From Rugalucina vietnamica (Eukaryota > Mollusca > Bivalvia > Lucinida > Lucinidae), in assembly GCA_964017185.1 (NCBI GenBank), contig OZ024871.1, forward strand, positions 6,316,214-6,380,213: a DNA stretch of 64,000 bases, given 5' to 3'. A program made the position numbers and the translations under genes. Below are positions 1 through 64,000 of this stretch, piece by piece (within the stretch, counting starts at the first letter, position 1; every line of letters starts with the position of its first letter). The notes below the pieces were generated by a model. The model ran no database searches. It saw nothing but the letters and a program-made list of their open reading frames with translations, and had not been told where the DNA came from.

Positions 1-512
1 CGGCAAGGTCAATTTTGGAAACAGAGGCTTTTACATGGGAAAAAGTGAAAACTATGGATTTTTTTAAAAATGATTGCAGCCTGAGACCTGAAAAGTGGTA
101 GATGCAGATAACTAATGGAGTAGATGAAGGAATGTGATTAATTTAGGTCAAGGTCATCTCTTGACCTTGGTCAGTCTGTTGTCTATAGCATCTTCATCTC
201 TGAAACCGCTGGGCCAATCACAGAGAAATTTTCATGTGGAGCATCCATGGGTAGGGGGAACGAAAATTCCGTATATGGTAAAAACCACTCAAAAATCTTC
301 TTCTCCAGAACCGGCAGGCTGATTTTCACGAAACTTGGTATGTAGCATCGATGACTTCAGCCCATCATAGTTTGATAAAAATGATGACCCTGGGATGACC
401 TTGACCTATTTAGCGGCAAGGTCAATTTTGGAAACTTAGGCTTTTACATGGGGAAAAAGAGACAACTAGGTCTCCGGTGAGCGTTTACAGGACCATTGGT
501 CCTCTGGTTTTC
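1..512 (+). repeat. Family H molluscan hairpin-ended repeat, 3' portion
   Basis: The stretch carries the body phrases of a repeat seen again at 1167-1937 and 57268-58787: the paired statements on paired glutted motifs GATGACCTTGACCTATTT and GGCAAGGTCAA occur near 390-425, and an approximate internal repetition puts similar words near position 1-70. It ends with the short hairpin AGGACCATTGGTCCT followed by CTGGTTT at about 490-512, the same terminus as the copy ending at 58787. The 5' end lies outside the window. No coding sequence is visible in it. The family is, from memory, common in molluscs; its transposition mechanism is unknown to me. Confidence 0.75.
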
Positions 513-1086
513 ATTACGTGCTGCTAGACGGAATATTTCCATCGGTATTCTGTTAGACCTCTCCATACACAGAAAAGGAGCGAGGTCACGAAGTGTATCG
601 GAGTGCAGGTTAGCCAGCTGATCAAACGTGCTGCGAATCTTGCTTAACCCTAAAACAGGACAATGTTCAATGCGAGTCGGTTTTACAAATGCTTGGCGCG
701 AATAAAATGCCTCCATTTTAACAGCTTCCAATGCAGAATTCGATTATTTTAGACACTCGTGTGTATAACTAGGCGTCGCTCGTTCGAGAAACCGAGGTCC
801 CGTCTTCATTTGACCATAACTGTTGGTGGGAAAAACCAATATCAACTATTTGTTATCGCCATGTGACATTTTACATACTGGCTTATGTATATACGTACAT
901 TGGTTCTGCTAAGCTACATTTTCACGTGTTTTTCGTGAACGCACAGAAAACTTTATACATGTATACATGGCATGATTTACGATTTGAAACATAAGTTGAT
1001 CTTTAATTTTATGCGCAGTTTTTTATTCTACGCCTTACAACGTTTTGACATATTTCAAGTCATCTCGAGCATGGTCGGTTACCATA
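513..1086. other. Unassigned stretch
   Basis: A minus-strand reading frame of about 74 codons runs from roughly 730 to 513 before entering the family H end. It is not long enough or recognisable enough to call a gene. The remainder to 1086 is A+T-rich and shows no RNA gene or clear repeat. Confidence 0.4.
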
Positions 1087-2105
1087 TCAGGATAACGTGT
1101 CCGTGAATACCCCATGAACCACACTTTTATACAGCAAAACTTTGGTATGCATGGGTATACCTATTTAAAGCTCACGTGAGCCCTTCGGCTCAAAAAGCGA
1201 GCTTATAGGATGATCATGCCCCGTCGTCCGTCCGACGTCGTCCGTCAACAATTTTCATGATATTCTCCTCTGAAACCAAATGGCAAACCAAAGTTAAACT
1301 GCTTGCTGAGCATTTTTGGGAAGGGGGAACGAAAGTTTGCATAAATGACCCAGGTCATATGGCTAAGATGGCCGCCATAGCTATAAATAGCAAAAACCTT
1401 TAAAACAATTTCTTCCCAGAACCAGAAGTCCTATGATTTTGTAACTAAGTTTGAAGCATCAGGCAATAGAGTTCTTCAAAGTTGGTATACATCATAATGC
1501 TGGGATGACCTTGACCTATTTTATGGCAAGGTCAACTTAGATCGCCCATGCATTTAAATGGGGAAAATAAGTTAAATATAATTAAATGGAGGGAAACTCG
1601 CGATTAGCATGCAAAGGTACTGAAGATTTATGTTCATGAAGACATTTAGTCACCAGGGGTTTGTCTGCTCCTGCCCGGGGGCTATATACATGCATGTGAC
1701 CAAAATTTTCAAACATCTCTGCAACCACACTTCATGGAAAGGGAACGAATGATTGTATAAATGGCCGCCATGGCTATAAACTGCAAAAACCTTTAAAATG
1801 TTCTTCAGAACCTGTAGGCCTATGATTTTGAAACATGGCATTATCATTTACAAAGTTTATACATGGCCTAAATCATGACCCAAGGATGATATTGACCTAT
1901 TATACGGCAAGGTCAACTTAGGATGCCCATGTATCTAAAAACACAGATTGTGAGTACTCGTTAGAACCGCCTCTGCGAGGCAGTTTTAGCGTGTACCAAC
2001 AATCTATGTTTTGAGCAAAATAAAAAGATAAAAATGTTGAACTGAAAATTTCCATTTTTTACAACTTTAAAAACACTGTATATTGCTTGTTAAGGTTTTG
2101 TTATG
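1087..2105 (+). mobile_element. Family P palindromic MITE, split by a family H insertion
   Basis: The left part (1087-1166) reads like other P copies through the words GCAAAAC and GGGTATACCTATTT. The right part (1937-2105) resumes with the CAGATTGTGAGTACTCG arm, the central palindrome around GAACCGCCTC, and the TGTATATTGC end. Joining the two flanks gives the order seen in uninterrupted copies at 6602-6871 and 48790-49078. The copy is diverged, so it is old. Confidence 0.7.
1167..1936 (+). repeat. Family H copy nested in family P
   Basis: It begins with the fold-back AGCTCACGTGAGCC...GGCTC, followed by the CpG-rich CGTCGTCCGTCCGACG phrase, then two rounds of the body with TGGCCGCCATGGCTATAAA and GATGACCTTGACC. 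The copy lacks the GGACCATTGGTCC terminus, so it is truncated or uses another end. Flanks on both sides match family P, which fixes the insertion boundaries to within a few bases. Confidence 0.7.
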
Positions 2106-2945
2106 CTAGCGTCAAGATACACGGCACCATTTTAGTGCACATGTATTACACATGCTGACGACAGAGCTACATGTACAACACCTTGGTCATTCTTAACCTT
2201 ACTCATATGGGCATTTTTTTGCGTCCGGAACCGGGCGATCATAAATGCACATAAGCTTCTTACTCAATCAGAATTTACGTAAATAATAAATTAAATTGGT
2301 TTGTTGATTTGAGGTTTAACGTTAATCCAACAGCAAAGGTCATATTGAAACGAGACATCAGTTTATAGTATCATCCGACAGACTAAAGGATCCCGGGGTC
2401 AAACCCGCGGTCCCTGGTTTAAAAGGACGAACACATGCCGTTAACACTAACTGATTTCGGCTTGTCAAGCAGCAATGTGGTTTGATAACTGATCCTGCTT
2501 GATAAAATCTTTTTTTTTTTTTTCGAGGGGCCGTGGGACAAAAATTCAACAGCCAAACACAGCACAATATTAGGTTCACGGATGTCGTTTCGTTTGTTTA
2601 CATATAAAATGCCGGTAAATTGAACACGTAAAATGTGTGCGTGATATACTGTACATGAAGATGTATATTCAGGAATTGTCTATCAGTGTCAGCACCATCG
2701 TAAATGCCTGCGATACAACAAAAGTCCTTACAGCAAAAATTGATGCAACATCACACAACATGTGATTAAATGGGGTAATTGAAAAAAGCAATATCGCTTT
2801 GGCAACAACCATCACCAAGACAATGAACACTTCGTCGTAGATTGCTGCCAAATTCATCAGTCTTACAATCACAGGTGACACAAACCAAATTCTGCTTGTG
2901 GGTGTGCCAAGTCGTTTTCTCAGGGTTCTCCCCTCCCCCCCCCCT
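2106..2945. other. Mostly unassigned; possible tRNA-derived SINE head
   Basis: On the minus strand around 2460-2385 there is a plausible pol III A box (TTAGTGTTAACGG) and B box (GGGTTTGACCCC) about 40 bases apart, which suggests an old tRNA-derived SINE. No stems good enough for a functional tRNA are present. A 14-base T run lies at about 2508-2523. I see nothing else assignable. Confidence 0.35.
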
Positions 2946-3005
2946 TGTTACTGATTTATCCGTCTCATATGAACTAAAATAATTTTGAACGGGGCGAAAA
3001 TTGTA
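2946..3005 (+). mobile_element. SINE 3' fragment
   Basis: The words CCGTCTCATATGAACT and TTTTGAACGGGGCG parallel the 3' body of the SINE at 22974-23182 (CCCGTCTCGTATGAGCT, CTTGAAAGGGACG). Only the last ~60 bases are recognisable, so this is an old truncated copy of the same family. Confidence 0.5.
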
Positions 3006-3299
3006 TAAAAAAAAAACGACATTATGATCAGAAATGAGCACAATCAGACCCTTATCTGTAATATCAAGTAACAACAATAGAAGGACCTGGAAGGAATCTA
3101 TACAATTAAATTTCACATCCTCACTAAGGTGGGCGTAGTGTAATTCTGGGCCCTGATTAGATTTTAACAGATAGCAAAACTTCTCCGATGTTACTCGCGC
3201 CGACAAGAAAAAAATGCATTTATATTCCACCATGCATGCATGCTTAATGTAAACCATATAACGGGGAATATTCGGGGTCTCGCGTGCAAATAACAACTA

Positions 3300-3415
3300 T
3301 TTACATACTGGACCTTGGTCTCGCCCGAAAGACGGAGTTACGCGTTGGATTGAACGCGCGGTCCGTTTTACGAGGCGACTGACTGAACCACTACGACATG
3401 GAGTCCTTTATGGAA
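3300..3415 (-). repeat. tRNA-like SINE head
   Basis: Read on the minus strand, a tRNA-like stretch carries an A-box-like CGTAGTGGTTCAGTC and a B-box-like GCGTTCAATCC. Stems are imperfect, so I read it as a tRNA-derived repeat head and not a working tRNA gene. Flanking sequence from 3006 to 3299 and 3416 to 3882 shows no gene. Confidence 0.4.
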
Positions 3416-3882
3416 ACACTTTAGCAACTCATAAAAATAATATTGTGTTAGTTTGATTTTAATCATATTTATTTGAATTCAACCAGGTAAACAACACGCA
3501 TACAATATCACACTGAATAAATATGGATCAAAAAGAAAACTTATGTCTTGCCAAATTAATTTACTACATCGTAACCAGCACACTGGATATGGCTGAATTA
3601 CTGTTGAAGGTCTACAATAAACAAAATTAGTTGTGTGGCTTGGCGTAATGTAGCTACATGTAGGATGTTGCCTTCATCGCACTTCGTATGGCATGCAGAT
3701 GACTGTCGAATGAACGAAACTTCGACATCAAGCTGATAATCTGTTTGAAATATAAACAGATTTGAATTATGTTTGTTCACGAGACAGCACGTGAAACTGT
3801 AGTTTTACATCTAATATACACAGATATACATGTATCTGAACATGTACACTATACATTTGATTTATTGTCTTGCGCATTTTAG

Positions 3883-4101
3883 TTCAGTTTTACGTCCCTT
3901 TTAAGATTATTTCAGCCCACCAATCAGTAGGTGCGGTGAAAACGTGAGTACCCTAAGAAAAACCACCTGACACTCCCGCAAGTTGAACTTGGCTTGTATC
4001 ATATGTGGCCAGTGTGGGGCTCGAACAAACACAAGACACAGCGGTGAGATGAACGAGTGATCAAGAAACAGCGCTCTTAACCGCTCGGCCACTGGGGCCG
4101 C
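3883..4101 (-). mobile_element. tRNA-derived SINE, near full length
   Basis: On the minus strand it starts with a tRNA-Ser/Leu-like head, CAGTGGCCGAGCGGTTAAG (A box), and runs through CACCGCTGTGTC, GGTGGGCTGAAATAATC and ends AAAGGGACGTAAAACTGAAC. The copy at 22974-23182 shares the head, CACCGCTGTGTCACG and the same 3' end, and 59640-59790 shares the 3' half. The family would be transcribed by RNA polymerase III and mobilised by a LINE; the partner LINE is not evident here. Confidence 0.75.
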
Positions 4102-4440
4102 TAAGTCATTAGAGGCGGTCAACTTATCCTAGCCGCATTATCTGTACCAGCCTTCAGAAAATAAATGTTGACGTGAGGATCGGTCGCGGGTCCGCTCTTC
4201 TGCCGATAATTACGATCAAGCTACCGGCTTAAATCGGTGAAAAAACAACAAGACTTAGTGAAAAACTTATACGTGCGGACTGCCTTCTCACTACACACTT
4301 TAATCCACATTTACGATTTAAGTATTAAATGCAGCAGTGCATTTTGTGATTCTTGCATTTTTTTCTGTTCTTTTCTTTTTCATTTTCTAAGCTATATTGT
4401 CACAGGGGCGAAAAAGGAAGGATTTAAGAATAGAAAAATA

Positions 4441-4523
4441 ATTTTTTGTCCTACCCGGACTCGAACCCAGGATCTTTTGGTTTTATTCCATTCATGCTAC
4501 CTACTGAGCTACAGAGTAAGACG
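4441..4523 (-). repeat. tRNA-like sequence (SINE head or tRNA pseudogene)
   Basis: On the minus strand the order is TAGCTCAGTAGGTAGC (A box), a degenerate anticodon arm, then GGGTTCGAGTCC (B box). The first six bases GTCTTA can pair, with wobbles, with TAGGAC at the 3' end. The anticodon stem and T stem are mismatched, which argues against a functional tRNA. Confidence 0.5.
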
Positions 4524-4859
4524 TCGTGGACTATTTCTTTTTTGCCTGTCTTGTTTAATTGGTCTCCGTTAGGCTAGTGGTAGTTTTGACCAAGTAATTC
4601 TTCATATCGCCCCTCGTCATCGTCTCAAATATGCCCTCACGAGTCGTCCCCCATCACACCGAAAATCGTAAACGCACGCGCCAGCAACATTTACGTTCAA
4701 AAGTGAAAAATGCCTATTTACAATACATTTCAGTAATGGACAATCAATAATAAATCAATATAACCTGATATTAACATATCAAATTCTTATACAATATGTC
4801 AGAGAGATTTCTCATTTCTAGCTAGAGTAACAATACTGTCAAACAATATTAAATTTGGA

Positions 4860-5790
4860 ACCACTGAAAAAATCAATTGTTTTCTTGTAAGATAGTATTT
4901 CTTAATCTAAGAGCATGAATAACATATTGACAGATTTTGGTTCTAACTTCTAGACTTTTATGATTAATTAATCTTTTAAATTGCATAGTTGATGGATAAA
5001 GATAAAAAGGTGCAGGAAAAAAATCGTGTCTCAAGTGATCATAGTACGGGCATTCTAGAAGAAAATGCATTTCGGTTTCAATGTCTGCATTGCATACCTG
5101 ACAAATTCTATCATTGTATGCTAAAGACTCATTTCTGCCTGTATTCACTCTCAGGTCTAACAGGCCACATCTAAACTTGATAAATAACTGTTTATATGAA
5201 GCGTTCATATTGTCATTCAAATAATCCTCGAAACAAAATCTGTCCTTTAGAATTCTATAAGTTCTAAGCCTATCCATATCCGTCAAATCTATAGACCATA
5301 ATGAAATGTCAATATCTTTTTCCCTTTGATCAAAGTTTTAAAAAAACTCTAATTCGTTACCAACTCCCTGGTTATACCAAGCATATCCAAATCCATTTGC
5401 CAAAAGTAAACCTCGGACAACATTTACCCAACAATCTGTTCTGGGGTTGCCCTCAAGCCATTTACATTGTAGTTTATAGCAAATTTTTGAAATCTATCAT
5501 TTGGCATATGTCAAATTCTTAACCAATATTTTATGCACTTAAGGCTACGGATATGGTAGATTGAATATCTTCCGAGTTCGCCCCTGGCAAATGCATTTGG
5601 TGTAAACTTAGTAACCTTTAAGACGTATTTACAAAAATCATGATGAACTTTTTCTATATCCTTGCCTTCATGTTCAATCCAAATTTCTGCACCGTATGTG
5701 AGTATAGGCAGAATTTTTGTATCAAATATCTTAAAAAGCATATTAATAGATAGAGATCCAAACTGACTCAATTTAGAGTTTCAGCTTTCA
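4860..5790 (-). mobile_element. LINE reverse transcriptase 3' end, 5'-truncated and decayed
   Basis: Three minus-strand segments belong to one non-LTR reverse transcriptase end. At 5771-5511 the translation contains KILPILTYGAEIW, IEKVHHDFCKYVL and TPNAFARGELGR, the thumb region typical of LINE proteins. At about 5500-5290 another frame reads NPRTDCWVNVVRGLL. At 5286-4873 the C-terminus contains the zinc-knuckle pattern ICQVCNA...EMHFLLECPYYDHLR. The switches of frame show it is dead. Catalytic palm motifs are absent because the 5' end is missing. The 3' UTR continues to about 4740 without a clear poly(A). Confidence 0.8.
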
Positions 5791-6406
5791 AAACGTATTT
5801 GGTTGAGGTGAATATGCGTTTTCATTTAAGTGTCCACACAAGAAAGGGCGAGCTATCAAAACAAGCTTGACGGCATTGTTATCCAATATGGATGTCATAA
5901 AAGGCTTATATGTAAATTCTATGAAATTATTTTAACCGTTCTATTTTACATGTTAGTGAGTATATTTCTAATGTTGTATACCAAACAAAATTTGAATCTT
6001 TGTAGATTATTTTGATATAAATTTAAATAATTTATGTGCTGCTGAAACAAAATTATTAAAGGTTGTAATGGTATCACATATTCTGGATCACCCTGTATAT
6101 CAAATTTGATTGCATCGATTACTGCCTGGTCCCTCCAAGTATTCATTCTTAATACATGTAGATATGCTTCGTACAAAGGCTGTACAAAGCGACTAGGCTA
6201 GAGATACATGTACATGTAGAATATTCTCTGACCCGAAGGAAAATTGATACAATGTATATTTTCTATGTAAATAATGAGAAGAAAATAGTGTAAACAGAAG
6301 GTCTGTGGTGAGCCCCGTCACATACCTTAGCTATCCCAAATACACGTATGGAGGTGAATTTTCTTTTAAACAAAGAAATCTTTTTCTCAGTCTTGGTAAT
6401 TAAACA
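5791..6406. other. Unassigned stretch
   Basis: Contains a 76-codon minus-strand frame at 6176-5946 that I cannot relate to any family, plus a scatter of ACATGTA words. I see no splice-supported gene or repeat. Confidence 0.35.
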
Positions 6407-6598
6407 GATACAAGTAGGCAATGATCAGGAAAAGGCGCAGTCAGAAAAAAATTCTTACTCCAAAAACCGAGGTGGGAAAAACAAAATGACAATTAGGTAC
6501 TTATACTTAGAGAACATATCGAAAGCCGAGTGAGCAGCTACTTCCCAATAGGCGGTCCCTCAGTTACCCGAACTTAACTTAACATCACGAAAACATTT
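6407..6598 (-). mobile_element. Family T tail (Penelope-like 3' end)
   Basis: The copy begins with the reverse complement of the family end, CAAGTAGGCAATGATCAGG, continues through CCGAGGTGGGAAAA and GCCGAGTGAGCAGCTA, and stops at AACTTAACTTAAC. The same string follows the reverse transcriptase at 27462-28078. Only the last ~190 bases of the element are present, as expected of 5' truncation. Confidence 0.8.
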
Positions 6599-6601
6599 CA
6601 G

Positions 6602-6871
6602 TGTAATGTATACTCACTTGAACCCCACTTTTCTAATAGCAAAACTGGGGTATACAGGGGTATACCTAATTTTCTTATTTTTGATCTAAAACATAGATCG
6701 TGGGCATTCGTTAGAACCGCCTCGCCTCACCGGTTCTGACGTGTACCCACATTCTATGTTGTGAGCAAAAATAAGAAAAGTAAACAAAATCTACAGAAAA
6801 TTTTCAATTTTTACAACTTTGAAAAAGTCAGTATATTACATGGGCATGTTTTCGTAATGACGATAAAAACG
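6602..6871 (+). mobile_element. Family P palindromic MITE
   Basis: A full-length copy: AATGTATACTCAC at one end, the arms GGGGTATACCTAATTTTC and CATAGATCGTGGGCATTCG, a central GAACCGCCTCGCCTCACCGG fold, the mirrored arm CCCACATTCTATG, and the GGGCATGTTTTCGTAATG end. It starts four bases after a family T tail. Confidence 0.8.
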
Positions 6872-7540
6872 TGCATAAATTAGTTACATTGTAGTTGTTC
6901 GGTTCTCGTGGTGAATCTCTAAACACCATTGAATTTAAACACACAAACATGTACAGTATGTCGTGTGCAGCTGTAAAACCAACTTGTTACAACATAAGCC
7001 TGTGTTATTTTGATTTGTGGTTTTACGTCCCAATATTAACAATTTCAGTTACACGAAAAACAAAAATTAAAGAAAGCAGGAAAATATAAATAAAACCCCA
7101 GCAAGTTCATAGTCTAAACTTTTTGCGCGCATGCAATTTTACGCGGTGGGCTGTGGTTTATTTTATGTAGATGATGGTAAAATTAAGATGAGCCTCAATC
7201 ATTTTTTTTTCATTTGATAAAAATGACTTGTTATGCTTCAAACAATTTTGATGATTGACTAACACCAACTCACTGTCATAAAGTAGCCTGGCTAATTGGC
7301 TAGCATGTACTTCACATTGAACAAGTTAATTGTTTTATTTGTTTTTGTTTTATGTCCGAAATAGCCCCAAACATAAAGGACTGTCTGAAATAGTCCCAAA
7401 CATAAAGAACAAAACAATTGATTAATAGCCAAACTTACATGTTATTGTAGTTAAATTGAGCGTCTTTACAAAAAAGCGTTGAAATTAGGCAATGAAGTAG
7501 TAAATTACAAATACTTTTTATAAGAACATATACTTGAATG
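6872..7540. other. Unassigned stretch
   Basis: No gene is supported. Two near-identical phrases (GTCCGAAATAGCCCCAAAC at 7354 and GTCTGAAATAGTCCCAAAC at 7382) form a short direct repeat of about 29-base period. Confidence 0.4.
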
Positions 7541-7762
7541 TTATAGTGCGATGAATCACGTCGAGCAACGCGCAAAGATCCATGCGCGATGCGCGACGAA
7601 CCAAAAGAACTTTGCGCGTCACTCGCAAACTGTATTACGTAAAACTTGCGCGTCACTCGCGAGTGACTCGCGAGTGACGCGCAAGTCACTCGCAAAACGT
7701 TTTTAGAAGGGATTAAATTTTTTTGCGCGTTGCGCGATCGCTCAAAGCATCGCGACAACTGT
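7541..7762. repeat. CpG-word fold-back element
   Basis: The stretch is made almost wholly of variants of GCGCG and ACTCGCGAGTGA, with a perfect local palindrome near 7650-7690 (GCGCGTCACTCGCGAGTGAC and its mirror). It is strongly CpG-rich against the A+T-rich surroundings. The same design with other words is seen at 30345-30890 and 37916-39300. Confidence 0.6.
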
Positions 7763-8030
7763 ACTGTATATATTGTAGAGGTATACTATTGCCCTAGAAA
7801 TCATTTGATGCCATTTTGAGCATGTTAGGGCTTTTGGTTGCTGAGATACACGTCATTTTGTAGCTTTACCGGTTGAATTTTTCAACCTTTTCATTCCTAT
7901 TTAGGAAGTTTTCATTAAAATTCATAAAATTGGAAATAAGATCATTCTTATATGAGACTGTGGGGTCATAGTACATAGCCATAGCATTCATAGATACTTC
8001 TTTCAGTATCCTGGGTTTATTTACAGCTCT
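7763..8030. other. Unassigned stretch
   Basis: TTTTCATTAAAATTCAT at about 7910 recurs at about 8632 with similar following sequence, which hints at an old duplication spanning the LINE tail between them. No gene is seen. Confidence 0.3.
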
Positions 8031-8246
8031 GATTTTGTTTATCTATCTTTCTTTCTTTACTTTGCGTACATGTCATTGTTTTGTTTTCACTTTTTTATCT
8101 AAACAAATTGTATTGAATGTATAATGCATGTATGTTATAACCATGTTTTTGAGGGCCCCAAGGTAGATTGGCTCTGCTAATTGGGCTACCCTCGTAAAAT
8201 AAAGTATTTACTTACTTTACTTACTTACTTACTACTTACTAATTAT
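8031..8246 (+). mobile_element. LINE 3' tail with TTAC microsatellite
   Basis: The end reads GCTCTGCTAATTGGGCTACC, then AAAATAAAGTATTTACTTAC followed by repeated TTAC units. A short UTR ending in AATAAAGTATTT plus a simple repeat is typical of CR1/L2-type LINE tails in molluscs. No reverse transcriptase sequence is attached. Confidence 0.5.
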
Positions 8247-9198
8247 AGTATTCTAGACCATGCTATTGTTTGTATATAAATATTTTTGTTAGTACACCCT
8301 ATTATTTAGAATCATACTAGGGGTGGGTGTGGAAACTATGTTATTTTACATCAAGCAAATGTGTTCATTGTTGAGGACAATATTTATGGCATTAATATGG
8401 TCCCTCTGACCACCCTGGCAGCCATGGAAATTGGTTTCAGGGATATAAGATAGATATTATTACCCATCCAAACCTTGCAATGTCTATAGTTTATCCTCGG
8501 GTTTTTTTCCTCGGTTTTCGACAGTTTTTATAAATATTGATGAATATACAGATATTATAATTTTCAAAGGCCCATGACATCAATACATTTGCAGTTTATG
8601 GAATTTTTAATGATTGTTTGTCATTTTTAATGTTTTCATTAAAATTCATGAATATGCAAATTAGATATATCTTGTATAACTTTCCATATGATAAAGCTTT
8701 TAAATGAGACCAAGTTCAATGGTCTAGGGTAAGTAATAGCGGCGATATAACCAATGTTTATGTATTTTTCATAGTGCAAACGAGTTTCTCTTTGAGGACA
8801 ATTTGTTTTGCGATTTTGGGGTCTCAATGAACGATTTGGCACCCATGAAAAATGATCCTTGGGTGTAAGGTAGGTCAAATTAGCTCCCGGGGTATTACAT
8901 GTATCTGATAAGAAAAAGCTATAGACTGAAAAATGTCTGTTGCATATCCTGAGGGGGATAAGATAGATCACACTCTTAATAACAAATATACGAGTTATCT
9001 ACGTTAAATTAGCAAGAACACTAATAAACGGCAGCCTATTTTCAACATTTGAATTCATCAAGCTTTCACAAGTCTCTAAAATTACAATCTGATAAGGTAT
9101 GTGGGGCTTCTTCAAAATTAAATACACATGCAATGATGGACCCTTATCTCTTTTTTAAAAGTTTTCAATTTCAAAGGTTGGCTATATGCATAACCAAG
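8247..9198. other. Region downstream of the first cysteine-rich gene
   Basis: Nothing coding is supported. The last ~200 bases would be the 3' UTR of the minus-strand gene that stops at 9199; I see no clear minus-strand AATAAA close by. Confidence 0.35.
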
Positions 9199-9567
9199 TC
9201 AGTACCCTTTTGTATAACATTCACCACAAAGTCTTGTATTTGTTTGCGACAACACACGACCTGCGCAGCTTAAGCATACTTTAAGCATTATATTGGATGT
9301 GTCTTTGAAGCATTTCTCACACATGGTATGTAGGTAATGCAGATTTGTGTCGTGTATTGTCTCGGTACCACAGGCAAACCGGCACAGGGTTTCATCCAAC
9401 TTAGCCTCGGTGCTGCATTGGTGGCAACGCCCTTGATTGTTGGGAAATCTAGAATAGGAGCAGGCGTGGATACAGCTCCTGGTGTCCATTGGCCTCTCGT
9501 CTCTCACTGCACTCGTCACTCGGTAAGTAATCAGAAGCATAAAAGCGAGAGTATTGAAGATTGTCAT
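9199..9567 (-). CDS. Secreted 12-cysteine protein, paralog 1
   Basis: The coding exon gives 122 residues. I chose the ATG at 9567 because a good splice acceptor (TACTTTCAG at 9580-9571) lies three bases before it and the identical arrangement occurs in the paralog at 18270. Residues 1-20 (MTIFNTLAFMLLITYRVTSA) are a signal peptide. The mature part begins VRDERPMD and carries 12 cysteines at 32, 36, 48, 51, 62, 66, 83, 86, 98, 101, 114 and 117, as six CX3C or CX2C pairs, with the C-terminus LCGECYTKGY. The protein is therefore probably exported and held by up to six disulfides, or binds metal. No transmembrane segment other than the signal is present. I do not recognise the family and assign no function. 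An untranslated 5' exon must lie at higher coordinates; a family P MITE sits in that intron at 9612-9893. Upstream in-frame codons to 9714 are intronic. Regulation is not visible. Confidence 0.8.
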   Translation of the reverse strand: MTIFNTLAFMLLITYRVTSAVRDERPMDTRSCIHACSYSRFPNNQGRCHQCSTEAKLDETLCRFACGTETIHDTNLHYLHTMCEKCFKDTSNIMLKVCLSCAGRVLSQTNTRLCGECYTKGY

Positions 9568-9611
9568 TGTCTGAAAGTATATTACGTATAGCACATGAAA
9601 ATCCAATAATA

Positions 9612-9893
9612 ACCAGTACGAAAACTTGCCCATGCAATATACAGAGATTTTTTCACCTGTAAAAATTGAAAATTTCATGAGAAAAATTTTGATATTTTTC
9701 TTATTTTTGCTCAAAACATAGATTGTGGGTACACGTTAGAACCGCCTCGGCGAGGCGGTTCTAACGAGTACCCACAATCTATGTTTTGGAGCAAAAAATA
9801 AGAAAATTAGGTATACCCCTGCAAACCCCAGTTTTACTATATAAAAGTGGGGTTTAAGGGGGTATATATTGCACGGACATGTTTTCCTGATAC
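9612..9893 (-). mobile_element. Family P palindromic MITE
   Basis: Complete copy in the reverse orientation: CGAAAACTTGCCCATGCAATAT at one side, CATAGATTGTGGGTACACG, a near-perfect GAACCGCCTCGGCGAGGCGG centre, then ACCCACAATCTATGTTTTGG and GTATACCCCTGCA. It lies just upstream of the first cysteine-rich coding exon, in its inferred 5' intron, and would fold strongly in that transcript. Confidence 0.8.
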
Positions 9894-10152
9894 GATGGTC
9901 ATTCTCATTCCTGAGAGACGAACGACCACGTAGATTGTTAACATTGGGAAAGAAGACCTAACTCGTCATGTAGAATTTAAATTCGTCTTTTCACACAATA
10001 CTAGTCTCTTAACCAGATACTGTTTCATGTTACATTGTGTGTTGCTTGTGTGCATATTTGATACGCGACACTCAAATAAACTATAGAATTATATGGCACA
10101 TTCGTCAGGACCATGACGACTAGAACGATGTATTTTAAGAATCAGACAAAGA

Positions 10153-10186
10153 CCTTGATTGTTGGGAAATCTAGAATATGAGCAGG
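10153..10186 (-). pseudogene. 34-base duplicate of the cysteine-rich exon
   Basis: CCTTGATTGTTGGGAAATCT and the following AGAATATGAGCAGG match 9431-9464 inside the coding exon of paralog 1 with one difference. That part of the exon encodes residues around CSYSRFPNNQG. Flanks do not match further, so it is a tiny leftover of an exon copy, a patchy duplication or gene-conversion scar. The surrounding 9894-10904 has no other gene that I can support. Confidence 0.6.
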
Positions 10187-10245
10187 TTGACACATTAATG
10201 ACTAGGTCGGAGAAAACAGGACGACTAGGTCAATGTATTTGCCAC

Positions 10246-10246
<1 letters not shown>

Positions 10247-10278
<32 letters not shown>

Positions 10279-10279
10279 C
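10247..10279. repeat. Poly(T) tract
   Basis: About 32 uninterrupted T residues, read on the minus strand as poly(A). It may be the tail of an unrecognised retroposed sequence lying on the minus strand to the left. Confidence 0.8.
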
Positions 10280-10904
10280 ATTTCACGCTAGAAACAATGA
10301 CAAATCGTCATAAAATTATATACCGTAAGAATGTTGTATTTTCCATACAATTGTTATATTATAATCACATGTATATAAAATATATATTTTTACTATCTAT
10401 CTACATCGTACAAGTGCTCGAAAGAACATATGGCATTAAATTATGCAAAGAAATTGAAATAAATATCTTACGAGTTTAGTCATCTTTTTTTGTCATAAAC
10501 TCTTCGGATCTAAGGACGCAATGATATCTAAAACTGTTGTTTGTTTGTAATGAATCTCTTTCACGACATGTCGTGATATTCATACTTATCACGTCACGGG
10601 AACAAACGCCAATGTGCATTTTTCTAAGAGAGCTCAATAAGAGTTGGAGTGGATATCATGGAGTAAACAAATACGTCACCAGTGGTTTTGCTGTAATAAA
10701 TGTACTTCAACAGGCTGCATGCTAGTCAAGCCAAACATGCATTTCTTATTTGCATACGCATCAATATATCTGGCTCGTCTCCATCCTATATCGTATTTCG
10801 CATCAAATTACGATTTGAAGACCCCAGTAAGTAACTCTAGATCGTATTCGCAATTGCAAATATCCCCTGTTTTAACGTCAAGGCCAACAAGTATCATAGG
10901 TCTT

Positions 10905-12126
10905 GTTTGACGTCTCTGTACAACAGGGAAAGAGCACATCTTGCAGCAATTGAAAAGGAACACCAAGAGGAGTCACAAGAAAACAAAATACACGTATACC
11001 TACTAGTATTTTCAGAGCTTTTAGCATATACACAAATGAAAATACCAGACATCATGAACAGACAACTCTTGCACAATGACAGTGGTAAACTTTATACTGA
11101 AATGAAAGAAATGGGAAATCCTTTTTAGAAGAATCTGCTGACTTGCTCACTCTGGACACAAAGGTAATATGATTTTAAGCAAATGCTTTAAAGGATGCCT
11201 GTCGACTCTTCTCAGAGTTGTTTATTTCATGTCAGTTATTTCATGTGACTTCCTGGAATTCTTTCACCACGAGAATCAGTCTTTTCCAGCCGCACTGAGT
11301 GATGGTGGTAAACTTCATAGCGGGCAATAGTCGCTGCTTGCTTCAATTTTAGAAGCCAAAATTGCAGTTCTAGATGCTAGGCCAGAAGCTTCTGCTATTA
11401 TAATTGATGGATCAGCTTTGATAAACGCATTGACACCTCGTGCCCTCAAAACATTTGAGGAATATGCCAACACAAATGTTTTTCCAACAGTCGAAGCTTT
11501 TCTTGCGGAAATTGGTCTTGAAAAGCTATGGCTTGCCTTTGGTCAAGGAGGGAACCTCCGATGGATACCAATACATGACAGCAGAAACAATATTGGCCCT
11601 GACAAAGCGAAAGGAATCACTTTCTTCCACGCCTGTAATGGATGTGATGTCTCGGCTTTCCGTGGAAAAGGTAAAAGTACAGCATTGCAAAAGTGGGATG
11701 TTTATCCTGAGGCTACAATTGTATTTGCCAACCTCAGTACGTATCCACCAGTACTTGGGGACGAAGAAAAGAAGGTTCTGGAGAGGTTTGTTATCCTCAT
11801 GTATGACAAATCTAGCACAGCTACTGATATTGACAGTGTCAGGCTTGATTTGTTTGCCCGCAAGCAGAGGGCATATGATGCAATACCCACAACAAGTGCT
11901 GCATTGGAGTACCACACAAAACATGCTGCATACCAAGTACTTATTCCATCTGAACGGATGGGAATGGAAACAACAAGACAGTTCATGGACATCACTTCCA
12001 CCTATTGCTGAGAGCTGCCAGCAGCTGACAAAATGTGACTGTAAGACTTCCTGCAGGGGTAGATGCAAATGTAATCTGTTTAGCCTGCCATGTGCTGAAT
12101 TTTGCAGCTGTAACTATGAAGCGTGA
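10905..12126 (+). pseudogene. Broken copy of a widespread repeat-associated ORF
   Basis: The best-preserved part (11418-12011) contains FFHACNGCDVSAFRGKGK, TALQKWDVYPEAT, VLERFVILMYDKSS and ARKQRAYDAIPTTSAALEYH. A cysteine-rich C-terminal piece in another frame (to 12126) contains SCQQLTKCDCKTSCRGRCKC. I recall this HAxxGCD...LERFVVLMYD...cysteine-rich protein as a high-copy uncharacterised family in corals, hydra and molluscs, and assume it travels with a mobile element. Weaker N-terminal-like coding text precedes it from about 10905. The copy is interrupted and looks inactive. The element class is not known to me, so I give no mechanism. Confidence 0.65.
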
Positions 12127-12289
12127 TTACCGAAATGTGGTCGGTGGAATATTGTGTAGAATCTATAATTTACATGCCAAATGAGTATGCATCTGATAAA
12201 TTTGTCTTATTATAGTCTGAAAATGCAATAAGTTATTTTAACCACAAAATATTATGAGATTTAGTTTCCATGATTTAAAACGACCAAGA

Positions 12290-13060
12290 TAGTCCAAGTA
12301 TGACAGGTGTTAAAGAAAGCAACTATGATAGGTGTTATCTTACATTATCATACATGGCGACCATCCTCAAATGTGGCAGCCATCTAGATGTTTATGCACA
12401 ACATACGCTAAGATTTAGTTTTTTTGTTTTGTAATTTCAAACAAACCTTCATTTTTCCATATACGGTGGCCATCTTGATTTATTAATGAACAAAATATGA
12501 TAAAATTTAGTTTTCATGTGCCTTGGTTCATACATTGTGATAAATAAACGGTCAAAATAGGCAAAGTATGACAGGTTTTAGAGTACAAACCTTCATTTTT
12601 TCCATATACGGCGGCCATCTTGAAAAATGTTGGCCATCTTGATTTGTAAATGTACAAAATATGATAAGATTTAGCTTCCATGTACCTTAGTTCATACATT
12701 TTGATACATAAACAGCCAAAGTAGGCCAAGTTTGATAGGTTTTAGAGCAAAAATCATATTTTTTTCCATCAGCGGCGGCCATTTTGAAAACTGGTGGCCA
12801 TCTTGATTTTTAATGCACAAAATATGATAAGAATTTTGTTTCTATATGCCTTGGTTCATATAATAGGATACAAAAATGGTCAAAATATTCCAAGTTTGAC
12901 AGGTGTAAAACCCCCCATTTTTCTATTTATGGCGGCCATTTTAAAAATGGCGGCCACCTTGATTTTTTTGAGTGGCTAACGGGTTTTTATTTTATCTTAT
13001 GGCCTGACCAAGGTTTGTGCCAAGTTTCATGCTTGCATCATTAAATGCACAATCTTTTCA
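12290..13060. repeat. Imperfect tandem array, ~165-bp unit
   Basis: About five units repeat the order: GGCGGCCATCTTGA-type phrase, ATGCACAAAATATGATAAGA, TTTAGTTTCCATG, TTGGTTCATACA, AAACGGTCAAAATAGGC, AAGTATGACAGGTTTTAGA. Units start near 12300, 12470, 12610, 12775 and 12930 and differ by many substitutions. No frame is conserved between units, so this is non-coding satellite-like DNA, perhaps the interior of a larger element. Confidence 0.75.
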
Positions 13061-13796
13061 CTAATATGCCCAGCTAATACTTAAAAAGTCGGAAAAATCA
13101 ATATTGTATTTTGAGACGAGCAAAACCCACAATTGTTTCTTGAACTTGAAAATCGACATTTTAAGCTTTTTTTCAGCTATTTTGTTTCTTACACCCCATT
13201 TCATGAAACCACCCAAAATTTCAAAACGAGCAGTTGGTGTACTAAGACTAACATTGAAGACCCAGTAAACATCCACTACTGCGAATATAAGCATCGAACC
13301 AGTGCAATTCATTTGCAGTGTAATATTTAAATTTAATCTACCCTACCCCCTTAATTTTACTGATAACTAAAATTGTCTGAAATGTTGCAGAAAATGGGGT
13401 GAAAAAAATGTAGTTCCTTAAAGTGACAATATGAATGGCTCATTCAATTCATATCATCAATACGTATTCAAATATAAAGTATTAGAAAATATCTACAACC
13501 GTTTACGGGCAACTAAATAAAAACAGGAAGTTCCAAAATGTCAAATGTTAGCAGCGAACATCCTCAAGCAATTTTAATGTTTCGTAGATTCTTTTCTCAC
13601 AACAGAGCAATAGCGGACAATTTTGTATTAAAATGGTAAAAACAGGGTCTAAGACACATGATACAATGCATTTACAGACGCCATCTTTTAAAGAGAAGTT
13701 TGGAACAACAACGAAATGCAGAATAGGTGTGTAGGCAAAAGTCACAGCTTTTGACCAAAATGAACACGGATGTAGTTTGCTTGACATTTAAATAAT
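13061..13796. other. Unassigned stretch
   Basis: Open frames here (for example 13312-13061 minus) are short and unrecognised. I see no repeat family or RNA gene. Confidence 0.3.
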
Positions 13797-13945
13797 TAGG
13801 TAAAATGAGCAATGATTAAGAAATGCCGTAATCGGAAAGAAATTTATATTCCAAATACCGAGGTGAGAAATTCCAAATGTACAATGAGGTAATAATACAA
13901 AGTGAACATATCTCAAGATGTCCCAATAGGTGGCTACGCAAACAA
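13797..13945 (-). mobile_element. Family T tail, strongly decayed
   Basis: Words such as GAGCAATGATTAAGAAATG, CCAAATACCGAGGTGAGAAA, GAACATATCTCAAGATG and CCCAATAGGTGGC follow the family order but with many changes. This is one of the oldest T copies in the window. The sequence from 13946 to 14719 shows no gene. Confidence 0.6.
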
Positions 13946-14721
13946 AACAAACTTCACAGGGTGCAACCAACACCATGACAGGTACAACAGGATCGTTTCT
14001 GAACGATAACACGACTGTGACATATTCTGCTTAGTGACATAACATCAACTTTAGCTCATGTTTTATACCCGAAAAAATGATTCAGCCTTTATTCCTAAGA
14101 TATCGGTTGACACCCGGCGGTTTTACTCACCATCGTTTGTTAGAAACACGACTGAAAGGCAATAACGTGACAGCCAGAGACGAAACGTCAAATTTAGGAA
14201 AATCGGACCTTTCTTTACCGATTTCAAATTTTATTTATTATTTATTTTTTTTTTATTTTGTTTGCGTGAAAATAGAATTGATTAAGTATGACTTAGTTAT
14301 CCCGGATTTAGCAGACCTGTCAAAAGGGACCATCGGTCATAACTGAATTGTGACGTCACATCAGCATCGCACCAACGTTTGATTTTGTTCATAATTTTTA
14401 CTGGCAATTTCTTGTCTGGAGATCTGCTCATATATCTATATTCCAAAATTAATCTTTATAAAAATTATTATGAGCAGAGACTGGCGGAAGTTATGGGACC
14501 AGCTTTTTAGTACAATGTCTCTGCTATTCTAATAAATATTTCAGAGACTGTGATAAGAGCTTCCCGCTTAGGTAACGGCTAGATGTAGAGAAACCCAGGG
14601 AGCAGAAAGATGCTGGATGCAAGTGTAAAATACTTTTTCTGTGACTTAAACCGCATCTTCTGTCTTAGAAAAACAATCTTTAAAAGCAATAACGGTACGC
14701 AATCAAAGGGACCGAGATGTA

Positions 14722-16626
14722 CGAGGGTGGGTCAGAAAGTTCTGTCATAGGTGGTGTAACTTTGTTAATAGACATGACAGATTGCTGTATTATACCTTGA
14801 TTGAAAGGGCTACATTTCTCCTTTATAATGATGCCAAAATAATGCCCGAAATAAATAAATACTTAGAAATAGACGCCTTGAAAGACACCTGGGGTAAAAC
14901 CAATGGCACGTTTTCTAGAATTTGTGAATATTATTATGTACGTTTCATGCGTCATATCTTCATAACTACCGATCAAATTTTCTCCAACTTTTTAGTGATA
15001 AATAATAGTATATTTAGAAACGCAATGTGACAAAAATTACCGTTATCGATGCCATGGTGACTTTATAATAAAGCGATATATATGACGTCATTAAAATACG
15101 TACCCCTATAGCATTTCTGGCACCGCTGTGACATTATATTTGCTTGCTTTTTTATGAGTTTACTACAGGGCACACTAGGATGAAACGATAAAATGGTTAA
15201 ATGCATTTTAGGTCCCTGGTCTACGTGTAGATGTCAATAAATGCCCTTTGAATTCAAACTGTAATTTTAATGTATTCACAGCAAGCCAATTTCACTATTT
15301 CATTTTGCAATAACTCAATTAAATTCAATTGAATGATTTTGATTTTTGCAAGATATATTCATCTATGTTCGAAAAATATATTGCATGGATTATATTTTTT
15401 CGAATCGTTTTTCTTTAAATAATATTCACAAATTCAAGAAAAAGTGCCATTGGTTTTACCCCAGGTGTCTTTCAAGGCGTCTATTTCGAAGTATTTATTT
15501 CTTTCGTGCATTCTTTTGGCATCGTTGTAAAGGAGAAATGTACAGCTCCTTTTCATAAGTTTAGTACATACCGATTTGTTTCATAAGTAATAGCATAGCA
15601 GTACCCGTACTTGAAGCTTGGCCAAATGTTATTGGGTGTTTGCAGATTTGAACGGATTTCGTTATGTCTAATTTAATACATAAAACTATTGACTGATTAT
15701 AACATTTTAGATTTTAATCAATTGATTTATTAATAGTAACACATTAAAATGACAGGCAAAATATCATAACTTCAGGGATATAAATGTAAATTTTTACATT
15801 GATTTCATACACTTCAAGAAAGTTTTAACCAAAAACAGATTATATCGTTAAATTGGCATATCACCCGACAAACCACACCTAACATAATATTTGGTCTACT
15901 CTGTGTATATTCACGTTTATTGAAGCTTGAAATATTGCATCCTAATAACCATGGTACACCAAATTATACAATCAGTCAGCGTTTGATACATAATTACACA
16001 TACAACCGTTTGTTTTTACAAAGAACACTGGTCAAACAGTTGAATATAAACATTTGATCCAAAGAAAGCCGCTCGAAAAGTACTGGAACACAAAATGGCG
16101 AAACGACAGTCCAAACAAGGTAAGGCAGTCTAGTAGGATGCATGATTTCTAGCTTCAATAACCCCGACTGTACATAGGGTAGACCAAATATTATGTAAGG
16201 TGTAGTCTTCTGGACGCTCTGTCATTTTATTGGAATAATACATTTTTAGTTCAAGCTGTCCTGTAATGTGAGAAATCAATGTTAACAGTGACATTAGTGT
16301 CACACGAGTTACGTATTTCGTTTATCATATTTAATGTGTTATTATCTATTTAAAAATCGATCAAAATCTAAATTGTTACAATCAGTGAATAATTTTATGT
16401 ATTAGGATTGACTTAGCGAAATTCGTTCAAATCTGCAATCAGCCAATAAAATTTGCCCAAGCTTCAAGTACGGATACTGCTATGCCATTACTTATGAAAA
16501 AAATCGGTATGTACTAAACTTATGAAACGGAGCTGTAGTCCTTTCAATCAAGGCATAATACATCAACCTATCATGTCTATTAACAAAGTTATAACACCTA
16601 TGACAGAACTTTCTGACCCACCCTCG
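14722..16626. mobile_element. TIR element X with ~500-bp inverted repeats (mariner-like MITE)
   Basis: Both ends read CGAGGGTGGGTCAGAAAG toward the centre and are flanked by TA (14720-14721 and 16627-16628), the target duplication of Tc1/mariner elements. The terminal inverted repeat is unusually long: after skipping a nested insertion, 14722-14812 plus 15543 to about 15960 is mirrored by about 16130-16626. Shared inner words include CATAAGTTTAGTACATACCG, GTACTTGAAGCTTGG and ACCAAATATTATGT. The unique centre is only about 170 bp and no transposase is encoded, so it is non-autonomous. Its empty size is about 1175 bp. Confidence 0.85.
14813..15540. mobile_element. TIR element Y nested in X
   Basis: It begins CATTTCTCCTTTATAATG and ends with the mirrored GTTGTAAAGGAGAAATG, flanked by TA at 14811-14812 and 15541-15542. 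The inverted repeats run about 100 bases, to GGGGTAAAACCAATGGCAC and its mirror near 15437. Removing it restores the X arm as GAAAGG-(N)CTACAGCTCC, exactly as seen in the other X arm at 16530. No long coding frame is inside. Confidence 0.85.
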
Positions 16627-16869
16627 TATCAAACAAGTCAAACTTAAGAATGTATTATTTATTCATTTTTTTTTAAATCCATTACAGTTTTCTATTCAAT
16701 TCATATCAAACGTTAGTTCACTCAATCCATCATACAAATGACAATATGAGGTAATAAAACACATTAACAATGGAAGCAAGTAAAACATGAATACTCTGAA
16801 TAATTTATACCTGCAAATAACTCAGAATAATTTTATACCTGCAAATGTTTTGACCCATGCAAGCGACGC

Positions 16870-16872
<3 letters not shown>

Positions 16873-16904
<32 letters not shown>

Positions 16905-16945
16905 AAACAAAAAAAAAAAAAAAAAAAAAAAAAAACAAAAAAAAC
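16873..16945. repeat. Interrupted poly(A) tract
   Basis: Three A runs separated by single C-containing breaks span about 72 bases. It follows CAAGCGACGCAAGT. It may be a retroposon tail or simply a long homopolymer prone to assembly error. No gene is seen from 16946 to 17316. Confidence 0.75.
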
Positions 16946-17316
16946 TGCCAAATATTAACTTTAACCACAGGCACATACACATATCACATATACGGTCGGT
17001 GCGCACACATATATAATATCATCATGTACTATGGAAATTATAACGTGAAGCATAAAATCTCGTAAACCAAACGACATAGATTTAACAATTCTTTCTTACT
17101 TTATTGGTGAAATTTGATAACATTTGGATTTGAGCTTTTAGAAATTTTCTATTTTCTTCATATTTCTTTAAATTGTTTACATTCAAAGGTAACATGAAAT
17201 TCATCACCTAATGCTTCGTTGCAAAGAGTGCAAATTCTATCTTTTATCGGAGCATGTCACCATCGCCAGGTTTCAACAGGTTAACGATGGTTATTCGTTC
17301 TTATTTGGATAAAAAG

Positions 17317-17600
17317 GTACAAGTAGGCAAAGATCAGGAAAAGGCGCAATCAGAAAAAGATTCCCACTCCAAAAACCGAGATGGGAAAAAACTAAACTAA
17401 CAATCAGGTACTTATATCGTAAGCCGAATGAGCAGCTATTTTCCCAATAGGTGGCCACTCAGTTACCTTAACTTAACTAAAAATATGAAAACATACATAA
17501 GGCGCACAAACATATATTTAATTCCAAAACATAAAACAAAAAGAACCACCACAGAAGTATCGACTTGGAACGATCTTTCTAAACTTCACTGAATTACCAG
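17317..17600 (-). mobile_element. Family T tail
   Basis: Starts with ACAAGTAGGCAAAGATCAGG and runs through GCCGAATGAGCAGCTATTTT, CCAATAGGTGGCCACTCAG and GAACCACCACAGAAGTATCG before losing similarity after GGAACGATC near 17572. It lies about 300 bases downstream of the second cysteine-rich gene's stop. Confidence 0.8.
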
Positions 17601-17904
17601 ATAATTTTCCATACCAAAAGTGGTTTTAAATATATTGTAATAGCGAAACGGTTCTTTCTTTATCGTGTTTATCATGGAGCAGACATTCATCGATCCAAAG
17701 TCAACGATGTTTAGCATTGTGAGTTAAGCAACAATTAGAAAGTTTTGGACACAACTTCGGGTTCTATCTATGTGTTTCAGTTCCAGATTGCCTCTGTATA
17801 ATTATGAATAAGATACGAAAGCGTCAATGATCCATACAATTTAATTTGCCAATCGATTGTTCTACATCCAGTCAAGACTTCATTATTATCACTTTTTACA
17901 GCAT

Positions 17905-18270
17905 TCAATTTGTCAGATATCCCTGTATGTAGCACTCTCCACACAACCTCGTGTACTCTGCAGATACCCCTCTTACTCCATTACATTTCTTACACACCAC
18001 GCCCATATTCATCTTGTTGAAGCAGGTTTCACAAAGCTTGGCGAGTGGCTTGATATTATTCATGTTTAACTTCATGGTTTCACAAGCAAAACTACACATG
18101 TTGTAGTTCAGTGGTAGAGATGTGGTGCAGATATCACACATAGCCGCATTGTCTGGCGTCGTCGAGTAGGTACATGCGTTAATACAGCTACGAACAGTTA
18201 GGCCTCGGTCTTCAATATGTGCCCCTATTGTCTTGAAGCTGAAGGCAATCATCAAAACTGTGAACAGCAT
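17905..18270 (-). CDS. Secreted 12-cysteine protein, paralog 2
   Basis: The coding exon gives 121 residues starting at the ATG at 18270, which is preceded by the acceptor TTTTGTTTTCAG and the same ACA leader triplet as paralog 1. Residues 1-17 (MLFTVLMIAFSFKTIGA) are a signal peptide. Cysteines lie at 29, 33, 45, 48, 59, 63, 80, 83, 93, 96, 110 and 113. The spacings CX3C-11-CX2C-10-CX3C-16-CX2C are identical to paralog 1, with only the last two gaps differing by one or two residues. Shared strings include RSCI, CETCF/CEKCF and TRLCGECY. By eye the mature parts are somewhat under half identical, so the duplication is old. A minus-strand ATTAAA lies about 60 bases past the stop and could serve for polyadenylation. 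Function unknown; secretion and a disulfide-rich or metal-binding fold are inferred. Confidence 0.8.
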   Translation of the reverse strand: MLFTVLMIAFSFKTIGAHIEDRGLTVRSCINACTYSTTPDNAAMCDICTTSLPLNYNMCSFACETMKLNMNNIKPLAKLCETCFNKMNMGVVCKKCNGVRGVSAEYTRLCGECYIQGYLTN

Positions 18271-18390
18271 TGTCTGAAAACAAAATTTGAAAATAATGCA
18301 CATATCATTTATTTGATTAAGCCTTGATTTGCCGGTCCAATGCCGAAAAAAAATGAAGTAAAGCAAATCTCGCAACCCGGATTGAGTGGA

Positions 18391-18985
18391 AAGGTATCAA
18401 GAAAAGGCGCAATCAGAGAGAAATTCCCACATCAAAAATAGAGTTGGGAAAAACTAAATTGACAATTAAGTACTTACATGTATACTTAGAAAACGTATCG
18501 TAAGCCGAGTGAGCAGCTGTTTCCCAATAGGCGGCCACTCAGTTACCCGAACTTTAATAAAGATATGAAAACGTACATAAGGTTCAAACCGCACAAAAAA
18601 ATCGACTCCAAAATATAATACAAATGGAACCACAACAGAAGTATCGCCTTGGAACGATCAGGAATATAAAACTACTTGGGAGGGGTTGGGGAGCTTAAAC
18701 CGGTTTTACAGGCCCCTAACCTCACCCTCATCTTCTGCAGTGGTTCACAACATTTAGTTAGTTGTTCGGTCCTCGTGGTGGCTCTCTAACTAGTCAACGA
18801 ATCATCAAGGACAAACAAATAAATCATGATAACTACCCTGATGAATCAAAAACGAGGACTCAACAGATTCAGTAAGCTGTCCGACGATGGTGATCCCTGG
18901 GTGTCAAATAACTTACTGAAAACACCAGTTGAACCCCGTTTGGCCAAGCAACAGACAAAACAACCGTTATCATTTTCAAACTAAA
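18391..18985 (-). mobile_element. Family T tail, long copy
   Basis: Runs from AGGCGCAATCAGAGAG through GCCGAGTGAGCAGCTG, GAAGTATCGCCTTGG, CACCCTCATCTTCTGCAG, GTTCGGTCCTCGTGGTGG and CGACGATGGTGATCCCTGG to GGCCAAGCAACAGAC. It matches almost the whole UTR between the reverse transcriptase stop and the end at 28078, but none of the coding part. It sits just upstream of the second cysteine-rich coding exon, in its inferred 5' intron. Confidence 0.8.
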
Positions 18986-19375
18986 TAAATACTTTCTCTA
19001 AGCAAAAGCTACCTTCATGTACGAATTATTAAAAATCATTTACCGGCTTTTTCAGCTTCAGCCTGTTTGTGTTTGGTTATTTGTTATTTGGCATTGATAT
19101 TTCAAGGCCGTTTGTGGAATTTGATAACTTTCAAAATAATATCAAATCAAATTTGATATCAGTATCAAGGTTGTAATGTAATCCAGTAGATTTGACTTAC
19201 CGAATTGCTACAAGTTTAACATTGTTAGATGTATAAGGGACAAACCTTAATCGTGGAGGTGAATTTTAAGTTTGGTGTGTTAACGACAGGTTTGGGATTG
19301 CATAACTACCTGATGACTGAGCAGATAACAATTAGAACCCCAAAGAGAATATCATTTTCACGCCGACAGATCCTA

Positions 19376-20235
19376 ATGATGGGATATTTCTGCTGTGGTT
19401 CCCTTTGTTTTATGTTTTGGAGTCGATTTTTTGTGCTGTTGGAAAAAAGTACAAATAGGCAACGATCAGGAAAAGGCGCAATCAGAGATTCCCACTCCAA
19501 AAATAGAGGTGGAACAAAAAATAACAATCAGGTACTTATACCACGAAAACATATCGTTAGCCGAATGAGCAGTCAGTTATACCAAAACTTAACTAACATA
19601 AGGCGCAAACAGCACAGAAATTCAAACACCAAGACATAAAACAATAAGAACCACCACAGAAGTATCGCCTTGGAACGATCAGTAATATAAAAGTACTGGC
19701 GGGCTTAAATAGATTTTACAGGGCCCTAACCTCACCTCAGCTTCTGCAGTGGTTCACAACATTTAGTTAGTAGTTCGGTCCTCGTGGTGAATCGCTAACT
19801 AGGCAACGAATCATCATGGATAAACAAATAAATCATGATAACCACCACGATAAATAAAAATAAAATCAGTAAGCTGCCCGACGATGGAGATCCCTGGGCG
19901 CCAAATAACTTACTAACTCCGGTGCAGAAAAAAAACCCATCAGTTGAATCACGGTGGGCCAAGCAACAGACAAGAAGCTCCGGCCCCTACCAACTAAAAT
20001 GAATAGCTTTATGTCGGGGCCATTATAGAGTCTGACGCCCGACCCACTGGCGGAACCTTATGTACGTTTTCATATTTTCATTAAGTGCTGGTAACTGTGT
20101 TGCCGCCTATTGCTGCTCACTCGGCTTGCGATATATTTTCTAAGTATAAGTACCTAATTGCCAATTTAGTTTTTCCCACCTCGATTGGGAATTTCTTTCT
20201 GATTGCGCCTTTTCCTGATCATTGCCTACTTGCAC
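19376..20235 (+). mobile_element. Family T tail interrupted by another T tail
   Basis: The plus-strand copy reads TTCTGCTGTGGTTCC...TTTGTGCTGTTGG up to about 19442 and resumes at about 20050 with CCTTATGTACGTTTTCATAT, running to GATCATTGCCTACTTGCACC at 20233. In the copy at 27865 these flanks are contiguous. Confidence 0.75.
19443..20049 (-). mobile_element. Family T tail nested inside an opposite T tail
   Basis: The minus-strand copy starts TACAAATAGGCAACGATCAGG and runs through GAGCAGTCAGTTA, CTTCTGCAGTGGTTCAC, CTGCCCGACGATGGAG and GCTTTATGTCGGGGCC to GACGCCCGACCCACTGGCG. That last word corresponds to the final codons of the reverse transcriptase at about 27420-27440, so this copy just reaches the coding region. 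The head-to-head layout could be a second insertion or the inverted copy that Penelope-like elements often carry. Confidence 0.75.
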
Positions 20236-20955
20236 CTTATCCAAATCAAAATGCTTATATTTATGATGATTGACATCTACATGTCCTCATCCAGGTATCT
20301 AGATCTTAATGACACAAAAATCTCTTAGATAAGACAATCCTTTGATGTGGGCTATTCTACCTGGAATGAACGTCGTGACAGGCAACCATGGCTACAAAAG
20401 CAAACTATTGTCCCCTTAGCGACTTTCACATACTAACTTAGTACATGTATGTGTTATTCGAGAAGATGTCCATGAAAAGGCCGGGGTAATGGACATCTAA
20501 TAACATAATAGACTGACAGAATACATTGGAAAATACAGTTTACCGGAGGGATCATCTCAACGTTTAAAGTTACAATACTTTAAATATGGGACTGATACTG
20601 GATGTTTATATTTGTCAGTTTGACAGTTGTTATACGTCACAATCAGCAATAATGGTCATGTCAGGACTTCGATTCAAAAATTTGATGTCATGACATGCGA
20701 AATGTGCTCATTCGAATAACATATAAGTCTACCCACGTAAACAACTTACGTCATGTTTATAGAAATATATAGGCCTAAAGTTGAACCTTAGCGTTTGTAT
20801 TATTTTCATGCGATTCATGACTAATTTGTTGCCGACTGCCATAGCAAGATCAGTGTTGTTAAATGTGGTGTTTTTGTCATCAAAACGATGCACAGCAATT
20901 TACTTCTATGTTAGAAATAGAATATGGAAAAGAACTAAATTTTCCTTTAGTTTGT
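20236..20955. other. Unassigned stretch between T tails
   Basis: No gene is supported. Two ATTCGAGAAGATGTCC/GGACATCTAATAAC-type words around 20457-20500 make a weak inverted repeat. Confidence 0.3.
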
Positions 20956-21040
20956 TTAGTTGTTTCCCACCTCGGGTTTTGGAGTGGGAATTTCTTTCTG
21001 GCAGCGCCATTTCCTGATCATTGCCTACTTTTACACTTTT
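20956..21040 (+). mobile_element. Family T tail, terminal 80 bases
   Basis: TTTCCCACCTCGGGTTTTGG through TTTCCTGATCATTGCCTAC matches the extreme 3' end of the element at 28000-28078. Confidence 0.75.
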
Positions 21041-21188
21041 ATTACCTGCAGGGTAGTAAGATATATCGAAACAGGCACCCTCTTGTGACATCAGATTGAA
21101 AAGAAAGAAGTGTGCATGTGGTAAAAATGTATGAAACCCAATGCAATTTTGAATGCGCCTCGCTAATTCATGGAGCGCCCAAATTAAA

Positions 21189-22490
21189 AAGGTACAAGTA
21201 TGCAACGATCAGGAAAATGCGCAATCAGAAAGAAATTCCCACCCCCAAAACCGAGGTGGGAAAAAAACTTAATTTGCAATTAGGTACCTACGAGGGAAAA
21301 TCCAAAATAACGTAAACTTTTGCTGTAGCTTTAACATACATGTACGTAGATTTATTTAAGAAAAATGCATATTGCGTTCAATCAAAATATCTGCCATTAG
21401 ATAAAAACATATCTAGACAAAGTTTGAACTGAAAATAATAATAAGTGAATAAATTGGACAAAGTTATCCAATTACATGTAACTCTTTCTCAGAAGCTCAT
21501 TCAGTTTTCCGATTTTAAAACAAACCTTGTCAAAACAATTTTTCAGACAGTTGGCGGATAATTCATTTTCAGTGGTTCTAATATTAAGTTTTCAACATAT
21601 CAACATGTTGATTTCAACATAATATGAAATCCATCTTTTCCGATAATCGGAATTGCCGCGATTTTTAAAAACGCCAACACAAACACCGAAAATAACTAAA
21701 TGTAGAGAAAATAAGAACAGTCAATGAATAAATCAGCTATGTAAAAATATTGCCCTTGTGATTCGGACGCTAAAATAGCATAACAAAGATGGTAAAAGAA
21801 ACAAAAATAACGCGCATCACTGGTGACGTAAAGGCGTAATGCGCTGACCGTATGCACACGGTTACGGATGAGGCGATTTTGAAGCAATTTAAAGTTAGAA
21901 TTGTTTCGAGTTTTGGACATTGACGGAAAATATGTGAAGTACAGAGCACAATAAGTAAAAGTTCTTTTATCTCTGGTACATGTTGAATAGATGGCCGCAA
22001 GCGCTGATAGGAAAATAATACAAACGCCAACGACGTTACGAAATCAAAGCTGACGTGCGCCGGGTAGACCACAGTGACCTTTTTGTTTTTACTGTTGATT
22101 TTTAACGAGTACTTATTTTTGCTTGATATTTTGCCGCAATATTCTAGACACATTCCGATTTATGTTCATGTTATTTTATAAGCATTTGATTGAGCTGTAT
22201 AGAAGCTACAGCAAAAGTCTACGTTATTTTGGATCATCCCCCGTATACATAGATTAACATATCGTAAGCCGAATGAATAACTATTTCCCAGTAGTCGGCC
22301 ATTCAGTTACCCGAACTTGAATAAAAAATATGAAAACGTACAGTCATAACGTTCAGACAGCACGAAAATTCGACTTCAAAAATAAAACAAATAGCAGAAA
22401 AAGTCGACTCCAAAACATATAACAAATGGAACCACAACAGAAGTATCGCATCTGAGCGATCAGTAATAAAAAATTACCGGGGTGGGGGGG
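21189..22490 (-). mobile_element. Family T tail split by a TIR element
   Basis: The first part (21189-21290) reads GGTACAAGTATGCAACGATC to CAATTAGGTACC. The second part (22244-22490) resumes at TATACATAGATTAACATATCG and continues through GCCGAATGAATAACTATTTCC to GAAGTATCGCATCTGAGCG. In intact copies GGTACTTATACTTAG is contiguous, so the inserted element can be excised on paper at a TA. Confidence 0.8.
21291..22243. mobile_element. TIR element in a T tail (mariner-like MITE)
   Basis: The left end CGAGGGAAAATCCAAAATAA and the right end, read inward, CGGGGGATGATCCAAAATAA, continue to a shared GTAGCTT for about 43 bases of terminal inverted repeat. Both sides carry TA, interpreted as the target duplication. 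The 953-bp element shares the CGAGGG terminus with element X at 14722 but no obvious interior. A 127-codon minus-strand frame inside (22153-21770) has no transposase motif that I recognise. Confidence 0.85.
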
Positions 22491-22973
22491 GGGAGGGCTT
22501 AAAGCATTTTCGTGTTCTCTGAACATTATGGCGACGCCCAATAAGAAAGCTGTCACTTGTGTTCGATATTTGTGTTGGACTGGTTTGTAGGCGTGCAAAT
22601 TTGTTTAACCTAAACTATCATGTTGGATTTGAATGACAAAGTAATTATACCCAACAAAAAGGAAACACATACACTTTCATATTAAGGTCTGTATACATTG
22701 TTAGAATATATGTATGTCATATAATTGTTATATCCTATGACATTGTACTGAAATTCACGTAAATCATAGATGAATGCCTTGTCGTTGTATGAGAAAGGAC
22801 AATTTTTACAAGAGGTTAGCGATTTTTTCATAAGTACTGCCCTCAAGAAAATTCGAGTTTTCACTTCCAGTTGTAAGTCCCAAACTGATGAGTGTGCATT
22901 ATTTAAGACATTTGTCTACTCATACATTTTTCCTGTCTTAAACATTTGGACAAGATGGGAGCGTTTACAATGG

Positions 22974-23182
22974 GCGGCCCCGTGGCCGAGTGGTTAAGAG
23001 CACTGATACTTAACAATTCGATAATTCACCGCTGTGTCACGGGCACATGTGAAACTAGCCATGTTCTGCTTGCGGATATTTCAGGTGATGCGTTTCTCGG
23101 GTTTGTCTCGTTTTTACTCAACCTACTTATTCGCCCGTCTCGTATGAGCTGAAATTATCTTGAAAGGGACGTAAAACTGAAT
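22974..23182 (+). mobile_element. tRNA-derived SINE, near full length
   Basis: GCGGCCCCGTGGCCGAGTGG followed by TTAAGAGC is a tRNA-Leu/Ser-like A-box head. CACCGCTGTGTCACGGG, CCGTCTCGTATGAGCTG and AAAGGGACGTAAAACTGAATC complete the family seen on the minus strand at 3883-4101. The B box is degraded. Confidence 0.75.
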
Positions 23183-23432
23183 CAAAAGTTATCTCAAAGT
23201 GATGGTGTGTTCTGAAAAATACGTGAAACAAAGTACACTGAGAGAGAAAAAACAAAACGTGAATTTCAACTGTAGATAAAGGCACATCGTGGATGGAAAT
23301 AAATAATGGAAGCAAAGTTGGAACAATGAATGTTTCATTTATTGTTGCGAAATTTACAGACAGCATACATGTGTCTTATTATGAAAATATATCTGTTGTT
23401 GGAATGTAGGTTGTCTAAATTAAATTAACATA

Positions 23433-23512
23433 TGAGCCTCTACATAAGAAAACCAACAAAATGCCTGGGCGAAAACAAAGGCGCAGATGAGCTTCGCGGT
23501 AAACTTTTTAAA
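23433..23512 (+). mobile_element. Family G MITE, left arm only
   Basis: ATGAGCCTCTACATAAGAAAACC to GGCGCAGATGAGCTTCGCGG is the left arm of family G. The right arm is missing. From 23513 to 24514 I see nothing coding; a small inverted pair AGGAAGTGAGATCATGAC/GTGATGTCACTTCCT lies at about 23908-23947. Confidence 0.65.
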
Positions 23513-24514
23513 GTATGTATGAGGTACTGTCCATGCAGTAACCCATTGGTAGCACTATACTTAGGTAAAATATTACAAGTCAGGAGGCATTGTTTTGACA
23601 ACGTTGGCTAGAAGTATTATTAATACAGTCTGAGTTTTGTCGAATTTAAGTGTCTCAGTATGGAAGTTTTATTGCAAGGTCCAGAATGTGTAACAGAATC
23701 AAGGTTGTGTCGTGCACACACCAGGGCAATCTGAAAAGATAAAGAGATATTTGCTAGCCAAACGATTTACATGTTGTCAAATAAAACTTAACCGCTCCAA
23801 ACGAGCGCATAACTTTTCTTAAACAAAATACATATAAGCCAGATATTTTGAATACTTGTTGTGCTATTATTTTGAATTCTTAACCAGAGTGTTAGGGGTG
23901 CTTCAACAGGAAGTGAGATCATGACAAAATTGTGATGTCACTTCCTATTGTCTGCTGTAGCTTTCATTCATGCAAAAGAACAGCAATGAGCAAACTGCAA
24001 TATCCAAGCATTCTCAAACCTTCATTCTCACTTCAAAGTGTATTAAGTGGAGAAAAGTTGTAATAATTCTCAGAAAATATAGAGCGTTTTGGAAATGTAA
24101 ATTTTTATCCCAAAACAAATATTGGACCATCAAATGAGGCATGTAAATGTTTTTATACTTTTAATAAAGGTAGTCATTCTGAATATATGGTTTAGTATAT
24201 AATAACAATTAATATGCATGCATGAGTGTATACATGTACATGTATATTTAAAGATTATAGCGTTTCGAAGCATACTTCGGCTAAACTTGATTTAGTTATC
24301 TGTGAAATGAAATAAATTCTACACAGATATTGAAGCGGGTACGTTTTGAAACACCCTGTAGGTATGGGGTAAGAGTAATAAATTTGATAAAAATATAAAT
24401 ATCTGTTGCATGTTGAAGATAGTTCGTGTTAAACAATGATTATTGTGTGCGTTTCATTTCAAAAAGAGTTCCAGGTTTCAGTTAAGGGCAGATTTCAATG
24501 TAAGCCCTATTTAC

Positions 24515-24528
24515 TTATCTTTCACATT
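24515..24528 (-). CDS. Lipocalin exon 7 (terminal codons)
   Basis: After an 88-base intron ending TTTGTATTTCAG, the codons Q-C-E-R-stop are read. This supplies the C-terminal cysteine that ApoD-type lipocalins have in a QxxC or QC context, which is the main reason to prefer splicing over read-through. A minus-strand ATTAAA lies near 24165, about 350 bases downstream. Confidence 0.65.
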
Positions 24529-27500
24529 CTGAAATACAAATTACAGCGCGGGTTAAATTTTACTGCATGATTTACATTGTTACTCGTAGTCGACACGCCG
24601 GTTACACAATACTTACGAGCACCTGTAGGATCAAACCGGATGAAATCATTGTCGAATGACAGATGATAGGCCTTCCACAAATCCTTTGATGCCTCGAACC
24701 ATTTAACACGGTCCGGAGGGTACTCATACGTCAGGAATACTAACGTCCATGGTCCGTCACAGAAAACTCGTCTGCCTTTCCTGAAGAAAGATATGCATTC
24801 TGTTGGGTTCATTTTGTTTCAATTTTAGTGTGGATATAAATATAATTGATATTCACATTTTTGTTTGTAAAGTTTATTCGCAAATTCAAGTAAATGGAAA
24901 AAATATGCGGGATACATTCGTTGTTTATTTTGTAGTTCATTACGAAAAAATGTCCGTGTAATGTATACCCCTTTAACCCCTCTTTTATATAGCAAAACTG
25001 AGGTATGCAGGTTATACCTATTTTTCATGTTTTTGCTCCAAAACATGGATTGTGGGTACTCGAGGTGTGGCAGTTCTAATGTGTACCCAAAATCTGTGTT
25101 TTGAGCAAAAATAACAAACTGATTTTTTTTAATTTTTACAGCTTAAAAAATCTTTGTATATTGCATGGGCGTGCTTTTGTAATGTGTCGCGACGGAACGG
25201 GATGTCTTGCCTCACCTGGTAATTTCCTTTGTCTTATCCAGACAAAAGAAGCCGAACACGTAGTTTTCAGGATTGTCCGTGAAGTAAGATCCAGTGATGC
25301 CTTCTCCGGTCACGGGGTAAGCTCCATCTACAATATTTGGGTACGAAATCATTGTTGTTTTCAGCATTGAAGTTTAAAAGCGTTAGATTATATAGTTCCG
25401 ATGTAAGTAGCGGACTGGAGCGGACTGGCGCAGTTGGTAGCGCATCGGACTTTGGGCCGAGAGGTCCCCGGTTCAAGCCAGGGGCGTCGTCTGGTGTGTC
25501 CTTGAGCAAGTCACATTTCCACAGCTCAAAATGTAAATATGTATTATATGTTCTTAGTATAAGTCGCAATAAAAAGCTCTACAGAGCTTATGTTGATTGT
25601 TGATATATGTATGCGACTTTAAATAAAGATTATTATTATTATTATTATTATTATAAGTATTTAGATCTTAAACAAATGTCGTTTCTATCACTAAAAGCAA
25701 ATGGTCTGACCAAAATGACACGTTATCTCTAAGATGGGTGTATTTTTGTTTGAAGATTTAATTTAAAAGTTTTTTTCGACAAAGCGTCCCATAAACGTAC
25801 CGAAAGTATAGACAGCTCTGCCCCCGCACTTGTTCTTTTCGACAGACCGAAATCGCCAAGTATCGTTCACGCAAACGCCCCCAAACCTGAAAGGCAAAAT
25901 TAAATGTTTCTGTAGTGAAGAGAGCGATACAAGTGTTTCTGATATATGAGCCGCTGCACAATAAAACCAACATACAGGGATATGTCAGTACCTCTCCTTT
26001 CTAAGTCTAAAATTTCCAGCCTCTAACCATCTTGTGTGCAGCCCGGGTTTTGTCGGACCTGGTAGGAACCCCCAATTGTTGGTTGTCTTATGCAAAGGCT
26101 CATATATGATACAGACTCTAAGTTACCTTATCAGATAATCAGACTGTTCATATTCTATACAGTATTTAAACTCTTCAGTGACTCGTAAGCCATCTCATTT
26201 GGCTGGGTGTCTTTGATGAACATATCCATTCAAACAATCATTTATATTTCATATTGTTTGTTTGCTTTTAAATTATATGTATGAAAATAAATTACTATTA
26301 CTATGATATATTGCATAAAGCATATTCTACTTGGGTGGTTATATGGCAACAAATTCCAAAAGATGGAGCCATAGCTGTCGACTGGGACTGTGAGCAAAAA
26401 TTGAACAAACAAATCAGAGTCGTCATTTGTTAAATATCTTGAAGTATGGCCACTGACTTATATCAGAGTTCTTGTGGTTGTGCCGTGTGGCGGCCCTAAA
26501 AAGTCTCCCCGTACATCCATTTAATGCTCTTATTTTTCCAATCCTCAGGGATTGCTTGCAATCAGTTATCCTATCTCCTTGATAATATTTATATTAGATT
26601 TGGGACCAAGTTATACAGACAAATTGTTGGAATTCCGATGGGTACAAATTGCGCACCTCTCGTAGCTGATTTATTTTTATACTGCTACGAAAGAGATTTC
26701 ATGGATTCTCTTAACCATGATAATCAAGCTGATGTTATCGAGGCTTTTAATTCCACATCTAGGTACCTCGATGACCTTTTGAACATTGACAACCCTTATT
26801 TTGAAGGTATGGTCAATCAAATTTATCCACCTGAACTTCAGTTGAACAAAGCCAATATCTCAGATACTGAAGCCCCCTTTTTAGATCTACATCTTTCTGT
26901 TGCAAATGGATTTGTTTCTTCTAAAATTTATGATAAGCGCGATGACTTTGATTTTGATATAGTAAATTTTCCTTTTTTGGATGGTGACGTTCCTCGTCGT
27001 GCTTCTTATGGTGTATACATTTCGCAACTTATTAGGTTTGCTAGAGTCTGCAATCATGTTACAGACTTCAACGCTCGAAATAAATGTTTAACGGCAAAAC
27101 TTCTCCAACAGGGCTATCGGTATCATAAACTTCGAAAAACATTTTCTAAATTTTATCGTAGACACTATGAATTGATTTCCAAATATAATGTTGGGTTAAA
27201 GACGCTTTTAAGTGAGGGCCTTTCGGAACCTGAATTTTATGGTGACTTGGTTTACAAATTTAAGAAACTTAAAGGAATTAATGATTTTTCTTTTCAGTTC
27301 AGAAAAATCATAACACGTTACAGACGTATAGGTTATAACTTAAATGTTATGCGACAGTCTGTATGCTTAGTTTTTAACCCAATCATGGTTGATAACTATG
27401 CTGCCTTCTTTAATTGCACGCCGGTGGGTCGGGCGTCAGACTCTATGATGGCCCCGACATAAAGCTATTCATTTTAGTTGGTTGGGGCCGGAGCTTCTTG

Positions 27501-30500
27501 TCTGTTGCTTGGCCCACCGGGGTCCAACTGGTGTTTTTCTTTTGCTCCGGAGTTAGTACGTTATTCGGCGCCCAGGGATCTCCATCGTCGGGCAGCTTAC
27601 TCAGTCTGTGAGTCCTGGTTTTTGATCCATCAGGATGTTTATCATGTTTTATTTGTTTGTTCTTGATGATTCATTGACTAGTTAGAGATTCACCACGAGG
27701 ACCGAATAACTGTTATGAACCACTGCAGAAGCTGAGGGTGAGGTTATGGCCATGTAAAACCGGTTTAAGCCCGCCAGTAACTTTGTGTTACTGATCGTTC
27801 CAAGTCGATACTTCTGTGGTGGTTCTTTTTGTTTTATGTCTTGGTGTTTAAATTTTTTTTTTGTGCTGTTGGCGCCTTATGTATGTTTTCATATTTTTAG
27901 TTAAGTTAAGGTAACTGAGTGGCCACCTATTGGGAAAATAGCTGCTCATTCGGCTTACGATATGTTTCATGGTATAAGTACCTGATTGTTAGTTTGGTTT
28001 TTTCCCACCTCGGTTTTTGGAGTGGAAATCTTTTTCTGATTGCGCCTTTTCCTGATCTTTGCCTACTTGTACCTTTTTCCAACCATGCAACAGCCTGTGA
28101 CCCCGTGGTGGACATACTCGTATATACATGTATACTGGTTTACTGGCTTACCGCGGCACTAGCGATTCAATGGCTCACTAAAAATACGCAAGATTATCTA
28201 TCTTTTGTTAACCTGTTCGTTTTTTATCATTACCTCCTACGTATTCCTAAAAAGAAAAAATAAAATTTTCATTTGTTTCTGTTTTGCAAATTCATTCTTA
28301 TTGCCGTCATATCATTCAAGGTCGGTCAATTTTTGTTTCCTATATTACCGCGGAGTTCATCTTAATGGAAAACTGATCATTTTGAGAAGTCCTTATGATG
28401 TCGGAAAGTTATTGATAAAAAGAGCAGATATTTGCAAACAACATTCAAGGTCAACAACATCTTTGAAATTATTTTAGAGATTTAGGCAACATAAACATTT
28501 TCATGTTTGGGCTTTTCATAAATTTTAGCTTTTTTTCACTAATAAACACCGAGCAATGCACAAAGGGCAACTGAATTCATTGCTATATTTTAACTAAAAG
28601 CAAATGAAAAAATGATAAACTGTTGTTGTTTACACAGAAAATAAGTGTTTGTCTAGGTTTCTGATAAGAAAAATAACGCAAAATCGCGGTCTAAATACAT
28701 GTATGCGCAATTATTGTTCTGTTCTATTCTATTCTTACTATAAGGTGAACTCATATATACTTTTGCGGGTTTCCCGTAAAACTTACGGACATTTCCGAAA
28801 CGTTTGCGGATACTTCCAAATAAGGCGATAAATTGACCTATGCTGCGTTCGGATTGTGACAGACCCTGCCGACATTCCCGGTATAAAAATAAAATACAAA
28901 CATCTATTTTAAGAATAATTAGAGGCAGTTTAGAGGTAGAAGGGGGTCCTGATTGTGGGTAAAATCTTTGTTTTCATATGGCTTTGACAAAAATATCATT
29001 TAAATTACCAGTTTTCTAGACATATCTACCAAAATGTGCCTCAAACTCGGGGTTTATATTTGCGTCGTAGGATCTCGAATGTAAAAAATGCTAGAGCCCG
29101 AACACGCTAGAAATCCCGAGATATGCAAATACGTCGGTAACGTAGCATCCGCGGTAACGTAGGGTCGGAGTATAGTTACATTTTTATTGCAATCGCCCTA
29201 GATGAAAGTGTCTTTCGGATGTTCTTCAATTTTCGATGAAAAAACATTCGGTTACGTGATCTAGAGGCCACGTCCATGGGCGGGGCGACATAAAAACCAG
29301 CCAGTGACGTTGTTTGTTTAGTCTTGTTGGCGTGACGTTGGTCGCGTATCGTCATGACGTTAAGCGCGAAAATATGACGTTTTGGCTGTTCCAAAATAAC
29401 ATTACACAATTCAGATTTGAAATAAATTAACCAGACAATTAGCGATGGTATGTGCAAATAGGAATCTGAAACTTGATAACATAAAATGTAAATATAAGTA
29501 TTGAAATTCAGATTTTAGCTTTCGCTGGATGATGAAAAAACATTAGTTGTTTTAATGTCTCCGAGAAGCCATTCGGGCTTTACAGACATTAAAACAGCCT
29601 AATGTTTTTCATCATCTAGTGAAAGCTGAAAATCTGAATTCTAATTCTTAATTGAACTTACTGATATTTGGATCGGTGTAAACTGAACGATGTCTTGTCC
29701 AGAGAATTCTGATATTTCAAATATTGAACATAGTTTTCTAAACAGAGAACCTTTTCAGATAATTTGTTCAATTAATTACCTTGCATCCCATCTCGAAATG
29801 AAATCTCCGTTAGGCTTTAGTTCGTAGAATAACCTTAGATCCCTTGCCGTAGAATCATTAAACTTTGGGTTTGATATCCGGTAGATTGTGTACATTTGTC
29901 TGTTGAATATCTGCAGTGAAAATAAAACTGAGATCCTTTAAAACGCAGTGAGCGTATTTATGAGAAAAAGGATGGGCCGTACCGCGTTTTCGGCTCCTTA
30001 AGCCTCTTCAGTGACACTTTGGAGCCAAAGTAAAATACTGTAATCATGCAACTTTAAACAGGATAGTCGATACAAAGACTATATGGGCCGCTGCATCAGA
30101 AAACAAACAATCTGCATGTGCGAAACCAAAGGTGCAGATCAGCTGTGCAGTTACTGCACAGCTGATCAGCGCCTTTGCTTTCGATGCTCGGATAGTACAA
30201 TTTCTTTTCTACTTAAAATCAAAATAACTTTCTAGCTTCAAGCCTGATTCTGTGACTGTACAGGCCGGTTTGTGTCAGACCTGGTCGGAAGCCCAATTGT
30301 TGTTTTTTTATGCAAAAGATAAAATAGCAGTGACACATTAGCGGATAAGTGAAACGCGCGCCGGGCGTGTTATAAAAAAAGCAAAATTCCACATCCGCCA
30401 GACGCACGTCGGAGACACGTTCAAAACGCGTTACGTGTACACGTACGTTGGGTTCGCTTGGTGTACGTCCGGTGCGCGTCGCTGTACGTCGCTAAAAATC

Positions 30501-32133
30501 GGTGCGCGTTTCTTGCGCGTTTGGGATCAAAATTTTTTAAACATGCTTAAAAATTTTCTAGAAGCTCGGCGTGTCCCAGGCGTGTGACTTGTATGTTTCG
30601 AATAAGTTTCACAAGCGTTACAGGCGCGTTGAATACGCTTTGAACGCCTTTGACACACGTTTTAGGCACACCAGTGTACGCTACATGCGCGCTCTGATTT
30701 TATGATATATTGCTTCGGTAGCGTGCCCCAAGCGTGTGTGAGACGAGCGTCGAACGTTTGCCGTTCGCCTATAGCGCGTGCTTAGCGTGTCTGAGACGTA
30801 ACACAAACGTGCTCTAAAACTTTGAAATTTTTCATATTTCCGACACACGCCTCACTCAGTCACGCGCTAATGTGTGACTGCTAATGCGAGTTAAAGGTAC
30901 AAATCAATTTTCATTTGTCCAAAATCTTGTTACGAGATGTTTCATACGCCCGGCCTTAAATAAAAAATAAGAAGGTTTGTATACCCCTGTATACCCCAGT
31001 TTTACTATACAAAAGTGCTGTTTAAGGGAGTATACTTTTCATGGACATATATTCCTTATGGCTCGTATGAATTACATTATTTACACTTTATGAAATGTGC
31101 TCTTTTATGATGACATGCTCTTCCATAACGTATGGACACTTACATATTTCACCGCGTCAGTTTTCGACATTGGTCGCCGAGGAAAATGTATTCCATCGCC
31201 TTCCTCCATTTTGCCAGCACCTTTGGCTTCTGTAAGATACAAAAACATATTGTCTGTTGGCGAAAATTTAAGAACGTCTAAAAATTGAATTCGTGGGGAG
31301 TATCAAATTGCAAATTTTACTAAATTGACGTTGTATATTGTAGTAAAGTTAAATGCTGTCAAATTCTAAATCATAGTCTAAACCTTGTTTAATCACCATG
31401 AGAAACGTTTATCAATGAAATTTTCTGTTTTTACAGCTGAAAAAATCTCTGTTCATTGCATGGGGACAATTTGGTTAAAAATATGTATGTTGTACTTGCC
31501 GCCTTTAGTTTGTTTCTTGCTTGCTCTTGCCAGTGTGTTGTTATCATAGAAATACATGTATTAATGCGTTTTCGTGTTGATTCCTGGCGTCTTGGTGTGG
31601 ATTTTTAATTGACTTTCATATTTTCCTTGACATACTTTTGATTGTTTCTTATAAATATTTCAGGTTAATTAAATCATGATATTTACTTTGATACAAATTT
31701 TTCAAGTCCCTATATTCCTGGACATGTCTAGGTTTACATTACGAAAACATGCCCATGTTGTATACAGATTTTTAAGAAATGTGGTAAAAAGTGAACATTT
31801 TCAGTAGAAAAATTTTGATATTTTATTTATTTTGCTCAAAACATAGATGTAAAAAACTATGTTTTGGAGCAAAAATAAGAAAAATAGGTATACCCCTGCA
31901 TACCCCAGTTTTGCTATATAAAAGTGAGGTTCAATTGGGTATACATTACACGGACATGTTTTCCTGATGATATGCAAATTTATTAGAAATTTCATGACAA
32001 CATATATACACATATTATAAAGATTCAGATAAGTAATATTATAACATTTCTAAGCACATATGATATGCAAATAATACTCACCCGCAATGGTACAAACAAA
32101 TAGCATAACCAGTAAATAGGTCAACACCTTCAT
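24515..32133 (-). CDS. Secreted lipocalin gene, seven coding exons (overall span)
   Basis: Joining seven exons by splice sites and matching phases gives a 214-residue protein (645 coding bases). It has a signal peptide (residues 1-17, MKVLTYLLVMLFVCTIA), then YIFNRQMYTIYRISNPKF, which fits the first strand of the lipocalin barrel (family GxWYEI region). LFYELKPNGDF follows, then GSYFTDNPENYVFGFFC, which fits the TDY/ENYALVYSC motif. Near the end GPWTLVFLTYEYPPDRV and DPTGAQC fit the LPPETV and C-terminal QxxC of ApoD-like lipocalins. Lipocalins bind small hydrophobic ligands outside cells; the ligand here is unknown. The classic GxW tryptophan is replaced by QMY, so it is a divergent member. 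Intron phases in order are 1, 0, 2, 1, 2, 1. An acceptor just 5' of the ATG implies a further untranslated exon above 32141. Introns are loaded with mobile DNA, including a 3.9-kb one. Confidence 0.78.
24617..24780 (-). CDS. Lipocalin exon 6
   Basis: The acceptor TATCTTTCTTCAG and donor GCTCGTAAGTATT (perfect consensus) bound 164 bases, phase 2 to phase 1. It encodes KGRRVFCDGPWTLVFL, TYEYPPDRVKWFEASKDLW and KAYHLSFDNDFIRFDPTGA, covering the last barrel strand and the C-terminal helix region of lipocalins. Confidence 0.82.
24945..25185 (+). mobile_element. Family P MITE in lipocalin intron 5
   Basis: Contains GTGTAATGTATACCCC, GCAAAACTGAGGTATGCAGG, CATGGATTGTGGGTACTCG, the mirrored GTACCCAAAATCTGTG and GCATGGGCGTGCTTTTGTAA. 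The central palindrome is eroded (GAGGTGTGGCAGTT). It fills most of the intron between exons 6 and 5. Confidence 0.75.
25216..25327 (-). CDS. Lipocalin exon 5
   Basis: The acceptor AAATATTGTAG and donor CCAGGTGAGG bound 112 bases, phase 1 to phase 2. It encodes DGAYPVTGEGITG, then SYFTDNPENYVFGFFC and LDKTKEIT. The TDxxENYxxxxxC string is the most diagnostic lipocalin motif in the gene. The polypyrimidine tract before the acceptor is weak. Confidence 0.75.
25418..25655 (+). mobile_element. tRNA-Pro-like SINE with ATT tail
   Basis: The head GGACTGGCGCAGTTGGTAGC (A box), TTTGGGC anticodon-like loop and CCCCGGTTCAAGCC (B box) are tRNA-like. CCTTGAGCAAGTCAC follows, a core phrase shared by many animal SINEs. 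The 3' end is TAAATAAAGATT followed by about eight ATT units. It lies in lipocalin intron 4, opposite to the gene. Confidence 0.75.
25801..25886 (-). CDS. Lipocalin exon 4
   Basis: The acceptor TGCCTTTCAG and donor TTCGGTACGT bound 86 bases, phase 2 to phase 1. It encodes RFGGVCVNDTWRFRSVEK and KCGGRAVYTF, with two cysteines available for disulfides. The correct frame is not the longest one here; it is fixed by the phases of the exons on both sides. Confidence 0.75.
25944..26110 (+). mobile_element. Family G MITE lacking its central palindrome
   Basis: Left end ATATGAGCCGCTGCACAATAA, right end CCCAATTGTTGGTTGTC...GGCTCATAT. The internal AAGTCTAAAATTTCCAG and GTCGGACCTGG match the right half of other G copies; the CAGATCAGCTTCGCGG fold is gone. 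It is in lipocalin intron 3. Confidence 0.7.
26111..26305 (+). mobile_element. Possible LINE 3' tail
   Basis: A sequence ending TATGTATGAAAATAAATTAC and TATTACTATGAT resembles a LINE UTR with an AATAAA-like signal and short terminal repeats. No coding part is attached, so the assignment is weak. Confidence 0.35.
26524..28078 (+). mobile_element. Penelope-like reverse transcriptase fragment with full 3' tail (family T source type)
   Basis: A 312-codon frame (26524-27462) encodes a partial reverse transcriptase: YRQIVGIPMGTNCAPLVAD, then the YLDD catalytic box in SRYLDDLLNIDNPYFEG, then APFLDLHL, SKIYDKRDDFDFDIVNFPF and YGVYISQLIRFARV. The IPMGTNCAPL...YxDD...KRDDF signature is that of Penelope-like proteins as I recall them. 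There is no GIY-YIG endonuclease after the reverse transcriptase, which would fit the Naiad clade (nuclease at the N-terminus) or a nuclease-lacking type. The 5' part is missing, so the copy is a 5'-truncated fossil. The ~615-base tail after the stop is family T. It lies in the largest lipocalin intron, opposite to the gene. Confidence 0.75.
28079..29498. other. Lipocalin intron 3, unassigned part
   Basis: No exon of the minus-strand gene is supported here. A CpG-richer block with several TGACGT and ACGTTG words spans about 29050-29400; I see no coding frame in it that is longer than chance. Confidence 0.35.
29499..29645. repeat. Fold-back element
   Basis: AATTCAGATTTTAGCTTTCG...GATGATGAAAAAACATTAG is mirrored by CTAATGTTTTTCATCATC...GAAAGCTGAAAATCTGAATT. 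The arms are about 65 bases, with a loop around CCGAGAAGCCATTCGGG. It lies about 135 bases from lipocalin exon 3 in intron 3. Confidence 0.8.
29780..29910 (-). CDS. Lipocalin exon 3
   Basis: The acceptor TTTTCACTGCAG and donor AAGGTAATTA bound 131 bases, phase 0 to phase 2. The translation contains IFNRQMYTIYRISN and LRLFYELKPNGDFISRWDA, the first strands of the barrel. The frame is open throughout and codons look protein-like. Confidence 0.8.
30079..30325 (+). mobile_element. Family G MITE in lipocalin intron 2
   Basis: GGGCCGCTGCATCAGAAAAC, CAATCTGCATGTGCGAAAC, the palindrome GCAGATCAGCTGTGCAGTTA with its mirror, and AGACCTGGTCGGAAGCCC identify family G. The right terminus is eroded. Confidence 0.75.
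30345..30890. repeat. CpG-word fold-back element in lipocalin intron 2
   Basis: Dominated by variants of ACGCGT, ACACGT and GTGCGCGT, with inverted ends around ATTAGCGGATAAGTGAAACG and CAGTCACGCGCTAATGTGTG. CpG density is far above the flanks. No coding frame is present. Confidence 0.6.
30955..31060 (-). mobile_element. Family P fragment
   Basis: AAAAATAAGAAGGTTTGTATACCCC...CCCAGTTTTACTATACAAAAG...TTTTCATGGACAT is the end arm of family P in reverse orientation. It lies just 84 bases downstream of the donor of lipocalin exon 2. Confidence 0.65.
31144..31229 (-). CDS. Lipocalin exon 2
   Basis: The acceptor TTGTATCTTACAG is followed by 86 bases and the donor ATGTAAGTGT. With the G from exon 1 the first codon is GAA. 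The translation includes AKGAGKMEEGDG and PRRPMSKTDAVKY, a basic, probably flexible N-terminal stretch ahead of the barrel. It ends in phase 0. Confidence 0.72.
31735..31975 (-). mobile_element. Family P MITE in lipocalin intron 1
   Basis: Ends ACGAAAACATGCCCATG and CACGGACATGTTTTCCTGATG. The central GAACCGCCTC palindrome is deleted, leaving CATAGATGTAAAAAACTATG. It lies close to lipocalin exon 1. Confidence 0.7.
32082..32133 (-). CDS. Lipocalin exon 1 (signal peptide)
   Basis: ATG at 32133 begins a 17-residue hydrophobic leader plus one base. The donor is GGTGAGTATT at 32082/32081 (phase 1). The exon itself starts at 32141 after TTTTGTTTCAG, leaving eight untranslated bases before the ATG, so the promoter lies further up. 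Confidence 0.8.
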
Positions 32134-32270
32134 TCTGAATTCTGAAACAAAACAATATCATGTCCACTCATTTAGACCTCTAATACATCTAATTAAAATC
32201 TCAAATGGCGGTATGTTTGTATACAATTTTAAAAATACGATATGTTTTCATAATATTGCATAGCCTGACT

Positions 32271-32310
<40 letters not shown>

Positions 32311-32392
32311 CCTTTTAAACGCCTCGATTTTTGGAGTGGGAATCTCTTTCTGATTGCGCCTTTTTCTGATCATTGCCTACTTTTACCACTCT
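32271..32392 (+). mobile_element. Poly(T) tract joined to a family T end
   Basis: About 40 T residues (32271-32310) are followed almost directly by CGATTTTTGGAGTGGGAATC and CTGATCATTGCCTACTTTTACC, the last 80 bases of family T. The homopolymer is expanded from the short T run that this family normally has at TTTTTTCCCACCTCGG. It lies upstream of the lipocalin signal exon. Confidence 0.7.
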
Positions 32393-33270
32393 ACATAAAT
32401 ACATTTCTAACAACAGACCATGATGATAGACGGAGTGAGGCGTAGCAACGCTACACGAAACGTTGTTCATCAGGACTTGAGTCACCGAGCATTTGTTTTG
32501 ATGTTCGTTAAACAGAGTATGACGTTATGCAAAAAGGAAAAAAAGGATTATTTGCCTTGAGTAAACACTCGAATTGCGTATTGTAATCTTAAGTTTTTCA
32601 AATCAGAAAATTGAAATACATATTGGGGTTTGTTCTCTAAAATGTAGTATGTTGGATTTTGACGTCATTCTGGACGTTTTATCGACGTCTGAAGTTCAAA
32701 GGTCATAGTATTACAGAAATAATCATTTTGATAATAATTTTGAATAAAACGCACGCCGAAAAATTTTTACTGGCTTTAAACGCATTTGGTGACGTTAAAC
32801 GTCTCATACCATAACCTAATGTTACCAACTTATCATCTGCAATTACTTTTAGGGGTTTTGGAAAGAAAAATATTTTTTTTTTCCAATTTGACATTTATTG
32901 ATCATGCTTACAGGGTGTGCTTCAGTAAGGTCAGCGTAACCGACACAGTTGCTCTACCTGCTGTAATTCATATTATTAGTTCAGTAAGCCTGTTTACAGT
33001 GACTTAAAAGTTTGTTGCGTTTCTTTATTCCTTAAGTATATAAAACAGAGCAAATTGTTGTCCCTGTTTTAAAACTTAAAGCAAACAAAGGGCAACGGTT
33101 GACAGCCCCTTAATCGCTTTACGTCTCCTGCTATTTCTTTACTGCACGTTGCCTGTTAATTTTGTTCGTCTGTTTGTTGTGCTTTTGATCGCTTGCTCTT
33201 CTTGCGTATTGTTAACATTTTGTACTGCCTTAAATTGTTCTTTCTCTTCCTTTCTGGTGACACAGTTATT
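32393..33270. other. Unassigned stretch
   Basis: Around 32436-32470 GAGGCGTAGCAACGCTACACG forms a clear short hairpin followed by AAACGTTG and CATCAGGAC, a layout that recalls ribozyme-bearing repeats but without the full hammerhead core. No gene is supported. Confidence 0.35.
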
Positions 33271-33582
33271 TCAATTACTGATCGTTCCAAGGCGATACTT
33301 CTGTTGTGGTTCTAATTGTTTTAGGTTTTGGTGTTGAATTTTGTGCTGTTTGCGCCTTATGTAAATTAAATACGTTTTCATGTTTTTTTTATTTATTTTT
33401 TTATTTTTTTTATTTTTTTTTTTTAATTTTGTGTAACTGAGTTGCCTTTTAGTGGGGAAATAGCTGCTTATGTTTTCTTAGTATAAGTACCTGATTGTTA
33501 ATTTGGTGTTTTCTTACCTCGGTGTTTGGAGTGGGAATTTCTTTCTGATTGCGCCATTTCTGATCATTGCCTACTGTTACTT
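33271..33582 (+). mobile_element. Family T tail
   Basis: ACTGATCGTTCCAAGGCGATAC, TTTTGTGCTGTTTGCGCC, an expanded T-rich stretch (33384-33426), ATAGCTGCTTATG and CTGATCATTGCCTACTGTTAC follow the family order. A much weaker echo (AACTAGCTGCTCACTC, TTGCGCCTATTTCCTC) lies at 33812-33870. Confidence 0.75.
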
Positions 33583-34257
33583 TTAAATTGGGATTTAAAT
33601 TGCATTGCGACAATTCGTAGACATTCCTTTCAGTTTTATTTTGTATGGCATTTCTTTGTGTCTCCAACATACCAGCACGCATTACTTCTGTTGTTGTTAT
33701 CTTTTTTTTCATCTTTTTTGTTAAAGTGTTGGTGTTTGGGTTGTTTTGTCTTTTAATCGCGATTTCATTATTATTTAATTCAGTTAAATTAAATAAATGT
33801 TCACCCTAGGAAAACTAGCTGCTCACTCTACTAATTGGAATATTGCGCCTATTTCCTCTTTGGTTTGAGAGTGGTACTTTGGTCTGATATCTTTTTAATT
33901 TTACATTTTATGTTGGCCTCGTTTTATGTACGTTGACATTTTAGCAAATGTACTTAGCAGGGAAAAACTAACTGAAAAAAGCTGAACATTTCACACAAAG
34001 AGGAGATTTATCAATCTATCTAAATAAGGAACTGGACATGCAAGAAAAACTGTGGTCCATGATTGTTAAATAAATATCTTACCTTATCTTAAAGAAAAAC
34101 TTGAACCTGAATTCGAAAATCGCTTCAAGAATTTATAGATGAAAACTTTCCTTACCTTACGAGCGTTGTTATACGTTCAATGACTTCCAGCTAATGAAGA
34201 AACATTTGTACCTACTGATACGACACGTCAGCTGCTGTTGCATGTTCTACGTGTACA

Positions 34258-34472
34258 TTATGAGCCGCAGCATGAGAAAACCAACAATGTAGTTTCCGAA
34301 CATGTCTGACACAAACCGAGCTGTAACTGAAGACAGCTAGAGACTGGAAATTAATTTTGGATTTAGATAATAGAGGAATTTTAGTATCTGTGTAGTGAAA
34401 ACAAAGGCGCTGATCAGCTTCGCAGTTACTTTGAAGCTGATCTGCGCCTTTGTTTTCGCATATGCAACATGT
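34258..34472. mobile_element. Family G MITE, rearranged
   Basis: ATGAGCCGCAGCATGAGAAAACC, a GTCTGACACAAACCGAGCTG arm, then AAACAAAGGCGCTGATCAGC, GCAGTTACTTTGAAGCTGATC and GCCTTTGTTTTCGCATATG. Compared with other copies the long arm is on the opposite side, so this is an inverted-orientation copy. Confidence 0.75.
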
Positions 34473-34867
34473 CGGTATTCTCAAGACGCGACTAAAATGT
34501 ATTCAACAGTTCTTTGTCGTGCCGAAACTTCAGTGGGCTCTAGGACCGAACAAAACATTTCACTACACCAAAACAAGCCTAAGGGTTTTGAATTTTAAAA
34601 TTTTAACGTGGTGGATATATGTTTATCTCCGAGTAGCAAAACCGTTTCTTTGCATCCAGCTACTCTGCTTCGTTTTGAATACAAAATATTGTTTGTCGTG
34701 GAGCTTCTTAATTAGATAGTAAAATTTTTAAAGGAATGCATAGACACTACAAAAATTTAAATTTTAATTACGAGTTCAACAGCTTGCACTATCGTTACAT
34801 AAAACATTCTTATAAAACTTCTTATGTATGGATTAATTTATGAACAGGTGTAGTTGATTGATCGTTT

Positions 34868-35122
34868 CCCTGGGACTCGTTTCACGAAGCGTTTATGACA
34901 TGCCTTTTCTTAAGACTTCACTTATTACTAATTTCGGTATAAGTTATGTCACATCCTAAGATATCCTAACTTTAGTCCTAACAATCGAACATGTCTTATG
35001 ATTGATCTTATTTTTAATAGTAAACTTAAAATGGCGGCCGTGTTTATAATACCTAGACTGGAATCAAACTCGGATCGCCTGGACAGAAGGCAAGATAGCT
35101 AACCACTGAGCCACCGAGTCAT
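34868..35122 (-). repeat. tRNA-like repeat head beside an ACGAAGC fold-back piece
   Basis: On the minus strand at 35122-35035 a tRNA-like unit has TGGCTCAGTGGTTAGC (A box) and GAGTTTGATTCC (B box). Left of it, GACTCGTTTCACGAAGCG (34873) followed by iterated CTTAAGAC/TCCTAAG words is, as I recall, a common invertebrate repeat end. Both look old. Confidence 0.5.
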
Positions 35123-36180
35123 ATTTTTTTTCTAATGATTCAGTATTGATAAAAAACAATAGAATATATTCTATTTTTAGTCGGTTTGTTTGAATTGATG
35201 CTCAACAGCTATGGTCATGTCGAGACTTTGCCTCCATTTCATGGGACGGTTATACAAAATTAGACTGATGATGTCATAGCATCCAAAACGTGCTTCAAAT
35301 ATACTGAGCCAAACTTATAACGCAATATCGGTTTATTTAAAGCAATATACAAATAAAATTTGTCTCCACTGAATTAGATTGCCAGGCAGAAATACGAATT
35401 TGATATTAAACTTGCATAAATTCACTGAGCTATCACCAATATTGAATCAATTCTATGATTTAACATACTTGAAACTAACTGTTTGGTGTATTTGACCTTG
35501 AAATGAGACAAATAAGAGCAAGTCACAACCCCAAACATAATACAAGTCTTACCGATAAGATAGATCTTAAGACACTACTAAGATCAGTCTTGATCATACG
35601 GAGAAATATTGAGCCGATACCTTACCTGTAATTCAGTCTATTGCCGATAAAAAATATACATAAATGAATAGGACATTGACTTTCAATGTTTGATTAAGAC
35701 TTAACTACAGCAGATATCAAATTTGTTCTTTCGGAATATTGTAATTTAATTTACTCCTGATTCAATGGATGTTGTTTCGTTAAAATATCTTGATATTTCG
35801 GATGGACAAAATCAAAATTTAAAAAGGTCCTATTTGGTCGCATTATTTCTTATATCTGATATACAAAAAGTGCAAAATCTACCAAATTTGCTTTGGTCAA
35901 ATGGCAATTATTTCGTTTCCAAAGCAGTTTTCTAAATTTGTTCTTTCGGATTATTCATCAGAAGAAAATGATCTTTCTAACGGCATGCTTAACTTAAAAA
36001 TCAAGCGACATTTGGGGTGGACAAATTGCGTGTATTGTCTAGCTACTTTGAGATTTTTTTCTAATTTCCGTAAATTACAAGTCTTATCGGCAAACCCCGT
36101 AAACCGGGCGGATAATGACGAATACCTGTGTATTAGCATCTACTAGTTACATGTTTTATAAAGGTGTAATTCTTCTTTTC
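35123..36180. other. Unassigned A+T-rich stretch
   Basis: An 81-codon plus frame at 35901-36146 is unrecognised. TTTGTTCTTTCGGA occurs at 35718 and again at 35938 with different flanks. No splice-supported gene is evident. Confidence 0.3.
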
Positions 36181-36183
36181 CTT

Positions 36184-36219
<36 letters not shown>

Positions 36220-36224
36220 TTTTC
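36184..36224. repeat. (TTTA)n microsatellite
   Basis: About ten perfect TTTA units. Confidence 0.9.
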
Positions 36225-36444
36225 TACAACTTGGAGATTACTTATTCACACAAAAGAAAAAAAATATATAAAAAAAACGACATGAGGATTCTTAATTATC
36301 TTCAATATAACCTCTCTCTCTCTCAACTTTAATCAGACGTTTTCGATGAAATTAAGATTGTTTTTACTGTGCTGCTACTTTTTACGCTGATTCTTTCTGA
36401 TTTCATTTCTGCTAGATCATCCCGTTCAGTTTTCTGTCATCGCG

Positions 36445-36485
36445 TATTCATTCATTCATTCATTCATTCATTCATTCATTCATTC
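36445..36485. repeat. (ATTC)n microsatellite
   Basis: About ten perfect ATTC units. Confidence 0.9.
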
Positions 36486-36791
36486 TCAGTCACAAGATAC
36501 ATGTGTATCAATTCATTATTTTCTATTTTTAACTTTTTACTTTTTAATGGCGTTTAAAGTTTTACTTTTTAATGGCGTTTTTTTTATTTTATTTTTTTTT
36601 TTAAACAAAGGATTAGTACTATAATTAATATCACACAAAAATGCAGATATGGACGACACGATTTTGAATAGTTCAGTGGAGCATCAATGTTGTTTTAGTT
36701 AATCTATGACCTAAGGGTATGATTTAAAGCGTGGCTGATTTTATTACATGCAGTCTCGGATTAAAAGAAGCTACACAATTTCACATTTTTT

Positions 36792-37018
36792 GAGCCGCGG
36801 CTTGGTAAAACCGGTATAAGGGGTTTCCGACCAGGTCTGACACAAACCGGCTTGTGTACTACAACATTTGGCAAGAAGCTTGAAACTTCAAGGAATTGAA
36901 CTATCCGTGTAACGAAAACAATGGCGCTACAGCTAGGCAGCTGCTACACAGCTGATCTGAGCCTTTGTTTTTGCATAGGTAAAATTCCGATTTCTCATGA
37001 CCGTCGGCTCATAGGGAA
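36792..37018 (-). mobile_element. Family G MITE
   Basis: GAGCCGCGGCTTGGTAAAACC, CCGACCAGGTCTGACACAAACC, GAAAACAATGGCGC, GCTACACAGCTGATCTGAGCC and GTCGGCTCATA complete the family. Orientation is opposite to the copy at 43838. Confidence 0.75.
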
Positions 37019-37164
37019 GGTGTACCTGTTATATAAATATTGTGACAATGCAAGGTGTTGATCAGCCTGTGCACTTGAAAAACTTGTCCAAGCGGTGTTT
37101 GATGAATTCAAAAGCAAACCGGTGTACGCATATTTAAAGACTTGAAAATTGAAAATAAAGTTTA

Positions 37165-37320
37165 AGCAAATAATAAGGCTGCGAGGTGGTTCTAACGTTT
37201 GCCCACAATATATGTTTTGAGCAATAATAAGAATAATATCAAATAATTTCTACTGAAAACTTTTTATGATTTGGGAAAAATATTTTTTTTTTTTTGCATG
37301 GGCGTGTTTTCGTAATGCTT
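37165..37320 (+). mobile_element. Family P MITE, right half
   Basis: GGCTGCGAGGTGGTTCTAACG, CCCACAATATATGTTTTGAGC and GCATGGGCGTGTTTTCGTAATG remain; the left arm is absent. Between 37321 and 37915 I see an (AATA)n run at about 37374 and no supported gene. Confidence 0.65.
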
Positions 37321-37915
37321 ACATTTAATACGCGACATGTATTATTTACTTTTAGCACTTATTGTGAGGAAGCAATAAATAAATAAATAAATAAAACACC
37401 GTTAGAAATAAATAAATAAGAATGATACAACTGAATGCTTACAGCACACAAAAAAGCTGGCCCATTGGTTTAACCGCCATGGTGCGATTGCCATGGGTAC
37501 CCACAATGTGCATTGTGAATGGGAAAAACACGAATTTTCTTTTATTCGAAATTTTGTCTTTCTTACCGTCATTAAAGTAACACATATTATTTCATCGTCG
37601 AAGTTTCGAGTTGATAAATTTATAAGACAAGTTATGATCCAATTTTATGGTTGCCCTCGGGCTATAGTTACACAGGTAACTACGGACATAGGCGCCAGGT
37701 AAATCGTAAATCACTGGAAAGAACCGAAGATGATTTACCTGTACCACTTATCCCCTCAGCTGATAAGACGCGCTGAGGAGACTTTTTCCACATGCATAAG
37801 ATATGTCATGAGAGCTTAGTAACGGGCCACAGGAAAGTAATCATTAAGATACATGAGATAGAGACGATATAAGTCACGAAATACAGCACTTACATTTTCC
37901 AGACTCCAATACGTA

Positions 37916-39300
37916 AAGCCTAGGTTACATTTGCCCCGATTATCGTACGATTTTTCGGTCTGCGATTTTTTCTACGGTTTTTAGACATCGTAGGAGATCG
38001 TGGGCTACGACGTATATGTTAACAATTCATACAGGCATCGTGCGATTTTTTGATCTGCCATTTGTCGACATTCTCATACAAAAACGCAAGGCGATCGTAC
38101 GGCAGTCGTATGTCTCCGCAGATAGTACGTAGATATCGTACGGATCGCGTGCGTTGTCCGTACGGAGTCCCTATACGTTTTAATACAAAACGCAAGGAGG
38201 TCGCACGGTAGTCGTAGGGACTGTTAGTGGATATCGTACGGAGTCCCTTGGACTTCTGACTGATGCCTTGGTTACATTTGGCCTACGATTAGCTTGCGAT
38301 GATCGTACGATGCCATTTTTTGCATTTTCGTGCGGCCTCCGCAGGGTGACCTTACGATGTCCCTACGATTCTACGCCTTCCTACGATCTCCGTAGCCTCT
38401 ACGATCTTGTAATAGTCTGCACTATTACAAATTTTAAAAACGTAAGACCGTAGACCGTAGACACGTCGTAGGGCATCATACGGGCACCGTACGGATACCC
38501 TGCGATAATCGAGCGGTCACCGCACGATTTTTTATGATAATTTGGGAACAAAAATCGTACAGTGATCGTTGGGAGGCCGCAAGGGGTCATGCCTAGTAGG
38601 TTACATTTGCCCCGATCATTGTACGATTTTTCGGTCCGCGATTTCCCTACGATTTTTAAAAATCGAATGTGATCATGGGCTACGACGTAGGTGTTTACAA
38701 TTCATACGGGCATCGTTCGATTTCTTGTTCTAGCTTTCTTCGATGTCCTGAGTCGGAACTGTTTGGAGATCGTAGGGAAATCAAAGGGTCTCCGCACACT
38801 TTAAGTTGAAATTGTACGGAGCCCGTGCGATGGCCGTGAGGAGTCCTTACGATTTCTTGCGGTCTCCCTACGATAGCCGTACGATGTTATGTATCCGTAC
38901 GATTTTAATAAACTTATGATTTAACCGTACGGATGCCGCACGATCACCCTAAAGGTCTACGATTATCTTATTATTTTAGTCCCCAAATTATCATAAAACC
39001 GTGCGGTGACCGCACGATCATCGCAGGGTTTCCGTAAGGCGCCCGTACGATGATGCTACCTACGACGTGTCTACGGGCTACGGTCTTACGATTTTTAAAA
39101 TTTGTAAAAGTGCAGACTACTACAAAATCGTAGAGGCTACGGAGATCGTAGGAAGCCATAGGAAGTCGTAGGAAACCGTAGGAAGCCGTAGAATCGTAGG
39201 GGCATCGTAGGGTCACCCTGCAGAGACCGCACGAAAATGCAAAAAATGGCATCGTACGATCATTGCAAGTTAATCGTAGGGCAAATGTAACCTAGGCTTA
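37916..39300. repeat. CpG-word fold-back elements, compound array
   Basis: The outer ends are mirrored: AAGCCTAGGTTACATTTGCCC at 37916 and its complement ending at 39300. Internal starts GGTTACATTTGGCC (38273) and GGTTACATTTGCCC (38598) show that more than one element is present. 38268 to about 38560 and about 38985 to 39300 are inverted copies of ~300 bases (shared CGTACGATGCCATTTTTTGC, CTCCGTAGCCTCTACGAT, GTAGACACGTCGTAGG), while 37919-38080 and 38597-38740 are direct copies. The whole 1.4 kb is woven from variants of CGTACGAT. No transposase is encoded. Confidence 0.8.
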
Positions 39301-39337
39301 AGCTAGATGCGAGACCAAAGTAACAACTTTATCAGAT

Positions 39338-39592
39338 ATATGAGCCACGTCATGAGAAACCCAACAATCTGCATATGCGAAACTAAAAGCGCAGATAAGC
39401 TGTGCAGTAACTGCAAGATAACCAGCGCCCTTACTTTTACTCCATAGTTAGTATGAAGATTCCTCTTTCTAAATAAGAACGTTTAAGCCTCTAGCCGGCT
39501 TCTGTGACTGTACAGGCCGAATTATGTCGGACCTGGTCGAAAGACCAAATTGTTGGTTTTATCATGCAAAAGCTCATATGTTCGAGAACCTG
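39338..39592 (+). mobile_element. Family G MITE
   Basis: ATGAGCCACGTCATGAGAAAC, CAATCTGCATATGCGAAAC, the CAGATAAGCTGTGCAGTAAC fold, CTTCTGTGACTGTACAGGCC, TGTCGGACCTGGTCGAAAG and AAATTGTTGGTTTTATC follow family order. The right terminus reads GCTCATATG. Confidence 0.75.
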
Positions 39593-39603
39593 TAGAGATG
39601 GTA

Positions 39604-39722
39604 CTCGATGAAGTCAGATGTCCTTTTAGGGACGCCTCCCCAGGAACAGTACTGTGGCATCCGTTCTTTCTTATTTACATCAACGACATGCCAGAAATTA
39701 TCAGAGTGCAGTCTATTTCACA
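39604..39722 (+). mobile_element. LINE reverse transcriptase scrap
   Basis: Across about 120 bases the translation holds GTVLWHPFFLIYINDMPEI, equivalent to the GxVLGPLLFLIYINDLP segment of LINE reverse transcriptases (end of motif B region). Nothing else of the element remains, so it is a very short fossil wedged between two MITEs. Confidence 0.65.
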
Positions 39723-39900
39723 GGGAAAACATGTCCATGAAATGTATACTTTTTCAACCCCACATTTATATAGTAAAACTGGGGTGTACATGGGTAAACC
39801 TATCTTTCTTATAGTGTATACAAGACATAGATACATAGATTGTGGGTACTCGTTAGAACCGCCTTCTAGAGTCTATGTTTTGAGCAGAAATTGAGAGAGA
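39723..39900 (+). mobile_element. Family P MITE, left half
   Basis: GGAAAACATGTCCATGAAATG, GTAAAACTGGGGTGTACATGG, CATAGATTGTGGGTACTCG and AGTCTATGTTTTGAGC are present; the right end is lost. It is followed at 39925-39990 by four iterations of TTCTATAAATTTATAGA, each a perfect little palindrome. Confidence 0.7.
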
Positions 39901-40034
39901 GAAAAAAACTATCAAATATAGAATAATTTTTCTATAAATTTATAGAATATTTTCTATAAATTTATAGATATTCTATAAATTTATAGATACTCTTTGAATC
40001 AGTAGGGGAGTTAAAACACAACGGTAACATAATT

Positions 40035-40270
40035 GTGCCGCCTCGTGGGAAAACTAACAATGTGATTTCCGACCAGGACCGACATAAACCGACCTGTACA
40101 GTCACAGAACAGAGCTAGAATCTTGAAATTTCGGATTTAAGTAGAAGAGGAACTGTACTATCCGAGAAGCGAAAACAAAGTCGCTGATCAGTTTCGCAGC
40201 TACTGCGAAGCTGATCTGCGCCTTTGTTTTCGCCTAGGCAGATTGTTGGTTTTCCTATGTGGCGGCTCAA
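40035..40270 (-). mobile_element. Family G MITE
   Basis: GCCGCCTCGTGGGAAAACTAAC, GACCTGTACAGTCACAG, AAACAAAGTCGCTGATCAGT, GCTACTGCGAAGCTGATCTG and GGTTTTCCTATGTGGCGGCTC bound a nearly complete copy. Between 40271 and 40799 no gene or repeat is recognised. Confidence 0.8.
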
Positions 40271-40804
40271 CTATTATATATATGCTTTCAAAATATCGTT
40301 CTCGTACGAGCGTATGGGGGAAATTTTAACTTGTCCGTTTTCTCGAGAACATGCTTAATTCCCTTTCCGAGTTGGATAGCTATTCTTTGTGAGAGACGGT
40401 TAATCAGTTTACGGGCAAAGAAAGGACCTAATCTGTCTGGTCAAAATTGAATCCAATGTGTGGCAAAATACCTTATTGGATAACGGATCCGCAAGATAAC
40501 TCAATTCCACATTTAATCTGTCATTTAGATAATTACTAATACGCTGATCCATCTGAATAAATATGTTTTCTCTAACCGCCCATTTATTAATGACAGTCTA
40601 ACTCGGAAATCGCTTCAATATATCTTCATTTTCGTCCAGTTTAAAAGAGCAAACGAAATTAGGCACTTGACGAAACGAGAAATTGACGATGCAAACCATT
40701 TGGAGATCTAAGTTTGTCGTCATGGTTTCAAGTCATTATTATAAATAAGTTTTCTTGGGTCATAATGTGTGTACTCCAAATAGAAGGACAAAGGTACAGA
40801 AAAG

Positions 40805-41050
40805 ATGTTCTTATTACAAAAACTTGCCCATGCAATATATAGAGATTTTTTGGTAGACAAAATGAACATTTTCGCCGGAAAATTTCAATGTTTTTAATAT
40901 TTTTGCTCAAAACACAGATTGCGGGTACACATTAGAACCGCTTCGACGAGACGGTTCTAACGAGTACCCACAATCTATGGAGCAAAAATAAGAAAAAGTG
41001 GGTTACATGTACGAGGTGGTATTTATTGCACGGACATGTTTTCCTGATGT
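40805..41050 (-). mobile_element. Family P MITE
   Basis: AAAACTTGCCCATGCAATAT, CACAGATTGCGGGTACACATT, a GAACCGCTTCGACGAGACGG centre, CCCACAATCTATGG and GCACGGACATGTTTTCC are in family order; part of the GGGGTATACC arm is deleted. Confidence 0.75.
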
Positions 41051-41238
41051 GCAAACCAGATAACATGCAGGGAACCGAATTTTTGCGAAAGTAAACAATA
41101 CCAAGTTAAACTTTATGTCCGAGTTTTTGAGCAGGTGTTGGAATAATAGAAGAAGACTGTCACATTGATAATATAAACTCCGACAGGTTGTCATCGAACG
41201 GAGCCCTGGTCAAGGAACACGTTTTACCAAGAAATTGA

Positions 41239-41514
41239 ACCTTGTGTGCCACGAAGCTTCCGTTTGCATTAACAAAGCATCACAGAAACATAAACAACAC
41301 TGAACCTCTTAATGAAACAGACAAAAAAAACTCAACATTAACGTCAAATGAATCTGAATTAACGGAGCAGAAGAAGGTGAATAACTTAAGCAACGATCAG
41401 GATCATATGCTAGCTAGATGGGAAACATTATATGCTAATAAGCACATTAATGGCACAGACAATACAAAACAAGATCGACCACAAACATCACTTTTGTGCA
41501 TTACGAAAATTTGA
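41239..41514 (+). CDS. Asparagine-rich open frame, possible exon
   Basis: A stop-free frame of about 91 codons between two family P copies encodes a polar, Asn/Lys/Glu/Thr-rich stretch. Five potential N-glycosylation sequons occur (NNT, NET, NST, NES, NGT). There is no cysteine pattern, signal peptide or recognisable domain, no ATG near the left end, and no convincing splice acceptor. It could be part of a secreted or extracellular protein, or a chance frame in A-rich DNA. The 3' end runs into the family P copy at 41500. Confidence 0.25.
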   Translation, partial: TLCATKLPFALTKHHRNINNTEPLNETDKKNSTLTSNESELTEQKKVNNLSNDQDHMLARWETLYANKHINGTDNTKQDRPQTSLLCITKI

Positions 41515-42835
41515 CCATGCAATATACAGATATTTTTTCACATGTAAAAAAAAAATGAAAATTTCATCAGAAATTTTGATTGATTGATTGATTGATTGAT
41601 TCTTTTATTTCCTCCTCGAGGGAGAGCATCGGCGAGGCGGTTCTAACGAGTACTTACAATCTACACTGAAACAAAGTTATAAAGAGGCCACTTTTCAAAC
41701 TCATTTTTTGTTTCTAAGCCAAGTTCAAAATTGCACAATTTTTTGCCAAAAGACGTGTCTTTCAAGTAAGTAACGTTCCAAAGTGTTAAGAAATAATTTT
41801 CTTTTACTAAAGGCGTTTTTGGAGTAAAAATGCAAAAATCAATGTTTTTAAATAAAAAATTGGATACAGCACACCATTTATTGAAATTAGGAACGGGTGT
41901 CATCAAAGGGGTCGTTACGGCTCGGAAAAACATCAAACATTCGAATTTTCTCTTCTGGTAGAATTTTTATGCATTTTTAAAAATCGCCAATTTTGAGATT
42001 TTTTGAAAAATTCATAAATGTGCCTCTTAAACATGTTGACCCCTGTTAAATTCACTTGATGAGGCCTGGAAATGAGAGATATAATTCGACTGAACTGTTT
42101 TTGACCATTTTCGAGGACCAACATGTCAAGGCTGCCGCACACTTCCGGTTTCAATGCCAATTTTTAACGAACAAAATAACAAAATTTGTGGACGATTTTT
42201 TTAATTTTCAAAGTTTATCAGAGTCTAGTATTTGACCTAAATAATCGCTGAAAATTTCAATGCCGTGCTGCTGATAATAACGCAACTGGAGAAGAACAAA
42301 GTTGGTATGCAAATTGCATACAAAAGCTGAATTCCTGTTATTCAGGTTGTTGTCTTCTTGCATGTGCAAAACAGAAACGAAGATTCTTATTGCAGCAACA
42401 CTTTTGACTTAATTTTATCTTGCATCATGGCAGTCAGTAGCACTTTCAAATAAATTAAAATGTAAAAACACAACGTCATAATATGACATTTAATTTGATG
42501 TTAATAAAGTGTGACTTTTTGAAATAGGGTACCTTTACACATGCTTCGTCTGTGTGAGAAGTATCACGCATTTTGGAATGCAGAAACTCACAGAGCCACT
42601 GTTAGACATTGGTTTATTCATATGATCATGAATTTTAATTGATCGTATTTTACTTTCTGAACTAGAAGACAAAATATGAGGTGGCCTCTTATAACTTTTT
42701 TTCAGTGTATGTTTTGGACCAAAAATAAGAAGAAAATAGGTATACCCCTCGATACCCCAGTTTTGCTATATAAAAGTGGGGTTTAAGGGGGTATACCTTT
42801 AATGGACATGTTATCCTGATGGGTCAGTAATATAT
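41500..42835 (-). mobile_element. Family P MITE split by a TIR element
   Basis: The first part (41500-41663) has GACCATGCAATATACAG, a GATT microsatellite (41578-41602) replacing an arm, and GGCGAGGCGGTTCTAACGAG. The second part (42708-42835) resumes TATGTTTTGGACC and runs through GGTATACCCCTCGATACCCC to CATGTTATCCTGATG. In intact copies CAATCTATGTTTTGG is contiguous. Confidence 0.8.
41664..42707. mobile_element. TIR element in family P, TA target site
   Basis: The left end CACTGAAACAAAGTTATAA and the right end, read inward, CACTGAAAAAAAGTTATAA, continue to GAGGCCAC on both sides. TA flanks both ends (41662-41663, 42708-42709). The 1044-bp element has no transposase frame and is presumably a non-autonomous Tc1/mariner-type element. 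Confidence 0.85.
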
Positions 42836-43065
42836 TAACATTACTTGTGGCTTTTTAACAAGTTAACATGTCGCGGAACACAACGCGTACTGATCAGGGT
42901 ACATAGACATGCTGTTCAGTTACTTTGTTTCACTGAATCTCTTCTATTACAGATTTTAGATGCTTAGAGGAGACGGTGACAGAGATCGAACTTCGGGTAA
43001 AATATCAGGTCGTCTCAAAAGTATAATGTACAAATTCGTTTTGAGCATAGGACGCATTGTAGCAA

Positions 43066-43168
43066 CGATAAGTGTCCATCAACGACTTCTGTTCACCATG
43101 GACAATAGTCGTTGCGGCCGCAACGACTTCTGTCCACTAGCTAAATGGACAATAGTCGTTGAGCATGT
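43066..43168. repeat. Duplicated hairpin CAACGACTTCTGT...ATAGTCGTTG
   Basis: Two adjacent units each read CAACGACTTCTGTYCAC, then ATGGACAATAGTCGTTG, so each folds on itself; a NotI-like GCGGCCGC joins them. The rest of 42836-43837 shows no gene, apart from a plus frame at 42960-43217 that spans this hairpin and is probably fortuitous. Confidence 0.6.
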
Positions 43169-43517
43169 AGATAGAGCACTGCGAAAAATGCTTATTACTG
43201 TTAAAACCGTTCTGTAAGTACCTGTATGATCGAAAGCTTTTGTTTCATTTAAAATGACAGAAACATAGAATAAAGCATACATGTAAAGAAACAATTCAGA
43301 TAGCACTGCTTCTGTCTTCGATATTCACCCTTAACAAGTAGTATGATTTTCGATATTCTACCACTATTTCATTTCGTCTGTCTCATACACATATACCGTG
43401 TAGCAAGCATACTTTTACGATTTCCATATAATTTAAAGGGAAGATATGCAATTTATTCGATGATGTGTTTCTTTTTGGTGTCAGTATATTGAAAAACAAC
43501 ATCAACAACATCACCAA

Positions 43518-43630
43518 CAACAAAAACAAAACAAAACAAAATAAAACAAAATGAAATGAAATAAAATAAAATAAATAAATAAATAAATAAATAAATTATT
43601 AAATAAATAACATAACATAACATAAAAGAG
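43518..43630. repeat. A-rich simple repeat (AAAAC)n(AAAT)n(ACAT)n
   Basis: Runs of AAAAC, then AAAT and AAATA, then AACAT units. Confidence 0.85.
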
Positions 43631-43837
43631 ACAACGCTTATGCTACGTTGATAATAGACAGAGAATCGAGTTATGTGTATTATTTCAATTCACAAACAAG
43701 TATAACATTACTTTTAATTAATCATATAGTTTTCGTTTTCAGACGGCTGAAGTTTAGCTGGATTTCAACGGAAGTTCGATCTCCTTACGACCAGATAAAT
43801 CCACACTATCCACGCGCATCACTGCAGTTCAATAAAA

Positions 43838-44078
43838 TATGAGCCGCCTCATGGGAAAACAAACAATCTGCATATGCGAATACAAAGACGCAGATCAGCT
43901 TCGCGGTAACCGCGAAGCTTATCAGCGCCTTTGTTTTCACTACACGGATACTACAATTCCTCTTCTTCTTAAATCCGAAATTTCAAGCGTCTAGCCTGCT
44001 TCTGTGACTGTGCAGCCTGTTTTGTGTCGGACTTGTTCGGAAACCACACTGTTTGTTTTCTCACGAGACGGCTCAAAT
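43838..44078 (+). mobile_element. Family G MITE, well preserved
   Basis: ATGAGCCGCCTCATGGGAAAAC, CAATCTGCATATGCGAATAC, CAGATCAGCTTCGCGGTAAC and its mirror CGCGAAGCTTATCAGCGCC, AATCCGAAATTTCAAGC, GTGTCGGACTTGTTCGG and CTCACGAGACGGCTCA make a near-complete copy. The inner palindrome arms (AAGGCGCAGATCAGCTTCGCG) are ~25 bp and the outer ends ~25 bp. No gene is seen from 44079 to 44617. Confidence 0.85.
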
Positions 44079-44617
44079 GTTTCCATTAGTTTTCATATTG
44101 CGGTGCTGGAATATCAGATAGGAACCATGAGACTAAATTGCTACAACATATTTTGATTGAGGGCACAGTGAGGTGACGATACACAAGATTGTCTGACAAA
44201 TTTAGGATTGAAAATTGCGCTTGATTGATGTGTTTCGGTTATACCAGAAGATTGAATCTGCCATGTTATACAAACACCGAGAGATTATTTGATTGCTTTT
44301 GACTCTGTCGGCATGGCAGGCGTTAGAAAATATTTGTTGGGTAAACACAAGGCAGAAGAGGCTTACTCAATACATGCCGCGTGGATAGCTTAGTTGTTAA
44401 ACGACGCACCATCAGCAAAAAAAGTAAATTTACATGTTTGCATGTACCATTCTCGCCATACGTGACAGCATGTGTTGTTTTACTGAATTTATATCATGCA
44501 GATACTATACATGTAATACCCAGTATTCGTCTTTTACCCAACAAAATGAAATTCTAAATTTACTAGCGCCTAACATATATAGAATATGCTGCACGGGCGT
44601 TGCTTTGTCATGAACAA

Positions 44618-44651
44618 TCTGTTTGTTTGTCTTTCTGTCTGTCTGTCTGTC

Positions 44652-44694
<43 letters not shown>

Positions 44695-44745
44695 CATTCG
44701 TTCGTTTGTCCGTCCGTCCGTCCGTCCGTCTGTCTGTCTGTCTGT
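44618..44745. repeat. (TGTC)n microsatellite with CCGT variant
   Basis: About 30 tetranucleotide units, mostly TGTC, with a CGTC-rich middle at 44705-44730. Open frames on both strands here are artefacts of the repeat. Confidence 0.95.
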
Positions 44746-44795
44746 TGTTTATATACCCAGAGACAAAAGAAAGTATACACTTTTCGATTACCATT

Positions 44796-45890
44796 TATAG
44801 CTCGATTGCACGTAGTGCAAAGAGCTATTGTAGTCACCATGGCCGTCCACTTTCCCGTTCCCGTTCCTGTGTGCGTCACACTTGCGTTAAAGTTTTCTAA
44901 TAGTCCATTTCTTGACAACCACTCATCAGAAAGCATTCATACTTGGACCATAGATACCCTGTAGGGTTAGCTTTTATTCCATGGCATCGGGCTCCTAGGT
45001 CCAGCTCAGGGGGTAGGGCTGGAGGTTAAAGTCTAGAACACCTTCAAAAATGGCTATTCTGTGGTAAAGTTTTCTAGAAGTCCATATCTTAACAACCACT
45101 CATCAGAAAGCATTGATACTTGGGCCATTGATACCCTGTAGGGTTGGCTTTCATTTCATGGCCTCGAATCCCTGAGTCCATGCCTGGGGTCTAGAGGTTA
45201 AAATTTAGAACACCATCAGTGGTATACTATTCAAGATGTCTATATCTTGAAAACCTTTTATCAGAGGGCTTTCATTCTTGGACCATAGGTACCCTGTAGG
45301 GTTGAGTTTTATGCCATGGCATCGTAAGTAAATGAAACAACACCAACATGAACTTAAGTCCAGTTTTAATTACATGTGTCACTTTATCCAACGTTTCGCC
45401 ATCTTGGCTTCTTCAGGAATATAGTAAACAAGTGTATGACGTCGCGCACCGTAAAACGCAATGTGTGACAGCGCTCCACGTCAAATACGTTGTGAGAAAC
45501 CAGTGGAAAAATCTACAATGTAACAGGGGCAAAACAGTCCCGTAATTGTGAACGCAGCAGTTAAGCAGTTAAAAATCTTACAGAGACAAAACTATTAGAT
45601 CGTTTGAAACAAATGTTCCTTATTTATTTTTATGCCATGGCATCGGAACCCTAGATCCATGCCTGGGGTGGGGCTTGAGGTTAAAAACTAGAACACTGTA
45701 AAAATGGATGTACTGCTGTGTAACTTTTACATATCTTGACAACAACTTATCATAAAACATTCGTACTTCATATACTTAAGGTTCCATGACATCGGACCTC
45801 TGGGTCGGAGTCAGAGGGTGGGGCTAGAGGTCAAAATCTAGAACTCACTAACATATATTTTCTTTTTATTTCTAGATAGAAACAACATAG
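44796..45890 (+). repeat. Molluscan TATAGCTCGA-type repeat with ~165-bp internal tandem units
   Basis: It opens with a fold-back, TAGCTCGATTGCACGTAGTG with mirrored CAAAGAGCTA, and a CpG-rich CCGTCCACTTTCCCGTTCCC phrase. Then about four units repeat AACCACTCATCAGAAAGCAT, TTGGACCATAGATACCC, TGTAGGGTT, TTATTCCATGGCATCGG and GGGGCTAGAGGTTAAA (starting near 44890, 45065, 45230 and 45640). I recall related repeats in other bivalves. A 303-bp insertion interrupts it at 45325. Confidence 0.7.
45325..45627 (-). mobile_element. Penelope-like short insertion with 18-bp target duplication
   Basis: The host word TTTTATGCCATGGCATCG occurs intact on both sides (45307-45324 and 45628-45645), a target duplication typical of retroposition. 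On the minus strand the insert holds CCTGAAGAAGCCAAGATGGC followed by GAAACGTTGG. This has the hammerhead-ribozyme core elements CTGAAGA, a GCC/GGC helix and GAAA that Penelope-like elements and retrozymes carry. No coding sequence is present. The family differs from family T. Confidence 0.6.
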
Positions 45891-45944
45891 CAAGATTGTT
45901 GGTCATTCATATTTTAACTTTGTGACACTGACTTGTGTGTCATG

Positions 45945-46870
45945 ACGGTAAGGGTGGGTTGACCTTCTTTTCATGGTCCAGTGATTTTGCCTTATATCTT
46001 GACACTCAATAAGTATATTTTCGTTCTTCTTTCAGATTATGAGTGAGTATGACCAGACATTTGCCCCCAATACACTTATAGGGCACTGTGACCTAATTTC
46101 ACGGTTCAGTGATTTTGCCTTATATCTTGACACTCAATAAGTATTGTCATACTTCTTTCAGATTATGAGTGAGGATGACCAGACCTTTGACCCTAAAATA
46201 GTCCTAGGTCATTGTGATCTAATTTCACGGTTCAGTGATTTCGTCTTATATCTCGGCACTCATTTGGTTTATGAACAAACTTCTTTCACACTATGTTTGC
46301 GTATGACTAGACCTTTGACCCTAAAGTAGTCCTAGGTCATTGTGACCTAATTTCACGGTTCAGTGATTTTGCCTCAGATCTTGGCACTCAATTGGTATAT
46401 GAACATACTGTTTTCACGATATGTTTGCGAATGACCAGACCTTTGACCCTGAAGTATTCCGAGGTCACTGTGACCTAATGTAATGGTCCAGTGATTTTTG
46501 CCTTATATCTCGACACGCAGTCGGTATTTTTTTACTTTTTTCAGATTATGAATGAGTATGACCAGACCTTTAACTCAAACGTTCTTAAAGGTCACTATGA
46601 CCTTATTTCATGGTTCAGTGATTTTGCTTAATATCTCAACACTCAATGGGTATATGATCATATTTCTTTCACATTACGAGTAAGTATGACTAGACCTTTG
46701 ACCCTAGAGTTCTTATAGGTCAGTGTGACCTTATTTCATGGTTCAGTGATTTCACCTTTTATCTCGGCACTCAGTTGGTATATGAACATGCTTCTTTCAT
46801 AATATGAGTGCGTCCTTTAAACCGCAGGCAGGTATTGTTAAGTGTCATGGTTCAGTAATTTTGCCTTATA
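45945..46870. repeat. Tandem array, ~130-bp unit
   Basis: Seven to eight units repeat GGTTCAGTGATTTTGCC, TTATATCTTGACACTCAAT, TCTTTCAGATTATGAGTGAG, TATGACCAGACCTTTGACCC and AGGTCACTGTGACCTAATTTC. Starts lie near 45968, 46108, 46229, 46350, 46488, 46617 and 46745. The AGGTCAnTGTGACCT half-sites resemble an everted or direct steroid-receptor-type word, but given the array this is probably incidental. Confidence 0.8.
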
Positions 46871-46997
46871 GCACCAATGCAAAAAATATGTTTGAGCATA
46901 ACGCTTTGGGTCACAGGTCGAGTTTGGCCTTATGTTTGACAAAGGTCAGAAGCAGTCGAGCACGCTGTCCTGCGACAGATCTAATTTTTCCTTAAGG

Positions 46998-47040
46998 TGA
47001 AAGTAGGCAATGATCAGGAAATGGCGCAACCAGAAAAAAT
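46998..47040 (-). mobile_element. Family T end, 40 bases
   Basis: GTAGGCAATGATCAGGAAAT then GGCGCAACCAGAAAAAAT is the extreme 3' end of family T, reversed. It abuts CTTAAGGTGAAA. Confidence 0.6.
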
Positions 47041-47136
47041 ATATTTTTGCTCCTACATTTAATTTGAATGAGCCGTTTTGATTGTATGTTTTATACAGAT
47101 GTAAATAAATAAAAAAAAACATGAATCATATTTGAC

Positions 47137-47590
47137 ATGATTTACGTATGGGACTGGTGCGGCCGGTCTTTAAATGTGAAACTTCAGTTTCGGACCCTCA
47201 CACTCATAGCCTCCAGGAAGAATTGGACAAAGGTCCAAAATCGTGCTGCAAGTAAATGTGCTGCAAGTTTTTTAATTGGAAATTACATTTTTGAAACTGG
47301 GAGTATGACTGGCATTTTAGGACAACTGAAATGGCAATCTCTTAGGACAATGCAGAAGGATAGTAGACTTAAACAGCTATATATATATATACAGGTTCTT
47401 GATGGTAAAGCCAGAATATATACGAATAGGCGTTGTAGAAATCAACACTCATTGGCATTAGCAAGCAGTGACTGAAATGACCTCACTGATTCTTTTTTCT
47501 CCTCTGCTGAAATGGCCGATGGCTTTCTGTTCAAGTTTGCATCTTACGAGAGGCAGGGACTAATTTCCCTCCGAGTGACCCCCTTGTGAA
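47137..47590 (+). mobile_element. LINE reverse transcriptase C-terminus, decayed
   Basis: The frame at 47137-47475 includes KVQNRAASKCAASFLIGNY, FETGSMTGILGQLKWQSL and RRCRNQHSLA; beyond the stop, another piece reads NDLTDSFFSSAE. These match the end of a jockey/CR1-type LINE protein (RAARFVxGNYxYETGSMTxxLxxLKWxSL... WNxLPxSL). It is a 5'-truncated, stop-containing fossil. Confidence 0.75.
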
Positions 47591-47727
47591 GTATTGTCAC
47601 CAGGAAACCATTCAGATTCGGGCGTTATGAAAATCGAATAATGGTGTAAGTTCGAATAAAGCGGCATCACCTTTAAAATTTTCAGTTCAAAAGAATTCAA
47701 AAGCATTAGAGACGACAACGTCGAATA

Positions 47728-47970
47728 ATTGAGCCACCTCATGGGAAAACCAACATTCTGCATAGGCGAAAACAAAGACGCAGATCAGCTTCGCGGTCAC
47801 CGCGAAGCTGATCAGCGCCTTTGGTTTCGCTACACGGATAGTACACTTCCTCTTCTACTTAAATCCGAAATTTCAAGATTCTAGCTCTTTTCTGTGCTTG
47901 TACAGGCCGGTTTGTGTCGGACCTGTTCGGAAACCACATTGTTGGTTTTCCCACGTGGCGGCTCAATTGT
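47728..47970 (+). mobile_element. Family G MITE, well preserved
   Basis: TTGAGCCACCTCATGGGAAAACC, AACAAAGACGCAGATCAGC, TTCGCGGTCACCGCGAAGC, GATCAGCGCCTTTGG, GTGTCGGACCTGTTCGG and TTCCCACGTGGCGGCTCAA form a complete copy flanked by matching TTGA/TCAA ends. Confidence 0.85.
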
Positions 47971-48194
47971 TAAAGAAGGGGCGTCATCAAATGCGCCACA
48001 ATAACAATAAACCGGTAGAGGGACACTTATATCCCGGAGAACGATTATCCTGAACAAATTGAGTCGTTGAGGTGTTTCTTTTCCAGTACAATGGAAACTT
48101 TTCAAAAGTGTTATAATTTTGAGAGTTTAAAACAATTTTACAGGGCTTTCACGAATTCAGACATAAAACCGTCTGTGCATTGACCCTAAAATAT

Positions 48195-48640
48195 ATGGAT
48201 CAACTATGATTTCAGTGTTCAAACATTCGATGGATCACGAGGAAGGTGTTTGAACACAAGGCCGCAGGCCGCGTGTTCAAACACCTTCCGAGTGATCCAG
48301 CGAATGTTTGAACACTGAAACACACCATGGTTGATCGCTATTCTTGCATTTTCACTCCAATCCACTTAAAATCTCATTAAAATAACATTAACAACGTAAA
48401 AACTGACCGAAAACCGCGGAGCACTTTCAACGTCGGCCATTTTGTTTCTACGAAACACATGACGTCACGTCGCATTGACCAATGACGTCGGCCAAAACCC
48501 ATGTTCAAACGGCACGTGAATTTCATGATTTGAACATGGGTTTTGCTGTTTGAACACGGCTTTCGACCAATCGAAAACGACTTCAAACAGGTATGCGCAT
48601 AGATATCTATGCAAGAATGTATTTTTGAAAATGGTACACC
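48195..48640. repeat. Fold-back elements of GTGTTTGAACAC type
   Basis: 48195-48342 is one palindrome: GTTCAAACATTCGATGGATC, GGAAGGTGTTTGAACAC and the centre GGCCGCAGGCC, then the mirrored arms and GGTTGATCG. To its right, CCATGTTCAAACGG is mirrored by TTTGAACATGGG (48499-48541). Outer words ATTCTTGCATTT (48345) and ATGCAAGAATG (48609) are inverted, suggesting one composite element. Confidence 0.75.
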
Positions 48641-48789
48641 GACACAAGTTTATTCTAAAACACGGATGAAACGATTTTATTCGTTCAATGTGGTTTTCAT
48701 ATTACTTAAACGATAAAAAACTGTAAGTTTTATTCGCTTTGCGATTGTCTGTCAGACTGACTAGAAGAACACATCCATGGCCTGTCTAA

Positions 48790-49078
48790 ACTCCTTTACA
48801 ACATTACGAAAACTTGCCCATGTAATAAACAGATATTTTTTAGCTTTAAAAATTGAAAATGTTCAGCGGAAAAATGTTGATATTTTTTTCTTATTTTTGC
48901 TCAAAACATAGATTGTGGGTACATGTAGAACCGCCTCGCCGAGGCGGTTCTAACGAGTACCCACAATCTATGTTTTGGAGCAAAAATAAGAAGAATAGGT
49001 ATACTCCTGCATACCCCAGTTTTTCTATATAAAAATTGGGGTTGAAGTGGGTATTCATTGCACGGACATGTTTTCCTA
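48790..49078 (-). mobile_element. Family P MITE, well preserved
   Basis: ACGAAAACTTGCCCATGTAAT, CATAGATTGTGGGTACATG, GAACCGCCTCGCCGAGGCGG (perfect centre), ACCCACAATCTATGTTTTGG, CTGCATACCCCAGTTTTTC and GCACGGACATGTTTTCC. This is the clearest reference copy in the window. Confidence 0.85.
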
Positions 49079-49087
49079 GTGGCGATA

Positions 49088-49862
49088 TACTTAGGGGATA
49101 ACTGTATTCAAATTTTTCATTTGGGGCGGTATATCGTCGGATATACGGTCGGAAATTTTGTTTTACGGCGACGCGTTAGCGGAGCCGTAAAACATGATTT
49201 CCGACCGTATATCCGACGATATACCACCCCAAATGAAAAATTTGAATATTGTTATCCCCATTCTAATGTACTTTTTAACTATAAACATCGAAAAATGCTT
49301 TGTTTTTCACGAAATGTGAGCGTGACGAGCGACGTATAACCACGACGTTAACCAATCAGAAGCGACGTTGCTCATGACGTTAGGTTTCCGACGGTACATC
49401 GCAGAATATACTGTCGCAAATTTTTGAGGTTATCCAATAAGACGTCGCGTAACATTCTCGAGTGCATTAGAATTAGGGGATAACTGTATTCAAATTTTTC
49501 ATTTGGGGCGGTATATCGTCGGATATACGGTCGGAAATTTTGTTTTACGGCGACGCGTTAGCGGAGCCGTAAAACATGATTTCCGACCGTATATCCGACG
49601 ATATACCACCCCAAATGAAAAATTTGAATATTGTTATCCCCATTCTAATGTACTTTTTAACTATAAACATCGAAAAATGCTTTGTTTTTCACGAAATGTG
49701 AGCGTGACGAGCGACGTATAACCACGACGACGTTAACCAATCAGAAGCGACGTTGCTCATGACGTTAGGTTTCCGACGGTACATCGCAGAATATACTGTC
49801 GCAAATTTTTGACGTTATCCAATAAGACGTCGCGTAACATTCTCGAGTGCATTAGAATGTAT
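49088..49862. repeat. Tandem duplication of a ~385-bp palindromic element
   Basis: Two copies (about 49091-49474 and 49475-49862) differ by one three-base gain (CGA) and a couple of substitutions. Each starts TTAGGGGATAACTGTATTC and contains a near-perfect palindrome, CATTTGGGGCGGTATATCGT through GGTCGGAAAT, turning at GACGCGTTAGCGGAGCC and returning to ACCACCCCAAATG. The rest of each copy (GAGCGTGACGAGCGACG, GACGTTAGGTTTCCGACGG, CATTCTCGAGTGCATTAG) is unpaired. Apparent 72- to 93-codon frames are artefacts of the duplicated palindrome. Confidence 0.9.
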
Positions 49863-50203
49863 ATCATACATGGTGTAAATCTAAGAAACCTTCAATCGTG
49901 TTGTTATTGATAATTTATCTTTTTGCAGTAATGGTTTCTCCCATAACGACTGGCTTGATTGACAGTGATCAAGTTGTTTGTAAAGATGAAGATGTTTTCT
50001 CAGCGGATTCGAAACGTAAGGAATAAATCTAGTGTGATAAAACATTCCCCTCGATTAATCCCCGTGCATTAATCAAACAATAATCATAAACGATCGACCA
50101 GATGTATGATTCTTTAGCGTGATGGAAGTAAATGATATTCTTACAAGATTTCTTAATTCTCAGAAATATGATATGAAATCATTTTATTCCGACTGTTTAC
50201 TTA

Positions 50204-53200
50204 CCCAGGGAGCCAAAAGTCTCTATCTTGCAAAAAAAAAGGTTGGAGGTGACATCTCCTGCTATAGTTGTTTTGAATGCATTTTTGGATAGCTCTGACC
50301 TTCCAAAAGAAGGTCTAAGTGGACTGCTCTGGAAATTTTTTTGGCGCGATGCTTTAATCAGACGGTATTTAGACGTACTATTTGTTATACAGCTGAAATG
50401 CAGTACACAACTGTATTACGAACAGTCATATTTGTAGTATGTTTCTTCATTATCGTATACTATCCTGATGCCATTTTATCTTGTCTGATTGCGGCTGAGT
50501 ATGTCTTACCCATGTATAAAGCTGTAAATGTGTCATTTGAGTAAACTATGTGTCATCTTAAGGCATTGAATTACCCCACCCACTTAATGTATATGTTAAA
50601 CTTTATGTGCAATTATGAGAATCAATATATTTTTATCAGTACATTTTTATCAACAAATGTTGATGTCATCATTATTTTATAACATTTTATTGCTTTTTAC
50701 TCTGTTTACATCCTGTTCAAAGTTTATTTACTCATGTAGAGACAACACAATGATTGGTAAATGCGGAAAAAGTCTGCCAAAATTAATTTAAGCAAAACTT
50801 GGCTTCTCATATTGCCATTTGAAGTGTTTGGGGCGGGTTATCTATAGGACTTACCTTGCACCCTTAGAACAAATGCTAATGGGTGCCAGTTTGGTCAGAG
50901 GATCACTTCAATGCCCATTCGTGTCACATAAAATCACAGAATGCTCAACCCCACCCCTAATAAGCAGAGGAAGTATTGTGTTACCCCTATATTACCACAT
51001 GTATCTTGGCTACTGATAGACCTAGAGAGCAGAAATAGGTATCAAATAATTGTTTTGACAATGCTCTATAACCATGTAATCAAACTGACTTCCTGGTGTT
51101 TGAATATCAATGAGAACTTTATATATTAGAAAAAAATCACATAAAAATGGAGTATACCAGCACAATTGCTTATACCTCAGCAATCAAAAGATCTAGAGAG
51201 CTCAAAATTGGTATCAAATGATTGCTATGACAATGTTCTATAACCATGTAATAAGATATATAAACAAGCTGGCTATCTTAATCTCAATTATTAAAGAGAA
51301 CTTCAGATATTAGAGAAAAATAACAGTAAATGAAGGGGGTATACCAACAGCATTGCTGATATCTCAGTAACCAAAAATTTTATAGAGCTGAAATTTATAT
51401 CAAATGATTGTTATGATAAAGTTCTATAATAATGTGATAAAATGCAGACATAATTTGACTTTCTTGGTGTTCAAATATTGATGAGAACTTTAAAATTAGA
51501 AAAAAATCACAGAACAATGGAGGGGGTATACCTACAGAAATGTTTATAGCTCAGCAACCAAAAGCCATAGAGAGCTGAAATTGGTAACAAATAATTGCTA
51601 TGACAACCACAAAATATGATACATAAATAATCAGACTTTCGTGCTGTTCGAATATTGATGACAACTTAAAATATTAGAGAAAAAATGCAGAAAATGGAGG
51701 GGGTATACCTACGGAAATGTTTATATCTCAGCAACCAAAAGCCATAGAGAGCAGAAATTTGTATCAAATGATTGCTATGACTATATTCTATAATCATGTA
51801 TGAAGATATATAAATAAGCTGACTTTCCTGCTGCTCCAATATTTAAGAAAACTTAAGTATAAGAGAAAAATCATTGGCAAATGAAGGGAGTATACCAATA
51901 AGATTGAAAATATCTCAGTGACCAGAAGCTCTAGAGAGCTGAAATTGGTTTCAAATCATTGCTATAACAATGTTCTATAATCATGTGATAAGAACCATAA
52001 AAATACTACTTTCTTGTTGTTGGAATATTGATGAGAACTTTAAATATTAGATAAAAATCTCAGAAAAATAGAGGGGGTATACCAATGGAAACGTGTATAT
52101 GTCAGCAACCAAAAGCCATAGAGAACTGAAATTGGTATCAAATAATTGCTATGACATTATTCTATTACCATGTAAAAAGATATATAAACAATCTGACTTT
52201 CGTGTTGCTCAAATATTTAAGAAAACTTTAGATATAAGAGAAAAAATGATTGGCAAACGAAGGGGGTATACCAATAAAACTGAAAATATCTCAGTGACCA
52301 AAAGCTCTAAAGAGCTGAAATTGGTTTCAAATAATCGCTATAATAATGTTCTATAATCTTGTGATAAAAATCATAAATAATACTTCTTTCTTGTTGTTAT
52401 CATATTGATGAGAACTTTAAATATTAGATAAAAATCTCAGAAAAATAGAGAGGGTTTACCAATGGAAATGTGTATATCTCAGCAACCAAAAGCCTTAGAG
52501 AGCTAAAATTGGTATCAAATAATTGCTATGACAATGTTCTATAACCATGTAAAATGAATTATAACAAACTGACTTTCTTGCTGCTCAAATATTTAAGAAT
52601 ACTTAAGATATAAGAGAAAAAATCATTGGCAAACGAAGGGGGTATACCAATAAAATTGAAAATATCTCAGTGACCAAAAGCTCTAAAGAGCTGAAATTGG
52701 TTTCAAATCATTGCTATAATAATGTTTATAATCTTATGATAAGAACCATAAATAATACTACTTTCTTGTTGTTGGAATATTGATGAGAACTTTAAATATT
52801 AGATAAAAATCTCAGAAAAATAGAAGGGGTATACCAATGAAAACGTGTATATCTCAGCAACCAAAAGCCATAGAGAGCTGAAATTGGTATCAGATAATTG
52901 CTATGACAATATTCTATAACCATGTAATAAGATATATTAACAAGCTGACTTTCTTGTCGCTCAAATATTTAAGAAAACTTAAGATATGAGAGAAAAATCA
53001 CTGGCAAACGAAGGGGGTATACCAATAAAACTGCTAATTTCTCAGTGACCAAATGCTCCAGAGGGCTGAAATTAGTATCAAATGATTGCTAGGATAATGT
53101 TCTATAACCATGTGCTAAGACACACAAACAATCTGACTTACTTGTTTTTCCAATATTGATAAATCTTTAAATATTAGAGAAAAATCACAGAAACATGGAG

Positions 53201-54133
53201 GGGGTATACCAACAAAAATTTATAACTCGGCAACCAAATGTCCTAGAGAGCTAAAATTGGCATCGAATGATTGCCATGATAATGTTCTATAACCAAATGA
53301 TAAGATAAATGAATATTTCAACTATCTTGTTGTTTAAATATTGATGATAACTTAAAATATTAGATACAAATCACACAAACATAGAGGGGGGTATACCAAC
53401 AGAAACGTTTATATCTCAGCGACCAAAAATCCTAGAGAGCTGAAATTGGTATCAAATGATTGATATGACAATAATGAACAACTAACTAGATACAATTGTA
53501 GTATTTCATAGCCGCTTGCTTAAAGGTGTGCATGATCCAGCCTATGGAATAATGAGAACTTACATTTAACATTTTATAGGAAACGGTAATTTGACCATGC
53601 ACTTGGTCATAATAATGATGAACAGATGTAAATTTATAAAGAAACTGAATGACAAAAATAAATATAAATACATGTATAATGTTTATGAGCACATCATATA
53701 TTCATTTGTTCTTCAATGTCTCACGAATCAATATGCATTTATTTAAATTTCTTGATTCATATTATTATGTAAGTGGGTGGGGTAATTCAACATCATAAAT
53801 ACTAAAACAATAGCAGCAAAAGTATGAATTAAAGAATATAATAAGATTACTGCTTTATCTGTGATTCCTAGCATTGCTGTAGACTAGAAAATTCAGCAGT
53901 TTATGATCTGAAACACAAAGGATATGTTCATATATCTAGAAAACGTTTGTAATACGTAGGCAGCTCAAATAGCTTGAAAACAATGTGTAATTTAACCATC
54001 GCGCCAAAAAAAATTCGTGAGCAGTCCACCCGGGCCTTCAATAGGATGGCAAAGCCTAACCAAAATTGTATTTAAACCAACTATAGCAGGTGATGTCACC
54101 TCCTCTCCCCAAAACGGGGCTTGGCTCCCTGGG
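50204..54133. mobile_element. 3.9-kb element with long TIRs enclosing a satellite array
   Basis: The ends read CCCAGGGAGCCAA inward and are flanked by TA on both sides. Inverted similarity continues through GAGGTGACATC, CTGCTATAGTTG, GTGGACTGCTC and TTTTTTTGGCGCGATG to about 150 bases, then recurs at TTGAATTACCCCACCCACTT (50566 and mirrored at 53789), giving terminal repeats of about 380 and 365 bases. The interior (about 50985-53480) is a tandem array. There is no transposase. I infer a non-autonomous TA-target element that carries satellite DNA. Confidence 0.8.
50985..53480. repeat. Satellite array, ~187-bp unit with dimeric order
   Basis: About 13-14 units repeat GGGGGTATACCAA, TATATCTCAGCAACCAAAAG, AGAGAGCTGAAATTGGTATC, AAATGATTGCTATGACAATG, TTCTATAACCATGT, AGCTGACTTTCTTG, CAAATATTGATGAGAAC and TAAATATTAGAGAAAAATC. 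GTATACC marks lie near 51156, 51343, 51529, 51706, 51891, 52078, 52266, 52643, 52831, 53018, 53204 and 53389. From 51891 two unit types alternate (CAGCAACCAAAAGCCATAGA and CAGTGACCAAAAGCTCTAA), giving a ~375-bp higher-order period. Confidence 0.9.
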
Positions 54134-54252
54134 TAACTGTGCGAAATAACCAAATAGAATACGGAGTTTGTCTCTATTAAAAAATGCGTATAAATAACAC
54201 GTAACTGTAAAAATTATGCACTAATGTAAAACAGAAAGAAATTCTAACTCGA

Positions 54253-54256
<4 letters not shown>

Positions 54257-54298
<42 letters not shown>
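54257..54298. repeat. Poly(A) tract
   Basis: About 42 A residues after CTAACTCGAGGTT. It may be a plus-strand retroposon tail, but no retroposon body is recognised before it. The stretch 54299-55134 shows no supported gene. Confidence 0.85.
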
Positions 54299-54300
<2 letters not shown>

Positions 54301-55134
54301 AGATTGGTAATTGGGTACGTACCGGTATACTAACAAAACATAATGGCTTTACAATTGTTTTATGGTCTTCCGACTGTTTTATGTTTTGAACCGTTGAAAT
54401 GTTTTGCTGTTCGAACCTTACACAGTAAGAAATGAAATGGTATAGCTCATCAATTTTTCACAAAGATCATAAAGAAGGACACAAATCTATTGATATACGT
54501 AGTTTCAAAGACATATAATTCAGATATTTATTGCATACCTTTTAAAATCAGATGTCAAAACTCTGCTCCAGAAAATTTGCCATAAACCATGTTGGGCTCA
54601 GATAAAATTTCACCGTTTTTCATTCGCTTTGCAACAATTACTGCAGGTGTTTGGAATCTTCTGAGTACACCTTAGGTTACTTTGATACATATTCTCTCCT
54701 TTTTTTTGTCCAAACACAGGTCATTTGCACCCTTTTCAACAGCAATCGCGTACCGGAGATAAACCTTACAAACCGCGGAAGGTTCAAGCGTAATTTTAAT
54801 TCTCTTATATATACGGTCATGACAAACAGCATTGGTTCAACTTCACCAGCTTCGAAACAACTGCAAAGAATATCCTTATTGCAGCTTTAAGATTGAAGCA
54901 CATATCCGAAACTTGAATTGACGGTACCGTTAAAATATCACATTCAAAGCATATTTGTCGGTTGCATTGATGTCTGTCTGCTATATATAGATTTGTACAG
55001 AACATATATTCTAGTACTCACAACGTGGATTTTATCAATAGTTGATCAGAAAAATAAATAAATAGAAATTAAACATTTTGGGTTTCAGCAGTTAATGTAG
55101 AACTCAGTAGGAAAAAAGCGCTTCTTTCTAGTCG

Positions 55135-55305
55135 GGTACATGGGTTAAGTTCAAGTAACTAAGTGGCCGCCTATTGGAAAATAGCTCGATCCTCTTAGTA
55201 TAAGTACAGTATTGTCAAATTAGTTGTTTCCAACCTACATTTTTGTAGTGGGGATTTCTTTCCGGTTGCGACATTACCTGTTTATTGCCTACTTTTACCT
55301 TATCA
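55135..55305 (+). mobile_element. Family T tail, decayed
   Basis: GTTAAGTTCAAGTAACTAAG, TGGCCGCCTATTGGAAAATAG, AGTATAAGTACAGTATTG and TTTATTGCCTACTTTTACC follow family order with many changes. Confidence 0.7.
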
Positions 55306-55683
55306 CATACAAAATCTGTTGTCGTCCGAGCATATCATCGACGGTCGAAGTCCTAGACATTTTTGCATGCAGCACTGTGCACTATTTGTATACCAAATGG
55401 CTTTGACCATAGCTCAGGTGGTACCGTTGAACTGGTACCGTTGAACAATGCGCGAAACTAGTAGGACAACCAAAAACTGATATCTTTGTAAACCATATCA
55501 AACCATAAATAATTATTATGTGTTTTAACACGAGGACAATTTACGAATCTGACAATGTTGTTTTTCTCAGTCGTTTGGGTCTAAAAAGTGGGGATTGTTA
55601 TCTGACAAAATACACCTTTACCCAGATAAAACAGGGTGACAAAATGTCAGATACCGTATCAACTTGTGATCGTGCATTATATT

Positions 55684-55922
55684 TGAGCCGCCGCATGGGA
55701 AAACCAACAATCTGCATAGGCGAAAACAAAGGCGCAAATCAGCTTCTCGGTAACCGCGGAGCTGATCAGCGCCTTTGTTTTCGTTACACGGATAGTACAC
55801 TCCCTCTTCTTCTTAAATCCGAAATTTCAAGCTTCTAGCCTGCTTCGGTGCTTGTACAGCCCAGTTTGTGTCGGACCTGTTCGGAAACCACATTGTTGGT
55901 TTTCCCACGAGACGGCTTATTT
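55684..55922 (+). mobile_element. Family G MITE, well preserved
   Basis: TTGAGCCGCCGCATGGGAAAACC, CAATCTGCATAGGCGAAAAC, AAGGCGCAAATCAGCTTCTCGG, GCGGAGCTGATCAGCGCC, GTGTCGGACCTGTTCGG and CCCACGAGACGGCTTA are complete in order. Confidence 0.85.
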
Positions 55923-56217
55923 ATATATGTCCGTTTTCAATTTTCCAGAAGCGATATTTTCTTCTTTGTCGAGAACCTTAAAATTGATGAAACAAGTTTT
56001 ATGACAACTCACACAAAGCCCATAGCATTTAAAATGATGAAATGTTTCGGATGTTTTGAACCCTTTTATGGCATGCCTAGAGTTGATTAGAAGTACCATC
56101 CATACTTGACAGATAGAAGACTTGTGGTATTGTATGGCGAGGATTTACATTCCATTGGCCATGTCATAAGAATACAATATTTGCTTCATACAGCAGAGCT
56201 AACACAGTGTTGTTTTT

Positions 56218-56975
56218 CATCAGAAAAACATGTCTGTGAAATGTATACCTCATTGTACCCAACTTTTAAATAGCAAAAAGGTAAAAGGCAAAGCTCAGGA
56301 AAAGGCGCAATCAGAAAAAGATTTCCACTTTAAAAACCGAGGTGGGGTAAAAACTTTTTCATCAATCAGGTACTTATACCATAAAAACACACCGTTAGCC
56401 GAATGAGCAACTATTTTCCCAAAAGGTGGCCACTCAGCCACCTTAACTTAACTAAATGCATACATAAGGCGCCAACAGCACAAACATTTTAAACACCAAG
56501 ACACAAAACAAAAAGAACTACCACAGAAGTATCGCCTTGTAACGATCAGTAATATAAAATTACAGGCGGGCTTAAATCGATTTTACATGGCCATAACCTC
56601 ACCCTCAGCTTCTGCAGTAGTTCATAACATTTACTAGTTAGTTTTTCGGTCCTCGTAGTGAATCTCTAACTAGCCAATGAATCATCAAGAACAAACAGAT
56701 AAATCATGATAAACATCCTGATGAATCAAAAACGAGGACTCAACAGATTCAGTAAGCTGCCCGACGATGGAGATCCCTGGGCGCCGAGGGATGTGCAGGG
56801 GTATACCTATTTTTCTTATTTTTGCCCCAAACATAGATTGTGAGTACTCGGTAGAGGCGGTTCTAACGTGTATCTACAATCTATGCTGTGAGCAAACATG
56901 TTTTGAACGAAATTTTCAATTTTTAAAGCTGAGAAAAATCTCTGTATATTATATTGTCGTGTTTTTGTAATGTGA
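56218..56975 (+). mobile_element. Family P MITE split by a family T tail
   Basis: The left part (56218-56278) reads GAAAAACATGTCTGTGAAATG to TTTAAATAGCAAAA. The right part (56786-56975) resumes ATGTGCAGGGGTATACCTAT and runs through CATAGATTGTGAGTACTCGG, the mirrored arm and TTGTCGTGTTTTTGTAATG. The intact order is GCAAAACTGGGGTATGCAGGG. Confidence 0.8.
56279..56785 (-). mobile_element. Family T tail nested in family P
   Basis: Begins AGGTAAAAGGCAAAGCTCAGG and runs through GCCGAATGAGCAACTATTTT, GAAGTATCGCCTTGTAACG, CACCCTCAGCTTCTGCAG and CTGCCCGACGATGGAGATCC to GGGCGCCGAGG. About 500 bases of UTR are kept with no coding part. The insertion site is inside an arm of the palindromic MITE. Confidence 0.8.
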
Positions 56976-57264
56976 AAAGTGAAACTTATTTGACGGGTTC
57001 TGTGATTCTAATGAAAATTTCAGACAAACCGTTTTCGAGTCGATATGGGAGGCTGGGACTAGATGGTACTCTTTGTAGCCTTCTTGTCATATATCGTGAC
57101 ACCTCCAACAATCTTTCATCTTTAGAGAAGGCCCCAATTGTTCACGGTTCGTTTCCTTTTGTTCGCCTGTAATGCTTCAGTCCTAGTTTAGTGCTGACAG
57201 ATGTGTGTTGACAAATTAAGTAGATGATTATGCATCTGCATGTCAATAGCTTTAATCCATTTTA

Positions 57265-58787
57265 AGCTCACCTGAGCCGAAGGCTCACAGGTGAGCTTAA
57301 AGTATACCCATGCTCCGGCGTCCGTCCGTCGTCCGTCCGTCCGTCGTTCACAATTTCAAAGATCTTCTCCCCTGAAACCGCTGGGCCAATCAAAGCCAAA
57401 CTTCATGTGGAGCATCCTTAGGAAGGGGGAACGAAAGTTTATATAAATAGTCCAGGTCACATGACCAAGATGGCCGCCATGGCTATAAATAGCAAAAACC
57501 TTTAAAAATCTTCTTCTCTAGAACCAGTGGGCCGATTTCCACGAAACTTGGTATGTAGCATTGGGGACGTAGGTCCATCATAATTGATATAAATCATGAC
57601 CCTAGGATGACCTTGACCTATTTTACTGCAAGGTCAACTTAGGTCGCCCATGCATTTGAATGGGAAAAAATGGTAAAATGTTATTTAATGATAAAACTTA
57701 CTGGGAATAGGCAAATGGACAGAAGATTAATGTTAATGGAAAATTTTTGCCCCTGGGGGGCTGTCTGCCCCTGCCCCGGCGCTATATACATGTATATTTC
57801 CATAATAATGAAACATCTTCTCCCCTAGAACCGCTTGGCCAATCAAATTCAAACTTCATATGGAGCATCCTTGGGAAGGGGGAAAGAAAGTTTATATAAA
57901 TGGTCAAGGTCACATGACCAAGATGGCCGCCATGGCTATAAATAGAAAAAACATTTAAAAATCTTCTTCTCCAGAACCAGAAGGCAAATGATTTTGAAAC
58001 TTGGTGTGAAGCATCAATGACTAGAGCTCTACAAAGTTTATATAAATCATGACCCTGGGATGACCTTGACCTATTTTACAGCAAGGTCAACATAGGTCGC
58101 TCATGCATTTGAATGGGGAAAAGTGTTAAAATGTCATTTGTTGGAAAAAACTTGCAGGAAATGGGCAAATGGACTTAAGATTGATGATTCTGAAAAAATT
58201 TGGACCCCAGGGGTCTGTCTGCCCCCACCCCGGGGCAATATATATGTATATTTACAGTGATATTCAAAGATCTTCTTCTCTGAAACTGCTTAGCCAATCA
58301 AAGCCAAACTTTATGGAGAGCATTGTTAGAAAGTGGGAATGAAAGTATATATAAATGGTCATGGTCACATGACCAAGATGGCTGCCATGGCTATAAATAG
58401 CAAAATCCTTTAAAAATCTTCTTCCCCAGAACCAGAAGGCCTATGATTTTGAAACTTGACATGAAGCATCAGGCAATAGAGCTCTACAAATTTTATATAA
58501 ATTGTGACCCTTGGATGACCTTGACCTATTTTACGACAAGGTCAACTTAGGTCGCCCATGCATTTGTATGGGGAAAATTGTTAAAATGTCATTTGAAGGG
58601 CAAAACTTGCAGTAAATTGTCAATTGGACTGGAGTTTAATGATTTGAAAAAGAATTTGACTCCAGGGGTTGCTCTGATCTGGCCCTGGGGTTATATACAT
58701 GTATATTACCATTGTAGTCAAACAAGTTTATTGGTATATATCTCAGGTTTCAGGTGAGCGTTTACAGGACCATTGGTCCTCTGGTTT
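57265..58787 (+). repeat. Family H repeat, complete copy
   Basis: The 5' end is a fold-back, AAGCTCACCTGAGCCGAAGG, mirrored by GGCTCACAGGTGAGCTT, then GTCCGTCCGTCGTCCGTCCG. Three internal units of ~450 bp follow (near 57350, 57815 and 58262), each with CCTGAAACCGCTGGGCCAATC, GACCAAGATGGCCGCCATGG, CTTTAAAAATCTTCTTC, GAAACTTGG and GATGACCTTGACCTATTTTAC. The 3' end is CAGGTGAGCGTTTACAGG, a GGACCATTGGTCC hairpin and CTGGTTT. No protein is encoded. The hairpin plus CTGG end could suggest a Helitron-type terminus, but the 5' fold-back is not typical of one. Confidence 0.85.
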
Positions 58788-59638
58788 ATTTTTATGTTAA
58801 AGAGGAGATTTTTGTTAGCTTCCGTCGATAACCATCGTTTTCAAATCATATATGTGGTGTAATTTAAATACATGATTATCAACTGAATCAGTCGTCCGCA
58901 GTCTCTATCATTATTGTAGTTTGACTCGGGCTAATTGTTGTAAGAATCTGTGACATTCTTGGGGGTTTTATGCCTCGTTTTCAAAGTACCATAACAATGT
59001 CTCAAAGGTTCTGGTGGTGATATTTTATGATTAGGGCAAATGCCCAATGTATTTTGAACCTACAACTATTAAAAGTTTGACTATTTCCTCCATATAGTGT
59101 AAAAAAGGCGATTTTAGCGGGGGTGGGGGTCAAAATTTCATATGTGAGAAAATTTTAATTTTTCGCTTTTCCTTGCTTGTAGTCCTTTAATTCCACTATT
59201 GTATCATATTTTGTGCATGCAACACTGTGTAAAGTGGGATAAACATTCATAATGCCATTGAAATAAAATTGAAATATTACAACGTCAACATTTTGGGTAC
59301 AAACCTTTAGCAGTTACCTGTATAATATTATTGTCTAAGTACTGCCAAACATTATACAAGGCACTGTTAACTCATAAGAAAACCTGCTATCTGTTATATG
59401 CAAACCATTATACCCAGATCAGCCATGACCAGCCAGCTACTCAGAATTGTGTCATTAATTAACAAAACTTCAATCCATCTTCTATGTCTTGCACAGCTTG
59501 ATTAGAGTTTGATCTTAACCACAAACATTTTCTCCAGACACGGCCCATTGTGACAAAACTTGGTCAAACTGAGCAACATTGCATGAATATTTATTTACCT
59601 GTATAAACCTGTTACAACACGGCCTTTAATGTATTTAT
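58788..59638. other. Unassigned stretch
   Basis: A+T-rich, no supported gene, RNA or known repeat. Confidence 0.35.
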
Positions 59639-59795
59639 TTTTCTGATTCACTTTAATGTCCCTTTCAAGATTATTTCAGCTCGTATGAGATTGACCAATC
59701 AGTAGGTGGATGAAAACATGAGAACCCAGAGAAAAAACTCCAGGCACACCCGCAAACAGAACTTGGCTTTTCTTACCTGTGTCTCGTTTCAGTAT
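59639..59795 (-). mobile_element. SINE, 3' half
   Basis: TTAATGTCCCTTTCAAGATTATTTCAGCTCG, CCAATCAGTAGGTGGATG, GAAAACATGAGAACCCAGAG and GAACTTGGCTTTTC match the 3' half of the SINE at 3883-4101, reversed. The tRNA head is missing. Confidence 0.65.
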
Positions 59796-61190
59796 AATGG
59801 TTGTGTCGAAGTGATTATAATCATAAAAGTTATTTTTGATTCGATTAGATTATGGCCGAGCATCCTTTAATAGGAAGTTTTTCAGTCATTTTGGGATTGA
59901 GCCACGTATTACTTCTTGTACCCAGTACTCTGGGGTGGGGGGGGGGGTTAGTGTGTCTCAAGCACAGCACGGCTCCCCACGATTGGATCAAACCCAGGGC
60001 CTTTTTTAGAATCACTTTCATTAAAGAACTGAAAGATTCTTGTTTTGATGCCTAACATGATATAATAAGCAAATAGTTTTATGAGAATGAATGGAAAATT
60101 GTGTAAGCACCCTTAAAGTTGGTGATTTGAAATTTTACGTCGCTGTATTGTACCAATGACAAAGACATTTTAAGTTCCCATGGTACCTAGACAGTGGTGG
60201 CATCGTACCGACCTGACTGAAAAGTTGTTGATTTGGAAGTTAATACATTTAAAAAAAAATAAATAGGAAAACAGTCCACCAATGTTACTGTTTGTGGTGC
60301 AAGAGGTTATTGGCCGTGTAATCAAGTGGACAATAATAGTATAGAAGGATTACAAAATTTTGTTCCACAGAATGTACAGTACCCTCATTTTCTGGGGAAT
60401 GGAACATAAAAAGTGGTTATAAATCAAGCAGATTTGGGTTAATTTTGGAAACAAATGTATGTATCAAATTTTTGTACTTTATATATGGCATACAACTTAA
60501 CTGCGTTTTTGTTTTCTTTTTAATTTTAAGTTAAAAACAATTTTACATACTTGGGCTCTAGTACTGAGATAACATTTTGGGCTGTAGGGTACTGTTCCCC
60601 CCCGAGTCCCAGAACGCCATTCACATATTTTATGTATAATATGACAATACATTCATATGCAAAGGGATTTCTTGGGACTCGGGGGGGAACAATGTTAAAT
60701 AAATACTTTTCTATTTTTCTATATGTTTAATACAAAATATGTCCATTTTAACCCCAAAATAAAGCAGTACTTCTTTTGAAACAAGAACCTCAATCGAATA
60801 TCATAAACTATGAACTACCAGCAAACATGTATACAAAAACAAAAGCATTTGACCAACATTTATTTTTATCAAAATCTGAGGCAGCTATACATTATGGCTC
60901 CCATTACCACCGTCAGAGGTCCGACACAATCACACTACTGCAGTATGTTTTATTTTTTGAGCTTCACACCTTCTTTTATATGTTTCTGGTGATACGCATA
61001 CATCACTAAGAGTAAAGCTGGTGGAACAAGCATGAAAACGAATCCAATAATTATCATCAAACCCTGACGTGCGAGCTCAAATACAACTTGGAATGCCTAT
61101 GACAGTTCTTGTAAGGCTGAGAGTAAATTGTCTCTGCAAATGAGCCGTGTCCGATGATGTGTTTTGCCTAAAAGTATACGAAAACAAAGT
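59796..61190. other. Mostly unassigned, with one G/C-tract fold-back
   Basis: At 60592-60692 GTTCCCCCCCCGAGTCCCAG is mirrored by TTGGGACTCGGGGGGGAAC around a ~60-base loop. A poly(G) of 11 at about 59936-59948 is nearby. Short frames at 60776-61009 are unrecognised. Confidence 0.5.
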
Positions 61191-61191
61191 C

Positions 61192-61264
61192 CCGGTGGTG
61201 TAATGGATAACGTATTCGCTTAGCAATCAAAAGGTTGCGGGTTCGAAACCCGGCAGGTACATAT
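61192..61264 (+). repeat. tRNA-like sequence (Arg/Ala-like), probably a pseudogene or SINE head
   Basis: GTGGTGTAATGGATAACG (A box) and GGTTGCGGGTTCGAAACC (B box) are well formed, and the first seven bases pair with GGCAGGTAC at five of seven positions. The anticodon arm around CTTAGCA does not form a five-pair stem, so I do not call a functional tRNA. Confidence 0.45.
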
Positions 61265-61344
61265 GCATGTTAAGTTGGTGACAATGTTAACCCTGACGTA
61301 ATAAAGGCAAACCGCCCATAGGGTGTAACATTTCTTTTTAAACA

Positions 61345-61512
61345 AGATCAGTCTCGCAGTAACGGCGAAGCTGATCAACGGCTTTGTATTTGCTACACGG
61401 ATAATATAATTGCTCTACCCTCTAAATCTAAAACTTCCAGCCACTAGCTATCTCTATCTTCTGTGCTTGTACAGTTCGGTTTGTGTCGGACCTATTAGGA
61501 ATCTGCCAATTA
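61345..61512 (+). mobile_element. Family G MITE, right part
   Basis: AGATCAGTCTCGCAGTAACG, GCGAAGCTGATCAACGGC, CACGGATAATATAATTGC and GTGTCGGACCTATTAGG are present; the left terminus and the last bases of the right are missing. Confidence 0.65.
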
Positions 61513-61707
61513 ATCAAACATACAGATACACTAACGAGTCAGCAGACAATGAATGAAGAGACAAATCAAACTAGAAGATGAAACAGACAAAAACGCCTTG
61601 ATCCAAAAATAAAAACTGTTTCCATATTTGTCCACACATCTGCACTGGGATTAATTGAATTTAAATTGTTGGTGCCGCGACGTGCTAAAATTAGCTAAGC
61701 GATTGAG

Positions 61708-61800
61708 GTGTGTGTGTGTGTGTGTGTGTATGTGTGTGTGTGTGTGTGTGTGTGAGAGTGAGAGAGAGAGAGAGAGAGAGAGTTGTTGTTGTTGTTGTTG
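61708..61800. repeat. Compound microsatellite (TG)n(AG)n(TTG)n
   Basis: About 22 TG units with one interruption, 14 AG units and 6 TTG units in succession. Confidence 0.95.
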
Positions 61801-64000
61801 CAGTAGGCTGTATATCTAGTAATTCGGTTTTGAATTACAAAAATATGAGCTGTAAACATTTTTTTTGTAGAATGTGGTATTCAAAATCTTCTTTTTCGAC
61901 TACTTATAAAATTACAATCATAACGGCTATCCTCGCCGAATGCACGATTCATTTTAGAAATTTCGTACAATTTAAATCGGCTGTTAAAGCATTCCACCCT
62001 CAGCTGTAAAAATCAATGTTTCGCTTGAGCTGCTACACTGTGACAGAATTTCAAAATCGTTTAATACTCATTTGTATCTAGTTTTCGCTTCATAAATACA
62101 TCCATTGATTAAACGCGCACACTTTAGTGTCATAAACTAACCAAATCGAACGACTGCCGGGTTTAAACAATGCCCTATAGCTCAATTTCAATGAAGCGGA
62201 CTTATGGATTCTGCTACTGAGCATATGGATGGGGTTGTTCCAATTCCTCTCATTTTCATAATTCAATATGCTCAAACAGATTGGGCCTTCTGTGGCAGTG
62301 AGATGTATTAATTGCGCTTTGTTAAACTATTGTTTGCTGCGATATTTCAATTTGTTAATGAAAACTAAACTAATTCCGGCTTCTGTCTCCCTTCTGTTAC
62401 AGTTTTTGAAAAAGTAATTATACTGAAAAAGGACAAGCAATGTACTTTTTCTTGTCATGCCCTAGTCGAAAAAGTATGGGAGACAAATAAATTTTTATCA
62501 TCTATGACACTAAATATTACACAATTATTATACATTTCCAAATAACAAATTGAATGATGTACATTTTAATACGAGGGAAATGACGTCATAAACAGCTTTG
62601 TAGGACATTTTTTTGTAGCTAAGGCCTACGTATCACTCGTTTCCGTTTTTGTAAATTGATGAGTTTCATTTTTCTAATGTTCATGGAGCTATGAACCACA
62701 ATGGGTCGCGTGTAAAGTGATTGTAAGCTTTGCTAGCGACACACACTGTCGGGCCCGGTAAACTGCAAATTGACCACCGTCAGTGGTCAACGTAAATAAA
62801 GTTGAATTATATCCGGTGATCATTTTTAGCGTTTCCTGTTATTAGTTTTCGCGAGGTTCAATGAGAAGAAAAGTACGATAATTTTCTATGAAAAGCTTAA
62901 TATTATAAAATCAAAGAATGTCTGGCTATCAGTTTTTTTGTCGTTGAATGTCTACCCGAAGTGATAGCTGAAAAAAAAATCGGTTCACTGCAAACCCTTG
63001 TGCCCTGTTTAATCGGTGATGAAAACGAAAGTAGAATGTGGACAATCACAGCCTACACTGTCATGATTGTGCCGTTGCAAACTTTTAGAAGCCAATGGTC
63101 GTTGAATATAGTTACATCAACACTAAATTTGCTTTGCAGACATAATTTTAAAAATATTAACGTTTCGATCGATTTTCTACCGGTGGTCAAACTTGATATT
63201 GTGGTGGTCGTGTTGATGAATGGGGATCACGAAGTAAATGTTGTTATCATGAGAGAAAGCCAGAAAAATCATATTTAACCACCCTATTCTGATAACTGTC
63301 AGGACAGAGTTAATGGAAACGAATTCTGAACACAGCCACACAGCCACGTCAAAATAAACATTACAAAAACATCTTCTTAATAATACTCGGTAATCTCCGT
63401 AATTTGATATAAAACACTAGTATTTCAGTTCAAGTGGCATATAAGCAAGGGCTATGAACAGAAAACTTAGATGGTCTGTGAAGCTCTGTTTAGATTGGTT
63501 GAAAATTTGTCTGTAAGAAAGCTCCTCTAAAATCTTAAATAAGCAATCAATGTCATGCTGGTATGCTCATGATAACAACCAGATGCTAAAAATCATTGTT
63601 ATATGGAACATTGGGTTGGTTTGATCAGACTGTGTTTTATACCAAAGTGGTCATGCATTTATTTCAAAATAATTTCACATTCACGAAAAGATACATGCTT
63701 TAAGTTTTTGCATGAAAATGTATACAGACACCACAGACTGACCCACCCCTGGCCTGTAATGAAAATGAAAAGGTATGTTTTCACATGCTGCAGAATACGC
63801 TTCAGACTCCCGACCTGATAGGGGCTGAATGAAATAATCTCTAACTGCCTTGATTTGACAGATACATGTTTCTTCTACAAACAAATCATTGCAGTTAATT
63901 GCTTTCACAGAGTTTTTGCTGTTACCTCAAAAGCCAATGAAACGATTTAATGATGCTTGTTCACAGACCATGTAGTCCCTTTGAGTATGGAGAGACTTGA
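61801..64000. other. Unassigned stretch to the window end
   Basis: Frames at 61710-62009 and 62961-63278 (plus) are open for about 100 codons but show no recognised domain and no supporting splice sites. No repeat family of the window recurs here, which makes this the most repeat-free 2 kb and the likeliest place for distal regulatory or intronic host sequence. Confidence 0.35.

Follow-up and report, generated by a model that had tools for sequence, protein, structure and literature searches.

The F1 element and its ends

The window, a 64,000-nucleotide stretch of contig OZ024871.1 from the lucinid bivalve Rugalucina vietnamica, contains a copy of a transposon family, Family-1 (F1), in which a tandem array lies between long terminal inverted repeats (TIRs). 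The copy and its parts are as follows.

50199..50201, no strand: left target-site duplication ACT, equal to 54136-54138
50202..54135, no strand: F1 non-autonomous transposon copy, TACCCAGGGAGCC...GGCTCCCTGGGTA, 3,934 bp; ends set by 3-bp duplications and by empty sites in relatives
50202..50586, plus strand: left TIR, 385 bp (terminus, 114-bp block, inner 21-bp block)
50566..50586, plus strand: inner 21-bp TIR block TTGAATTACCCCACCCACTTA, left arm; both arms identical
50810..50978, plus strand: interior left of the array, F2-like by alignment with the left part of the second family (F2-left; see below)
about 50979..53474, plus strand: tandem array, ~13.5 units of ~187 bp (TRF and unit alignment); types A and B alternate in units 4-10
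53475..53769, plus strand: right interior; similarity to F2 confined to array-edge satellite units
53770..54135, minus strand: right TIR, 366 bp
53770..53790, minus strand: inner 21-bp TIR block, right arm, an exact inverted match to the left block
54136..54138, no strand: right target-site duplication ACT, from an offset test over 32 insertions

The 11-mer CCCAGGGAGCC has a single match in the window, at 50204, as does its reverse complement, at 54123. The inverted blocks 50245-50358 and 53990-54103 match each other in a window-wide search (114 bp, 80.9%, E = 4e-24). The TIRs, given as ~370 bases in a preliminary description of the sequence, are imperfect and align poorly from ~180 to 360 bp from the ends; the 13-14 interior units of ~187 bp described there agree with our count. 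The copy carries no transposase gene: no open frame reaches 95 aa, and the single frame of at least 90 aa in a stop-to-stop scan (94 aa, 52072-52356) has no match in Pfam. Comparison of the element with Rfam gave no match up to E = 5. Having no coding capacity, the copy would depend on a transposase made elsewhere.

Among the 100 genomic matches to CCCAGGGAGCC that were listed, 68 form 34 plus/minus pairs less than 9 kb apart. We fetched 32 two-ended F1 loci (L013-L044), which share the 11-mer ends by which they were selected. A TA adjoins CCCAGGGAGCC on the outside in 32/32 left flanks and in 31/32 right flanks, the right end of L023 having CA instead. The preliminary description had taken this TA for the target duplication, a reading that would make F1 a Tc1/mariner-like element with a TA target. 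However, 28 of 32 insertions have the same three bases immediately beyond the TA on both sides, which holds for 35 of 992 mismatched pairs (3.5%; offsets 0 to 4). The set of 32 consists of the window copy, one insertion from each of 30 distinct loci and the inner L042 element; L038 and L039, being identical to L037, were left out of this test and of the empty-site test. Four insertions (L021, L022, L029 and L043) have no exact 3-bp duplication, which we count against our reading of F1.

For the empty-site test, the flanks of the 30 distinct loci were joined and compared with the fetched DNA, a match of at least 40 bp being required on each side. An uninterrupted paralogous copy was found for 9 of the 30 insertions, and seven of the alignments were viewed; matches to both flanks occur at these nine loci because the insertions sit in dispersed repeats. 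Three alignments read clearly: compared with the empty copy, L015 has TA+TAG extra, L027 TA+TGA and L040 TA+AAG, so that the empty site contains neither the TA nor one of the duplications. The other four (L019, L021, L022 and L043) contain additional small indels, which likewise count against the F1 reading, and the empty site of L019, as aligned, retains a TA. L042 is an F1 copy nested within another F1 copy, with the duplication TAA and five extra bases relative to an uninterrupted relative. Taken together, the 3-bp duplications and the TA-less empty sites indicate that the TA belongs to the element ends, so that the element is TACCCAGGGAGCC...GGCTCCCTGGGTA, inserted in the window between two copies of ACT. 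A Tc1/mariner identity is therefore very improbable, and the case cautions that a TA beside a TIR need not be a target duplication.

The same observations bear on whether transposition is needed at all, since an array might have gained its inverted-repeat flanks by local rearrangement or segmental duplication. One segmental event did occur, as L037, L038 and L039 do not differ over 4,443 bp, their flanks included, and represent a single triplication. By contrast, the bases adjoining the 32 insertions differ from one another, where the preliminary description had asked about one flank common to all TIR copies; 28 of the insertions have a duplication of their own, and paralogous sites exist empty. 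For F1 as a whole, this origin is refuted, and we give it scarcely any weight.

Abundance, classification and the array of F1

In the assembly (1.09 Gb, 47 contigs), CCCAGGGAGCC has 238+212 = 450 matches, against 19+21 = 40 for the reversed control, which leaves about 410 ends, enough for 205 end pairs. For the inner 21-bp motif TTGAATTACCCCACCCACTTA, allowing up to two mismatches, there are 914 matches against 0 in the control; at two per element, this corresponds to up to about 450 copies. The copy number of F1 is thus roughly 200-450. The array is present at all 32 two-ended loci, and its orientation relative to the differences between the left and right TIRs is uniform in 32/32, L042 being read as a nested pair. 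Several of the loci are interrupted or truncated. Over the right-hand 640 bp, the mean divergence is 3.8% and 5.0% within two groups of copies and 6.7% between them; the groups were defined by the start position of the array, a few copies (e.g., L019 and L033) are placed on the opposite branch in the tree, and L038, L039 and L042 were omitted from both comparison and tree. A literature search for CCCAGGGAGCC returned no transposon or satellite paper by title. Exact sequence patterns had no matches in viral contigs except for TACCCAGGGAGCCAAG, whose four matches were taken as chance, the similarity extending over only 15-20 bp. One exact 22-mer gave no match in prokaryotic genomes, and the window element none among phages and plasmids.

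F1 combines TIRs and a target-site duplication with a non-coding interior and tandem repeats between the TIRs, as expected of a non-autonomous TIR transposon of the kind represented by tandem-repeat-containing MITEs. MITEs measure below about 1 kb, and F1 copies without large insertions, at about 3.1-4.0 kb, are not of miniature size. The duplications generated by piggyBac and Kolobok elements are TTAA, those of PIF/Harbinger are 3-bp TWA, and the termini of EnSpm/CACTA elements are CACTA/CACTG. Against these, the F1 duplication is 3 bp long and varies in sequence, only 5 of the 28 exact ones being TAA or TTA, and the termini are TACCC / GGGTA; neither piggyBac, Kolobok, classical PIF/Harbinger nor EnSpm/CACTA was retained. 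A foldback element resembling Tetris was also rejected, the F1 array lying between the TIRs and not inside them. In the excerpted text of one account, Zator duplications are 3 bp and those of AcademX (Academ) 3-4 bp (PMC10045372). The duplication length of F1 fits Zator or AcademX, either of which is a candidate superfamily.

No autonomous F1 copy was recognised among the long or unpaired loci that were read. In L014, L019, L023, L024, L035 and L045/L046, other DNA interrupts the F1 copy. In the pair at 16.12-16.14 Mb of C2, read in part, L086 is F1 with an insertion and L087 is without F1 similarity. L047 and L048 each have a lone right end and no satellite, and no transposase was apparent by eye in their frames; L051, L057 and L059, which have no similarity to the TIRs, were taken as chance 11-mers. 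Retroelement-like frames were seen in L014, L023 and L087. Since no transposase-bearing relative was found, the mode of movement is read from the anatomy: a transposase encoded elsewhere would recognise the conserved TIR blocks and move F1 by cut and paste.

The array of the window copy is resolved by TRF either as 12.8 copies of 187 bp (73% matches) or as 6.1 copies of 376 bp (81%), and alignment of the units yields 13 units and a partial one. The higher proportion of matches at the 376-bp period follows from the alternation of types among units 4-10, with 87-91% between A units, 91-96% between B units and 70-74% between A and B. Matched to the units of the window copy, left units 0-4 and right units 11-13 can be recognised in almost every copy; copies differ in how many B-A dimers the core between them contains. 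The differing unit numbers in other copies, which the preliminary description had proposed to look for, do exist, mostly in 376-bp steps within the core. By reading of unit labels in 29 copies (leaving out the nested L042 and the left-truncated L044), the core has three units in 1 copy, five in 18, seven in 9 and two in 1, that is, three, five or seven units in 28/29, with L016 as the exception.

The nearest neighbour of a unit rarely lies within its own element (16 of 334 units in 30 copies, with 10.3 expected at random; L038, L039, L042 and matches under 150 bp omitted). Edge-class units have a nearest neighbour of the same class in 179/198 cases, and for 121 of 136 core units it lies in another copy. 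That units resemble counterparts of the same class in other copies indicates that the array was present in the ancestor and has undergone little homogenisation within copies since. The 187-bp array predates the copies read and has been copied with the element as a block, as its position-specific edges and dimer-varying core attest. The dimer steps may have arisen within the element through unequal exchange or replication slippage, as suggested by the similarity of A to A and of B to B far exceeding that of A to B.

A second carrier family and the probable source of the cargo

A 22-mer of the satellite has 1,647 matches in the genome, against 0 in the control. The 100 matches that were listed (C1, 0-78.5 Mb) represent 54 loci; an exact F1 motif lies within 10 kb of 12 of them, and none is that close to the other 42. 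Literally taken, most of these arrays lie apart from the TIRs, a circumstance that the preliminary description had held against dispersal by the element. The share is overstated, however, because the 22-mer misses 8 of the 20 F1 motif loci in the same region (at least one of the eight, L051, being a chance 11-mer) and because mutated F1 ends go uncounted. Moreover, among 16 sampled loci without the F1 motif, a non-random set in which most were picked for several 22-mer matches, 12 could be assigned to a second family, F2. Eleven were recognised by sequence similarity, and L072 because an F2 right end lies 3.7 kb from it. The idea of dispersal by transposons can therefore be kept in broader form. 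As for the remaining four loci, the TIR of L073 is F1-like, at about 75%, L065 and L069 have a third flank in common, and L071 could not be placed.

F2 right ends number 286 genome-wide against 0 in the control, with up to three mismatches allowed, and all 11 exact ones in C1 0-78.5 Mb lie within 4 kb of a listed satellite match. The inverted repeats are about 400 bp long, and a TA follows the shared sequence at 8/8 right ends. Beyond TAG, there is hardly any match between the two F2 ends over their outermost 15-25 bp, which is unusual for a TIR element and which we count against our reading. All four copies with both ends read have 3-bp duplications (AAA, CAT, GTA and TAT, the last requiring an extra A in the left end), compared with 0 of 12 mismatched pairs; the copy L066/L064, in which the left end could not be aligned with the others, was excluded from this count. 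The window itself holds two stretches related to this material outside the F1 copy:

7787..7923, minus strand: diverged solitary satellite unit outside the F1 element (72% over 141 bp, E = 1e-11; cores of 62-64 bp at 77-80%)
8215..8788, minus strand: degraded sequence similar to the F2 inner right flank (L063/L064 flank matches of 72-90% within 7844-8748, by local alignment without a significance test)

The other arrays of the window (12465-12904, 45969-46810 and 57355-58707) have no F1-type TIRs within 4 kb on either side. Inverted matches around 45969-46810 belong to a repeat dispersed in the window.

By sequence comparison, F1 and F2 have a common interior up to a sharp junction. In subfamily 2 of F1 (L020), positions 503-1093 are collinear with 308-877 of F2-left (82%, E = 2e-160), the similarity continuing into the array, and in the window copy positions 607-999, counted from 50204, match F2-left 538-922 at 75.6%. 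The terminal 300 bp of the two families, on the other hand, are no more alike than shuffled sequences, 44 to 177 of 200 shuffles scoring as high, and no similarity of the F1 right interior to F2 was found beyond satellite units at the array edge. Both ends of F2 contain a version of its segment 308-517, which in F1 was detected on the left only. The last F1 unit is cut about halfway, whereas its best counterpart in the one F2 copy compared is whole and penultimate, followed by one partial unit. The sharp junction in similarity is best explained if F1 termini captured an F2-type fragment, which would be the simplest history. The captured piece would have comprised the inner part of the F2 left TIR together with the interior next to it and an array truncated on the right, and both families would have multiplied afterwards. 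The direction of the proposed capture is based on parsimony and few F2 copies.

Descent of both families from one satellite-carrying ancestor, with the interior retained while termini and transposases diverged or were exchanged stepwise, would dispense with capture, and we consider it a possible but less likely history. It would account for the TA extremities, 3-bp duplications and long imperfect TIRs of both families as well as for their similar order of array units. It sits poorly with the abrupt drop from 82% identity to no detectable similarity, with the one-sided presence in F1 of a segment found at both F2 ends, and with an array that, judged against the one F2 copy, stops inside a unit. 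A further, rather doubtful idea is that the array and its left flank constitute a portable module, adopted blockwise by unrelated TIR transposons (F1, F2, the F1-like relative and perhaps the third context) because it is helpful, conceivably through nucleosome phasing or through the spacing and pairing of the two ends. If true, it would explain the odd number of core units, one A and whole BA dimers, in 28/29 copies. Helitrons and Helentrons produce no target-site duplication. It is accordingly most improbable that these are satellite-bearing Helentrons/HINEs like those of the Pacific oyster, in which the most abundant satellite-like arrays studied lie in Helentrons according to the excerpted report (PMC7492417): F1 and F2 have long TIRs at both ends and 3-bp duplications.

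We therefore read 50202-54135 as a copy of the non-autonomous F1 DNA transposon carrying a fixed array block, its cargo probably captured from an F2-type element, and assign this reading a probability of roughly 0.88. As both F1 and F2 carry the satellite, it is spread by hitch-hiking on at least two families of TIR transposons. The preliminary proposal that a mobile element carries or seeds the satellite stands in its first part, given the arrays, duplications and empty sites of F1. For the seeding of long free-standing arrays by F1, we see no sign in what is a weak test: among the matches listed in C1 0-78.5 Mb, there is no cluster of more than four exact 22-mer matches. The locus thus offers a worked case, within a single genome, of a satellite spread as short dispersed arrays that are transposon cargo common to two families, and length variation by whole dimers inside the element separates amplification, which is internal, from dispersal, which is by transposition.

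Comparison with known repeat-carrying transposons

TIR elements with internal tandem repeats are already an established kind. Satovic and Plohl reportedly described tandem-repeat-containing MITEs in the clam Donax trunculus in 2013, which, to judge by the title, resemble F1 in being non-autonomous and in containing tandem repeats. The Cg_HINE Helentrons of the oyster are rolling-circle elements without target-site duplications, unlike F1 and F2 with their 3-bp ones. According to the excerpted report, they resemble F1 in that satellite-like arrays are dispersed as the central repeats of mobile elements, and some of them are related in flanking and repetitive modules, so that module sharing as such is known (PMC7492417). 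Tetris, a foldback transposon of Drosophila virilis, is described in the part of the source consulted as a non-coding TIR element with ~220-bp tandem repeats in varying number, much like F1, but the Tetris repeats form part of the TIRs and the duplications measure 8-10 bp, whereas F1 has its array between the TIRs and a 3-bp duplication (PMC4079207).

Two Xenopus elements, known to us as summarised in part of a later paper, come close in other respects. The MITE Xstir has tandem repeats (Hikosaka and Kawahara, via PMC12628747), as F1 does, but these may derive from the interior of the MITE itself, whereas the F1 array and its left flank match F2. The Tc1/mariner MITE miDNA4 contains an internal satellite whose unit number varies (Scalvenzi and Pollet, via PMC12628747) and is, like F1, a non-autonomous TIR transposon with an internal satellite-like array that varies in copy number. 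F1 differs from it in its 3-bp duplication, where that of miDNA4 is TA, and in having a core of A/B dimers between fixed edge units. Among the open-licence papers listed, titles and abstract beginnings showed no case of one satellite block in two TIR families with unrelated ends. Relative to the known repeat-carrying transposons, the new points are the cargo shared by F1 and F2 and the variation of the array in dimer steps.

Unusual copies of the element elsewhere in the genome

Two sets of genomic copies of the satellite-carrying element (F1) stand out. An F1-bearing segment is present in three copies (L037, L038 and L039) inside 190 kb of contig C2 (64.51-64.70 Mb), with complete identity among them across the 4,443 bp read. 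At a further locus, L044, most of the left TIR and the first array units are gone, despite which the 3-bp target-site duplication, TAT, is still present; the 11 core units of this copy constitute the longest core among the F1 copies with labelled units.

Frames and satellite relic outside the element

Immediately to the left of the F1 element in the window lie two 97-aa frames:

49046-49339, 97-aa frame
49428-49721, 97-aa frame

The two are spaced 382 bp apart and identical in sequence for most of their length, and a relative was found at the insertion site of the F1 copy at L019.

7787-8788 (-), lone diverged satellite unit beside a decayed stretch akin to the inner flank of the second transposon family

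This region, which lies outside the element (50202-54135), is an older relative of the satellite repeat.

Other features of the window

Tandem arrays of other unit lengths are also present, and F1-type TIRs were not found within 4 kb of any of them:

12465-12904, tandem array, 164-bp unit
45969-46810, tandem array, 128-bp unit
57355-58707, tandem array, 455-bp unit

Two further frames look mutually related by eye, and a Pfam search returned no match for either:

9199-9735 (-), cysteine-rich frame
17905-18396 (-), cysteine-rich frame

Finally, a SECIS element match at 27437-27504 (+), scoring 37.4 bits, barely over the Rfam gathering cut-off of 35, is located at the end of frame 26500-27462, which had no hit in a Pfam search and which resembles a reverse transcriptase. 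The region adjoining the match (27653-28035) is a dispersed repeat.
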